Shown one piece after another: positions 1-64,000 of a DNA stretch of 64,000 nt; within the stretch, counting starts at the first letter, position 1, and every line of letters begins with the position of its first letter. The notes beneath the pieces are model-generated. The model worked only from the letters and a program-made list of their open reading frames with translations. It was not told the DNA's origin and did not search any database. Source of the stretch: Eimeria necatrix (Eukaryota; Apicomplexa; Conoidasida; Eucoccidiorida; Eimeriidae); contig NW_013654802.1 in assembly GCF_000499385.1 (NCBI RefSeq), positions 1 to 64,000 of the forward strand, read 5' to 3'. The translations under genes were made by a program, and so were the position numbers.

Positions 1-961
1 GTAACCCCCAAAACCCCCCAAACCCTCCAAAAAAAGCCCCAAACCCCCCACCCCCCTGCATGCAAGCCCGCATGCATGCATGCATGCATGCATGCATGCA
101 TTAGAGCTTAACCTGCCTCAATGATGGTGAGATCGTCTCTGCGTTCCGCGTCCGGAGGCAGCTGCACAGGCCCCACTCGCTGCTGCATTACAAAGCCCAC
201 GTAGAGTTTGGCCCGCTCGAGGGTCTGCGGACTTCCCCGCATTTCCAAGACTGTGCGGCCGCCCCGCTCTTCAATGTTCAACTCAGCCCCGCACACGTGA
301 CTCAACTTCCGCTTCGTCCGCCCGCCTGCAAAACCCTAAACCCTAAACCCTAAACCCTAAACCCTAAACCCTAAACCCTAGCCCTGGCGCTGGCGCTGGA
401 GCTGGCCTCGACACGAAGCCCGAAGACGAAATCCGAAACTCCAAACCCTAAACCCTAAACCCTAGAGGCCCAGCCCTAAACCTTAAAACTGACGCTAACC
501 GAAACCCTAAACCCTAAACCCTAAACCCTAAATCCGAGGCCCGGAGCCCGAAACCCTAAACCCTCAATCCGGAGTGCTTGACAGGGAACACTGGGTACGG
601 GACTGAGGGCGAGTCAGAGACGGATGCGCAAAACACAAAACCCTAAACCCTAAACCCTAAACCCTAAACCCTCCATTGGGACAAGAAGGAGACCAAGGCG
701 GAAAGGAGACAGAGGAGACGGATGCGCAAAACCCTAAACCCTAAACCCTAAACCCTAGCCCAGAGACAGAAGAACTTGGCCAAAAAGGAATAAAAGAAGA
801 AAAGAAATGAAACAAAAACCCACCTGCTCCCAAAATGAAAGAAGCATCATCATCTTCTATTTCCATCACATGAGTTACTCTCTCGTCTCCGTAATAAGCC
901 CTCCCGTTGTACTTCCCCCGCCCTCCGCTGCGGCTGCGGCTCCTGCTGCCGCGGCTGCAGC

Positions 962-1000
<39 letters not shown>

Positions 1001-1431
1001 GCAGCAGCAGCAGCAGCAGCGGCAGCAGCAGCGGCAGAGCGGCGCAGCGTATGACGCGGGAGAAACAGAAAGCTGAATGGAAACAGTAAGCTCTGCGGCC
1101 TAACAAAACCACAACCCTAAACCCTAAACCCTAAACCCTAAACCCTAAACCCTAAACCCTCAGGAACTCACGAAGAGCGGCTGCGGCGTTCAGCCCGCTG
1201 AAGACTTCTGCTGCGGCGGCTGCCTGAATGGGAGCGGCGGTCTGCGGGGCTGCGGTCAGCTGAGGGGCCCCTGGAGGGGCCCCTGGAGGGGCCCCTGGAG
1301 GGCCCCCTGGAGGGGCCCCTGGAGGCCCCCCGGGGGCCCCCCTCTCCGTCCTGAGACATTCCGCGCCCCCTCGAAAGAGAGCGCTGGTCCTCTGGCCTGT
1401 CTGGCCCTTCGTCTCTGCCTTGGGCGTTCAT
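1..1431 (-). CDS. RS-rich KH-domain RNA-binding protein, 5' part (runs off the left edge)
   Basis: Probable RNA-binding or splicing-type protein. Three exons are visible on the minus strand: 1431-1172, 954-824 and 325-113; the rest lies beyond position 1. Phases fit at both joins (TC|C, then GCA G|GC) and the donors are GTGAGT, GTGGGT and GTTAAG. Exon 1 starts MNAQGRDEGPDRPED and is rich in RGPS and RS dipeptides. Exon 2 continues SRGSRSRSRS and ends VMEIEDDDASFILGAG. Exon 3 continues GRTKRKLSHVCGAEL and goes on to an ERAKLYVGF helix. Together they give a KH fold with a GAGG loop (GXXG class), split exactly by intron 2. Intron 1 holds a CTG run and an AAACCCT array; intron 2 holds six AAACCCT blocks. 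The start at 1431 is the first ATG of the exon; the frame is open further upstream through a poly-Ala run (CAG repeat), so the true start could be higher. The KH assignment is strong; the exact protein identity is unknown. Confidence 0.72.
71..102. repeat. TGCA/CATG tandem repeat
   Basis: CATG repeated eight times without interruption, inside what would be intron 3 of the KH gene. TGCATGC is also a known apicomplexan cis-element, but its position here, 3' of an exon, suggests a simple repeat. Confidence 0.8.
330..757. repeat. Telomere-like AAACCCT blocks inside KH-gene intron 2
   Basis: Blocks of AAACCCT at about 330-379, 442-464, 502-532, 551-564, 637-673 and 728-757, separated by unrelated GC-rich spacers. 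The unit is the plant/coccidian telomere heptamer. All blocks fall between the donor after 824 and the acceptor before 325 of the KH gene, so here they are intron sequence rather than a chromosome end. The acceptor TTTTGCAG directly abuts the last block. Confidence 0.85.
962..1036. repeat. CAG/CTG triplet run
   Basis: About 25 CAG/CGG triplets. On the minus strand this is a CTG run ending just before the acceptor CTGCAG of KH exon 2, so it lies in intron 1. Forward-strand frames read as Gln, Ser or Ala homopolymers but are not supported as genes. Confidence 0.9.
1112..1160. repeat. Telomere-like AAACCCT array in KH-gene intron 1
   Basis: Seven consecutive AAACCCT units. On the minus strand the array begins about ten bases after the GTGAGT donor of exon 1. 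Confidence 0.88.
1263..1330. repeat. 12-bp GC-rich minisatellite
   Basis: About five tandem copies of GGGGCCCCTGGA, the last ones degenerate. It lies in KH exon 1 and encodes the RGPS repeats on the minus strand. The repeat length is a multiple of three, so copy-number change would keep the frame. Confidence 0.85.
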
Positions 1432-1438
1432 CTTGGCC

Positions 1439-1485
<47 letters not shown>
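1439..1485. repeat. CAG triplet run at the KH-gene start
   Basis: About 16 CAG units lying just 5' of the chosen start of the minus-strand KH gene. It is either 5' untranslated or encodes an in-frame poly-Ala extension. Confidence 0.88.
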
Positions 1486-1486
<1 letters not shown>

Positions 1487-2700
1487 GGGGCAGCGAGCGC
1501 GCAGCGGCTGAAGACCTGCAGTCCCGCACATACGCAGGGCACACCCAGCGCAGCCTAAAGAGAGGAAGTGGGGGGCCCCCGGGGGCCCCTAAACCCCAAA
1601 CCAATAAACACCAACCCCCCCCTTTTCCCCACAAGGGGGGGGGGCCCCACAGCTGGGGCCCCGGGGGTCTTTTGCTGCTGCGCTGCAGCGCGAAACTGCT
1701 GCTGCAGCGCACGCAGCGTCGCTGCGGCCCTGCTGCTGCTGCAGCAGCAGCGGGAACGGGCGGCGCGCTGCTGCTGCAGCAGCAGCGGCCGCAGCAGCAG
1801 CAGCAGCAGCCGGGAAGCAGGCCCGCGGGGAAGGGATGCACGAAATCCCGTGCAAAGTTCACGAAATGGAAAAGAGAGAAAAGAGAAATGAGACAAAGAG
1901 AGAAAAGAAGACCGCCCGATGCTGCACCAGCCGACGGCCCCATGCACAAGCCCACCTCTCGCTGCGGCGAAGAGCCTGGAGGTCAAAAAGATCTTTTTCT
2001 TCAAAAACTGGAGAAATAAAAGATAAATAAATTGCTTTTTATGCACAAGACCCAATTCCTGGCCGCGCAGCTCGCCCAGCCAGCCACACCAGAAGCCAGG
2101 CCCCGTCGCCGGGGGCGCTGCTGCTGCTTCCCCTCAGCTGCTGCTGCTGCAGCCCCTCCCGGGGCCCTCCCCCGGGCCTGTCTCTGCGCCAAAGGGCCCT
2201 TGGGGGCCCCTGGGGCCCCCGGGGGCCCTCGGGGGCCCCTCAGTTCCGCTTTCGGCGCTGCAGGGCCCCCCGCGACGCAGAGACAGCCCGGACCTCTGCT
2301 GCTGCTGCTGCAGCACGAGCTGCCCCTCACGCCCCCAGGGGCCCCCACGCTGTGGGGCCCAAAGGGGCCTCTTTTGCTGCTTTTTAAACTCTAAAAGAGG
2401 CCCGGCTTGCGAGGATTTGCTCCCGGGGGGACGGGGGCTGCAGCAGCTCAGCCCTGCTTTGTGGGGAGCTGCGACTGCAGCAAACTTTGCTGCTGCTGCT
2501 GCTGCCTCAGACTGCTTTCCCAGTAGTTAAGGCCCACACACACAAAGCAGCAACACGCAAGCCCTGCAGGGCCTGCGAAACAGAGGCCGGGGCTGCCTGT
2601 AGCTGCAGAACAAGCCAGGGGGCCCCAAGGGGCCCCCTGCTTCCAACACAGCACAGGCCCCAGGCCTCTAAGGGGTACTGGAGGGTCTAAGGGATGAATC
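1486..2700. other. GC-rich low-complexity stretch, no supported gene
   Basis: Contains scattered CTG/CAG runs (about 1675-1810, 2110-2155, 2297-2315, 2485-2510) and many GGGGCCCC blocks. Several open frames exist on both strands, but they are homopolymer or Gly-Pro products of the repeats and mirror each other across frames. I see no family motif. It would also hold the promoter of the KH gene. Confidence 0.6.
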
Positions 2701-4627
2701 TTTCGCTGCGTAGAACAGAAGGGAGGGGCCCCCCTTGCTCTGCTGGGTTATTAGAGCTGTTAGAGGGGGCCTCGGGGGCCCTAGCGTGGCTCTTCTGAGA
2801 GGCAAGGCAGGACAGAAGAAGCCTTTAGTGAACACAGCGCACGCCAGGGCCCTAGGCAGTCACATAAGCTTCTTGTAAACACTTAGAGGGAAGCCCCTAA
2901 AGCCCAGTTTGAGGACAGACAGGTCCAGTAGACTTAGCAGATAAGGCATTCTCCTTTCTCTGCTGTTCCCTGCTCTTGTGGGGTCACTTTGGCATTAGCG
3001 TTAGCCTCTTCCTTTTGCCACAAAGGGAGCTTTTGAAGTCTCCTAAGTCCTACCTGCTTGCGCTGCATTTAATACTAAGTAGGGCTGCGCTGAGACTCAG
3101 CGAAGTGCGCAGCACCGCTACGTTGCACTTCTTTGTGAGAAACTAACTTGAGCATTGTGCCTTTCTCTTCTGCTAAGTGTATGACTCAGGCTCTACACAA
3201 GCTTCTGAAAAAGGCGTACAAGAATCTGTACTCTGCTAACTAGAGCTGAATTGCCTTTTTTGAATTTCGATATTTGTCTTCTCGCTTAGGCTGCGAAGTG
3301 TCTCACTTCGTTGCTTCAGGCTCTAATTCCTCGAGATCTGATTCGATTGCTAACTCTGCACTCCAGAGAACGGCTCTGCATCTCTGTAAGGCAGGACTGC
3401 ATGCAAAGTAGGTTGCTACTGAAAAATTTGGAGGAGCTTTCGTTGAGATGCGGGGCTGCAGCTGCCAGTATTCAGGGCTTGGAGTGGAGGCAGTTTAGTG
3501 ATATGCACTACACCGAGTCACGAAAGCTGGCCTGAGGACTGAAATAACTAATCCTAAGCCACAACAAGCTAGACGCAAGCTAGAAAACATAGAAAATACA
3601 GGGCACTGAGAGTGATAAAACCCGCAACTGTTCTGGAAGAACCCGACCTCTAGCTTGCAGAGACCTTGTGCACCTCACCAGGTGCCTGAACAAAGTCCAG
3701 CACTGCTTTGTCTTTTGTTTTATCTTTCTGACTACTTTCGTTCCGTTTTTTCTGCCAAAAGGTTAGACGTAGGTTGCTGGGCTTCAGCCACTACAATTAG
3801 AGGCTGGCAAGGTAAAACTAAAGGCTTACATTGCATCTCAAATGATTTTCTGTGGATTTAACAGTGAGACACTCAGACTCAAAGTTAAATACAAGCATGC
3901 ACCGGCAAAGAGCGAATGCCAGTTGCGGGCTCGGTTCAAGCCAGTAAAGCACATGGTAGCCAGATAAGTGTTGTAGATATCGATACATGCATCAACAACA
4001 GAAAGGAAATTGCTCAGCACTCTCTAATAGACAATGAGCACGCAAAGAGCCCTATACCAATATCAAAATCTTGAACAAAATACTGTACTCTACCGATTTG
4101 AAGGCACTGATCGTCCAGTTTGCTGCGGAGAAGAGCACGGATTTGGTGTAGTTGAAACACACGGAGGCAAAAACAGCCTCCAGTGAATGAACAGTTAAGG
4201 TGCTCCGTCACTCAACTAGGGCTGCACTGGACTATCGACTTGCTTTCTCTGTTTGCTGTCAAATTTTGGGGTAGCAGGGAAGAGGGAAAAGAAGCGGAAC
4301 ACGAGATTTTGGTGCAAATCCCAGGGGGCAATAAAGCCCATCTGACACAAGTGAAGTGGATGGGAGAATTTGCGCACTTTGCACCAAAGTTCCCACTCGC
4401 ACTGGGGAAAAGTGATGCTCTCTCGCCTGCCTACCTCGGCAACTTCAAAGCAAATCTTTGACACAAATAGTCCATGCTCTGGTGAAAACCCGACACGCGA
4501 TTTTCACTGCCTCGCAAGCCTTGGCAGCTGCCTTTAAATCGACTGTAGGAACACGAGAAAAAATACTGGAGGGGACGCAGCACAAAATGCTGATTGCAAA
4601 AGACTTGTGCGCACGAATGGCACCGCT

Positions 4628-4740
4628 CGCAAGAATGTGATAACTTGCAGGAAGGCATTCACGAGAGGGCAATTAAGGGCGATTCACAAGAACGTAATAA
4701 CCTGCAGGACGGCATTCACGAGAGGGAGACTGAGGGCGAT
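4628..4740. repeat. 57-bp tandem duplication, two copies
   Basis: Copies at 4628-4683 and 4685-4740, offset 57 bp, with a handful of differences. The shared core is GGCATTCACGAGAGGG. The unit length is a multiple of three, and frames through it stay open, but no coding role is shown. Confidence 0.85.
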
Positions 4741-5762
4741 AATATCCTTTTTGAGTTTTCGGGCAGGGGAAGCTCAGCCGGACCATGGTGCTGGAGAAGT
4801 GAAGAGGCGCATCAGATGAAAGAAAGATGTAGTTGAGGCAGGAGAGTGGGACAGAATGAGCGGGATCGTGGTACTCTCGCAATGCATTCCACGGAAAGTG
4901 GCTTAATGCAGGTGCCAGACCACTCTTAGAGAGATTCAAAAGAGAACTGAAATACGTTTGAAAGATGCAAGCTCAGGCTTCGGGGGAGGAACGAATCTGC
5001 TAGGTGAAAGAAACAGTGCGGTTCTCTTCTGTGTAGATGTTCCGAGGCTCAAAACATCCCTAAGAGTCAAATACCTTGCCTCCACTCATGTGACAGCACA
5101 GATAAAGAAAAGGCAAATAAAATGAAGGAGCGTGTCCATTACTACGGACACCACGTACAGAGGAATTTTGGGGCAATGAACAGATCATTGAGCGGGGTGT
5201 GACGGTTGACGCAGGACAGGGCGTCAACTGCCTCCGCCTTGCCAAGCTTTTGCGTGCTGGCAGATAGGAATGCTGTGTGAAGGGCAGATTAGGGAAAACT
5301 GAGTTGTAGGGTGCTGTGGGGGGATGACCACAATCATATAAGTAAATATCATTGGCCCAAACTATGAAACGCTATTATGATCGTGGTGCTCTACTTGAAT
5401 CTGATATAGCTCACAGCATTGCGGACTTTTAAGAAATGTGAAGCTAGCTGCGGCAATACCTTGACAATTTATCGCCCGCCGGCTGCAGTAACAATGTGGC
5501 TGGGTCAATGAAGTGCTTCCAGGTGATTTCCTTGGAAAGCTCATTCAGCACGCGATTGTTTTCCAGTAATTTTATTCACTTGGCATGCCATACCTTCGTG
5601 CTATCGGTTTTAGAAGCTTAGAAGCTAAGCGAACGCCAAATATTCTGATCGTTCCATAGCGTGCATTCGTCAAACAGGAAAAGAGGGTAGCAGGCCTAAA
5701 CGGGCTTTATCTACTCCCCCGGTGGAGCAGGCGGTGCAGCAGGCAAAGGCTCCAGCTCTGCA

Positions 5763-7058
5763 GGTGTAGTGCACAGGCACTACAATAGGGCTTGCTGGTG
5801 GCATATAGAAGATTCCTAGCTGGTGACGTACAAGAGGTCAAAACAGGAAACGAGGACAGGACCCTCTTACTAGGATCGAAGTAAGCCAATTAGTCGGCGT
5901 TTAGCCTGTATACACTAGACATGCCTGTAACTACCCGGAGATTGGGATTGGCGATAGCGCCAGCACCGGTGCAGGCCACCTCCCCACAGGGCCTAGGAGG
6001 CAAGAACCCCGAGTGGTGGGGAATTTTCAAGAAAACAGATTTTGAAAAACTATGAATAAATGTATTTTGTGATATTCGGACTACTGCTTCACGGAAATGC
6101 GCCGAAGGTAGACGGTTATCGTAGGCCCCTACTCAAGGGGGGAGGTAGCAGCGTAGTCGCAGCAGTAGGTGCTGTGCACTACAGCAGGAGTCGCTCATGA
6201 AGGCTCACGAAACAAAGGCGATCCTATGCGCAACCCATACGCGACACGAAAGGCATGCGACGCCACAGGCGATACTGTGGATTCATATACTAACGAGGCG
6301 AGGCTGGCCAGCACAAGCACGGGTCACACATTCGGCAATGTTCAAGGCACATTTGACTATGGTCCTCCTAATGTGGATTGCCAAATCTTCACGCCGCTCC
6401 AAAGCCGGCCTATCATACAGAACCAATTGGGAGAGCTTTGCCAACGGAACCTAAACTACCATGTTTCCAGTCAGCGCGAAAATGTGCAGAAAAGCGCGCG
6501 GATTGCTCCCCTGGTTCGCCCAACTGGCTTACCAAGTTACCTTAGTTTCGGTTCCCATCGTCTCGTCGACGTAAATTCCGTTGCACTGAGGAGTGAGAGC
6601 GGAAGAAACACATTTAAGTAGATATCATCTGTACAGAGGGTGTAGTGCGCAGGCACTACAATCGGGTTCGCAGCTAGCCAGCCCGGTTAGCTAGCCGGTG
6701 ATTGATGAGCGATCAGAAAACAGGACGAGCGCAGACACTACTTACTAATAACGAATTAGGGCAATTTATTGGACAGATAGCATATTTAAAATAGAAGCGT
6801 TTGTAAATTCCCTAAAATTGGGGCTGGCGCTAACGTGAGCACTGAGACGAGGTACCGCCCCAACCGCACCAAGAAAGCAGGAACTTTTAGAAGGCGACTT
6901 TCAGGAAAATGGGATCGAGAACTTCATAGATGACTGTTTAGTAATTTGGTGTGGTTTATGAAAAATGTGTCGAACGCAGTGGATTTGTCAAAAGGGCGCG
7001 CTATTCGTGGCCAGGTACTAACGTAGTAGCAGCAGAGAACGCTGCGCACTACAAAGGG
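5763..7058. repeat. Dispersed GTAGTGC..GCACTAC palindromic element
   Basis: Two near-identical copies at 5763-5790 and 6639-6666 read GGTGTAGTGCRCAGGCACTACAA in the core, with inverted GTAGTGC and GCACTAC arms. Half-sites ending GCACTAC recur near 6171-6182 and 7041-7052. The flanks downstream of the two full copies (GAAAACAGG..., TTACTA...) are also weakly alike, suggesting a diverged repeat of about 130 bp. Confidence 0.6.
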
Positions 7059-8239
7059 TCACCTCCTTCTTTCTGGCAGTCATGCAGGCTCTTGATGGCT
7101 CCGGACGCCTTTAAAAGGTAAAAGATAGTGCCTACAGCGTGCAACTCATTGAGTGCGATTATGTCGTCCAACAATAATTCTCGTGAAAAATAGACAGTGA
7201 CTTGACCTTGCTCTCTCGCTGATCTAATCGAGAAAGAAAAGCGTGCTTTCCAAGAACGTGAGAGGAGCAAAAGCTCGAACAAGAAGAAACACATGTGCAA
7301 GGCGCTGCGCAGCACTTAACAATTGATAGGTGTATGGTAGCACACGTGTTCAATGGGTTTGGAGCGTGTCAAAAGAGCGTGTCAAATCTTTCTGCAGGGC
7401 GTGTCCCCATGTGGCAGCACGTAAGAAAATTCGTGCTTAGTTGCTACTTCCGGCAGTCCCTTTGACAGAAGACAAAACTGTCGCATGCATTGCTTCTGAT
7501 TGCCAGTAGCGAAGCTGCAAGCTTGATAATATCTGGAAGCCAGGGATAAAACGTCCGCAGACGCCAAATCAGCTCAATAAAATATTATGCTGTACTTGCT
7601 TTTCAGCAATCGGTTCATTTTTTAATAACTCTTTTATTTTTCGGTTGCAATTAGCCGCGCAAATCGTAGCACAAGGTGGACGCGGAAGCTCCTATTTGTT
7701 GATTGGCCGTTGCGCTCGATATTCTGTTGGAATTTCACTAAAAGTTTGCGCACGATTTGAACAAAGAGCTAAGCAGGGGTAAGGATTGCTCACAAAGCTT
7801 TTCCTTTTAGCACACTTCCAATTGTTCATAGTTCATTTGTAGTTGTATTCTAGTGGCTTACTTTACACGTGAAATTTTTAAGCTTACGAAATACAAGATT
7901 TTGAATTGGCCACCTAGTCATTTATTAATGGCAAGAAAGGACAAGGTATGCGCGCACAGAAATCGAAATACAATGTTTGGCTCTGATTTCTACTGCTTCG
8001 TGAGTTACACACAGAGCAGAGAAAGTGTTCTACTAAATAAAAGCAGCAAAACGGGGACTGACTGTTTCATGGGAAAATGCATCTGGATCGCAGCCCCAGG
8101 GATCAGCGCATGCATCTTGTGCCCAGCCCCGCCACTGGATATTTTAGTAGGAAATTTTTCAGGCAGAGCGGCTCAGCAAGGTAACCTCTAGTGATCTCGT
8201 GCATAAAGGTTCAGTAGATTTGCAGAAGCTGCTCGCAAA

Positions 8240-9934
8240 ATGGAAGCGTTAGGGTCATCAGGAGAGGATTTACAAGGAGAAGATGGCTTTATCTCTCAAA
8301 CGCAAGATGTACACGAAGAGGATAAAACAGACTTACAAAGTTTTGCTGAGACGCCGAACCCACCCGAAGTCAGACCCAATCACGTCTCGTTTATGCTTGA
8401 CGAAAACAAACTTGACGCGAGGCTATCGACGTCTCCTGAGGAGTTGCTGTACGACTCCTGCGGACGCGCTACAGCCGAAGGCACTACTTCACAGGACACA
8501 TTAGTTCTAGATCAGCGGGCGTTAGATGAGCGCGAAAGCTCGTTTCAACAGCTGGAACACAATGAAGGCGATAATTCACCGGGCATTCAAAATGAAGAGG
8601 CTAGCGGGCTTCAGCAAAACCTTGATACAGCACCTTTGGGGGGGTTACAGCACGCTCGAGGCCTTTCAGAGGCTATGACGCTTTTGTCTACGACCGCTCA
8701 AGAGCTGGAGGGAAGGGTGAACGTTCTTCTCTCTCAGCACGAAGAGGAGTTCTTTAGTGCATTTCGCGCGCACATGACAAAAGTACAAAAGCATGTACAG
8801 TATCTCCAAGAGTGTGCAGATGAACAGAAAAACCTGTTGGAGAGGGACTTAAAGATCAGGACGCTCCAGCAGGAACTAGAATGGTTCGTGAAAGAAGCTG
8901 TCAGGCTCGATCAGGTATCAGCCTAAATTGGCGCACGTCCTGGTCCCGATGTGGATCACACTACATGCCAGCGACTGAAGAAGTGAGATTCAAAAAGATC
9001 GCCCTTGATTATCTCCTGTCAGATGATTTTCTGCCTGCATATCCTAGAAAGCCTTCAGTTCTTGCTGCATCCTCGGTAGGTTTGCAAAAGGCTTAAAGGA
9101 GACCTTCTCAGTTGGCGAGCACGGACCGAGGCTCTAAGGGAAGATCGCGACTTCCTAGAAGAAGAGTTAAAAAAAACGAAACGAAAACTTAGAGTTGCAC
9201 AGCGTCGAGAACAGTACGATGCGCGTACTTTGTTGCAGGTGAATTCACCGCTTACTTCACGGTATTCCAGGTAGCGAAGAGGGCACTCCCCGCCAGCAGT
9301 GGCATCCATTACTCGCTAATGCCTGAAGGAATTGTGGCACCTTCCACAAAAGTTTGAGACACGTATCTTGGCTACATTCTTCGCCCACTATTCTCAGGAA
9401 GATACAAAATCGAAGAATGTTGAGAACACAGCGTGTAAAACAACAACGCTTGCCCCAGTAGATGCGGAGGCAGCCTTTAGAGCAGAAAGATCTACGTCAT
9501 CTTACGGTGGCACTGGCACACTGGGTGACACTTCAACGGATCAAATAGACCTACTGAGGCAAAATATAGAGGATCTTAAGAGACAAGTAGCCAATCTGAC
9601 CGCCCAAAATCGTCGGCTGCAGAGCGAAGCAAAAAGGAATTCCCGAATTGGGCACGTCTTGGAACAGTCAAAAATTCAGAATTGCTACCCGTCCAGTCAC
9701 TTTCAAGACTTTCCCCACCACAATACAATTGATTCTTAGTGCCGCAGGACTTTAGCTTATAGCATTTGGCCTGTCGGCTGAGCTCAAGCACCAAGTAAAA
9801 TGCGATGCTGACGAGCTTGTTGTCTTATAGGTCCAGCCTGGTAGAAGCGTCTAAGTCTCTTTCACGGCGCAGGGACTTAGAAGCGTTTCTTGTTGAATGC
9901 ATTAATGATGTGAAGAAAGAGAGAAAACTGCGAG
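8240..9934 (+). CDS. Coiled-coil protein, 3' end not resolved
   Basis: Four exons join in phase: 8240-8914, 9080-9238, 9398-9666 and 9831-9934. Exon 1 encodes about 225 residues: an acidic, low-complexity N-terminus followed from about residue 145 by heptad-rich helix (SEAMTLLSTTAQELEGRV). Exon 2 is a dense coiled coil (LREDRDFLEEELKKTKRKL). Exon 3 holds a second one (QIDLLRQNIEDLKRQVANL). Exon 4 carries RRRDLEAFLVECINDVKKE, which looks like the conserved end of a ciliary or cytoskeletal coiled-coil family, though I cannot name it. ATG at 8240 is the first in frame and follows GCTCGCAAA. Exons beyond 9934 probably exist but I could not join them. A decayed copy of exon 4 and its flank lies at 11782-11996. 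Confidence 0.65.
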
Positions 9935-10115
9935 GTGCTCCCTCTGTTACAGTGGGTGAGCTTCTGTGGAAATGCGTTTACACCAGTATTTCCAGTGTTA
10001 TTACCTAAACTCCACGCCTATTAAGGCACATTAATGCTCCAGGAGGCACACCACAATTCCGGAGACGTCAACTATAGAAACAAGCTCTTGAACATGTGAT
10101 CCAGGGGAATTCGAA
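9901..10115. repeat. Segmental duplication, copy 1 (includes the end of coiled-coil exon 4)
   Basis: About 215 bp matching 11782-11996 at roughly three quarters identity by eye. Shared landmarks in order are ATTAATGA, GAGAAAACTG, CCTCTGTT, GTGAGCTTCTGTG, TTTAAACTCCAC or CCTAAACTCCAC, ATTAAGGCA, CAGGAG and TGTGATCCA. Confidence 0.8.
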
Positions 10116-13100
10116 AGGCTTTCGCTCGAGGAATTCTTGGCATTTGATCGGCGCAGAGTTCTCAGCGCCCTACTATCAAGTGACGATGTCCTTGTGAGCT
10201 GAACACCTGAATGCCAGAGACTGTGCTAGCCATGATACATGCAAAGCAGAGTACACTGAATGGCAATATCTGGGTAGTAGCTGCCTTTTGTCGCTTTCTG
10301 CTCAGCAAAAGCTATACAGCCTCATTTTTCCCCCCCAAGGGGCAATAGAATGAAATTTGTCTGCTCGTGCCGTACGAAACGCCTAAATGCTGGCTTGGCG
10401 GGCGTGGCCGCTTGCGGACATCAGCGGAGTAATCCCAAAAACCAAATGTTTCTGCCACAGGTCACTCTTCCTATCAATTCGTATAAGGTGGCAAGCATTG
10501 CGGTGTTGTTTCCAACAGCTGGAAAGCTATGTCTTTCAAGAGGCAATGCTGGATCTCTCTTTAGTGCCTTCTATGTTTGCGAAAACTAGACAGGCCTTCA
10601 ATCTAAACGATAATAAATACATTAAAGAAAAATTGATTGATGCGACATTTCAGCGAAGTACTAAATGCCTTAACATGCTTACTTTCTGTGCTGACACTTT
10701 GCAAATAAGGTCGCCTTCCCCCAAAGCAAGGCAGAGTTGCAATAATTCGAGACACGCGCCGGCAAACGAAAATTCGAAGTGCCAGCTTCAAAGCCCAAAA
10801 AACGTTATTTGTAGCTCACAACAGACTCACTAGCAAATAGTGCCCGACTGCCTGTGTATTTTTGGCTTATGTGCATTCGCTTCAATAATGCGTTGACGTC
10901 CGCGGTCGCTCATTGTAGTTCCAGCGTCCTCACCCATAATATGCTGGCAGTGGCTCTCATATACTTGAGCGTAATTGCCCTAGAAATGGAAATGCGAATC
11001 CTCAAGACTTCACTGTTCCCACTATGTAGAGGCGACTCCGTATTCACACTCAGAGTGCCATAGTAAGTTGGGCTGCAAGGTTGACTTCTACATCTTTGAT
11101 TCGTTGCATTAGAGGAATATGAGTCTCTTTCAGTGTTCAATTTTTCCGAAACGTTTCTTTGAATTCCTGGGCTTGGGCCTACGTGTGTTTAAGGGCCAGC
11201 AACCAAAGCTGGCAAGCTGCAGCTACAGTGGAGGGGCACAGACTGGTTTAGCAGCGACAAGGAACGTATTTGTTCCACTCTGCTTATCTTTTCCTGAGAA
11301 AGTGGGGCTGTAAAGAGGTAATTCGTGGAATCAGGCTGAGAAGTGTCGGGCGTGGCAAAGGTCATAAGCAAGCAATGGTCGCCAAGTCAGGCCTGAACGA
11401 ACTGCAAATTCGATGTATATCCAGGATGTGCATGCATTTTCAAAAATGGCGTTTCCGCAGAAAGATTAAATATCTTTCAGTTGCAGGGAAACTTATTCGT
11501 AGGACAGTCCCAAAGCGGCCGTACAGACATGTGGCTCGACTTTCTGGCAGAAGAGTGACAGCAATGCAATGGTACTACAAAAAATACAGCTTAGAAGAGA
11601 AAGATGTGGGCGTAAACACTGGGCAAACATAAGTTTATTCTCTGTGTCTATCCGTTGTCTCCACAGGCAAGGGCCCACCCCTGGGTGTCTCTGACTTGTG
11701 GTCGCGCATAGCGTGTCTACAAAGTACTTTGGAACAACTTAGCATCGAATCCCGTGTAACAAAGTGTTGAGGTTTCCTTCAATTAATGACGTTGAGAACG
11801 AGAGAAAACTGCCACGAGCTCCCTCTGTTTCAGTAAGTGAGCTTCTGTGTCCGTACGTTTTCACCAGCTCTTCCAATGTTGCTATTTAAACTCCACACCC
11901 ATTAAGGCAGATTAATATTCCAGGAGCCATGCCACAGCTCCGGAGATGGCAACTACATGAGCAAGCTTTTGAATATGTGATCCAAGGGAATTCAAGGAAC
12001 AAGGCGAAGGTTTAAGCCTATTTGGACTAGCGCAACTGCCTAGAGCATTCAAGATTTCCTGACAAATAGTACTGCAGGGTGAGGCCCTGAGCGCTGACGA
12101 CACCCACAGAAAGTTCAATGGTGCAAGAATATCACAAAAATGGCATTTCCGGGGGAAACACCATTGCGTAGTATTAGCTTTACTTTATACCCTCCTTGCT
12201 CACTTGAACCTTCTCTTTTCACCAGGCACGTATCGTCGCTTCTTGCAATATCCAATGTTTCAAATTAAGCTGCAGAGTACAATCACTGCAAACGCTTTTT
12301 ATCAGTACCAATGCTACGGCTACGAGTTCAGCCTGCAGTGTTCATGACTAAGCTTAGCGGCTAGTTTGGGCTCTTGGACTTTTGCGGGGCTCATGCAAAT
12401 GTGCCTTAACTTTCGTTTGCATGTGGTTAGTATGGATAAAAATCACGCACTAATTATGTGAACTGCTCTACGCTGAGCTAAATAGGAGAATTTGCAGGTT
12501 ACATGGCTTTCTTGGACTTCGACGTCTCTGCAGTGGAATAGTCATAGGCGCAACAGTACTACAACAGGCTGGTTTGAAAGTGCTAAAGCTTGCATTGTAG
12601 ATACGTGAATTTTTCGCTAGTTATTAACATAATAGTTGCCGTGGAAGTTTCTCTGGGTGCCAACGTCGATGTAGAGATCCAGACACAATGAGGCCTTGCT
12701 TCTTGTTTCAAAGGCTTCTTGACTTTTTGATTGGACTAGGACAATTTAACTGTCTACATCAAGTTAATTGCCTATATAAAGGAGCCTTCACATCGTAACG
12801 CTCATCCAAAAGTCAGATCAAACCTCGAAGACGGCGTTGCGGTCCGATAGAGAGACTCAATGACATCGAATAGACGAAACGTCGATTGTACTTATACTTG
12901 GTAAGCGCCAACATCGTAGCGGCGCCAATTTCAAAAATGCCCTTGAAAGAAAACAGCTGCTGCGGACTGGCTCGTTCTAATATTCCAGCAGCACCAACCA
13001 GAGAAGCTTCTCCAATTATTTATTCAAAATAACTTTAAAAAACTCAAAGGCAAATTAACCACGGGAGAAATGGGATATCTACGGCTTTATGTCTGCTGGT

Positions 13101-13908
13101 CATTAGAAGCACAGCACCCAATTCGACAAAGTACAAGTGAAGAACCAAAGATTACCAGGGTGAAAAGAAGCCGCAGGAGATATTCATATATGTTGAAGTA
13201 CACTTTAAATAGCCCAACAGACAAGATAAGGACGAAATGTGTTGAGGTGCCATCTTACAGTCCCCTGCATCTAGAGTCCAGCCCCATGAGACAGTGCATG
13301 CATGCAGTGGCCAGCCCCGTTTTTACGCATGAAGGCAGAGTCTCTTTCACGGCGTTCCGAGCACACGTTGCTGACAAGGCTGCTCAACCTTTCAGCTGTA
13401 GCAACATCGTGGCGCTCAACGGAATGGCAGGCTTCCTGTCTGTTGTGCGCACGAATGACGAAGGAAGTCTGCTTGCCTATCAAGCACTTGCAGGACAAGT
13501 TCAGCCATGAAAGTTTCTTTCCAAGCAAAAGTAAACTAATTCGCAGCGCTGAAAAATGTTTCTGTCAAGGGCTTGCATACAGTTGTCCTGAAAAATTGAG
13601 TCACAGCAAGCTGTGCCTCTAAAAAGTAATTACCAAAAGGTAATCGCATTTGTTTTTTGAACGCTCTCCTGCTTTTTCAACTATGCTCGCATTCTATTGA
13701 AAAACAAAAAATCGCCAAGGATCGCATCATCCAAGAGCAATATACGCAAAGCGTCGGTTATAAAACACTTTCACAGCCTGGCACGGGCCCTTAGCTTGAG
13801 CACTAGACAAAGTGGCTGCAGCAGCCATTGCATCAACGTATATCAGATGCACTTCCTGTATCCAATTAGCTCAAATTTGGGCACAGAAGGGCCAGTGCAC
13901 CTGCTTGG
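9935..13908. other. Region without a recognisable gene
   Basis: Holds the second copy of the segmental duplication and a TGCATGCATGCA motif at about 13296-13308, some 600 bp upstream of the CDPK. Frames at 11270-11632 and 13070-13510 are open for 120-146 codons but show no motif and no convincing splice partners. Further exons of the coiled-coil gene may lie in the first part. Confidence 0.5.
11782..11996. pseudogene. Decayed copy of the coiled-coil exon 4 region
   Basis: Diverged duplicate of 9901-10115. The exon-derived part has substitutions that alter the conserved NDVKKERK stretch, and no neighbouring exons are visible, so I read it as an exon fragment rather than a gene. Confidence 0.6.
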
Positions 13909-16900
13909 ATGGATATGCACGGCATTTCCACTTGTCTTTGCCCCCGCGGGGCTCATGAAAATGCAAGCGACAATCAACGGACCTGTCATTCAGACCACCA
14001 CAGAACTCATCCAGGTATAGTGTACCATGAGAGCTCAAATCGCACCTACACCGCGGCTGACTCTCCTCTTTCCTGCTGCGGTGCTGCCCACTTAAAATCT
14101 TCCGCTTCACGTAACGCCCGGACTTGCGGCAGTGCACCAGCCTCTGATGCAACACACGCTGACTGCTCTGCATCCAATCGCTCAACGCAAAATGTGGCTA
14201 GGCCAGCAGAACACTCTTCAGCACATGGTGCTGCTGAAGGTGCACCATGGAAATTCAAGCGGGAAGGGTTTATTCTCTCCTTTGCTGGCCCTCTCACTGA
14301 TTCGTATGACGTGGAGCCAAGAAAGTTAGGACAAGGTACATACGGCAGTGTCTGTAGAGCTGTCAACAAGTCGACGAAGACAGTGAGAGCTGTGAAAACA
14401 ATCAGCAAAAGCAAAGTTCGAAATGTCAAAAGGTTTAAACAAGAAATCTCAATCATGAAATCTCTCGATCATCCAAATATCATGTTAGTCTTTCATTGGT
14501 TTCAACGCAAGAATTCACGACTGCATAATAACATGCTGCTAGCCAACTTTTCGTAGACAAACGCTCACTTGCTTTATAGTCAGTTCATGTGAAAAACACT
14601 CGGAAGCTCACAAGGTAGCGATAAGTGCACGCCTGCCGAATCACAAGTTTCGTCACTTAATAAGCAAGTAGCCCCAAAGGAAATCATGAGCCAAGCATTC
14701 AAACTTTCGTCGAGAACAAGCTTTTGAAACAACTGTCTAAATGCTAGAGTGCAGCACGAAGGCACCGTTCGTGGTCCTTCATAATCATTTGATCTCTCCT
14801 TTAAGAGTTCTTTTGGGCAACGGAGCATTCGATAAACTGTACATGACAGCCTACGCAGAGCTTAATAGATTGTGTCCCTATCTGTTTTACACGTGACTCT
14901 ACACATGCATTGGCATATACAAATTTCATCACTTAATAGATTGTTTCCCTATCTGTTTTTCAGGTGACTCTACACATGCATTGGCATATATAACTTTCAT
15001 ATCAGCCTGTGTATTTTTTAGGGGACTCGCATAAGCCTTTCTTCGATAATTTGTAAATCAGATCTTGCGCTCACTCTTGTGTTTTCAGAAAACTTTTTGA
15101 AACATTTGAAGACCACAAAAATGTGTACCTCGTAATGGAGCTTTGCAGAGGTGGAGAGCTTTTTGATCGCATTATAGAGCAAGGATACTTTTCAGAGGCA
15201 TATGCTTGCTCGCTTATGCGCTCCATACTGGCAGCGCTTTTCTATTTGCACAAGCATGGGATTGTGCACAGGGACCTTAAACCGGAAAACTTCATGTTCC
15301 TTGACAAGGGCAAGGACGCACCTTTCAAAATAATCGGTACCAAACACCTTCATACAGGCAAAAGATCGTTTTCAAACAGTCCTTCCAAAAAAGGACTGCA
15401 CACAGAATCAGACAGGCTACACACAAGAAAGCTGTAGCAGATAAGTTGGCACATATGCGCGACGGTATCCAAGTGAATCATCGATTTCGTGCCCTTCGGG
15501 TCAAGCTTCCTCCTTGAGCAATTTGTTTAACCTCAGTTCATGCTGCAAACTGTCGGATGTCCGCATGAGCAAGTCGCTGTGCACTATACCGTGCTGCAAA
15601 GAAGACTTTCGCGGAATCATGTTGTGACACAGCGTATGGCTGCTGGCTGTGTAGGGTGTCATAGTACCGCAGGCATTTTCTGCTGTGTTTGATGTACAGA
15701 CTTTGGGCTGGCAACACGCTTCAGCAATAATGCATTCATGTCCACACGGGCGGGCACGCCATTTTACGTAGCACCTCAAGTGCTACAAGGAAAATACACA
15801 TACAAGTGCGACATGTGGTCGGCTGGAGTCATTTTATACATTCTTCTCTGCGGCTACCCCCCATTTCATGGAGAAAATGATGCTGAAATCCTTGCACGGG
15901 TCAAGGTTGGGAGGTACACATTTAATGAGCATGACTGGAAGGGAGTCTCGAATGAGGCAAAAGACCTTGTTAGGAAATTAATGGCCTTCGATCCTCACCG
16001 TAAGCACCATTGTAGAATACGTAACATTATGCCTCGAAAACTGTAGTGCTTTGTGCTGATTTGTGAGGCCGCGATTGTGGATGCTGCTCAAGGATGAGAA
16101 CACGCACCCACACCGAGTTTACTAGCACTACAACATTGGCCTAGTGAGAGATAGCCTGAATGAATGACAGAGTACGGAGTCATGCTGCCACCAGTTCAGT
16201 TTAGACGATAGAGGGAAGTCTGATCGCTGTTGACTATTCCCACGCTGGGTTGCAGCATTGCGCCGCAGAACGACTATCGGCCGAGCAGGCGCTCAACCAT
16301 CCTTGGATTAAACACTATTCCACAGGCGCCAATCCAGCAGCAGATGCGCCCTTCAGCCGCACAATGCTCGATCACTTCAGAGTACGCATGCGGAGTGATG
16401 TAGTGGAGAACTAGATCAGTATCTTCTTTGGGTCACGCGTTCCATGAAAAGGAAACTGGATACAAAGGGACACGTTCTTTCGTATAGAATGCATAGAGGC
16501 GAGACATTAGAGCTGGGTTCATTTACTTTCGTTTGCACTGTAGTAGTCGTTCCGGCTAGGAGGCACGTCAACTTAATATCATCTTACAATCGTGTTGCCC
16601 TGAAACTTGTGCAGCTTATGTGCAGGCATTCCAAGCTCTCTGCAAACTGAAAAAGGCAGCACTGACCATTATAGCGCAGCAGATGAGCGAGTCGCAAATC
16701 GAGCTACTCACACACACTTTCCTTGGTACATTGTATTGCTGCCCCTCTCTTCAGCATCAAAAGACTGAGGAACAGACTGGCTGCAACGCAGAAATACGAG
16801 AGCAAATGAAGCGTTGCTCTGTGGCGATAGTAACCGCGAAACACTTTGCCTGCATACCGCGTTGCAGTAAAGTGTAACACATCTCAGGGCGAGTCCTGAC

Positions 16901-18349
16901 TACGAAGCTAACAATGAAACATGCATGTTTGATCTGACGTGCTCAGCATTAGATGAGGATGGAGACGGAAGCATTAACCTCCACGAGTTGCGAAGTGAGT
17001 AGATGTTTCTCTTCCAAGTCTCAATTTCCATGTCTATTGCCGACACGTTTAGTCTGTCTTTGCATTTAAAACGTTCACCAGAAATACATCCTAGCACTAA
17101 TTTCTGGGTTAGTTTTAATCATGAAGTACGAAATAAGCAAAAATTCATTCGAGGGCAATCACGCCGGTAAACTTTGCCCAGCTGGAGGTCATTAAGTACT
17201 GTGTTGCTGACGAAGCACGGTGGCCGCTTGTACTCACTGTATTTTGTTGCTGTTGATTTGTTCATAAACATGGGGGCGCAGCGGGCCTCAAGAAAGCAGG
17301 CATGAAAGAACTACCTAGCGACCTAGAGCAACTGATGAATGACGTGGACTCGGACGGCTCAGGAGTAATTGACTACACAGAGTTTGTTGCGGCCACACTT
17401 GACAAGAGGCAGTATATACAAGTGAGTAGATTAATGCTTTTTTTGTGTTCTGATGCAAAAGACACTACATTAGCTCCTACAGCAGGCACTGTGCTTGGCT
17501 GTTCCGCACTAGGACGTGTAAAGATTACTGCTGCATTAGTATTGCTCGTGGGTATTTCAAGATGCGTTCCCTTGTCCACACGCTTCTGGAGGTGTGCTTA
17601 AAATTTTGTGCTTCTTTACAGGAAGACGTGTGCTGGGCGGCGTTCCGTGTCTTTGATTTGGACGGAAACGGGCGAATATCTGCTCAGGATCTAGCGCATG
17701 TTCTCTTGAACACGGACGTGCAGAGCGTTTTTCCGTCGCCTGCATCGCTCGGCAATGGCAGCGCTTCGTTGCATGCCCAATCTGCTGCGGCACAGGATGT
17801 TCAAGAAGACGCCAACAAAGGACCAGGAAGCAGTCAATCCCCGCAACAGAAGCAACAGCAAATGCAGCAAATCAAAAGTATCATCCGTGAGGTGGACCGG
17901 AATGGAGATGGAGAGGTTCGTTATGGTGGTTTCTGGGTAGAGGCGGCCTGCAGGTCCTAGTTCTGAAATGCTCGTAATTAAGCGTTTAGCTTGTCATTGT
18001 TGTAAATACCCAAGCTTGATGGCGCAGTCAGAACTACGCATCCACTTAGCTCGCCTCACTGGATGACATTAGCGGGACACAGAAGCGAAGTTGTGGTGCC
18101 CTAGACTCTTTCAAATTAGCTCGAGGTCAGATGCAACCTAATAACGCTTCATCATCCAAAAAACTGCTGGAACTAGTGTACTTGATATACCTAACAGCTG
18201 TCTCGATGAAACTGCTGGAACTAGTGTACTTGATATACCTAATAGCTGTCTCGAAGAAATGATGTGATCATATGCCTGCACTTCAGATTGACTTCGATGA
18301 ATTCATGGACATGATGCGGCGGAGTACCACGTACGCTTCTTCGCCATGA
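13909..18349 (+). CDS. Calcium-dependent protein kinase with four EF-hands
   Basis: Ser/Thr kinase activated by calcium; family roles include egress, motility and gamete signalling. Nine exons keep phase: 13909-14483, 15089-15336, 15700-15999, 16269-16381, 16626-16725, 16947-16994, 17282-17421, 17622-17915, 18287-18349 (626 residues with this start). Kinase motifs in order: GQGTYG (about 141), AVK lysine, HRDLKPEN (about 251), DFG (about 274), [33 protein letters not shown] loops: [33 protein letters not shown] and [12 protein letters not shown] Gln/Ser-rich insertion of about 70 residues separates EF3 and EF4. The APE motif reads APQ, as I recall for some PfCDPK3-like kinases. The residue before the hinge is Met (YLVMELC). 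No N-terminal Met-Gly is seen. The start at 13909 is the first in-frame ATG of the exon and is the weakest part of the model; an upstream exon is possible. Confidence 0.9.
14861..15000. repeat. 71-bp tandem duplication in CDPK intron 1
   Basis: Two copies, 14861-14929 and 14932-15000, differing at a few bases; both contain CTCTACACATGCATTGG. Copy 2 carries a TTTTTCAGGTGA sequence that resembles a splice acceptor, where copy 1 reads TTTTACACGTGA. Confidence 0.9.
18161..18256. repeat. 48-bp tandem duplication in CDPK intron 8
   Basis: Copies 18161-18208 and 18209-18256 share AAACTGCTGGAACTAGTGTA and TGATATACCTAA, with only two or three differences. The low divergence suggests a recent event. 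Confidence 0.92.
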
Positions 18350-21300
18350 GTTTCACTGCTTGGCGGTTTGCTAGAAGACCTTGTGATGCTTTAAACATAT
18401 CATGTGTCCGACGATACTGATTATACCGTTACTGCAATGTCAGGCGTATGATTCTGGCTTTGAATGCAGGTGACCAACTCTAAGAACGCGATGCAACGCG
18501 AATTAACATGCATTCGAATATGCCACTGAACAGATTGCTGTTTCTTTCAGTAACTTGACAATCATTTTGCACTTTCTGTGCAGTACGTGGCCCTTAGCTG
18601 CAATTTGGCATTGGCTCGCACGAGCATTGCGTAGACTATGGGAATGTTACTTAGTGTTCTTTTGTGCCCAAAGGTAGTAGCTGTGCCCGGCTATTTACTT
18701 TGCTAAAACGCAACCCTTGTGACTGATATCTTTTCCGCTGCTGCAAATAACCCCAGCATTTTATATACGGCAGCTGCTGGTGGGAAAGGCAGCTGGTAGC
18801 CCTGAACGCCCTCTGAATTCCCAGGGCTTTGAAGCAAGAATCCTGCTAAGCAGGGCGTCGCCTAAACGATATGCTCAGCGGTGTCGGGCTGCAAAGGCTA
18901 AGCATTGGCGTTCGGCTTGCTGAAGAGGCACCACCGTCTCGTTTAGATAGACCACAACAGGAAGAATTCATTGTTTGGTCACGACTGCTGCCTAATGCCA
19001 CGGATGATTGATCGAGGATTGCCCCCATAACATTATATGTTCTTTTCTTTATTTTAATATGTTAGATCAACGCAAACCTTTTGACAGTATTGTACCGGCA
19101 GATTACATTACAGGTGAATGCACGCATGCACCATACGAAATCACAAATTCTTTAGAGTGCATCTTGCCATGCGTGTATATTGCCAAGGCCCCAGTTGTGA
19201 TAGGACTCCAAAGGCCTCAAAAGCTTTATGCTTGCAGATTTCTCGTCTTTTTTAGTTGCTTGTGCGTGGTGCTAGCTGCAGTGAAAGCCTTCACGCCCGA
19301 AGCCTTTGGGTGCCAACGTTGAACGTTGGACTACTGAGGACCGGTTTCCAGAAAAGATTAGCAAACTTTAGTTAATTGGATGGTTTGTTTCTGCTACAGT
19401 TCAAGTCGTTTGTTTGGAGCTAATACATTTTAAAATTGTCCTCTTCCCACCGATAGTCGATGTTGTAAGAGTCGGGGTTCATGGGTGGAATTAAGTTCGT
19501 TTTACTGAGTGTGCAAAACCCGATGTAAGCTCCTCACTTTGGAAAAAAGGTTCGGTAGATGTTGGCAAATGATGCCCCATAGTTCTTCTATTGTAGAGGC
19601 ATCATAGACTCATGAAAGCTTCGCGCATAACCAAGCTGCTGTATATCGACAGAGAGCAAAAGCATACAGAATTGCTTAAACATGAGAACTAATTGTAATA
19701 ATGAGTTTCGCACGGTGCGTTAGTGCATGTGGAGCATGTATTAAGTTTGACAGGAGCACGCAAACCATCTCTGCGCCTGTTAGCACAGTCTATTTTTCAT
19801 CAATTTCATGGAGACGAACAATTCTTAATGCATTCCCTGGTGTGTTTGCTTTGTTGTTCTTCCCAAAAAATATTTTGCTTTCGAGTTAGTAGAAGGTGAG
19901 CATCTGATGCCAAGTTTAGCATTCAACGTTCTCGGCTCGCCTGAGGGGTGTCTGTACCTAAATTTCCCAGTATTCAATATGCGAAAGCATGCGACGTTTG
20001 TGACTATAAATTATGCATTTCAATTTGTCGGTACCCAGCAAAGTAGCTGCCTCGGTAGATTTAGTGAACAGCGCTCTCTGCTGCTACTACGCTGCGTCCT
20101 GGCGCATGAATAGGACGCCCCTCCGACAAATCCTCTGCACTCGACACATACCTCATAAAACAAAACCAAATAATCAGTAGCCAATCATCCGTCGTATCTG
20201 TCCATCGAACCTCCTTAAAAGCCGAAAAATCGTAGTCTTGACTCTCCTTACCCGGTTGCGGCGATGCCCCACACCAGTGCTGTCATTGTCAGCCGCAACC
20301 CCCGGGGATTCAAATAATCCCGGAGCAGCCCCCAAGTTCTAGTGAGCGCGGCCTCACCTCATCCCTGCATGGGTTTCCTTTCTCGCTACATCGGTGCACA
20401 CAAATCCAATAAGGACAAACGTTCTCAGATAAACCCTTTAAAGCATGATAATTCACGTCTGTCTGTTTTTCAGCCTGCCCAAGGTTTTCGGCGTCTTTTG
20501 GTACGCGTCTCCGCATGCTGCAACGGCGACACTGCCAGCTCCAATCCCTGGTCTTACAGAGAAACACCGGAGACAGCTTCCGCAGCAAGAGCCCAAATCC
20601 TGTAGCAAAAACCCCTCCAACTATGTTTCATACGTAGAATAGTAAATGCTACAGCCTTGGGAAGCTGTACTGGCGCCGGTATTTTCATGCCAAAGCCACT
20701 TGAGTCACAGCAAGCACAAGCTCGGCTAACGGGATATCCTCTTGCAATAAATGAACTGGGCCTTCATTGAGTCCGATGGTTCCTAGTAAGGAAAATGCAT
20801 GGAAGAATTTTCGGCCTGTGTTGACAACAACTGGAAAGGAGACAAGGGGACTTCACCGCTCCTCCCAGCATCACACACAATCAGTGGGAAACTTACGGAG
20901 AAAAATCAAGTGCTTGAAGTCAGGTATTTGAGCCATGTGTCAGCTCTGTGGGTTCTCGAATCATTGCACTGGCGTAGGATCCCAGTGCGAGCAGCGGAAA
21001 CATTTGCCAGACCCTCATCCGATAATATTCTCGCTCGTGAGCACTGTCCCATGCATCATTTTTTAGTAGATTTTTTCCATTCTGGTTTAAGCCACACAGC
21101 AGACCAGCTTTGACCAGTCGAATGGTCCTTTCATAACTTGAAGTTTTGATATATTCAGGCTATCGTTTTCCCGCTTCGTATAAGGAATGTTGACACCTTT
21201 TGTTTGGTCCGACAGGCAACCTCCTACCCTCTCGTACTCACATAGCCGCTCCTCAGATGATGAAAAATTGGGTTGCATCCGTCTGGTGGCTATGCTCATC

Positions 21301-22584
21301 AGCTACTCCTCCGTAGAACCAGTAGGAGTGAATCTTAACGCCTCCTACTTGGAACTACAGGCAGTCTCCTAGCCTCTCGTACTCAAGTAGCTGCTCTTCA
21401 GATACTGAAAAATTGAATTGTATTAGTCTAGTGGCCGTGCCGGGAGTTGACAAACTGTGGGATGTTACCGAATGATGTGAATTAGGAAATTTTGAAGTTG
21501 GAACTTTCACGTAGCAAAGAATCAAAAATGAGGTTTTTCAGCTCGGTGTACAAGCCTTCATACGCTCCTACATTTGCCAACCCCCCAGTACGATGACCTA
21601 CTAGAGCCAATTACCAACATCGCATCGACTCCCATGCAAAACCCCCACTATAGACTCAACACACACTCTGGAACACTTTAAAAACAGTGCAGCCATTTCG
21701 GAGGTAAAAGCTTAAAAAAAAGAAGCCAACTACAGCGCGGCAGCCAACGTAGCACCAACATCTCCACAGATTAACGCGCCGCATTGCCAATGCGCCAAAC
21801 ACTCTTAGTACAGCAGCGTTAAGATTTTAATAGAGTCTCTGATTTGGTTTAATGAGGTGCTTGCAGGGAGGGTGTTTTTCAGGCGGAGGTATGTTCTACT
21901 TTGACAGACACAACGGTTTCAGTCCCAACTTCCGGTTGGAGGCTTGCGGCGGATTACAGCTGCGCCATCTTAACAGTTACGGATGCAGTTCCCTTACAGT
22001 TTTGTCTCAAATATGATTAAGTACACCTTTCAAAATCCGTCTGGGTTTGTTTTTATGTAAATCTCTTGCGCGGAGCGTGTGGCAAACCAGCGACCTCTTT
22101 CGGGAGTGGTTGAGTTCGGTAATAGCAGAGCTGTTTTCACAAACAGTGTTGAATTTTTCGGAAACATGTCGAAAAATTTGAGCGGTAAGCCAAGCTGTGG
22201 CAACACACTTCCACGCAAAGCGCCGGCAGACAATGCTTTAGCCGGTCCAACGTGTGTAAATGGAGTGTGTACGATGTGGAGCGTCCACATGTATGGAGTT
22301 TAAGCACCCCATAGTCCCTTTTACGTATTGGCCACTCGAAAAGGGATGGGTGGTTTTACACTATTGTGCTAACGGCATTTCTAAGCGCAGTCTATGGAGA
22401 GCCTAAATGCATCGGGCTTACAGGTTACATACGCGAGTTACGTATTGCAGACTTACTGCCTTCAACTCAGCATGAAGGGGAAGAAGCACTACCAGAGTTG
22501 ACGTGGTTCTGTCTCTGCGCGGTTCCGGCGTGCCTTGTAGGTAACTCGTTTCTGCAACCAAGGACAGCGGAGGAAGGAGTTGCT
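18350..22584. other. Intergenic region, no recognisable gene
   Basis: Contains a spaced 81-bp direct repeat (21215-21440). At 20371-20640 a possible two-exon frame begins MGFLSRYIGAHK and could continue after TTTTTCAG at 20473; all three forward frames are open there, so no coding call is made. The last part should hold the promoter of the 6PGL-G6PD gene. Confidence 0.5.
21215..21440. repeat. 81-bp direct repeat, copies 145 bp apart
   Basis: Copies at 21215-21295 and 21360-21440 share CCTCTCGTACTCA, GATGAAAAATTG or TACTGAAAAATTG, and GTCTGGTGGC or GTCTAGTGGC. No terminal inverted repeats were seen. Confidence 0.85.
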
Positions 22585-25500
22585 ATGTCGGCCAGTATGA
22601 GTTCGTCACCTGGAGAAAGGAGGCTCAGGCTGATGCAGCCAGCTGCCATCAGTGTGCCATGTCAGAGTGTAGAAGACTTTGAAGCACAGAGTCTGGACCT
22701 TGTCCTTAGGACTCTTAGGTCGCTGCTGGACGAGAACCCCTTTAAGCAACTCGTCGTAGGGCTCTCAGGTACGAAAGTGTCATATGGAACAAATTGCCAT
22801 TATGCATAGGTGTGCGGGTACTTTTCGTCGTCTCAGCCTTGTGAATCTGTTCGTTGGCTACTTCATCAGTCGACGCACTACCATACACTTGGTCCGATTT
22901 CCTCTTGCAAAAGTGAGCCCTTTCCCATTGATGTCTTGTGGGATTACTTTGGATGGCAGGCGGTAGTACTCCAGGGCCTTTGTACGCGGCACTACGGCAG
23001 ACAGCAATTTCGCACATTCAAAAAGGGAAGAAGGATCAATGGCAGTCCAGCGAACAACCAGACTCCGAAAGTTTCTCGCAATCACCCATAGATTTTTCGC
23101 GTGTAAGCTTCTTCCTTGTCGATGAGCGCTACGTTCCGCCGACTGATCCTAAGTCGAATGTCCGTCTCGTCATGGAGGAGCTGTTTGGGCAAGAAGTCTG
23201 GAGTGACCCCGCTGCTGGCGGCACCATGAAGTTCAGGCCAACGGCCAATGCCTGGCCTTACACCATCGACTTCTCTTATCCCGACACTTCGCTGCCCGTG
23301 GACAGATGCATTGCAGAGTATAGAGAAGTGGGTTCCGACAACCAGCCGAGTGGATTAATACCTCGCATCTTTTTAAATTCCACTGCCTTACGCAGTGGAA
23401 TTTAAAAAGATGCGCTCATGTCGAGTGGTCATGCAGCTGTTGTAAAAGTCATGGAGGGTTCTGCTTCGAATTTGTGCAGCGTCTAGTTTCAGCGTGTGAC
23501 TTTGGATGTCTATTTGTTGTTGAGTTTCCGACTTATTTGGCTACCTTCTTTGCACAGCCAAAGTTGCATTGAGTGGTGTGTAAACTGTGCGGCCAGAGTC
23601 TGAGCAACTTACTGCGGCGGCACGGAGGTTTGGATCTAGTCCTTTTGGGAATGGGAGATGATGGTCACATAGCATCAATATTTCCACCCCTGAGCGTGAC
23701 TCAGCACGAAACAGCGAGATGCCCACGTTCCATGGTGGTTCATTCGACCACCGACCGGTGAGGGTTCCAACCTAACTGTGATTTGCTACTACTTCCAGCT
23801 TAAACCTCACACAAAAACGCAGAATCTTAAGTGGTGCGTGTCTTCAACAGTTTTGACGTGCACGACCGGATATCTGTTACTCTACACCTCCTTGCTGGAG
23901 CAAGCCGCAAGATTTTTCTCATCAAGGGAGAGTCAAAGCTGAATACGTGGTTCCAGATGGAAACTGACCCAGAACAGGTGTGGTAAACTGTCCGCTAGGT
24001 TTCTTTCTGTCTGATGCACTAGCGAACGTGTTTTTCATCATTGTGGATTGGTATGCCATTCTTGGTGTGCAGTCGCCACTTAATTTCCCGGCACGTGAAG
24101 TAATTAGTAGCGGGGGATGCTATCTTGTTTCCTTCCCTTCAATTGACGACTTTTCAAGAAGAAGGAGGAACGCGAACCGGCCGCTGCTTGTGAAGCACAC
24201 AAGCACCAATGTACTGGACACGCATCATCTTTCTGTCATCGTCTTTGGTGCCAGTGGCGACCTGGCGAAGAGGAAGACATAGTGAGCGCAGCATGTGACA
24301 TACGTAGCAGATTCTGTATATAGCCGTTTAGAAGCTCTCCTGCATAGTTAATTCTAACAGTGCGGCTGGAAGAGGGATTGTCGATTTCGTCACCAGCTAC
24401 TTCCTGTGCTGCGGGTGGCTGTACCTCAGTCCCGCGCTTTTCAGCCTATTTTGCGAAGGTCTTCTCCCGCCAAATGTGCACGTCGTAGTAGGTTGCTGCC
24501 ATACGCTTTCAGACAGAAAAAATAGTGGCAGTTAATTGAAGTTCCTTTGAGGCACTGCTTTCAGAAGTTCTTATGTGCTGGTGACTTGGATGCTCCGATG
24601 CTTTTATATATGCAGTTTGTTTGCTTGATCTGTTATCTTGTCTAGGGATTTGCGCGCTCGAAACTGGATGTAGAAGACTTCTGGAAACAGATTGCAGAGC
24701 ACCTCAAGTGCGTTGAAATCCCTCTGATGGGGCACTTGCAGTCAAAAATTGTGTAGAGTTTTAGGAGGGTAGAATTTTACTCAGTGAGAGTGAGAGTGCC
24801 CCTATGGAGAGCTCCGACAGGTTGAAAGCCTTATTGTGTCTTGATTGTTCAGGGAGTTATCAACCTACTTCTCACGTCAGATGGCGCCTTTGAGTAGCAA
24901 ATGCGATGACCTTGTAGAACGTTTTCGACGCATCTGCACATACATGTACGCAGCGGGTATGGTGCCGGTGCCGGTCCTTCCCACAGTTGAAACAAAAGTA
25001 AAGCAACGTTCGTCACTCCTCGGTAGTGCCAACACACCCTATTGCTTTATTGCCCTCGAAGCAGTTTGGTGTGATTGTGGTACTAATCGCAGAAGTGGCG
25101 ACGGCTACGACGATGCCGTTGCACTAAAGAAACTTAGCAATTACCTTGACAAGCTTGAAGGGCCGGAGAAAAATAACAACAGGCTGTTCTACTTGGCACT
25201 TCCGCCACAGCTCTTCGCGCTCAGCGTTCGATCAATCAGGAAGCACTGCTGGGCACAAAAGGGTAGGCCGCACTCTAGAGACCCCCGAACAGCTGTTTGA
25301 ACACGTGACGTTTTGGAGACACGCACTCTGAATACCCTGTTGCCTGTAAATTAGAGTGTTTTGTGGAACGACTTTTAAGAAGTCGTTGCTTCTCAACCAT
25401 TGGGCGCTTTTTCCCGTTTTCCTAGGAATAGGGTCCCATCTTCTGTGCACTTATCAGGTTGGAACAGAGTGGTAGTTGAGAAGCCTTTTGGACGCGACAG

Positions 25501-27576
25501 TGAGAGCTCAGAGAAGTTGTCAAACGATCTCATGGAAGTCCTTAACGAAAGCGAGGTGAGGAATCAAGGGCACAAGGTTTCTTATGTTACTTGAACAAAC
25601 GACACAGTACGCTTTTGGATGTTTCGCAGTCAGCAGAGTCAGCGCTTCGCACTTGTTCTGTGGCTGGGGATGAATTGCAGATATACCGCATTGACCATTA
25701 CCTCGGCAAAGAGATGACCCTCTCGATCATTGCACTGCGTTTTGCTAATGTTGCTTTTAAACACGTAAGGCATGTTAGCCTTGTTTACAGCCCGCCGGCC
25801 AAATACCATACAGCAGCGCTACAGTCTTGGAGCCTCAGAGATTGTGAGCTGCCAGTAGTGTGGGTCTGAGTTGTTTCATGCAGCTTTTCCACAGGCACAA
25901 CGTACGTTGCGTTCGCATCACATTCAAAGAAGACATTGGGACGAAAGGTCGTGGCGGGTACTTCAATAGCTACGGTAAGTGCAGTACTGGTCAGGGATTT
26001 CAGAAGTGCTCTTTCGTCTGGTTCGTGATTGTCTCAGAATTCCCGTATTTTTTTTTAATTGCAGGCATCATTCGGGACGTTATGCAGAACCACATGCTGC
26101 AGTTGTTGACGCTGATAGCCATGGAGCCTCCTGCTTCTCTGAGCGATGAGGATGTCAGAGATGAGAAAGTGAAGGTTTTGAAACAGATGCCTGCTATCAG
26201 TATGCTGCAGTGGAATAGTTGGCTCCACCTTCCTTGAGCACCATGCCCTTCCCCCAGCCATATGTCAGCTATTTCCTCAGATATTCCATGACAAGTGAAC
26301 TCACTCAAAGTTTTGCTGTGTGAAATACTGAGTGGCCTCCTACAGAGCTAGAGGAAACAATCTTGGGGCAGTATACTGCTTCTCCCGACGGCACGCAACC
26401 AGGCTACCTAGATGTATGTTTCGCCTGCTTACCAGAGCTATTTCCCTTATGGAAGTTTTTGGCAGAGCTTCAAACTTGCTTATTTGTCTCTCTGAACTGC
26501 CGCAAGTGTTGCGCTTCAGGATCCCGGAGTCCCCCCCGATTCTCGGACGCCTACATTTTGCACGTGCGCACTGTGGATTGAGAATGAACGATGGCGAGAC
26601 GTCCCGTTTATTTTTAAGGCAAGTTCTTACTAAGACTGACGCACTTTGCAAAGCGGGCTTTGGCGGAAAGAAGCGAAGTGCATTGTGTTGTCCCTTGGCG
26701 GCCGTGTCCGATTTTCTGCTTTATTTTAGGCTGGCAAGGCTCTGGAGAAGCGCTGCACGGAAATTCGCATTCAGCTGCGTCCCATTGCTCAGTCTTTTTA
26801 CCCCGAGGAGGAACTCGCGGAAAACGAACTCGTCATAATCGTAAGCAGAGCCGGTTAAGGACTGTTGCTCAGCGACACAAACTACACTGGGCATATGCCG
26901 GCATTGGGCTGCTGACCATTCGTTCATATTTCCTAGTGCACAGTTTCATTTCGCAAGAGCTGCTGTAGAGCGCGGTTTCAGGTACAACCTCGTGAGGCTA
27001 TTTATCTGAAGTTCTATACGAAGAAGCCGGGGCTTGCATCGGGGCTTCAGCTTACGGAATTAGACCTATCAGGTGCGGTGTCGAAGTGAAAATGCCTAGT
27101 GGTCACCAAGTGACATGGCAAATACTTCTGGCGTCAGCGTGCGTGCAGCTTGCACCGTTTTGCTGTCGTGCTTTGGGTTGCAGTGATGGACAGACTGCAG
27201 GTTGACCGCCTTCCTGATGCCTACGAGCGCCTATTGTTAGATGTAATTAAGGGCGATAGACAGAATTTCGTTAGAACAGGTGCGTTTACTGCCGGGCGAC
27301 CACCTCAGCAAGTTGAATTCTCCAGCAAGTTGAATTCTCCCACCTGGTCACGAAATCATCAGTGCCTGCTCCAGCAATCTGTCAATCTGCGCTGCAGACG
27401 AGCTGCGTGAGGCTTGGCGCATATTCACGCCACTCCTCAAGCAGATCGACAGCCCGGGGGTCAAACCGGAGCCTTATCCGTACGGGTCGCATGGACCAGA
27501 GTCGGCGTATGCATTCATTCAGAAATACTACAGCTATCATGAAGAGGCGCGTTACCAATGGCAAGCAAAGCATTAG
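22585..27576 (+). CDS. Bifunctional 6-phosphogluconolactonase / glucose-6-phosphate dehydrogenase
   Basis: Carries out the first two steps of the oxidative pentose phosphate pathway, making NADPH and 6-phosphogluconate; the fused order matches Plasmodium GluPho. Nineteen exons keep phase: 22585-22768, 22960-23327, 23597-23757, 23851-23982, 24165-24281, 24430-24487, 24646-24707, 24853-24945, 25093-25262, 25458-25555, 25681-25764, 25884-25974, 26065-26199, 26346-26413, 26520-26618, 26730-26840, 26982-27072, 27184-27279 and 27398-27576 (about 798 residues). 6PGL motifs: SGGSTP (about 62), [14 protein letters not shown] (about 115), [15 protein letters not shown] (about 200). G6PD motifs: [16 protein letters not shown] (about 310), EKPFGRD (about 455), [10 protein letters not shown] (about 482), [38 protein letters not shown], and a C-terminal [10 protein letters not shown]. 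The border between exons 4 and 5, in the linker between the domains, is the least certain. The FKAG junction needs a GC-AG intron (26619-26729). No targeting signal is evident at the N-terminus. Confidence 0.95.
23364..23414. repeat. Perfect 23-bp inverted repeat inside a 6PGL intron
   Basis: Left arm 23364-23386 starts CGCATCTTTTTAAATTCC; right arm 23392-23414 is its exact reverse complement; the loop is CTTAC. It sits in intron 2 (23328-23596). The arms are AT-rich in the centre and GC-rich at both ends. Confidence 0.95.
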
Positions 27577-28269
27577 GCTCCTTCGGAGGAGCAGTTCATT
27601 TCATCTGCTTGAATTTGTCCACTGGGTACATCCATGCCTGCAGGATGCTTGGATCGTATCTACTTAGCCGCCGAGAAACGTTTGCTGCATCATGCAAAAC
27701 CTGCGTGATGCTTGCTTCAACCTCAGCCGATTTGTGTTAGTCCAGTTTCGTTGTGACAGTTGCAGCTAGTGACGCCAGAGTTTGGGTTCAATGAAAACTT
27801 GGGTGAACTGTTTGAGAGCAACTTGACTTACTAACTATTCTACGGCTCTTGTGGCAAAGAAATTAGCTTCCTAACGGCCCACTTTGCGCAACAGAAGGAC
27901 CGGACTGCATGTAGTCTGGACTGCAGGCAGTGCATGAGTGCGGTTTGAAACCATTAAAAGGGGTTTCCTGCCCATGATGTACTAAGCGCCTGGGGGAGCC
28001 GTCGCAAGTCAGCAGGACTCTGCCGACGCGAAAGCGCTACACATTCGGGAGGCTCATTGTCGAAAAAACTTCACTTGTTCAATTTGTATGCACAGTGCAA
28101 GCTCAACTGGATGAATGCTGAATCCACCCGTACCATTCACTGGCAGCTTTAGTGTTGAGAGTGCTCAAGTCTTCCTCAACATGCGTCTATCAGAGCAACC
28201 AGGGGGTGCACTTCACCCAAGTCTCATCATCTCTCTACTCCACTGTGTAACTCGTTCCTCGCTCGATTT
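27577..28269. other. Convergent intergenic spacer
   Basis: Separates the stop codons of the 6PGL-G6PD gene (plus) and the PanB-PanE gene (minus). It must hold both 3' ends. I see no coding motif. Confidence 0.6.
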
Positions 28270-31200
28270 TTAGGAAGCAGGTTGCGTAGTGGTCAATCGA
28301 CGAACGTTCGTAGCTTCAAGCACTCCTACAAGCTCGAGAAGCAGCCTGTTTACATGGGCATTTAGGCCAACTGCATTTGCTTCTCGTATGACTGAACACT
28401 CACAAACCAGGAACATGGGGACGTGAAGTATACTATACACGCATGAAAGATCTTGTTTCTGTTTGCCAGAGTGCGCAGAGTTTACCTTCTCCAGAAATAT
28501 CTACAAGCTCTAACGAGCGACCCTGACGTAGCTGGCATAGTGTCGAAGAAATGTTATTCATTGATGCGCGGGCGACGGCAAGAACAGCGGCAGAGGCAGA
28601 AGCCTGAAGAACCAACAATACAAAGACGCACCTAGCTAAACATGTATTTGCAAGCACTAACTCCGAGCTTCAGGTAACACGGGAAGCTGAACTACCAGTG
28701 GAATTAATGATGCATACAAATGTCAACGGAATGCCTTTCGCCCTCGCAACTGCCACAACCTCGGACACCACCAGCTTCCTGAAGACGTGCGCATGGAACA
28801 CAAAAGAAAGAACAGTTCTAATGCCTTCACATAAAATACATCTGTACAACTTCCGAAACAGCATGAAGGCAGAAAATCTGCCCATCCACACCTGGCAAGC
28901 TCCATTCTGGGGTCCAGAAGCTGGCCGTTGGCACAGTTCAGCAGCGCAGCGAGAGGGTTGATGCAGCAGTTCACTGCTGCTTTTTCCCATAAGATTTCGT
29001 CCAACTTGTACCACGGCAGGAGTTCACAAGAGACCCCTAAGCAACAGCAGTACAGCCGGTGGGCAACCTGTCCAGATGAGCCGTTTGCATCGTTCTTTGG
29101 GTGGCAAAACTAAGCATGGGCGAGTTACACACGTCTCCACTACGTTCGAAAGCTCGAAGTTTTCAAAGACTTTCCAGATGAAGTATCGCCTCAAGTGCAT
29201 TCTGGACTCGCTGCCTCTATGCAGATGCGCGAGCTGGAATACCTCTGGCTCGAAGCATAGCATACAGCTCTTCAGCCTTCTGTGATGCTCGATGCATATG
29301 CCCGCAGATCTTCACATGGCCATTGCCAACTTTCTGCACGTGCAGTGGTTCCTGAGAACAATCGGTAAAATTTCTGGGTGCTTTATTTTCCAATTTCCAA
29401 GAAATTTTTGGCGTCCACATGAAGTATCTTGTGCAAGTGTCTGAAAACAGGCAATCTAGCAAGCTGCCCAACATCGGAGATGAAGATCATGAAAAACCAA
29501 TGTAGAAGCTTTTGTGGGGCATGTGCTCCGTGCGAATCCGAGATTTTCCAGTTCAGATTCAGGGAAGATAGCAGCACGTGTAGGTAAGGAAGGCGAAACA
29601 ATCTATTATCTGTGGTTGTGCTCTGACAACGCCAAAAGTGCTAAGAGTGTCCAGCGATTCATCCGCCAGTTCACACCTCTTCAGCCGCAGCAAGGGACGT
29701 CGGCATGAACACGAGAGGAGAGGGTTTGCCCTGAAGACACACGAAACCACAAGGATTGCTCCCACTGTGCAGTGCACACACTTAAGTTGGTGGAGAAGCT
29801 AAGCAAGCAGCACGTTCCCTCACTCCTGATAGTAATAGCCGGTCATGAAGTGCTCGCAGTATTCGCGGGGCCTTCAGCCCATTTTGCAAAGAAGCTACGA
29901 TTCCTTCAGCTCGTGCGACCCCGAAAGCGCATTCAGCTGCAGTCACATGTGGCTCCTAAACAGCAGTGCTGCGCTTGCACTGACGTAAGCACATGAGAGG
30001 GAAGAACTCGCACGCATTCGGGACATCAAGGTCTTCAATGCATTCGTGCAGATTTATTCGAATGTTTGAAGGCAGAAAAGCAGAATTCCTCGTGGGCGCC
30101 GTCAGGTTTACGCGTTCAATATGGGACTCATGTGTCAGCTTACCTATTTGCTGCGTATCTCCTGAGTTGCAAGCAATTATAACAAGATCAAAAACTCGGC
30201 CCAAAGATTCTGCCGCTTTGCGTGAAATCACGTTTACCCGCCGTTGCTCCCCTGCCCCACTAGCACAACAGCCACTCTGGACCATTTCGTTCGTCAGCAT
30301 GAAGGAATGCTTAGCGCCACTCTCAGGATCGCTGGGGACTGATGACGATGCAGCTCCAGCGGACTGCAGTGCAGTCAACATTCCTTGTTTCCGAACACAA
30401 GCAGCAATCAAGTCCTCCCTTGATGTGCAGATGGTAACTTCAGTGCCCCGCATTTGCATGCGCTGCCACCCTGCACAGTCTCCATTAACTGGGGGTGATA
30501 TCGAGCCAGCCATGATCCACGCAAAAAGCTGCCCCATTCGACCACCGCCCCATACACAAACTTTGTAAGGCTCTCTTGAATCAGCCTCGTTGGAGTCCGA
30601 CGAGCTTTCAAGTCCCCCAGAGCACGTGTCGGCTGTCTTGGAAGCGGAAGTGTCTGTGGCGCCGCCTTCTGAAGGTAAAGCCTGGATATCTATGGCAGCT
30701 CTCACTCCGCTCGAGCAAATTGCTGACAATTTCTCGCTCTCCGCTGGCTTCATGAAGGTTGAATTGCACGGTTTCGGGAAAGAACCTGCCACCACCTCGG
30801 CCCTATACGTCCCTATAGCCGAGACCGCCATATCATATAGATTGGCATACCTGAAGGACGCCACACGCAAAGAAACATTCACGGTGGCGTCGAACCACAC
30901 TGGGCAAGAAAGCAAGACCTATCAATTTCGGTGCCGGTAGACGGATGGAACAATCGTCGATTTATCCGCGTAAGCTGGCGATGCACTACAAAAGTGTGCA
31001 GCATTGCATCACGTATACCTTTTCGCAAACTTGAATACTTTCGTGCCCGGTCCACAGAGCCCCAACATGTCGTGAATGACCAAAACCTGGCCATCACACC
31101 CGGCACCTGAGAACCTCATGATCAATGCACACGCCTCATAACTTTTGCAAGGGACAAACATTTATTAGCGGCTGAAGCCACGTTCCTAACTGCTTCTCCA

Positions 31201-32886
31201 TTATCTTTCTATTTAGTACATGTGTTGCATGCTGCGCTGGTATTCGATGAAACGTCATCTCCGCCCAGTAGCTAACCTGCGCCAATGCCGATCGTGGGTA
31301 TCCTTAGATTCTTGGAAATTAGCTCCGCCGCCTCCGCACAAACCATCTCTAGTACTAAGAAGGAAGCACCTTCATCGATAAACACAAGCACTGCCCTCCA
31401 GTCCACGGTTATCGGCCTCAAACTACAAGCTGGCCTGCATTTTAAAGAGACCATGCATAATCGCTTCAAGTCTCGTGGCCCCTGCAATTCCGTACGAGCA
31501 CGATGGCGATGCCGTTTCGCCAGCGTTACTGAAAGAACTACCTACCTGCCTCTTGCAGATCAACTGCCTGCTGCAAAAGCCGCTCCGCATCTGCTGCTGT
31601 GCTTCCTGTAAAAAAAAGGATCCCTTCATTCACCTTAAAGTATGTGTTGTTTTAGAGTCGAAGTGCAGGAACAATGCCCCCCAAACTTGCAGGCATGCAA
31701 ACCGTATCTCACTAACCTGTGCTTGCAAATGAAGTGGCAGTTTGCGGAAGCAAGCCAATGTGGCAACAAACTGCGGCGTGCCTCTGTACCTCCTGCACAT
31801 GTAAAGACATACCACAAGCAAAACGGGATTCGACTCGTAAACTGGCTGTGCGTGTCGCTGAAACCTTTGGATGGCTACTTTGGACAGGTCTACGCCAGTG
31901 GATGCCCCTTGCGTGTTTCATAGAAAACGTACCCTTACAACATCCGGAAGGTACCCTTCCAGCTTGACTAGCTGAATACCCGTCTCTTGGACCACTCTAA
32001 CCGTCGTTGCAACTGCTTCCTTTGGTGTATTATATGTACCATATGGAAGGTCGAACATTACAATGGATCGCCGACTGCCTGCGCAAATGGGGGACTGGGG
32101 CATCGAAAACTGATGTACGCATTGGGCAAATCATCTCGCTCAGAACTTTCACAGCGGTATGAATAGCTATCGCTGCTATGCATACCCACCACTCCAGTGA
32201 GGATGCCCCTCCACACAGGTGACTACGCACCTTTCTGAACCAGCTTGGCGAACAAGATCATAGTGTCCAGGTCAACGGCTGTCGTCCTGGGCTCCCCTGC
32301 ATTCATGAAGCAGAGATACGTAGTCGCAACCTATTGCGCACCAGGCCAGCAGACTTAATGTAAGCATCTGGGGAAAACACCCAGAATAACATATCTTTGA
32401 AAGCTCACCCATGACAACATTAGCAAGCGAGTCGCCAACAAGCTGAATATCCACCAGCGCATCATCTGCAACTCGTGCCGTGAACATGTCATACGCCTGC
32501 GCGGTAAAGTCAGCCAAGAGACTCCGCACTTTCAAACTTGAAGGGCCGACTTCGGCCAAATGCGCAGCAAACAATGCGCTCCATCAATCCATCTAGGTGC
32601 ATCCATTTTCCGATCATTAAGTACACCTGTAAAGATTGAGCTGCGGTTGAGCAGTGCAGCAGCAAGGCTGGGGGGCTCCCAAACGCCCAAGTTCAGAGGA
32701 TCCACGCAAGAAACACAGCAAACGCACCGTGCACATGACGATTTTCTCCTTGCGGCGTTTTTTCCCGATGACTTGGCCAAGTGTTAGGCGTTTCATGCCA
32801 TGTAGCTGGGAAAGGGATGTGCACGCTCCAGGTCCCCAAGTACTGTCATCACCGTCGCCTCCAGAAGCTCCGTAAAAACTGCTCAT
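28270..32886 (-). CDS. Bifunctional ketopantoate hydroxymethyltransferase (PanB) / ketopantoate reductase (PanE)
   Basis: PanB turns 2-oxoisovalerate into ketopantoate with methylene-tetrahydrofolate; PanE reduces it to pantoate with NADPH, towards vitamin B5 and CoA. Exons on the minus strand that keep phase: 32886-32728, 32496-32409, 32296-32231, 32078-31955, 31889-31717, 31605-31546, 31369-31277, 31106-31019, 30850-30144 and 29936 to about 29821. PanB motifs: KIVMCTAYDMF, VGDSLANVVMG, MFDLPYGTYNT, VKLEG, HIGLLPQTATSF, FLVLEMV, RIPTIGIGAG, CDGQVLVIHDMLGL. One continuous exon (30850-30144) carries the PanB C-terminus (AEVVAGSFP), a Ser-rich linker and the PanE Rossmann start (WGGGRMGQ, about residue 381), which proves the fusion. 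PanE then shows SLQNGLK, WEKAAVNCCINPLAALL (catalytic-type Lys) in about 29032-28892, GRSLELVDISGE, and a final exon 28370-28270. Middle PanE exons (29440-29730) are only roughly placed. Confidence 0.9.
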
Positions 32887-35800
32887 TCTCTGTCGTCTTT
32901 AGGAGGCTTGCTTCTGACACGAGAGAATTGGGAATGCCACAATCTGTGTGTGCGTCAGCCTGAATGCTAAAAAAGCCTATAGCCGCAATATTTTTAGAGA
33001 TTTCGCTGAAGAGCATTCGAGGTTCGTCTAGTTGAACGATCGAACGTTGTGCAACTTCCGGTCTTCTCCACTGGCTTCCCCACCGTTAAAGCATATACGG
33101 TGCAGCTGACGCGTTTCCCACATGCAAATGTGCAGTTTCTACGCTTATTAAGACGGGATCTCGCTCAACAATACGCATGTGTGCTTACACGAGACACAGT
33201 CCCCGATGGCAAGCTGGGGGGCTGAAGCATCTGGGTCTTTGTTCAAGGCGAAGTCTTCAAACTCATTAAAAGTTAGGGCAGCTCATATTACTTCATCAAT
33301 TCTTTTTTTTAATCAAGTAAATACTCTGCATTATATGTATTGTAGCCAAGTGGGCCTCACTCATCACTCTCAAAATCCTCGTTCCAATTCTTTGTGCCGC
33401 AGCTCCAGATGCGCAACGTAAAATACTTGCAACTTTACGTGTATCGAAAGCCAAAGTTTATTTTTATCTAATTTTTAATTGTTTCCAAGAGAAAATCCAG
33501 AACAGCTCGTGTGGGTATATTTCTGCTCAAGCTGCCCAGCTCCAGTTTATCATTTCCGCCATTTGGACTGCTAACGGGACAGGAGAAGCCAACAAAGATT
33601 GATTCCCATGCTGCAAAGCTTAGTATATACATTGCATTAGACCGTGGAACTACCTGACTTTCATTCACGTCTGTGCTAGGGAAGCTCCACAGTGTTCATA
33701 TCGTGGGACTTGCTACCGTCGGTGCGCTGCTCTCTTTCCAAAAAAGTCACGCTACCTTAGCCGTGGTCGATGGATGTCTCATGTCGTGCATGATGTAAGT
33801 AAGCGTGCAAGGCTGCAAGTTTTACAAGTTTAGCTGCGTCGTGCGAAGGCGCGAGCCCGCTGGTTGGCGCGAGCAACAACAAGGCGTTTCAGCTTTCTTC
33901 ACGCAAGACCATACAATACCACGGTCTGTAGAGGCATTGAAACTGTGAGGCAGTGAAATATGCCAAGTTTCTGGAAGCTGCTACCAGAATCGCTGTCTAT
34001 GGTATACAACGCACAGGAAGCTCACCATTTGGACGACATTACAGGGGATTTTGCGAAAGGAATTCGGGCGCAAAATAGCACTTCCGAAGTAACGGTATTC
34101 AATTTGAGGAAATCTAAATTGTTACTTTTACTTGAGCCTCTTGCTGTGCCCAACGAAATGCACAGAACGCAGGTTCAGGACATCTTCAAGCTACTAAGCG
34201 AGGGGCTTCTCTTGTTGCTGTACCCTGTCTAAATGTGCGTGAGTGCAGCAGGAGCTTGCAATCTGTCGTTGCATGGAGTGGTGTGAGGACACCGTTCAGC
34301 GGGCAAAAGAGTGAAAGTGCTCTACTGTATACAGCGCTGAAACAAGGTTGGATAGCCCTAAAGCTGCGCTGACGCAGATGGTGAAGTGCAGAGAGAAATA
34401 TATGATAGTTTGCCTGAAGCTTTAGATTCTCGAGCACACTTGGAGCCAAGAGCAGTTCGAACGACAGGGTTTCAGCACCTCCTTCTAGCCCCCCCAGCCC
34501 ACAAACGTATCTCTTTGCTTGCTAGTGTCTAGCACCGAGTTCGTGTGTTATTTTACCGTTCAACGTGCAGCAAATGGATCTATACGGCTAGAACTGCATG
34601 CAACGCGAGTTTGAAGCTCATGCTGAGAAGAACTGAATGAGCCAGTTGCTCTGAAACGCTTGTTGCACGGAGTTCATGTGAACACGCCATAGATTTACAC
34701 AACATGCGTTGCCTGCAACGAAGCAGATTCTGATGGATTGCTTATCGCTTCGTGATTTCCGGAGGCAACGTAGTCTATCGCCCACCAGCAGGTGGTGAGG
34801 CAGAGGGAAAAACAATGTTCCAAATAAACTGTTAGCCCCCTCTTGAACCGGCTCACTCTGGAGAGGCGAGAATTCGTAGAAATATTTTTCATGCTGGTTG
34901 AATGCACTGGAAGGAGTGTTGTCTAATTAATCAAACAGAAAGGTTGCGACATTGGACGTGACCCAGGAATGTCAAACAGTTAGGGGGATATTTTGAACTA
35001 ACTGGTCAGATTCCACTCAGATACGATGTAAAGGTTGCGTCTTTTAGCTTTCATGTTCCGTATTCATTGTTCTATCACTCCTACGTAGGTAATAAAATCA
35101 CAGCCACTGGGTCACATTTCCCGCTGCGGGCAATCCCTAGATCGGCAGGGTCAACTGGGTGCTGCTGCTGCCGCCAATGCAGTCCCTAACGACAAGCTTC
35201 ATGAATATAATCGTATTTCAGCATGAGGATGCCAAACGAAGCGGGAGCGCTTGGCTCGTAAGTATTGACCAGCTCGCCGATTTGCCATTCATAGCCTACC
35301 TGTCCACAGGATCTGCTAGGTATCAGGGGAGCACTCTGATGTTCCTAGGTTTCCAGAGTCAAATATATTTGCGAATCCGTTTTCCCGCACAAAACGAGAT
35401 TCAAGTGCTATGGAGGTACTGTCACTTAGCAAGAGGGCCCGTCGAATTGCTGCGTGCGTGGTTTGCCCCTGCTCGCCGCGCCGAGCTTGGGGGCAAGTCT
35501 TTTGACACTTCATTGGCAGCCTAATTTTACTTTAACAATGCTCGAAACAGCCCAGGCGTGGCAGGGGATGGCTTCTGAGAGGAAGGAAGCAGCTTTATCC
35601 TCTCGTCGCCAGGGTGCTCGGCTTGTTGCACGAAGTATTTTAGGTGACGCACTCGTGCAGTACTCCAACATAAGAGGAGTCTCATACTAATAGAGTCTTT
35701 AATCTTATATTTGTACTAGATTTCAAATTGAATGTGTATCTGAGATTTCTTGTGCGCTCTACACGCCGCCTTACGTGCTCTGCACGCCGTGTGTCAGCTG

Positions 35801-36485
35801 GCTGGTGACCCTCTAGAAGTCTAGCCTTGAAGCCACTTCTAACCGTGCAGCACAGTGTGAGATGCAGTTGCTGCTGTCAAGACAAATATTATACTTTTAA
35901 AGACTCGTAAAGGGCTTGCTTTGAGGATGCAGTGATGCGAAAATTTGGAATCGGCCTGGCATGCAAGGCGACTGCACGAGCATTGGGGCTTTGGCACGCA
36001 TTCTCGGTATCTGCAAGCTGGAGCCTTTTCTAAATAAGATATGTGTATGAGCACAACTAACCCGTAGTATCGATGAAATAGTTTCACCAGAAACACGAAA
36101 GGCAGTTTTTGGGCATTGTTTTCTATGCAGTACTTGGATGTATAGCGAGGAGCCTGCTGTTTGTTGGGGAGCGTCGACAATGCCGTCGGGCCCCACAAAA
36201 TGACCCGGACTGAGAGATGATAGAAGAATAGTTGATAGCCAAAAGCAATTCCTGGCGGCTGACGGGCGAAGCGAAGATTGTTCCCGGAACAATTGAACGG
36301 CCACCCTGTTCGAGGGAGGCAGTCCCTTCCATGACAGTATTGCAGAACTCATGTGTCGAGGCTTAGGTACAGTTCCACGTTTCAAACCTTGGAGGAGCTG
36401 ACGAGTTGAATGCTCAGCTCAGCCCTTAGCCTTCTCACTTGAGTTCTACAGAGGTGTATGGCCCGGCAATGCAAAGGGTGAGAAT
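32887..36485. other. Intergenic region, no recognisable gene
   Basis: Short open frames only (121 codons at most, plus strand 35159-35524), no motifs recognised. It separates two divergent genes, so both promoters should lie here. Confidence 0.5.
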
Positions 36486-37488
36486 ATGAATTGCACGAAC
36501 CGCCGCACAGACTGTACGCATGGTAACCCAATCGTGGGTATTCGGGCAAGAGAACTGGAACATCGTTTACATTTAGAGCGTTTGAAAGCAGTAAGAGCGA
36601 ACATAGATAATGCTAAACCTTTCATGGGCAATACAGAACAGCAGCAGAAGCGACCCAGAAAATCGTATCAGGTTCGCTCAAAGGAGAAGATGCAGGCACA
36701 TGACAACTTCAAGATGTTGACTACAATTGCTACTACGATGAACCGACCGTACCGTCTGCCGCCCAAACCAGTGGCGCCTCGCAGCCTCAACATTGGGTTG
36801 AGAAAAAGGGAACATTGGAAAATAGTCAAAGAGAACCAAGTGAGATGTAGCCTTGTCACGGACCCCAATCAAAGAACTATTTTCATACTTTGAGGCAGAA
36901 AGTCTTTGTATTTGCTCTTTAACCTCTCAGCAATTTCTTGAGCGGCTGGAAAGGTCCAAGCCACTGGTGGCAACGGTAGAACAATATAGACGGGACTTTG
37001 CAGAGCATGAGCGCCGCCTTATGCTATGCAGTTACACTTGTCGTAGAAACGCGGCAAAAGATAAATCGTTTCATCAGACAACTTCGAGGCCTGAGAGACA
37101 CAATGCCAGTGGCAACGGGACTTCCAGCCATCGGACAGAGGAACAAGTGCTCAGACAGAAGGTACGCTATGACACTGAAAATCGTGGTTCACCCCAGTCA
37201 TTATTCCAGCTCGTGGAAGTCTGAAAAGAGCAGTTGTCGGCTTTTTGTCCTCTCATTCTGCCGCAGTTGGCTGCTAAATGCTACAAGAGCAGAGATGGCC
37301 CACACGCTTCAGCGGTGCAACCGGGGTCTCGTGCTCCTCATCCCGCACGCTCACCGCAACCACGTCAAAAACAATTTGATAAAAGATATAAAGAATTCAA
37401 ATGCTATCCCGCTTCAAAACAAATGTGGGCTCCACCGAAGGTTTTCGTTCCGAGCGACCTGCCCAAGCCAATAAGCGTTTCTGCTTGA
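36486..37488 (+). CDS. CFAP97D1-like axonemal protein (CFAP97/KIAA1430 family)
   Basis: Members of this family support the sperm or ciliary axoneme. Three exons, each a multiple of three: 36486-36839, 36931-37161 and 37267-37488, giving 268 residues. Family landmarks: an N-terminal RARELEHRLHLERLKAVRANIDNAKPF, then KMQAHDNFKML, MNRPYRLPPKP, and the signature LNIGLRKREHWKIVKENQ spliced to FLERLERSKP, matching the family pattern of a basic stretch, REL..I..EN, then L..RL...KP..Y. A helix (EQYRRDFAEHERRLM) follows. The C-terminal 70 residues are Pro- and basic-rich with no family match. ATG at 36486 is the first in frame and there are no others before the conserved part. In this parasite a plausible site of action is the flagellated microgamete (inference). 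Confidence 0.85.
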
Positions 37489-40400
37489 CTCGTGAAAGGC
37501 AGGCTGAATGATGCCTTTACTTAATTGCTTCAGAAAAGCCCTATCTTTTTTTTGGAATCTGAGCTTCTGATGCAATGCACAGCCTAACCACCTGAAAACA
37601 CGTAGAGATATCTGTAAACTGCCCGTGTGTACACCTAAGTAGAAGTACCAATACACGTTAATCAGCTTGCTTTTCTTAGAAGAACACTAAAATAATCGTA
37701 GAAGCTTGCCAAAATATGCAAATTTGAAGGAAAAATTAAACACCAAAGGAAACAAACGGAAACAAAAGAGCTAACATTCAAGTTACTCCGATTTTGTAAA
37801 CAAACTCTGCTTTGACGCGCCTTTATTCACTATTTAGCCCACTTGTACGCATCTGTTGAATGTAGTGCAATGACTTTAATCCCTTAAACCTACGCGGGAG
37901 CAAAATCACCATTATCCTGATGCTGATACTTAAAGTGGTAGTGGTATAAGGTGCGTCTACTGAAATCCTTATTGGGTTTTCCAGCAGCCAATGAACCGCG
38001 TAGGGCTCTTGTGTGCTTTTGATTGGAATAAAGTGATATTTGGGCTCATTAGAGGAAACGAAAATGCCAGTGGGAAAACGAGAACACACAACCTGAAATA
38101 CCGCTTCTGGCGTATTTTTGTTAAGGATGTAAAGTGTCCTTGACAAAATTTGTGAATGTTAGAAGTTGTCGATGTTACTGCACGGGTACAAGCCAGTGCA
38201 TGGAAGCCTGTCTGCCTGAGGAGCCTCATTTAGGCGGATGACATGGGTGATTCGTCCCCTTGAAAAGTAAAATGCCATTTGGGTGTTTTTGTCTGTGAAA
38301 AGTGTCTCTAATGAGTAGCGTTACGTGTAATCCTATGTAGCCAGAACGGAAAAGACACGTTGGAGCTATTTCCTGCATACTATGGTGACTCCTAATTTGT
38401 TTCTTTCACATTTCAATTGGTATTTTTTCAATATATTTTCAGTGTTTGCGTGTGGGCCCTTTTATTGTGCTTTGGATGCTAATCTTCAATTTTATTTTCT
38501 AAAGTGCACCTATTGCTTGCTTGCTGCTTTTTCTTTGGAGCCAACGTTTCTGTCCAGCGTACACGAACAGAAGGGCGAACACACGCACAGATGACCTCTG
38601 CTCCAGCAAGAGCTGGAGCAGGAGGTCATCTTTAGTTTCTGGAAGCACGCAAGTTGAATCGCCTGCATTGCACTCTCTACGTAAAGGCAATCTTAGGGAA
38701 AGCCTCTTCTTCTACTAAGCACGTCGACGGCTTCTCAAAGCTAGCTAAAGTTAAGGCTTAACAGCGGAGATCAGAGCAGCATCCTACGCCACACTTAGAG
38801 TTCCGTGCACTAGACACAATCAGCTGACTAATCTTGAGAAAACTGGCCGAATATAACCCTACAGACACTAGACACTAGTGTCTCACTGCAAGGGAACTAC
38901 TGCCCCAAACCGAGTGCTGCTGGGAGGGACCCTCAATGTTGGCCGCAAATGTCCCGAGGGAGAGAATCGTGCCTCTGATCAGTGTCGGTTTTTCGATAGT
39001 TGCACTCTCCTTTTTGTCGATGCCGTGCATAAAATCGGAGAACCGGGTTTTGCTTTTGCTGGCATGCACGCATGCCGATACAACACAGAAGCAACATTAC
39101 TCACTCAGTATGTTCCTGAGCCGTGAAAATAAAACTTTGCCTGGGGTACTAATAATAGAACTGGAAGTAGAAGTGACAAGAGTGCAGCACGCGTGGCTCA
39201 AGCGAAGGCTTCCAAGCTACAACGTCTTATGGGTTTAAAAGTTTCATCGTGTTTTAATGGATTGAATTGGAAGGGGAGGCAAATAAGCGACACTCCTCTA
39301 CCGTTCAATTCGAAGGAGTGCAACGACAAAAATGGGCACAGGTGAAATCAATGCATACCCAACGACTTCACGTCAAATTTGAGACAACCAACATAACAGA
39401 CATACCACAGGTCATAAGTCTGAGCGGCACAGTTGGGAAACAATCTAGAGAGTTCACGCACACACACACGGGGAGCATGAAGCTACCCGCCATACGCTTG
39501 AGGTTTTGGAGTTGCTGGGAGCCAGACCGGAAAAGCAGCGACGAAGCCGATAACCTATTCAACTAGGACTAAGGACTGTTAAATTGTGGATAATCGGAGT
39601 AGAGGACGCTGAGACCAATGCAAGCGCCACTGAAGTGTTGGTAACTCGAAGTCAGGAAAAGGCCTAAAAAGTAGCACCGAATGCTTCTGTGAAGCGAAAT
39701 GTGAAAAGGGAGTATACAAATAGTTGGCATTTCAACGAGGTTCATGCTTGAAACGTGAAGTGCTGGCGCTTTTGCAGTGCCTCGACAGGCCCAGTCGGTC
39801 TTAGATCAAGTACTCGCAGCGGATGCTGTCAAACCTACGCAAATTAGCAACTAAAAGCCGACAAATCTATCGCAACTTCATATAAAAGCGCTTAGTCCGC
39901 AGGCGGTAACGCTATTATTTTTGTGCTGCACACAACAACCGCGGAGACCTTGAACGGATGTAGTGGGCAATATCACGAGAAAAACAAACAGAGGAAGAAA
40001 TACCCCACACAAACCAGCTCGAGAAGCAAAACTAGTAAGAAGACAAGCCTGATCTATTTGCCAATATGAATTTTTGTCCATATGAGTCGCAAATAAAGTC
40101 ATTGGTGTTGTGGGGCCCTGTGGAGCTCAACTTGCAGCAGCCAGTGTGCCTTCGGTGCTTAATACATTGGGTCCCGACAAAAAAATTGGATTACCATTTT
40201 ATGAACCAACCCAGTAGGCCCCGTTCAAAAAGCATTGAAGATCCACTTACTATTGCAGAAGTACCTGCATCATATGCGTGGTCAACTTGTAGCTTCGACA
40301 TGAGTCGGAAGATGCTTGTTGGCGTTTCTCCTCAGATTGCCTGCAATAATTCGATAGGTTGAGTTTGAGCGTCTTCAGTATCAAGGGAAAGCTCAGTAGT

Positions 40401-40648
40401 CTTCTCCTTTGGTTTTCATGGGCCTACATATGAAGGAAGAAACCGTTTGTTAACCACGTCTTTGGCATAAAGCCCCAGCCAGGGATCCTTCTTACATTCA
40501 GTTCCGTATGAATCCATACTCGCCTGGCGTCACAAACTCAGATCTTAATTTCGCTTGACGAAGGATCATCAGGGGCGAACATTTAAGGGATTCCCCGCTG
40601 GGGAAGAACAGTGCTGTCCAACTGAGCTGCTAGCCGTATACACAGGAA
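37489..40648. other. Intergenic region, no recognisable gene
   Basis: Contains a strong inverted repeat (38590-38630). Open frames are all short (107 codons at most) and without motifs. Confidence 0.5.
38590..38630. repeat. 18-bp inverted repeat with 4-base loop
   Basis: Left arm GATGACCTCTGCTCCAGC at 38590-38607, loop AAGA, right arm 38612-38630 complementary except for one extra G. Could fold as an RNA hairpin or cruciform; there is no T-run after it and no flanking gene end. Confidence 0.85.
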
Positions 40649-43600
40649 ATGGCTCGAGGCAAGCGCCGTTTTAGAGGCGCTGAGATGATGGGTAGACAGC
40701 GGGCTGCCAAGTACGCACGGGTAACTGGAGGTACAGATAAGGACGAAAGGCCTCAACCAGCCAAAGAGGCGTACGATGAAATAATTTATGAGAATGCAGC
40801 ATTCGAGGAATACTACCAGGTGGGTGTTTCAAACACCCACGCTCGAAGTGTAATATCTGCTCGTCTGGACTCCTGCTTTGCGTGCGAAAGAACATTGCAT
40901 CTTTGAGTGGCGGAAGCAGAGTTGGCTGATTTGCTTTTAGCTACAAATGTTGTCGAAAACACGCTTTTTGGTCACAGAATGCTCATGTATAGTCTATAGT
41001 GCGCTGCTGTGTCATGCAGAGGCAAGGCATTTGCCCTAATGAGGAGTGGGACGACTTCATGGCCATCCAGCGACTCCCTTTGCCAGGTGGGATTTAAGTG
41101 ATTTTCCCATTAACAGTGAAGGCTGTGAGGGGCCATACATCAAAAGTTTTGAGGGGAAAATGTGTTCTTGTGGCAGTGGCATTTTGTTCCGTCGCCGGCC
41201 TCGATAAATGAAGTATTGCACTTGCCAAATAGTCCGTCATTCTTCCCACGATACATGGTCTAGTAATACTGTTGGCGTCTGCAGCTGCTGTACGCGTTAA
41301 TGTCTCCTCTGCACTTTGGCGAAGCACACGAGCTTTGCTTGTCGACTTGAGCCAGGCGGAAGTAAGCTTTATCCTGTCAGGATTGTGCATGCTGGTGTGA
41401 ACACACAACTAACGCAAACTTTAGCTTATATGGGGGCTCCCCTGTTGGCTGCTCTGCAGCGAATGCGTTTCCGCGATGTGGACTTCTGCAGGGGAAAAGT
41501 ACCGTCCGGAGATTGCCGTTCTTCCCTCATCAGCTTGCTTGTGAGTTGTCTGCACTTCTTTGGGTCTCCACTTTCGTGGTCCACACTAATGAAGTGCTCA
41601 AGGCAGCAGAAGATAATGTTGAATGATGGCTTGTATTGGGGATAGCTTACGATGTGCAGGGCAATGGGACACAACAAGCAAGGTTGATATGAAAAAAGAT
41701 CTTCTTTTTAAAGAAATCCGTGAACAAATTATCAACGAGGACTTCAGGGTAAGCGTCACATGATTCAACCTAAGCAGCTACGAATTGTGTGGCGTAAACA
41801 CTGTTCGGCGAAAGATTTTCAGAATATCGGACTTTATCTCATGACAAGTATTGAGTTGTTTACTCAGGCCTTCGTTCCATGGTATGCTACCTTGTTCGAC
41901 TGCAGGGAGCACTCACGCGACAAGAGGCTGTCAGCATGCTGCCGTGCCTCTTCTTAGACATACAGCCTCACCACCTTGTGCTAGATATGTGTTCATCTCC
42001 AGGTAATTCTGCCATTTTTCTTAGATATAGAGACTCATCATCCTGCGCTAGTTGGTTTCATCTCCATGTGGTTGTACTGTCCCGAGTAAGTGGTCTCGTC
42101 GTTAATACTGCACCATATTGTGACAAGCCAGCTAACAATGCGCAAGTGCAATGAGTATCATTGCTTCAAATATACTGAACTGACAGTCAGTGATGATATG
42201 CGAATATTCATATGAGCAACGTTAGTGGTGTGGGCATGCAGTTCAGAGGGATGTTCATTACTTTCTTCAGGTTCAAAGACATCAGAAATGCTTGACATGC
42301 TGCAGTGGAAGGCTCAGCTTCATGCGTCTACAGAAAAAGGATCCTCTGTCGGCATCCCGCCAGTGGACGGTAAGCATCATGGCCTAGACAGTATATCCTT
42401 CCAGTTCAAAGATTACCATTATAGAGCCAGCAGAGCAAGCACAAAATTGAGTGTCTTTCTTGATTATACATTCATCTTCGTCCCCTTTCGAGCGTGACTC
42501 ACATAGCCTAATATTTGAGCACACGCTATCCGTTTACCGTCGAAATCTCTGCATTAAATCCATCGCGCATTGCCTTTATGTGCAACCCTACAGGCGCAGT
42601 CATCGCTAATGACGTTGATTTGAAGCGTGCAGTTACATTGACGCACCAACTGCAGAGGTTAGCGTCTCCTTCAGTGGCGGTTACCTGTCTCGACGGTGAG
42701 CGCTTTGATAGTTCTTCGCCTTTAGAACCTTGGTTTGGCCTCACACCTGCAGAGAACGTTGGCCGCTGTGCTTGTTGCATTTCGCTCAGCTGCTTGCTTT
42801 CCGACGCTTCATAGCATATCAGCCGACGGCTCCCACAAGGTTGGTAAGGGGTTGCAAGTTAAGGACAACTAAATTCCTGTGCACCGAAGCATATTTTCTG
42901 ATGCCAGCTCTGAGCCTGCAGGTGCTTTGCAATATCTGGCTTTTGCTCATGCCCTTAGGTCAAATTGCAATTCGACAGAATCCTGGGTGAGCTCTTGCGT
43001 CGTGGTTATATTCACGCGTGGCAAGCGTAACTAAGCTTACAACACAAAACGTTCAGAGCACAACACGACGCTTGTATCTGGTCGATTTTACTGGACTTTC
43101 CAGCTGACGTACCGTGTAGTGGCGACGGAACTCTGCGGAAAAATTTAGACGTGTGGAGGAGCTGGAACACTGGCGGCGGCCATAGCATGCACCCCATCCA
43201 GGTATTTGCTGAGTTATAGTCACCTCTGCAGCAACAATAGCACGGCGTGATCTCGAAGTGGCAGATGCTGAGAAAGCGGTCAAAGCAAGTACCGAAGGTC
43301 AAACCTTTTGCGTAGGCCCAATCACTTTGTGCTCAGCTTTCAATTCTATACCGTGGCCTCCAGCTCCTGCGCGTGGACGGCAAAATTGTATATTCGACTT
43401 GTTCGCTGAACCCCTTAGAAGACGAAGTAGGCAAACTCTCTTGGCAGTTGCTTTGCTACAGCAGGGGTTGCTTCTGGAAATCTGCTTTCAAACGGAGCTC
43501 ATCAAATGCGATTGCTGCTTTTAGGCAGTCATTGCAACTGTTCTGTCCCAACAAAAGGGCCGTGTGGAGATTGTCGATCCCCCAGACCTGCCAGGTGCAA

Positions 43601-45828
43601 CAGATTGAGCAACTGTCCCTCATTAATGGTTACTTTTTGCCGCGGCAGAGTTCGTTAACCTGAAAGAATGGAGCCCCCCTGTTCTGGCCACGCCAGCTGA
43701 AGTTTTCTTGTACAGCCGTGCTAGCATTGCTTCTGTGTGAATATGCAAAACCAACAGGTCTCAGATGGTCCAAAGGGAAGCCTCATTGGCTTGTACCCTC
43801 GCCTCCTGCCAAGAAGCGTTCGTCAGCTCAAGATGAGCCCTCACAGGCAGACGTGCAGAACTGCAACGGGACTGCCTTCTATCGCACATTTGATGAGGTA
43901 CCGGAAGAATATCGTCACCGAATACGGTATGGCCTTGCCCAGGGCTCTGCTTTTGCTTGATAAGTCCTATTTTTCCAATTACTTATTGATAGCATCTTTG
44001 ACAGTGTCTCTGTGTTTAAGGGTTCCTGCTGCTACACAGGCCCACCATGTTTCCTCCTCCGGGAGCAGATATGATGTCCCTGGAGAAGTGCGTTCGCATC
44101 TTGCCCCATCACAACAATACGGGAGGGTTCTTTGTCTGCTGTTTACGTAAACTTGCGGAGCTTGACGCGAGCAAAATCTTCATCAGCAACAAAAGCAAAG
44201 TGAGGGCAGCTACAGAGGAGAAGGAACGAACCCCGTTCAAGCCCCAGAGAAACGGGGACACTCTACATAGCCAGACACCAGGCCCCAATGGCGGAGCAGA
44301 ATCGACAAGCAACTCAGAAGAAGCAGAACACAAAGAAAACAGCGTCAAGGCCAGCTATGCAGTGGAGCCGGAGGTCAATCCCCTACTTGACGGAGAACTG
44401 CTACCAGAGAGACCCATAGAACAAACTGTAGCATCCTTGGCATACACTGATGACGTTGCTGCAGCCAAGTTAGATGTTCTGTCTGCCAAGGAAGAAGAGG
44501 AGAGCCTGTATTCACTTGCTTCGGCTGCATCCAAGCCAGGAAGCCTTTTCCATATTCTTTTGCCAGCAAGTTGTGATGCGGAAGGCGCCTGCGATGTGCA
44601 AATGATCATGGACTTCTATGGTTTGAGTGACAAGACATCTATGGTGCGCATCTCTGCATCGCAGTGCTCAGATATTTGCTGGACTAAAAGTGATTTGCTC
44701 CAAGTGTAGTATGAGTGTTTTTCGCTGCCATAGCAAACTGCAGTCCCTTCGCGTTTGTGCCTTTTCAGCTGCCCGACGACCTGCGGAGCCCAACGACAAT
44801 AGCATCATTAGATCCGAATTTGCTTTTTCGGCGGGTCCACTCGCGAAAGAAAATGTTTTTTCTTTCAAAGAGGTTGGCGGATGTGGTGAACATTTCCTAC
44901 CAAACGGCGGGGGCTCGCACTCCCAAGAAATTGGTCGCGCAAACGCAGTCGCAACCAAGCGAACTGCATCGGCAGCTTGACAGCCTCTTAAAGAGTAAAA
45001 TAAAATGGATGCATGCCGGAATCACACTGCTCATTAAACATAGCGAAGGCGAAGGGGGCCAAGAGAAAAGGTTGGGTGCACGGGGCTGGCGTGTGGCGCA
45101 GGTAGGACATTCCTGCTTCTGCGTGCACATAGAGTTCCGCACCCGCCTAAGAACTTGAAAGACTTCCAACTAATTGTGTTGTGCACTGCGCTGTAGGAAG
45201 GAGCTGCTTTAATGGCTACTTTTGTGAGAAGGCGCATTATTTTCGTTAGTGTGGCCGTTGCACGTTTTCTGTTGTTGGCGGAGGCTCGTGTGGTCCGATC
45301 TTCTGAACTCCTGGAGTTTGAGAATTGCAAGCAAGTCTTAAACCTCTCCTCATGCAGAGACAAGGACGGATGCATTGAAGGTACGCCACACAGTGAGATC
45401 CTGGTGGCATGTACGTACAGACAGAGTGGAAGCCAGGCATGCTCGACAACTCTCAGTCGGAAAGCATAATTTTGCGTGTTGTTCGTGCAGCTGGAGGAGT
45501 CATTTGTATCGTCTGTCCCACGACCGTCATCGCAGTTGGTGATTCTGTCTCAGAGGAGTCCTCTGCGAAGACAACGGCAGCTGAAGTTGACGAGGTGCAG
45601 CACACGATTGCAAGCGTCTACCACATTAAGAACAATCCGAGCTTTGCAACTATGCCAGACAGTGTTTGCGTATCGTGCATGTTTTCTGCGGGCGGCAGCC
45701 TGCATGCATACATGAACAAAAGAGAAGCAAGGGCGATAGCTCGCCACCTGTTCTCCATGCCCAAGGAAGAGGACCTGGAACAGAAATATGCCAAAGAGTG
45801 GGATGGGATGCCTTCCATGGGTAGCTAG
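40649..45828 (+). CDS. NSUN2/Trm4-type RNA (cytosine-5) methyltransferase
   Basis: SAM-dependent enzyme expected to make m5C in tRNA. Nineteen exons keep phase: 40649-40819, 41020-41086, 41285-41361, 41492-41540, 41660-41748, 41906-42002, 42271-42369, 42594-42695, 42790-42839, 42959-42986, 43104-43201, 43259-43288, 43364-43426, 43525-43594, 43758-43926, 44040-44643, 44769-45101, 45197-45380 and 45491-45828 (905 residues). Motifs: LPFFPHQLAWQ, GALTRQEAVSMLP, LVLDMCSSPGSKTSEML (SAM site), GAVIANDVDLKRAV, FDRIL then ADVPCSGDGTLRKN (Cys motif IV), KIVYSTCSLNPLEDE (catalytic Cys motif VI), and MFPPPGADMM...RILPHHNNTGGFFV, typical of the NSUN2 branch. A low-complexity insertion of about 130 residues (44170-44570) interrupts the C-terminal half before DFYGLSD. 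The exon at 43259-43288 has an uncertain acceptor. Exons of 28 and 30 bases are unusually small. ATG 40649 starts MARGKRRFRG, a basic N-terminus typical of the family. Confidence 0.93.
42017..42070 (+). pseudogene. Decayed copy of the preceding methyltransferase exon 3' end
   Basis: Within the intron after exon 41906-42002, this stretch matches the exon's own 3' end and donor (about 41950-42003): TTCTTAGATATA against TTCTTAGACATA, CTGCGCTAG against TTGTGCTAG, and TTTCATCTCC against GTTCATCTCC. Offset is about 67 bp. It retains no usable SAM motif. Confidence 0.7.
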
Positions 45829-47051
45829 CACAGGCAGGCCAGCACGGCTAGGGGCATCAATTCGGCGAATTCCATGAACAGTCAAGCGTCATGCATTTCA
45901 GAGACGGCGTTCAGCCGGAAGTGGCGTCAAACCAAAGGAGGATTCGAATAGTTCTTTGGCGCAACAATACAATTTTTTTTCTTTAGTTCGCATGTACTTT
46001 GGCTATCCCAGCCATTGCGGCAAGAAAAGTTACGTAGTATACCTGTCAGTAGAATAAATATAAAGGAGATGGACGCTACATACACCAGCGTGCAAAGCCT
46101 GTAGCGCAAAATTCGCCAGTGCACTCTGCTCGCTTAACCACTCTTTCGGGACCCCCTGCAAAGGGCAGGAAGTTGAGTACCGAAGAGAACAAGCAAATCG
46201 GGGGGCGGGCTGAGTGAAGAAACAGCTGAGCAGCATGCTCAGGTCAAGGGGGCTGCTGGGATAGCTGCACGGAGCACCCTGATATTTCACTGGCACTTGA
46301 TCTCCGCATCCTGTGGCAATAGTGGATTCCGTGCCTTGTCGACCTCCGCCCGAACCGACACCTTCACAAACTCCACTGCTAAAACGAAAAACTGCTGGTA
46401 TGACCTGGATGGCTTGACCTACGAGCAAGCCACCAACGTGCAAAAGCTATCCGTATTGTGCATTTCCCCAACAAGCAAGTATACGCAAGAGAGAGGACGC
46501 GGCGGCGTGAGCGATCGAGGTGGCAGCGCCGATTGGGGCTTGGGAATAGCTTGGAAGTCCCACAGATGCTTCAAAGCATGACCGTGGTGGCCCGTATGAG
46601 CTGGGAGAAGCCAGCGTGCAATGAATGCCTGTCCTAGCACTGGCTGTTCCGCCTGAAGATTTTCTGGCCTCAACTGCTATGCCAAGAAGATGAAACTGCC
46701 CCACATGTGGTGTCGGAAAAAATCCTGGCCGTCTCGTGCGAATGTGGCAAACAATCAGCAGTCTGGTCAATGAGGAAGCCTGCTTCGGCAACTTTAAGTG
46801 GTGCTTCTAAGACAAGAATGCTGTTGACGTCCTCGCTTTTCCTTCTAATCAGCTCGCTTTTCAGACGGAGCAACCGAGGCCGACCTCGACGAAACGACAT
46901 AAGTAAGGCGATGTGTGTTCTTTCCCTTGCTCTTAAAGTTCACCTGAGCAAATGAAAACGCGCAGAAGTCAGCTACGGATGCACGTGTTCTCCTAAGGCT
47001 TCCTCCGCAGCTGTAACGATTCACTGCAGAAACACTCCCTACAAAACTGCC
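45829..47051. other. Spacer with minus-strand open frames of uncertain status
   Basis: Minus-strand frames at 46900-46670 (RRGRPRLLRLKSELIRRK then VLEAPLKVAEAGFLIDQ) and at 46791-46447 look protein-like and might be 3' exons of the gene at 47052-48302. I found no phase-consistent junction, so I do not call them as exons. Confidence 0.4.
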
Positions 47052-48302
47052 CTAACAAGTTACCTGGTCCCCAGCTTTGCCTGAAAAGAATAGTTTGATG
47101 GCTTCCGGGTCCACCGTGATGGAGCCTGTAGAGCGGCCTCGTTGCCGCACTTCCGTATCGACGCTGCCTGTCGAGGAAGCTCTACGAGTTGACCTCCCCC
47201 TAGAATTTCTGCTTTTAACGCTCTTCCTGTCGCCTTCTACCGTTTCCTCTTTGGCTTCATTTTCATCGTCTCCATTCAGTTTCCTAATGCTGTCGTTCCA
47301 CTTTGCCAACAGCTTTTCAGTCTTTCCAGTCTCCTTGGCACGTGCGATGCTTTTAAGCCAATGAACACAGCTATCTCCGTCTTCATGATCGTCCCCCCAC
47401 TCATCTACGTAAGCTTTGAGTGCATTTTCCAGCTCATCAATGTCATCGAAGCGCCTCCAGGTGGCGTCTAACTCGTCAACAGTGCCATTAGACGCATCCG
47501 ACAGTGCCGATCTAGACGTCTTCGCTTGATCTTGGGATTCTGATTGGCTCGTGACAGCGCTCTTGTTCCGCTTGCCTGACTTCCTTCTAGGTGTGTTTGC
47601 CTCCCTGCGCCTCTGTTGATGCTCATTGATTCCAGGGACAGTACCCTTCACGTTTTCTCCAAAAAACCCTGCCATTGCTACCTCTTTCTCCTGGCGTGTC
47701 TTGCACCCCATAGAATGAAGAAATTCATAAACTGCTCAAAAGCATCACATAAAAAAGTCGTCACATGAAGCGTGAAAGCCTGAAAGCCTCTGCACAAGTT
47801 CGCAAAATGGGGATGCCCCTCTAATCGTCTGGCAGCCCGTTGATGCCATGCATGAAGAGACACTTACACAGGTTGTATTTAAAAACATTTAGCTGCGGCG
47901 CTCACCGTCTGAACCAGGATCCGCATAGTCTATTGGGCCCTTGCCCGACGAGTCGACCTCCGCAAGACTACGCAAATCGATTTTGTGAAGAATTTTTTCC
48001 AGAGTGGGGACTCCCATCTGCAGCGAACGCACTCAAAAAATTCTGCGGAACCTCACGAAATCTTGGGCACATCCTCACCAATGGGGCACCAAGAGCCTAT
48101 GGTCGCGCACGCGAACTGCAAACGGGTTGCACTGAAGACCGTGGACCATACTTTTGCCTCGACAGCAACAGTCACAGTGTTTTTCCCGTCAGTGCTCTTC
48201 ACGGTAAGGTCCAATGCCGGCTGGTCAAGAAGAAAATCCACAATTTTCATCTTCTTAAGCATCATTGCAGCCTGAAGAGAAGTGTACTTGATGCCTGTCC
48301 CG
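47052..48302 (-). CDS. Unrecognised protein with an ankyrin-like segment; 5' end missing
   Basis: Three exons join in phase on the minus strand: 48302-48152, 48017-47906 and 47731-47052 (stop at 47052, or splicing at a GTAACT donor after 47064). The first encodes TGIKYTSLQAAMMLKKMK followed by IVDFLLDQPALDLTVKS and TDGKNTVTVAVEAK, which reads like one ankyrin repeat and the start of another. The second, MGVPTLEKILHKIDLRSL, is spliced to VYEFLHSMGCKTRQEKEV. The rest is charged and Ser/Arg-rich (RRFDDIDELENALKAYVDEW, RSRNSRGRST-type) with two phospho-like RRASS and RGRSTGS sites. The first exon starts with one base completing a codon, so there is at least one more upstream exon, not found. Function unknown. 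Confidence 0.55.
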
Positions 48303-51224
48303 CTGAGCTTGCCACATCCCACAAGCAGCACAGCTTAACTTAACTCCTTGCTATGACTAAATACGAGAAGGTTTAATGTTTCTAGCAGTCACAACGAAAG
48401 TTATCAGGAGAGATCAAGATTTTAGCTTAAAGCCTCACGGAGGAGCGTACGGTCAACGCACGAGGAACACAGCTTACGTTGGATTCAAGAATACAAATGG
48501 CTTGCTCCAATATGGCTTCTCTTTCTTGAGGCTATCTATGTTTTGCGAATTGATCGCGAGGTACATGCGCTTGGGGTCCGGACCAGCCATTGGCGCAAAT
48601 AGGACCAGATACGGATCATCGTGAACGATTAGCAACTTTATGTTGCTTCATGTGAGCCAAAGCAGAAGCCAACACAGTTCGGTAGAAAGCTGCCGGCACA
48701 ATTTCGGAGCAATCCTACAGCCTCAGGTGGGCGGGGCAGGAATCTCGAGCATGAACGGCTCGGCCTCTGTGGATTGGCTTATGGGAGCAACAAAGAGCCT
48801 TTGGGCTACCCATCCAAATGAGTTTTTCTTTGTTCATTATTTATCCACCATGCCATATTCTGGCTGTGCTGTAAGCGCTCTTTCCAGCTTTTGGTTGGTA
48901 GCTGAGGGACGCGCACGATGCTGCTGGTACCGGACCACAGCATACTTGACGGCGAAGGGGAAGAGAAGGTAGATATTAACGCCCTACAGGAACATCCGAA
49001 ATTACATTTTCAAGCCTTGAATGCATTTTTTGATTGTTTTAGCATGGATATAGTTGTCCTAGAGCTTGTGTCACAGCATTTGAGCTGTACTCTGCAAGCT
49101 GCCCATCTCCACTAGTAAGTTCTGTTCTGCATCCTTGCTGCTCTGTTTCAGGCCCGTGTAGCTTCATAATTCCAGATGATAAAAGCCTTCACTTGCCAAT
49201 TTGCTAAGTTACGTAGAGTTACTAGGAGACGCAGCTCCTCTAGCATGTGCCATTCTACAATGATGACGCAACGCAGCTGGTCTGCTTTCCACTGGAAATG
49301 TGCTCTCTTCGTTGTGTCTCGTGAGTAGTTACTATTTGCTAGCTGCCAATCGGTGTTTTTTCTCTCCTTCCCTTTATCACACTCTTAGACATAGGGCCTG
49401 CAACGAGTGGGGAACCAGCGGTCTGTGTCAGCCCATCCTACTGGATTCCAGCAGTGTCGCGAAAAATCCTCGGCTTAGCTGATCTTGTTGTTTCATATCA
49501 GGCTTCCTATTTGATATACTCGTGGAACGAGTCCAGCTACTACTGTTGGGGAACAGCCCAAAACAAAGGTTTGTGGCAAGTGAACACATGATATTTGCTA
49601 GCACAAGCAATTCAACCAGCCGCCAAGGGGATATTCCCATTTTTGTGATATCACAACACAACCTGTTCTCCATGGGCAAACTAGGCTAGCTACGAAAAGT
49701 CCAACATGGCGGGGCTCGGCCTAAGGTTACTTCATTTTCGCTTCCCCTCTTAAAAGTGTACAGCGCCTTAAAAGCTGCCCTTTGCTGTCCGGATTTTTGT
49801 AAGGCCATACAAAATGCAATATGCTGCATGCCTCGTCCAGTGGATGCAGGCATGCAAAGCATATGAAGCAAAACAAGGAATGGCTATAGCAGTTGTCGTA
49901 GTAGTTGCCTTGAGAGAAGCAATAAAGAGTGGGTAAGCAGCCAGTGCGCCTACGTAAATAGAGCAGTAATAATGTAAAGTTTACTCTCAGCGTCCTCTAG
50001 CGGACATCAAGTGGGACACTGACATCGTCAGCAGCCAATAAGTTCCAGACATAGCTGTGCATCACTCCATGGATCCACACTTCAGGATGTTGTAAAATCG
50101 AAGCCTTGACTTCTTTCGCACGCTAAAGAGGTGTAGCCGCGCCTCAAGTCAGAACAAAAGCTTCCCTCCTGAACGACCCCCATTTCAGCAGTAATGGCTT
50201 GCAAGTCACTTCAACCTACGAGCGGCTTCTGATTCCGTGGCACAACCACTGTGCATTGTCTCAAGCATGGGACAGATGAAAGCATCAAGGAGAGTTCACG
50301 CTGGTACGCACGTTCAGGCAAGCATAGTGAGTTGAGGAGCTCGACGTTAAATTTGTGACTCTTTTACTTGGCATGCCCATGCTGAAGATTTTACCCTAGC
50401 CTTCGTGTGCCTTTCCTTTCCAAGGGAGGCTACATTCAAAACTACTCCCCTAATGGAGTTTGTGTCCGGAGCAACGGCGAGCAAACGTTGAAGCCGATGC
50501 TTATAAGCGTCAAATTTTTGTTATCGCAAAGCTGTCATTCTTGCTGGTAAGCTCCACAAAAAAGATTTGAGTAATTACTTAGATTACTCCTGCATTTCTG
50601 GGGAACGCGCGGAAGAAGCCAAAGGCCACAGCAACTTGTGTTCATCATGAAGCTACGCTGTCCACAACGGCGCTCTCAGGAAACTCTCAGAGACATTTTT
50701 CGTCACTTTTTGTCCCCCAACCTTTATAGCTTAAGATATTCAAGAGTTTCAGTAGTCTGAGGGTGACGATTACTTCATTAATACTATAACTTCGGCTGCG
50801 CACTCCCAGGAACCCTGTTGTGGTGGCGGAGGTGAGTCAGGGCGGCAAGACAGTCGGCACCCGAAGTGACTTCAGGACTTGCGTGCTCGGCTTCCCGCAG
50901 CTTCCAGGTTTGTCTTTCCATTACTTCTGGCTCAATTGAACAGCGTAAGCTCCCCATGCGCAGACTTAGTTGTGACGGAAGCAACGTGCATTCCCGGTCC
51001 TCCAGCGAGTTCACCACATGAACTTGGCCTGCCTTCCGGACTTTCCGGGACTAGAAAACCCAAAAAAAGCTGCAGAGCGTGAAGTAGGAGCTTATAACAG
51101 CTACATTTGGTGGTTTCCTGGTACAAGGTGAACTTTTTGCAACCGTCGGTTCATGTGCTGCCAACGGGCGACGACCGTCATCATCACACCTTCTGCAGAG
51201 AAGACCGAAATGTGAAAACCAGAG
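48303..51224. other. Region without a recognisable gene
   Basis: Should hold the 5' exons of the minus-strand gene above and the promoter of the Popeye-like gene. Open frames are short on both strands; none has a motif I recognise. Confidence 0.45.
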
Positions 51225-54200
51225 ATGCATGCTTTTAGTCTGTTCCACAGAAAAGCGCCCAAGCCAGCAGCAACTGCACTACCTGCCCTCCGACGCGCTG
51301 CCCTTGGCGGTACAGCTGCCGCGGGTATCAGAGGACCACAATGCACTAGACGGTGGATCGTCCCACTGGTCCGCTCATCTGTGCCTTTTGCACGGCAGCA
51401 GCATGTTTTTCAACAGCAGAAGAAGCAGCATCACAAGCAGCTCCCGCATCAATTCGCACAAGTAAAGTGTCTGCATGGCACGCCTGAGGACGTCATACAG
51501 ACGGCTTCTACAGAATCCTCGGAGCGCGTGGAGCATCCTACAGCCGAAAATGATATTCGGCAGCATAACGAACACTCAGTCGGAGATGCCTACAGTAGAG
51601 AAAGATGCACGTGCAGCTCGAATGGGCCAGACGGCACAAAAGACGCAGCGTACGGAAACGAGAACCATCTTCAAACAGCTGAAAATTTGCCCAGCGACAT
51701 CCCCTCACAAGCTTCGGATGCGGTATGTTGCGTTTACGGTAGGCGCAAAAGATACGTTAGAGCTCGAGTCAATGCAGGGGAGGCCCGCAACACAACGAGC
51801 ACCTGCTCCGCCACTGGGAAGGACGATAGACTTCAGTTAGAGCAGCAAAACAACGTTGTAATTGGTCGGCGCAGAGGCCGGGCTGCCCGGAGCTGTTTTG
51901 AGGCTACAGCGGCTTGGTTAGGTGCCGTATTGCCCCAAGCTGCTTCAATAGATCCGCCCGGTGGTTCTGCTGCTGCTGCCTTTGCGATGCGGACACAAGG
52001 GGATAGAATGATTCGTTTTGGTATTAACCCTGCTACATCTGCTGCTTCATTTCCGACCCAGAAGAAATTAGGATTGCCGGAACTGGAGACATCAGACGCA
52101 ACAGCAGCCGTCGATGAAGGAGCAGCAAATTGCGCTACAAAAGACAACGCAGCAGAAGCAGTGAGCGATTCTAAACAAGAATCAGCGTCCCGTGGAATCG
52201 GCCGCCGGCGGCGGCAAGGAAGCCTTCTAGGACTTATAGGGTCTCCTGGCTCTCCAGATGTAACTTGGGGTGGGGCAATAAATTTCCAGTTCCCGATCCT
52301 GTTTAACGTCGCAATCAAGCGACTACTGAAGCCGTTGTTCCACCGAGCTAGGCAACAGCGGAGCAAAGAATGTAGCCGCGCAACTCCAGAAGCAACACCA
52401 GCAGCAGCAAGTGGAGCTGTGGGCGGGCCACGTACAGGCCCGAGGCCACGACTGCCGCCTCGGATTTTACTGAGGTCGTGGCGACCTCTCAGCAAAGCGC
52501 AATCAGTCGTGAACCACAGGCAGTTCGCGCACGCTAGGCAGCAACAACTGCAAGCTCTGCGAAAGCAGCTGCTTAGTGGAAGCTCAGTGATCAGCCAGGA
52601 TCTACAAGGGGATGCAGTACAGCAGCAGCTTAAGCAGCAGCACCAGCAGCAGCTTACGGCTGCCCAAGAACTTGAGACTGTAAGAATTCATGACCAAGCA
52701 ATTGATCCGGCTTCTAAGGTCCCAGAAGAAGAAACATTGCGCACAGCTTCTGATGTAGATGAAACTGTTGCTAATTTTGCAGCTAATTCTGACGGATTCC
52801 AGTCGAAGACAACGATGCAAGATGAGGAAACACAAGCGCTCGCCACTCCTAGTGGAAGCGATTCAACTGCGTCAAATGTCAGGGAATGTCAAGAGGACAC
52901 GCAGGAACGGGTGCAGCAGAAAGCACAAGATCAGCTGCACGAAAAATCACAAGAGCAAATGCCGCAGGAAGTCAAGGCAAAGCCTGCTAGCGCTGCGTCA
53001 GCGGCGCCTCTGAGGGTGCCAGTGGGCCGGGCTTCCTCACGCACATCCTCTGCCCGCCGACCTCCTTCGATCTGCTTTCTGCGTCAGCGCATGCGTGCGA
53101 TGTACAGGCAGTTACGTAGTCTGTTGGCTCCTTATTGCGCATCCATCTCTGAGTGGATGTATCGAAACGGAAATGTAGTGGTTACTGCTGGGTCTCTTCT
53201 GTCTCTAACGGCCACGTTGATGGCTGACATGCGGCTTCTTCGGACATTCAACTTGCTTGCAGGGCTGTGTTACTTCTCCTATAATTGGTCCAGACGGCCC
53301 CGACTGACGGATGCTGCTCTGTGGAATGTCGTGTTTTTGGTGTTGAACACTGTGATGCTGTGGCGCGTTCACACTGAGCACCGGGAGGTGTCGTTCAACT
53401 CAGACGAACTCGACTTATTTCAAAGGTACTTCCTCCCCGCTGGGATGAGTCCAAGACAGTTTCGTCGTTTACTAAGGCTCGGCGCTTGGCAGACTTACCC
53501 GCAGGGTTACGTCTTGCAGCAAGAAAACAGCAACTGTGAGACACTTTGTTTCGTGGCGCGTGGAGCTGTCGAGATCTCTCAGGGGGGAGAGACAGTGGAC
53601 ACTTACAGAGGGGGAGACACAGGGGCTGTCCTCGGTGTGGAACCCTTTCTCTCTTATCTTGCTGCTTTGAGGAAACAGTCAGCTAAGAGAGTCTCTCACA
53701 CAGCAGCAACACCTCCTGAGACGCTGGCAAGCCACGCAGACGAACCCCCCGACAGTCTCCAGGAAAAAGGCCCTGCCTTGTCAGTAGAGTCAGGAACGCA
53801 GCAGGTAGTACATACAGGCGCTAGTCAGCAGCAGCCACAGCAGAATCGCATGTCTGAAGGCGGAGATTTAGTAAGAAAGAATGTGGCGATGGGAGCGTAT
53901 GGAAGGGACGCACCATCGGAAGAAGAAACAGCTAAGTTGGCGGCTCAGGATGCCGATTCCACCCGTGGACGACGACAGCGGCCACACCAGAAGCTGCTGC
54001 AGTCCACACTAGAAGTGCAATCAGCGAGAGCCCACACAGAACCGGCCCCAGTAGGGACCGCAGTGTCTAAAAGCAGTGTCGATGCAGCAGAGGGAGCCAC
54101 ACCCGGCACAGGCATAGTTGCTGCAGCTGCAGAAGCTGCAGCAACCGCTGCTGCTGCAGTGCGCACAGCTGCCGCTACTGCACTTTCAGCGGAGTCGCCC

Positions 54201-55190
54201 CAAACGCTTGAAACAAGGTCTCCTTCACGGGGGGAAATGAAGACATCAACAGCCGCTGCTGTTGTTAAGGGCGGGGTTTCCGCAGCTGCAGAAGGAGCGC
54301 GACAGGTGGCGGAAGCTGCTGCAGCTGCAGCTGCAGCGGCAGTCGCAGCAGCAACTGACGTAGCGAGTGCTGATGCGTCGGATGGGAAGCAAATGGGCTT
54401 CGAACGAAGACTGCAAAAGCAACTGCCACTACACGAGGTCAGCGCACCACCGAAGGAAGACTCAGATGATTTTGAGAGCGTTCGGGAGGAGGGAGTAGTG
54501 ACAGCGCCGTCTACGGCAACTTGTATCACCGAAACAACCGTCTTTTGTCTAGATTTGGAGCAGTTGGCTGCATTTGTACTACGGGAACCCGAAAATCTGG
54601 GATTCCCTGTAGTTCAGGGCCTGACGACCTTGTTGGTTAATCGGTCGCGTGCTCAAGCTGCACGACTTGCCCTTTTTAGCTATGACGCATTCTTAGCGGG
54701 GGTATTTGCAGATGGAGTAGTGCAGACAGGAGAGCGGAAGATGCTGGAAGAGTTTCGAAGGAAGCGTGCGATCAGTCAAGCTCAACATGAGCAAGCACTT
54801 GCCCGCCTGGGCTGGACGCCTGAGGAGTTCGAGAGAGGGTCTCAAGCGACTACTGGAATTTTGTCTCGAATGGCGTTTGGACTGGGTGCCTTTTTAAGGG
54901 GTTCCACAAACTCTGACAGCACTGCGGACACTGAGCTGCAGCAGCCGCACCAAGGCACCATCTCCGATCAACAACAGGACAGAGGTGCTTCTTCTCGCGC
55001 TCGGCCTTGCGTACTAGATGATTGGGTAGAGGCTGATGGCGAAGGGGCTACCTCGCGGCACCCGCAAACAGCAAAGTCATCGCGGGGAGCGACTTATCCA
55101 GCGGGCTATGCAGGGGCATCCACTGCTAAGGACCGCTGGGGGGACGCTGTATCTTACGCATTTGAAGCCGAGGCAGCCTCATCCAGTTGA
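51225..55190 (+). CDS. Popeye-like membrane protein with cyclic-nucleotide-binding fold
   Basis: Single open frame of 1,321 residues, the only long intronless gene here. Residues 1-620 are low complexity with short Gln and Ala runs. Residues about 640-720 hold hydrophobic segments (VVVTAGSLLSLTATLMAD, LRTFNLLAGLCYFSYNW, ALWNVVFLVLNTVMLWRV), like the three-segment membrane part of POPDC proteins including the conserved WN and N. From about 730 the Popeye/CNBD fold starts: DELDLFQRYFLPAGMSPRQF, LRLGAWQTYPQGYVLQQE, CFVARGAVEISQGGETVD. At about 815 it is interrupted by roughly 275 residues of Ala/Gln/Ser-rich sequence, then resumes at about 1098 (TETTVFCLDLEQLAAFVLRE). The family's DSPEW phosphate-binding motif is not seen; GAVLGVEPF stands in its place. 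Residues about 1150-1210 form a helical module (FADGVVQTGERKMLEEFR, then LARLGWTPEEFERG) recalling TerB or calcium-hand-like pairs. ATG 51225 is the first in frame; an internal start is possible. Confidence 0.72.
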   Translation: MHAFSLFHRKAPKPAATALPALRRAALGGTAAAGIRGPQCTRRWIVPLVRSSVPFARQQHVFQQQKKQHHKQLPHQFAQVKCLHGTPEDVIQTASTESSERVEHPTAENDIRQHNEHSVGDAYSRERCTCSSNGPDGTKDAAYGNENHLQTAENLPSDIPSQASDAVCCVYGRRKRYVRARVNAGEARNTTSTCSATGKDDRLQLEQQNNVVIGRRRGRAARSCFEATAAWLGAVLPQAASIDPPGGSAAAAFAMRTQGDRMIRFGINPATSAASFPTQKKLGLPELETSDATAAVDEGAANCATKDNAAEAVSDSKQESASRGIGRRRRQGSLLGLIGSPGSPDVTWGGAINFQFPILFNVAIKRLLKPLFHRARQQRSKECSRATPEATPAAASGAVGGPRTGPRPRLPPRILLRSWRPLSKAQSVVNHRQFAHARQQQLQALRKQLLSGSSVISQDLQGDAVQQQLKQQHQQQLTAAQELETVRIHDQAIDPASKVPEEETLRTASDVDETVANFAANSDGFQSKTTMQDEETQALATPSGSDSTASNVRECQEDTQERVQQKAQDQLHEKSQEQMPQEVKAKPASAASAAPLRVPVGRASSRTSSARRPPSICFLRQRMRAMYRQLRSLLAPYCASISEWMYRNGNVVVTAGSLLSLTATLMADMRLLRTFNLLAGLCYFSYNWSRRPRLTDAALWNVVFLVLNTVMLWRVHTEHREVSFNSDELDLFQRYFLPAGMSPRQFRRLLRLGAWQTYPQGYVLQQENSNCETLCFVARGAVEISQGGETVDTYRGGDTGAVLGVEPFLSYLAALRKQSAKRVSHTAATPPETLASHADEPPDSLQEKGPALSVESGTQQVVHTGASQQQPQQNRMSEGGDLVRKNVAMGAYGRDAPSEEETAKLAAQDADSTRGRRQRPHQKLLQSTLEVQSARAHTEPAPVGTAVSKSSVDAAEGATPGTGIVAAAAEAAATAAAAVRTAAATALSAESPQTLETRSPSRGEMKTSTAAAVVKGGVSAAAEGARQVAEAAAAAAAAAVAAATDVASADASDGKQMGFERRLQKQLPLHEVSAPPKEDSDDFESVREEGVVTAPSTATCITETTVFCLDLEQLAAFVLREPENLGFPVVQGLTTLLVNRSRAQAARLALFSYDAFLAGVFADGVVQTGERKMLEEFRRKRAISQAQHEQALARLGWTPEEFERGSQATTGILSRMAFGLGAFLRGSTNSDSTADTELQQPHQGTISDQQQDRGASSRARPCVLDDWVEADGEGATSRHPQTAKSSRGATYPAGYAGASTAKDRWGDAVSYAFEAEAASSS

Positions 55191-55859
55191 GCGCTTCAGC
55201 ATTTAAGGCAAGTTTGTGGCCTTTTTTAAACAGTAGATTGAACTGAATTGCAAATTTATTGAGGGAAGCAAAGGCCGCAAGGCATATGGCGTAGTACCGA
55301 GACTAGTCGATGAGAGCTCCATTTTCTGCTTTCACTTTCATCTCTCAACTACCGTATTTTTAAGTCAAGGCCGAAGGGGCTACTGGGGAAGGTGTTCTCC
55401 AAACGCCCGCTGTACAAGCCGCCAGATACGCATCTATCATGCTGAATTGAGTTGATGCAGAGCACTCCTTAAAGATTACTTTTTTAACACACACAAGTCT
55501 ATCGACTGCGTTGTGTGCGCACTTCTAGCTCTTACCTAACATGCACACTTACTGCCTTCGGCCCTGAAGTGACAGCCACTTTCACAAAAGGACCTGTACT
55601 TTTTCACCGAGTAATCAACACAGCAAAGGCGTTAGAAATGTGGGAAAGGCACATATGCACAAGCGCAACGAGGGGCGAAAGTTAACGTCCTGTTTGCCTC
55701 CGCGTATAACGCGACATCTTACTGAATGTTTCTCATTTAATAGTTATTGGTGGCTGATTTATGCCACCTGACTTTTACAGATGACTGTACTATGGATTCT
55801 CGTGCAATATGGATGGCCCTGCAGTTTTGCCCCATCACGGAGGGGCAAAGCGAAAGAAT
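55191..55859. other. Spacer between the Popeye-like gene and tRNA-Val
   Basis: Should hold the 3' end of the Popeye-like gene. No coding signal seen. Confidence 0.6.
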
Positions 55860-55931
55860 ACGGGCACCGGGGATCGAACCCGGGATCTTCTGCGTGTTAG
55901 GCAGACGTCATAGCCACTAGACCATGCCCGC
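55860..55931 (-). tRNA. tRNA-Val (anticodon AAC)
   Basis: A 72-base cloverleaf on the minus strand. The acceptor stem pairs GCGGGCA with TGCCCGT, the first pair being G-U. The D arm is GTCTAGTGGCTATGAC and doubles as the A box. The anticodon stem TCTGC/GCAGA encloses the loop CTAACAC, giving AAC, read as Val. The T arm CCGGGTTCGATCCCCGG contains the B box GGTTCGATCC. No intron. CCA is not encoded, as expected in a eukaryotic nucleus. Confidence 0.95.
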
Positions 55932-58900
55932 GAAGAGATGCACCATAAGTATGCTGGAACACGAAATCATACTTCATTCGGTTTTGGATTTTCCGGTTCC
56001 ACTTACAGAAATTGGCAACGGGAGTTGTTCTGTTCCGTGACCGCGCAAGGCCAGCCATATTCCCCTGGCATATGCTGGGATACAAGTCAAAGTAGTGCTA
56101 AACAGAAAGGGTCTTCGTGAAGCAGTGTTCGCGCCTAGTCCCTTCGCGACTTGAGTTTTTCTGCATTTGCGAATGGCGGTCCGCTCCAAAGAGACAAAAT
56201 CGCTTCATTGCTTCATCTGGATGCATATTTTGATGTTTCTACTTCTTAATAACGTCTTCCGCTCTTTGATGTGAGCTTCCACAGCTATTCCCTTCATCAA
56301 ACTTCAGCGTCCTTTCTATTGGATCCAGTGTGGCTGATGGAGTAAACGGGTAGAGCACAGGCCTGAGTATTCGTTCGGCCCGAAATCATTAAAGTGAAGG
56401 CATCACAAATAGTTGATTTGCAAGCAAATTCAGACGAGTTTGTTGGAGTTGTTGAACAACCGTGGAGGATTTACACTCTGGAAAAATTAAGCAGTATGTT
56501 CATTGGAAAGCAATTTAGAAAGCACTGCGCTACGTATTTGAAGAAAGGCCTAGTGCTAATGACGTCACGAGCAGCGGCATCCTCGAAGTCAAGTTTTTCG
56601 CGCTTATCCACGAAAACCTTCAGATTGGGTCAATTTGGTGCCTTGTTAGATCAGCGTTGCTTCAGTAAGACGCAAATACTGTCGCTCATAACAGGGAACC
56701 ATCCTAAGCAAACGCTTTGCCTTGATGAACACGAGCTGCATTGCTCTTGTTCGAACATTGCATGAAGTGTAGCCAGAAATTTCTACGTCAACACGGCAGA
56801 GGTCCCCAGGCAGATATAGAACAATTTTAGTTAACTCGGAAAGCCTCCCAGGCACCAGCGCACGTATTTCCACCCTTGGAAAAGCGCCATTACCGGAAAT
56901 TTAGTCTGCCTTTTCCCCTTGTTACTTTCATATATGCACTTCCTGATGGCGTGGGTCGTACACTTCACGGTGTCAGCTACTCACCTCAATGGCTACTTTT
57001 TTGCTTCGACAGCCTGAAGCCTGTTCCGAAGCGCCGCCACATTCCCACCAGATTCGCGCTGGGACATTGCTACGGATAAGTTCCAACTCCGTTTTTTGCA
57101 TTCACATGTATGCTGTCCTACTTGCTTACTGTCAGGACTTTCTTTTCCAACTCCAGCAACGTGATGGAAACAGTGACAGTAGACAAAAGGCATGCTTTCC
57201 CTCAGTTGCTAACAGAGGCAAAGCCATCAACATTTGCCTTCTATTCCAACTAAACTCAGGAATGTGACTCATAAGTAAACGTACAGCTTTTTCCCCCTTG
57301 TTCGGTGCTGCCGCTGAGTTAGGGGGTGGTGAGGGGTGGACCCACTCATAAATACCAGAGTGAGTGGTAGAGGCCTTTAGTTATGATCATCTTCATCTTT
57401 GTGAAGAAGAATAAAAGCTCGTCTGTGATGCCCCTCCACAAGCCTGTACATCATCGTTTTGTTGGCTTTTCTTGCACTGCAGGACGACGACGGAATGATT
57501 CAAGAACCCAAATCGCGAGTGCCATCTCTGCTCTAGTCCCACCAAGTCCTTTCAACGTTTTTCCGGCACTTCAGTCATTGGTTTGTTCAAGACCGTCCAT
57601 GTTACCCACCTCAAACGCAAGTGCGCGTACTTTAAGCGCCTCAGTAGACAATATAGGCATTTGAGCTTCTTCCATCAAACAATGTACGCTGGAGCTTACA
57701 TGAATCCGTGGATATTTACTGCAGACTAGCAATATCTCACTGACATCTAAAAAGGGCAATGAAGCTTCCACCTGGGAAGCGAATAAGCAGGCAGGCAGGA
57801 AAACACATAGCAGGAAAATGAAACGCTTGTCACAAAAAGTCGGTTAAAACGAGTTGGCACGTTGCAGAGCGCAGCATGGAAAGCAACGAACCAGTCCGCT
57901 CTCCCTACGGCTGCCTGAGGCATCGAGGCTACGTGGAACTTGAGATACTGAGTAGCTCAATGAGAGCGGCGAATTCAGAGGTGCCTGTGTCACAAAAAGT
58001 CGGTTAAAACGAGTTGGCACGTTGCAGAGCGCAGCATGGAAAGCAACGAACCACTCCGCTCTCCCTACGGCTGCCTGAGGCATCGAGGCTACGTGGAACT
58101 TGAGATACTGAGTAGCTCAATGAGAGCGCCGAATTCAGAGGTGCCTGTATCAACAGCAACGGGATGCACGCTGCGTCGCTCACAAGATTCGCGGTTACAG
58201 GTTTCCCGTTGACTCGAGGACTCAGCGCCCCCTATTCTTGGCACGCAGCAACTGTTAGCTAAACTGGCTTTCCTTTCCACACGTTTTTTTGGATCTAACG
58301 TATCAGCTTAGGCTACTGAGTGAAATGCGTTCGCAAAAGACTCCAACAGGCTGTACAACAGCGATCACGACCACATAGCTGGCTACATAGTGTCTGCGCC
58401 TTATGCTACGTCTCTAGTAGCGTACTACAAGCATACGAAAAGCGGGAGACTGATAGGCCATAGCCGGGCGAGCGTTAACCCGTCGCGTTGTGCCTTTGCG
58501 TAGGTGTTCCAACCCTATTTCTTACTCACATGCTGCACGAGTAATGTAAGCTAGCAGTCAAAAATAAAAACCAGCACGTGCTGAATACAGCTGCTGAGGC
58601 TTAAGGCCTGTCAAGCCTTCGGTGACTGGGATTTGTTTTGCCATGTGTCAATCGCGTCCAGCGATTGACAGCACTCTGGAAGGCTTCTCATCAAAGTCAT
58701 TCAATTCCCAGTATTTCACTTCGTCCAGTTTGCCTGCTCCTCTTTCGAGCGCTTTCCTAATCATCCACAAACCTCCACGATTTTGCGCCAGATCCAGCTT
58801 AACTTTTCAAGGCAACAACTTTCTGATTAACCGCATTAGATGCCAGTCAGTGAGGGTTCCCTAATCTCTCAGCTTTGCGAACGACGCAGCGTTGTCGGGT

Positions 58901-59844
58901 GGAATGAACAAGGGGTTTAAAGCAGAAACTTGCGCAGGTGCTGCTGTCTTCAGCAGAATTAGCAACGCAGAATCGAAGTTTTCTGTTCATTGTAATATTT
59001 GCCGATGGGGCGCAATTTTTCTCACAGAAGTACTTCGTATGAGAGGAACCCACGGTTGCATGCTTCTGCATACGACTGACTACGTCGTGCGTTTTTTGCT
59101 AGTAAAGCTCACTTTGGCAAGCTGAATCTGGCAGCTTAAATTCGGAACTAATAATGAGCACATTTGATTAAAACTGTGAGCTTTTTTCCCAAGAAGAAGC
59201 TCCAATATTTATTTTCCACGATCTGTTTAGGGCTGCGGCTCGAGTAGCTGTGCAGTTCACGGCAGTAGGGCTGCTCAGTACCTGTGACAGAGGTCCTTTC
59301 TGCACTACTGCAAAGCCTCTTACGAGCCTGTCTACAAGTTGTTAAAGCCAGTCTCTGGATAAGAGACAGAGCAGGCTGCAACGACGCAACTGTTCCCCCC
59401 TCGTTGAGGTTGAAGCCGTGGCTGTTCTTCTTCTTGAATGAAATTGTATAGAGGTGAAATGCCACGACCTGTTTCTATTTCTAGGAGGCTTTTCACAATA
59501 TTTTCGGCACCAAGCCGGTAGCCGTTCGAGATAACGCAGCAAAGTGTACAGGGACGCGAGTCCAACCAGCAGCCGCTTTGACTTTATTTTAATACGCTTA
59601 ATTTGACAGTGCGCAGGTGAACCATGAATCCGGAACTAATCATATCGTCAATCTATGTTTGTCCTTTGCCGCAACTTGCCTTGAAGCTGGCGGCTCTCGT
59701 CCCCGTTGTGGGCCCCGTCGTGTCTTGCTGCAAAGGCTATTAAAGCCGTTGTCTTGGCTCGCGTCCGTTGAGTTAGCTGCTGGGTGGGTGTCAAGCCTTT
59801 AAGGTTGGAACTATCAGTACTTTTCAAGCCTTCAGCTGGGCAAG
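55932..59844. other. Intergenic region with a recent tandem duplication
   Basis: Contains the 160-bp duplication at 57829-58148. Open frames are 60-123 codons and show no motifs (the longest is 56394-56765 on plus). Confidence 0.5.
57829..58148. repeat. 160-bp near-perfect tandem duplication
   Basis: Copies 57829-57988 and 57989-58148 are offset by exactly 160 bp. I find only two differences (CCAGTCCGC against CCACTCCGC, GAGCGGC against GAGCGCC). No target-site duplication or terminal repeat is visible. Confidence 0.95.
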
Positions 59845-62800
59845 ATGCAGGCGGGAGAGAAAATGCATGTTGTGCAGCAGTTAGATCCTCTGGAGCAGCC
59901 AGAGCTCCATTACCCCTGTGAAAGCTCAAAATTTGGAGAACCGGAAGTCCTGACGAGCCATATGTGCAGTGCACCGAGCACAAATGATTTTCGGCTGGTT
60001 GAAGGACCACCTGAGTTCTTCCTGGCTGCGAATCCTTCGGCGAAGCAGCTAGAGGCTTTCAAGGCTTTCACGGAGAATGCTAGGGTGACCAGAAGTGAGT
60101 TCTGCAGGAAAATTCAGACTGAGAGCACCGTCATAGATGGAGAAACCGACTCGTCTGCATCAGCCGAAGCCAAATCTACCTTCCTCAGCCGAACCCTCAG
60201 CAGGCCTATGAAAGGCAGGGAGACACGTGCGGCCGCAACAGTCCCGGAGCAGATACCGAGACCTGCAGAAGACAGCTGTGCAGTACCTACTGCAACACCG
60301 GAAATGCCAGGTTCCGAAGATGCATATCCTGAGGTGCCCGAGTTAGCGGGTAGCACTCGGCTCCTGCGTTACTTTCAAGGCTTCGATTATGATGTCACAG
60401 CTGCCAGCAATGCCTATCGACGCCACATGAAATGGAGGGAAGAAATGAATCTTACCTCCAAAAACAGGAGGACAGTTGTGGTATGTAGTTTCCAACCTCT
60501 CCACCGTGCCAGCTCTGAACCCTCGGCCATCTTTGCCACCCATAGGCAGCGTCGTATTCGCGCTTCATTGCCACTGCGGGTGCAAACACTGGTGTTCATG
60601 CTGTTTTTGGCTTGCTGATGCATTTGCAGGAGTCGATGTTGTTGCCTATGAGGCCTGAAGCCTCCCCAAATCATGCGGCCGTCACTAGGTTTTTCCCCAC
60701 AAATCCTGTGTTACGCCGTGACGAAGGCAAAAGCCCCGGTCTCACAATCTGCGCTGCAGCAGCGGCTGCAGCTAGTGCGCTAGGGGGAGGAAACAGTTTG
60801 CTTGTAGCCCTCAGCGACAAGGCGTTAGACTCAGTGATCCTAGATAAGCAAGGGAACATAATTTCCATAGAGCGGCCAGGTTGGAACGATTGCTTTCCTG
60901 TTTTATCAAGCCAAAGTTAAAGTTCTTAAGAGACCTTGCCGTGTTCAAGAATATGAAATGCTCACTTAGGTGCTGGGTGGGGGTCGTATATAGGCACGTA
61001 GCTAGGAAGGTTGCATCCATATTGCGAGCTTGACTTTCCTAAATGAAGGCTAAGGGTGACAAACCCGCAGGAGCAACCCCAGCACATTGTGCCCCCTTTC
61101 TTTACAAGACTTGGAGTATAACTCGGGCGTACTCACTGTGTTTGTGTGCAGGGCTATTAGACGTAAGTGGCCTATTCTCGGTGGTCTCGGAGAACGATTT
61201 CCTACGGTGGCATGCTTCAATTTTGGAGTTTCGCTGCATGCTGCTTGATGTGTGCGTCTCGTGTGACATTCGAATAAAGGGTGACCTATTATCTGCATTG
61301 GCGTTGACCACTTGTTCCATCATTTTGCATGACTCATGGTGTTAATTTGTGTAGCTGAGGTGTTACTTACGTACGCTTCTGTTGATTTTGATGGACGGTG
61401 TCTTCGCTTGTTATCTTGCTTCAGGCTGTCTCGTAAGTTCAACAGAATGGTTCGAATAACTTCAATAATCGATTTGCAGGGGCTCTCCACCCGGATTTTG
61501 AATCGGCGAGCCCTGAAGTGCGAAGCTTGATAGTAGCGTTGCAGCAGGCTCCGCCTAGACGTAGTTTGCGGTAAAACGTAAATTTGCACTTACGCTTTTC
61601 TCTGTGGGGACATATGCTAACAAATCCCTCCGTTTATGTTGGTTTCTTCAGTTTGCTTAGAAAGACAATTAGCTCGGCGAGTGAGAACTACCCGGAATCC
61701 ATCGGTACTATGTATTTCATCAATGCACCACGGACCTTTTCAACTCTTTGGTCGGCTATTCGCGGGTGGCTAAGAGAGAGAACCATCAACAAGATCAAAC
61801 TCTTGAGTCAGTCATAGCCCGAACTGCTAGGCTTCCTTGGAATGCAAATCACTGCTTCCAAAGTGTTACATTTCAGCTGCCTAGAATGCAGCTGTGTTGT
61901 TGTGTGTTATCTACAGGCAGCGACGCGGAAAGTGTCTTGGTTCGGAACGTTGGAGGTTATGCTCTTCCCCCCTCTTTGGGTGGCACTTGCACCTCTGCAA
62001 TGGCTGACTTTCCTCCACTGTAAGGCCATATGCGCTCCTGGGCCTCTCTTAGATGGACGTGCGAAATCAAGAGTCCAAAACTGAGAATCCTTCATTGTCA
62101 TCATCCACAAGTACACTGAATCTGTTGGCACAAACAGAGGCTTATTGTGACCGTTGTTATGTCCTGCTGCTGCAGAGACACAGATTTAGGTCCAGGAAGC
62201 ATGATACTGAATGTGGGGGCGAGGCGATGTAACCAAGCTATGGAGCTTGTGCGTTCAACATACGGAAGTTTTACTCGAGACGCAGTCAAAGTTTGATGGC
62301 AGCAGACCATAATGCCAGGGCGTGCAGGACACAGACCGCATGATATGCCCCCCCTATGTGCAATCCGCAACACCGGGGAGAGGAATTATTTAATTTTTTT
62401 GCTGCGCCTCATGATTCTTGCAGGTGCCCCAAAAATCTGTAGTTGAGTGGGTATGGGTAGCTGAAGACTTTGATGTGGGATTCAGCGCAATTTGGAGGTC
62501 TCAGGTGAGTCAATAGATAAGCGATACATGCACTGCTAGCAACCATCTGGCCTGACCCTGCATGCTGAATTACAGTAGCTCAGATTTTGTGAATCTGCGC
62601 CGTACAGTCAGGGAGTGAGAGCATTCTCGAGGAGCACCGCAAGTACCCTGCTCGCAAGTGAGCCTGTATACCGAGTTTCACCACCAGCCCTGTATGATGC
62701 ATATAGGTATTGTGCATGATAAACGCGTGAGTTTGATAGAAAACCTGCAAGGAATGCAGGACACCAGCTTCTACTCAATTGCATTTTCATTCAAGGCTTG

Positions 62801-63168
62801 TGCGCTATAGGCGAGTTAGTGGTGTCGTCACGGCGGAACAGGAGGGCACCTTAATCCTCTCATTTGACAATTCATGGGGATTGATTTCTTCTCGACGTGT
62901 CCGATACAAGGTAGACGGGTTCACTGTCCAGCAGAAATGCTTAGAACTCGATTCAAACGGGCAGGTGGTACCGTGGTACCTGTAATGCCGTTGAGGCTCC
63001 AGGGGTTGCAAATTTAGGTGATTGCGTAAACAGCTCGTATAGCTCGCAGGTCCTGATAGGCCAATGCTGCAAGTACTTTTGTGTTTATCTCTGCAGATTG
63101 AAGTCACGCCAGCTACACCAGCTGGAGTTATCATGCGCAGTAGCTCAGATTCCTCGAGCGTTGCGTGA
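59845..63168 (+). CDS. SEC14 (CRAL-TRIO) plus GOLD domain lipid-transfer protein
   Basis: Expected to bind and move phospholipid between membranes; the GOLD part usually contacts membranes or Golgi partners. Eleven exons keep phase at every junction: 59845-60480, 60630-60879, 61152-61260, 61425-61517, 61652-61806, 61917-62019, 62176-62290, 62424-62504, 62612-62706, 62796-62910 and 63097-63168 (607 residues). CRAL-TRIO-N: TRLLRYFQGFDYDVTAASNA then HMKWREEMN (about 170-203). Lipid-binding domain: DKQGNIISIERPG, GLFSVVSENDFLRWHASILE, VRITSIIDLQGLS, ENYPESIGTMYFINAPRTF, LRERTINKIKLL, ALPPSLGGT. GOLD: VVEWVWVAEDFDVGFSAIW, GTLILSFDNSWGLISSRR with the DN signature (about 571), VRYKIEVTPA. The first 165 residues are low complexity. 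A poly-Ala patch and about 50 extra residues sit between CRAL-TRIO-N and the lipid domain (exon 2). Confidence 0.93.
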
Positions 63169-64000
63169 CAAACAGCGCATACTTCTGTCCGTGCTTCCTG
63201 TTTGCACGCATTCGGAAGTTGTATTTAGATACCAACGAGTCATTTGGAAGTGGATAATAGTGCCAGTACGTCCCTAAGCTAGCGTTTGCACAGTGGAGGC
63301 TGAAATTAGCAGATCAGCTTCCTAGGGAGGCTCCGTGCGCGAGAACCGTACGCTGCTGCAGCATTTACGTTCTGCGTGAAAGGTGGCTAGTACAGACTAC
63401 GCTGCTGTATGGTATATGCTTAAAAGACGGACGCCTTCACTACTACGGCGTAGCTTTGGTCGTGACCTAACACTGATGGTTTTCTCATTTCGATTTCTTT
63501 AGCATTGTTGTAGTCTTAAGTTGGAAATAGATAGTAACTTGCTGCTTTGCATCAATTTCACAAGACTAAGACTAGTCAGCTTCACATGCTGCATTTTTCA
63601 CTCAGTTTGGAATTTTATGTAATTTATTCGAAAACGTTAAAAATTGCATGTGCTACAAAAGAGACTGAGAAACTCGGACCACGATGGCCTCGACTCAGTC
63701 GAGCAGTGTAGAACGCCTTCAAGTGCACTGCATCAGTGAGCAAAAGAATTCCCTCCGTTTTTGGGCGTGCTGCTGCTGCCCAGTTATCTCAGGAGTGGTT
63801 TTCTTTGCTCCTCAAGGCAATCCTCCATATGGGGACTGATGGCGGTGGTTGCGTTCTATCTTAAAATCTCTACATTCGTTGGAGTACTTGTTAGCTAATT
63901 TTCCACTTCGGGGGAGACGTTGGAGGGTTCTTTCAATTTCGATTTTTCCTGTGCTCTCGCTTTCCTTAGTTCGTCTTTCACTTCAGTCTCTCTCTTCTCT
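63169..64000. other. Downstream spacer to the right edge
   Basis: No gene seen. The last 100 bases are CT-rich. Confidence 0.55.

What the first reader, a model, noticed from the sequence alone, without database searches (positions are those of the whole stretch)
113..1172. Telomere-type AAACCCT arrays are intron sequence of a KH-domain gene, one intron splitting the GXXG RNA-binding loop
Three minus-strand exons join in perfect phase into an RS domain plus KH fold (ILGA|GGRTKRKL). The two introns between them consist largely of AAACCCT blocks and a CTG run. So this part of the window, which looks like a chromosome end, is transcribed and spliced. Pre-mRNA would contain UUUAGGG repeats, the RNA-like sequence of telomeric transcripts, right next to splice sites of an RNA-binding protein; a feedback role is speculation.
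Basis: partly seen in the sequence, partly recalled or inferred. Interest (0 to 1): 0.75.

Follow-up and report, generated by a model that had tools for sequence, protein, structure and literature searches.

The report
Telomere-like repeats inside KH-gene introns
The telomere-like repeats at this contig end lie in introns of a conserved RNA-binding-protein gene; such repeats are spread widely through this Eimeria-like genome, and one orientation of them sits unusually often just before splice-acceptor-like sites.

Summary
Three minus-strand exons (1431-1172, 954-824, 325 to 113 or 117) join in phase across GT-AG introns. The join matches an annotated Eimeria maxima KH protein, and intron 2 splits the first KH domain inside its GXXG loop. 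The introns (217 and 498 bp) are rich in sense TTTAGGG and CTG. No RNA data were available.

This is not a chromosome end: the gene's last KH domain and RS tail lie on another contig, C454, so assembly broke inside the gene. The heptamer has 44,244 three-unit matches here and is a published feature of Eimeria. On C454 an intron of the same gene carries it in the opposite orientation. A relative with an intron at the same codon seems to lack the array beside the acceptor. Nothing found supports telomere-RNA feedback.

One thing looks new. Genome-wide, TTTAGGG arrays are followed within 8 nt by GCAGG 1,069 times, CCCTAAA arrays 225 times; a permuted control (GACGG) gives 83, about its expectation. 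In the gene-centred sample, 7 of 10 such TTTAGGG sites lead straight into conserved exons. I infer that UUUAGGG arrays often form the run-up to 3' splice sites.

The parts
1172..1431 (-). Exon 1: ATG at 1431, Arg/Ser-rich (RS) N-terminus
   Evidence: resembles N-terminus of E. maxima P0004 (weak match, E 1.2e-4)
955..1171 (-). Intron 1, 217 bp, GT-AG; TTTAGGG array (1119-1160) near the donor, CTG run ending at the acceptor
824..954 (-). Exon 2: rest of RS region and first half of KH1 up to FILGAG
   Evidence: P0004 94% identical over aa 71-118
326..823 (-). Intron 2, 498 bp, GT-AG, phase 1, inside the GXXG loop codons; six perfect TTTAGGG arrays, the last ending 5 nt before exon 3 (...GGGTTT|TGCAG|GCGG)
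113..325 (-). Exon 3: second half of KH1 (GRTKRKL...TIIE). End is 117 if the next intron uses a GC donor (GAG|GCAGGT), 113 if CAG|GTTAAG
   Evidence: homologues continue TIIE/TIID with V
331..379 (+). (AAACCCT)7 array next to the acceptor of intron 2
443..756 (+). AAACCCT arrays 443-463, 502-529, 551-564, 638-672, 729-756 inside intron 2
1119..1160 (+). (AAACCCT)6 array near the donor of intron 1
957..1048 (+). GCA/CAG run (CTG in the transcript) ending at the acceptor of intron 1
1439..1485 (+). Second GCA/CAG run, just upstream of the start codon

Best explanation
This is the 5' part of a conserved alveolate gene for an RS-tailed protein with several (probably four) KH domains, lying in a repeat-rich (R-type) stretch of an Eimeria-like genome. 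Its introns have been filled by the genome's dispersed simple repeats (AAACCCT/TTTAGGG and CAG/CTG), and the contig ends inside the gene, probably because assembly failed in those repeats. Shown: exon joins, homology, dispersal, and the excess of TTTAGGG-GCAGG junctions. Inferred: repeats expand in introns where they do not break the frame, and the survivors near acceptors are those that still splice. UUUAGGG supplies U-rich run-up (perhaps with its last UUUA as branch-point A, 11-15 nt before the exon), and CUG runs end in (CUG)nCAG|. No telomere function or feedback on the KH protein is needed.
For: Joins and KH match; same reading in E. maxima P0004, whose KH1 is predicted as beta-alpha-alpha-beta-beta-alpha with GAGG between the helices; the gene continues on C454 with KH4 and an RS-like tail, with no other match to the KH region in the assembly; 44,244 (AAACCCT)3 matches against 24 for the reversed control pattern; 21 of 99 sampled gaps between conserved exons carry arrays; 1,069 TTTAGGG-GCAGG against 225 CCCTAAA-GCAGG and 83 TTTAGGG-GACGG, with rough expectations of 390-470 for GCAGG and 74-87 for GACGG; the end phases of the two kinds of array differ too little to cause the asymmetry (8.1 against 7.5 usable offsets of 9); 7 of 10 local TTTAGGG-GCAGG sites open into conserved exons. 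CTG runs outnumber CAG runs 38 to 10 in the 99 gaps and 22 to 2 in their last third. [quoted passage not shown] falciformis (PMC4287421, passages).
Against: No RNA data. Orientation is a bias, not a rule: 2 of 21 array-bearing gaps have only CCCTAAA and 7 have both; C1024 has a CCCTAAA array beside a real acceptor, and two TTTAGGG-GCAGG sites on the strand opposite to its gene. I looked at the orientation three times as data grew (76, 94, 99 gaps), and the later genes were picked for having many gaps, so those p values are optimistic. The per-gene test is weak (12 of 15, p 0.035) and a local CAGG-flank test was not significant (19 of 120 against 10 of 121, p 0.078). The expected counts scale from a gene-centred 289-kb sample, which also inflates the 7 of 10. 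There is no whole-genome GACGG control for CCCTAAA arrays. UAG inside each unit is a decoy acceptor that the model must explain away.
Confidence: 0.72

Rival explanations
1. Passive infiltration (differs from the best explanation only in the acceptor part): arrays are neutral simple repeats in introns, and the TTTAGGG-GCAGG excess arises from mutation or insertion bias at array edges (for example telomerase-type healing at particular sequences), not from splicing.
For: Arrays occur in both orientations; two of the three unanchored local TTTAGGG-GCAGG sites are antisense to the C1024 gene; the authors of the E. falciformis genome consider near-neutrality (PMC4287421).
Against: A same-composition word (GACGG) after TTTAGGG arrays occurs at about its expected rate (83 against 74-87), while GCAGG is about 2.3-2.7 times expected; 7 of 10 local cases are at exon starts, in a gene-centred sample.
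Confidence: 0.3
2. One reading: the UUUAGGG-containing pre-mRNA is a TERRA-like RNA that the encoded KH protein or telomere-binding proteins recognise, giving feedback on this gene.
For: UUUAGGG lies beside splice sites and the product is a KH protein. hnRNP A1, a splicing protein of animals that also binds single-stranded telomeric DNA, prefers UAGGGA/U (PMC9634572, passages).
Against: The repeat is dispersed and in introns of unrelated genes; the same gene has the opposite orientation in another intron; the P0008 relative appears to lack the array at this acceptor; no binding evidence.
Confidence: 0.03
3. A true chromosome end or subtelomere with a gene beside it.
For: Arrays lie at a contig end.
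Against: Arrays are short, interrupted and confined to introns; the gene continues on C454; the rest of the window and the other C150 stretches read (64-74 kb and 145.6-155.6 kb) have no arrays.
Confidence: 0.01
4. The intron in the GXXG loop was created by insertion of a telomere-repeat block in the Eimeria lineage.
For: P0001, P0003 and P0009 read through the loop without an intron; about one third of intron 2 is array.
Against: P0008 appears to have the intron at the same codon with a G/T-rich, array-free end (inferred from its translated ORF), so the arrays look secondary.
Confidence: 0.06

Closest known systems
Interspersed AAACCCT/AGGGTTT heptamers of Eimeria R segments (PMC4287421, PMC3505466, PMC9131526, PMC7564333; passages seen)
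   Same: Same unit, dispersed, found together with CAG runs and (PMC3505466) TGCATGCA, mostly outside coding sequence
   Different: The passages seen do not describe orientation in introns or adjacency to 3' splice sites
E. maxima 'KH domain-containing protein, putative, partial' (P0004)
   Same: Same RS + KH order and same reading across both joins; 86% identical over exon 3, 94% over exon 2
   Different: P0004 is a longer prediction (407 aa); here KH1 lies on C150 and KH4 on C454, and the part between was not found in the assembly
Interstitial telomeric sequences of mammals (PMC7215372, start of abstract in the search listing only)
   Same: Telomere-type repeats at internal sites
   Different: Those were attributed to insertion during double-strand-break repair; mechanism not tested here
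hnRNP A1 UAGGG splicing elements of animals (PMC9634572, passages)
   Same: UAGGG motif close to splice sites
   Different: Motifs in animal genes; no such protein was looked for in this genome

Membership tests
KH domain (Pfam PF00013, type I) | Profile match above curated cut-off | tested here: met
   29 bits against cut-off 21.5, residues 115-172 of the joined protein
KH domain (Pfam PF00013, type I) | beta-alpha-alpha-beta-beta-alpha fold with GXXG loop between the first two helices | tested here: met
   AlphaFold model of E. maxima orthologue P0004 (mean pLDDT 71.9): E98-103 H106-113 H115-127 E130-136 E139-146 H148-166; GAGG in sequence. The window protein itself was not modelled
Alveolate RS + multi-KH protein (P0004, P0005, P0010 group) | Several KH domains and RS-rich end(s) | tested here: inconclusive
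   KH1 and RS N-terminus in window, KH4 and RS-like tail on C454; P0004 aa 188-329 not found in the assembly at E <= 0.01. P0005 has 4 KH_1 stretches, P0004 and P0010 have 3
Chromosome-end telomere | Long uninterrupted terminal array, no gene beyond it | tested here: not met
   Perfect arrays of 14-49 bp inside introns; gene continues on C454
Telomeric-repeat RNA (TERRA) | Transcribed from subtelomere into the telomere array | tested here: not met
   Locus is inside a gene that continues on another contig; transcription itself not measured; definition recalled
Eimeria R-segment dispersed heptamer | Dispersed AAACCCT with CAG runs and TGCATGCA, outside coding frame | tested here: met
   literature passages
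3' splice site run-up element | Enriched directly before acceptors in the sense strand | tested here: met
   (sequence statistics only, acceptors inferred by homology); supporting but weaker:
3' splice site run-up element | Mutation or inversion changes splicing | not testable with these tools
   needs minigene or RNA data

The most novel reading that the evidence does not exclude
In this Eimeria-like genome a telomere-type repeat has become a standard 3' splice-site module. Several hundred acceptors (1,069 TTTAGGG-GCAGG junctions, about 600-680 above rough expectation) are preceded by UUUAGGG arrays in the sense direction. The last UUUA serves as branch-point region and the upstream UAGs are masked (for example by G-quadruplex or an hnRNP-like protein), so changes in array length could shift splicing in 7-nt, frame-changing steps. 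The array-split KH1 exon is one case.
Probability: 0.3. Interest if true: 0.72.

Novelty: new variant of a known kind. Interest (0 to 1): 0.48.

Why it matters
The large stock of telomere-like and CAG repeats in Eimeria has no known role; [quoted passage not shown] A strand-asymmetric link to splice acceptors gives a testable handle: arrays may be kept, or tolerated, according to how they read in the transcript. It would also affect gene annotation, because each unit contains a decoy UAG acceptor.

Tried and rejected
Chromosome end: rejected because the gene continues on C454. A paralogous KH gene as source of the match: not found; with the E. maxima protein 4 matches, all on C150 or C454. With the window protein 42 matches at E <= 10, of which the 39 outside the three window exons cover only RS-rich query residues 8-118, not the KH core. 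Uniform sense orientation as a property of the gene: rejected, C454 carries CCCTAAA after the inferred KH4 donor. Orientation test on 76 gaps: not significant (6 G-only against 2 C-only, p 0.29); at 94 gaps the array nearest the downstream exon was TTTAGGG in 15 of 18, at 99 gaps 18 of 21, with 12 G-only against 2 C-only, p 0.013. Because I looked three times and chose later genes for their many gaps, I treat it as suggestive and rely on the whole-genome counts. Donor-side test: too few cases (2 against 0 for GGTRAG, 1 against 1 for GTRAGT). Local CAGG-flank test: p 0.078. Total arrays in sampled gaps are 33 TTTAGGG against 52 CCCTAAA, because one gap (C1024) holds 29 CCCTAAA arrays. CTG excess: 11 of the 38 CTG runs are in one gene (C54) and per gene it is 12 against 4, p 0.077. 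PDB sequence search gave only weak hits, ankyrin proteins first (E 0.0005, judged spurious), KHSRP and hnRNP K KH domains at E 0.06-0.2. NCBIfam gave only matches far below cut-off. Genome papers PMC4199364 and PMC1800922 are not held, so whether they mention intron orientation is unknown to me. The structure model was not searched against fold libraries.

Full report
What was checked. The window is the first 64,000 bases of contig C150 (155,646 bp) of a 44.0-Mb, 1,148-contig assembly. The size is close to the 43.7 Mb (753 contigs) reported for E. falciformis (PMC4287421, passages), and the KH protein is 86-94% identical over two exons to an E. maxima protein, so the genome is Eimeria-like; the species is not proven. 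On the minus strand the exons 1431-1172, 954-824 and 325-113 join across GTGAGT...GCTGCAG (217 bp) and GTGGGT...TTTTGCAG (498 bp) into an open frame. The product has an RS-rich N-terminus and a KH_1 domain, E 8.7e-7. Intron 2 falls in the codon of the third residue of the loop GAGG.

Homologues. The first search gave three proteins, the alignment search eleven at E <= 0.001 from the 7,994 best of its candidates, twelve different proteins together. P0004 (E. maxima, NCBI, a gene prediction) reads through both joins as predicted. P0001, P0003 and P0009 are ORFs that run through the loop uninterrupted, so the intron is not universal. P0008, an ORF very close to P0004, begins with what I read as intron sequence directly before GGRTKRKL, so it seems to have the intron at the same codon, but the stretch next to its acceptor is G/T-rich and not TTTAGGG (inferred from the translation, no DNA held). 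The intron position thus appears shared by two Eimeria-like genomes, and the array beside the acceptor is not. P0005 and P0010 show the longer architecture, several KH domains with RS or RG ends. An AlphaFold model of P0004 from 10 sequences (mean pLDDT 71.9, pTM 0.45, disordered N-terminus) gives KH1 as beta-alpha-alpha-beta-beta-alpha with the GAGG between the helices.

The rest of the gene. P0004 residues 330-407 match C454:9788-10021 (92%), 67 bp from the end of a 10,088-bp contig; the other three matches at E <= 0.01 are the window exons. C454 also seems to encode an RS-rich tail after a (CTG)nCAG acceptor. Residues 188-329 have no match at E <= 0.01, so KH2-KH3 probably fall in the gap between the contigs. 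The inferred intron after KH4 starts GTAGCCCTAAACCCTAAACCC, the opposite orientation. So this is a contig end inside a gene, not a chromosome end. In homologues exon 3 is followed at TIIE/TIID by V, which in the ORFs is compatible with a GT donor. In the window GAG is followed by GCAGGTTAAG, so a GC-AG intron is the simplest way to keep the frame; CAG|GTTAAG or a stop at TAA (110-108) are alternatives that the assembly cannot decide.

How common is it. (AAACCCT)3 occurs 44,244 times, against 24 for the reversed pattern. From six Pfam families (241 of 322 hits used) I formed 148 pairs of neighbouring exons and obtained DNA for 99. Of the 99 gaps, 21 hold an array of 14 nt or more: 12 only TTTAGGG in sense, 2 only CCCTAAA, 7 both. 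The array nearest the downstream exon is TTTAGGG in 18 of 21 gaps and 12 of 15 genes (p 0.0015 and 0.035; gaps of one gene are not independent). Earlier looks at 76 and 94 gaps gave 12 and 18 array-bearing gaps, the first without significant bias; the genes added later were chosen for having many gaps.

Whole-genome junction counts. TTTAGGG arrays followed within 8 nt by GCAGG: 592 + 477 = 1,069. CCCTAAA arrays followed by GCAGG: 118 + 107 = 225. TTTAGGG arrays followed by the permuted word GACGG: 54 + 29 = 83. Scaling local frequencies near arrays gives 471 and 87 expected; leaving out the junction sites and counting only usable offsets I get about 390 for GCAGG after TTTAGGG, 360 after CCCTAAA and 74 for GACGG. 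So the control fits, GCAGG is 2.3-2.7 times over after TTTAGGG, and at 0.5-0.6 of expectation after CCCTAAA. The phase in which arrays end does not explain it (8.1 against 7.5 usable offsets). A few sites are counted twice (3 of the first 100 listed, by eye). In the 289 kb in hand there are 10 distinct TTTAGGG-GCAGG sites. Seven open directly into conserved coding sequence: AAA (C13), TCP-1 in C233, C355 twice and C626, a kinase exon in C26, and the KH exon here. Three are unanchored, two of them at C1024 on the strand opposite to its DEAD gene. All 4 CCCTAAA-GCAGG sites are in C1024, one of them a real DEAD-box acceptor. This sample was fetched around conserved exons, so 7 of 10 cannot be taken as the genome's rate. 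The exon identities rest on domain hits starting within about 45 nt of the acceptor, except C13, where I recognised the AAA sequence from memory, and KH, which rests on P0004.

CTG. In the 99 gaps CTG runs of five or more units number 38 against 10 CAG runs, and 22 against 2 in the last third (11 of the 38 are in one gene; per gene 12 against 4, p 0.077). Three acceptors of the KH gene itself appear to follow CTG runs.

Mechanism. Shown: homology-supported exon joins, dispersal, and orientation and acceptor statistics. Inferred: the repeats grow in introns and are sorted by how they read in RNA. UUUAGGG gives U-rich sequence, and its last A lies 11-15 nt before the exon in the seven anchored cases (read), which from general knowledge is a workable branch-point distance and would explain why the UAGs within the array are skipped. 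A UAGGG-binding protein or a G-quadruplex masking the array is possible (hnRNP A1 SELEX site UAGGGA/U, PMC9634572, passages), but nothing here tests it.

Literature. Dispersed heptamers, CAG runs and R/P segmentation are established (passages of PMC4287421, PMC3505466, PMC7564333 and PMC9131526). Four searches aimed at an intron or splice-site link showed 20 of 133, 18 of 20, 15 of 182 and 10 of 22 papers; none of the listed titles or abstract starts describes such a link for Eimeria. I also saw passages of PMC5718062, PMC8515493 and PMC9634572. Two key genome papers are not held, so this is not proof of novelty.

Verdict. The gene and its introns are real by homology, and as a single case they are an ordinary member of a known kind. 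The genome-wide bias of TTTAGGG towards acceptor-like sites is the part worth following.

Noticed in passing
window 107-117: Exon 3 may end at a GC donor (GAG|GCAGGTTAAG) where homologous ORFs are compatible with GT; a GC-AG intron is the simplest frame-keeping reading.
   Followed up: partly
window 1-2500 versus 2500-64000: Change from repeat-rich sequence (60% GC in the first 2 kb) to mostly 45-54% GC with few simple repeats: looks like an R/P segment boundary.
   Followed up: partly
window 14320-16004: Protein kinase gene, plus strand, three exon matches with array-free gaps.
   Followed up: no
window 57828-58152: Two 98%-matching tandem copies of a 160-bp unit in otherwise repeat-poor sequence.
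   Followed up: no
99 sampled gaps between conserved exons, e.g. contig C54 (L066): CTG runs in the sense direction crowd the 3' end of introns and some end in CTGCAG.
   Followed up: partly
window 57-101; C454 (L018 660-930): TGCATGCA-type repeats beside the KH gene on both contigs.
   Followed up: no
P0005: A close homologue of this coccidian gene is filed under the fly Condylostylus longicornis; perhaps a contaminant or gut parasite sequence.
   Followed up: no
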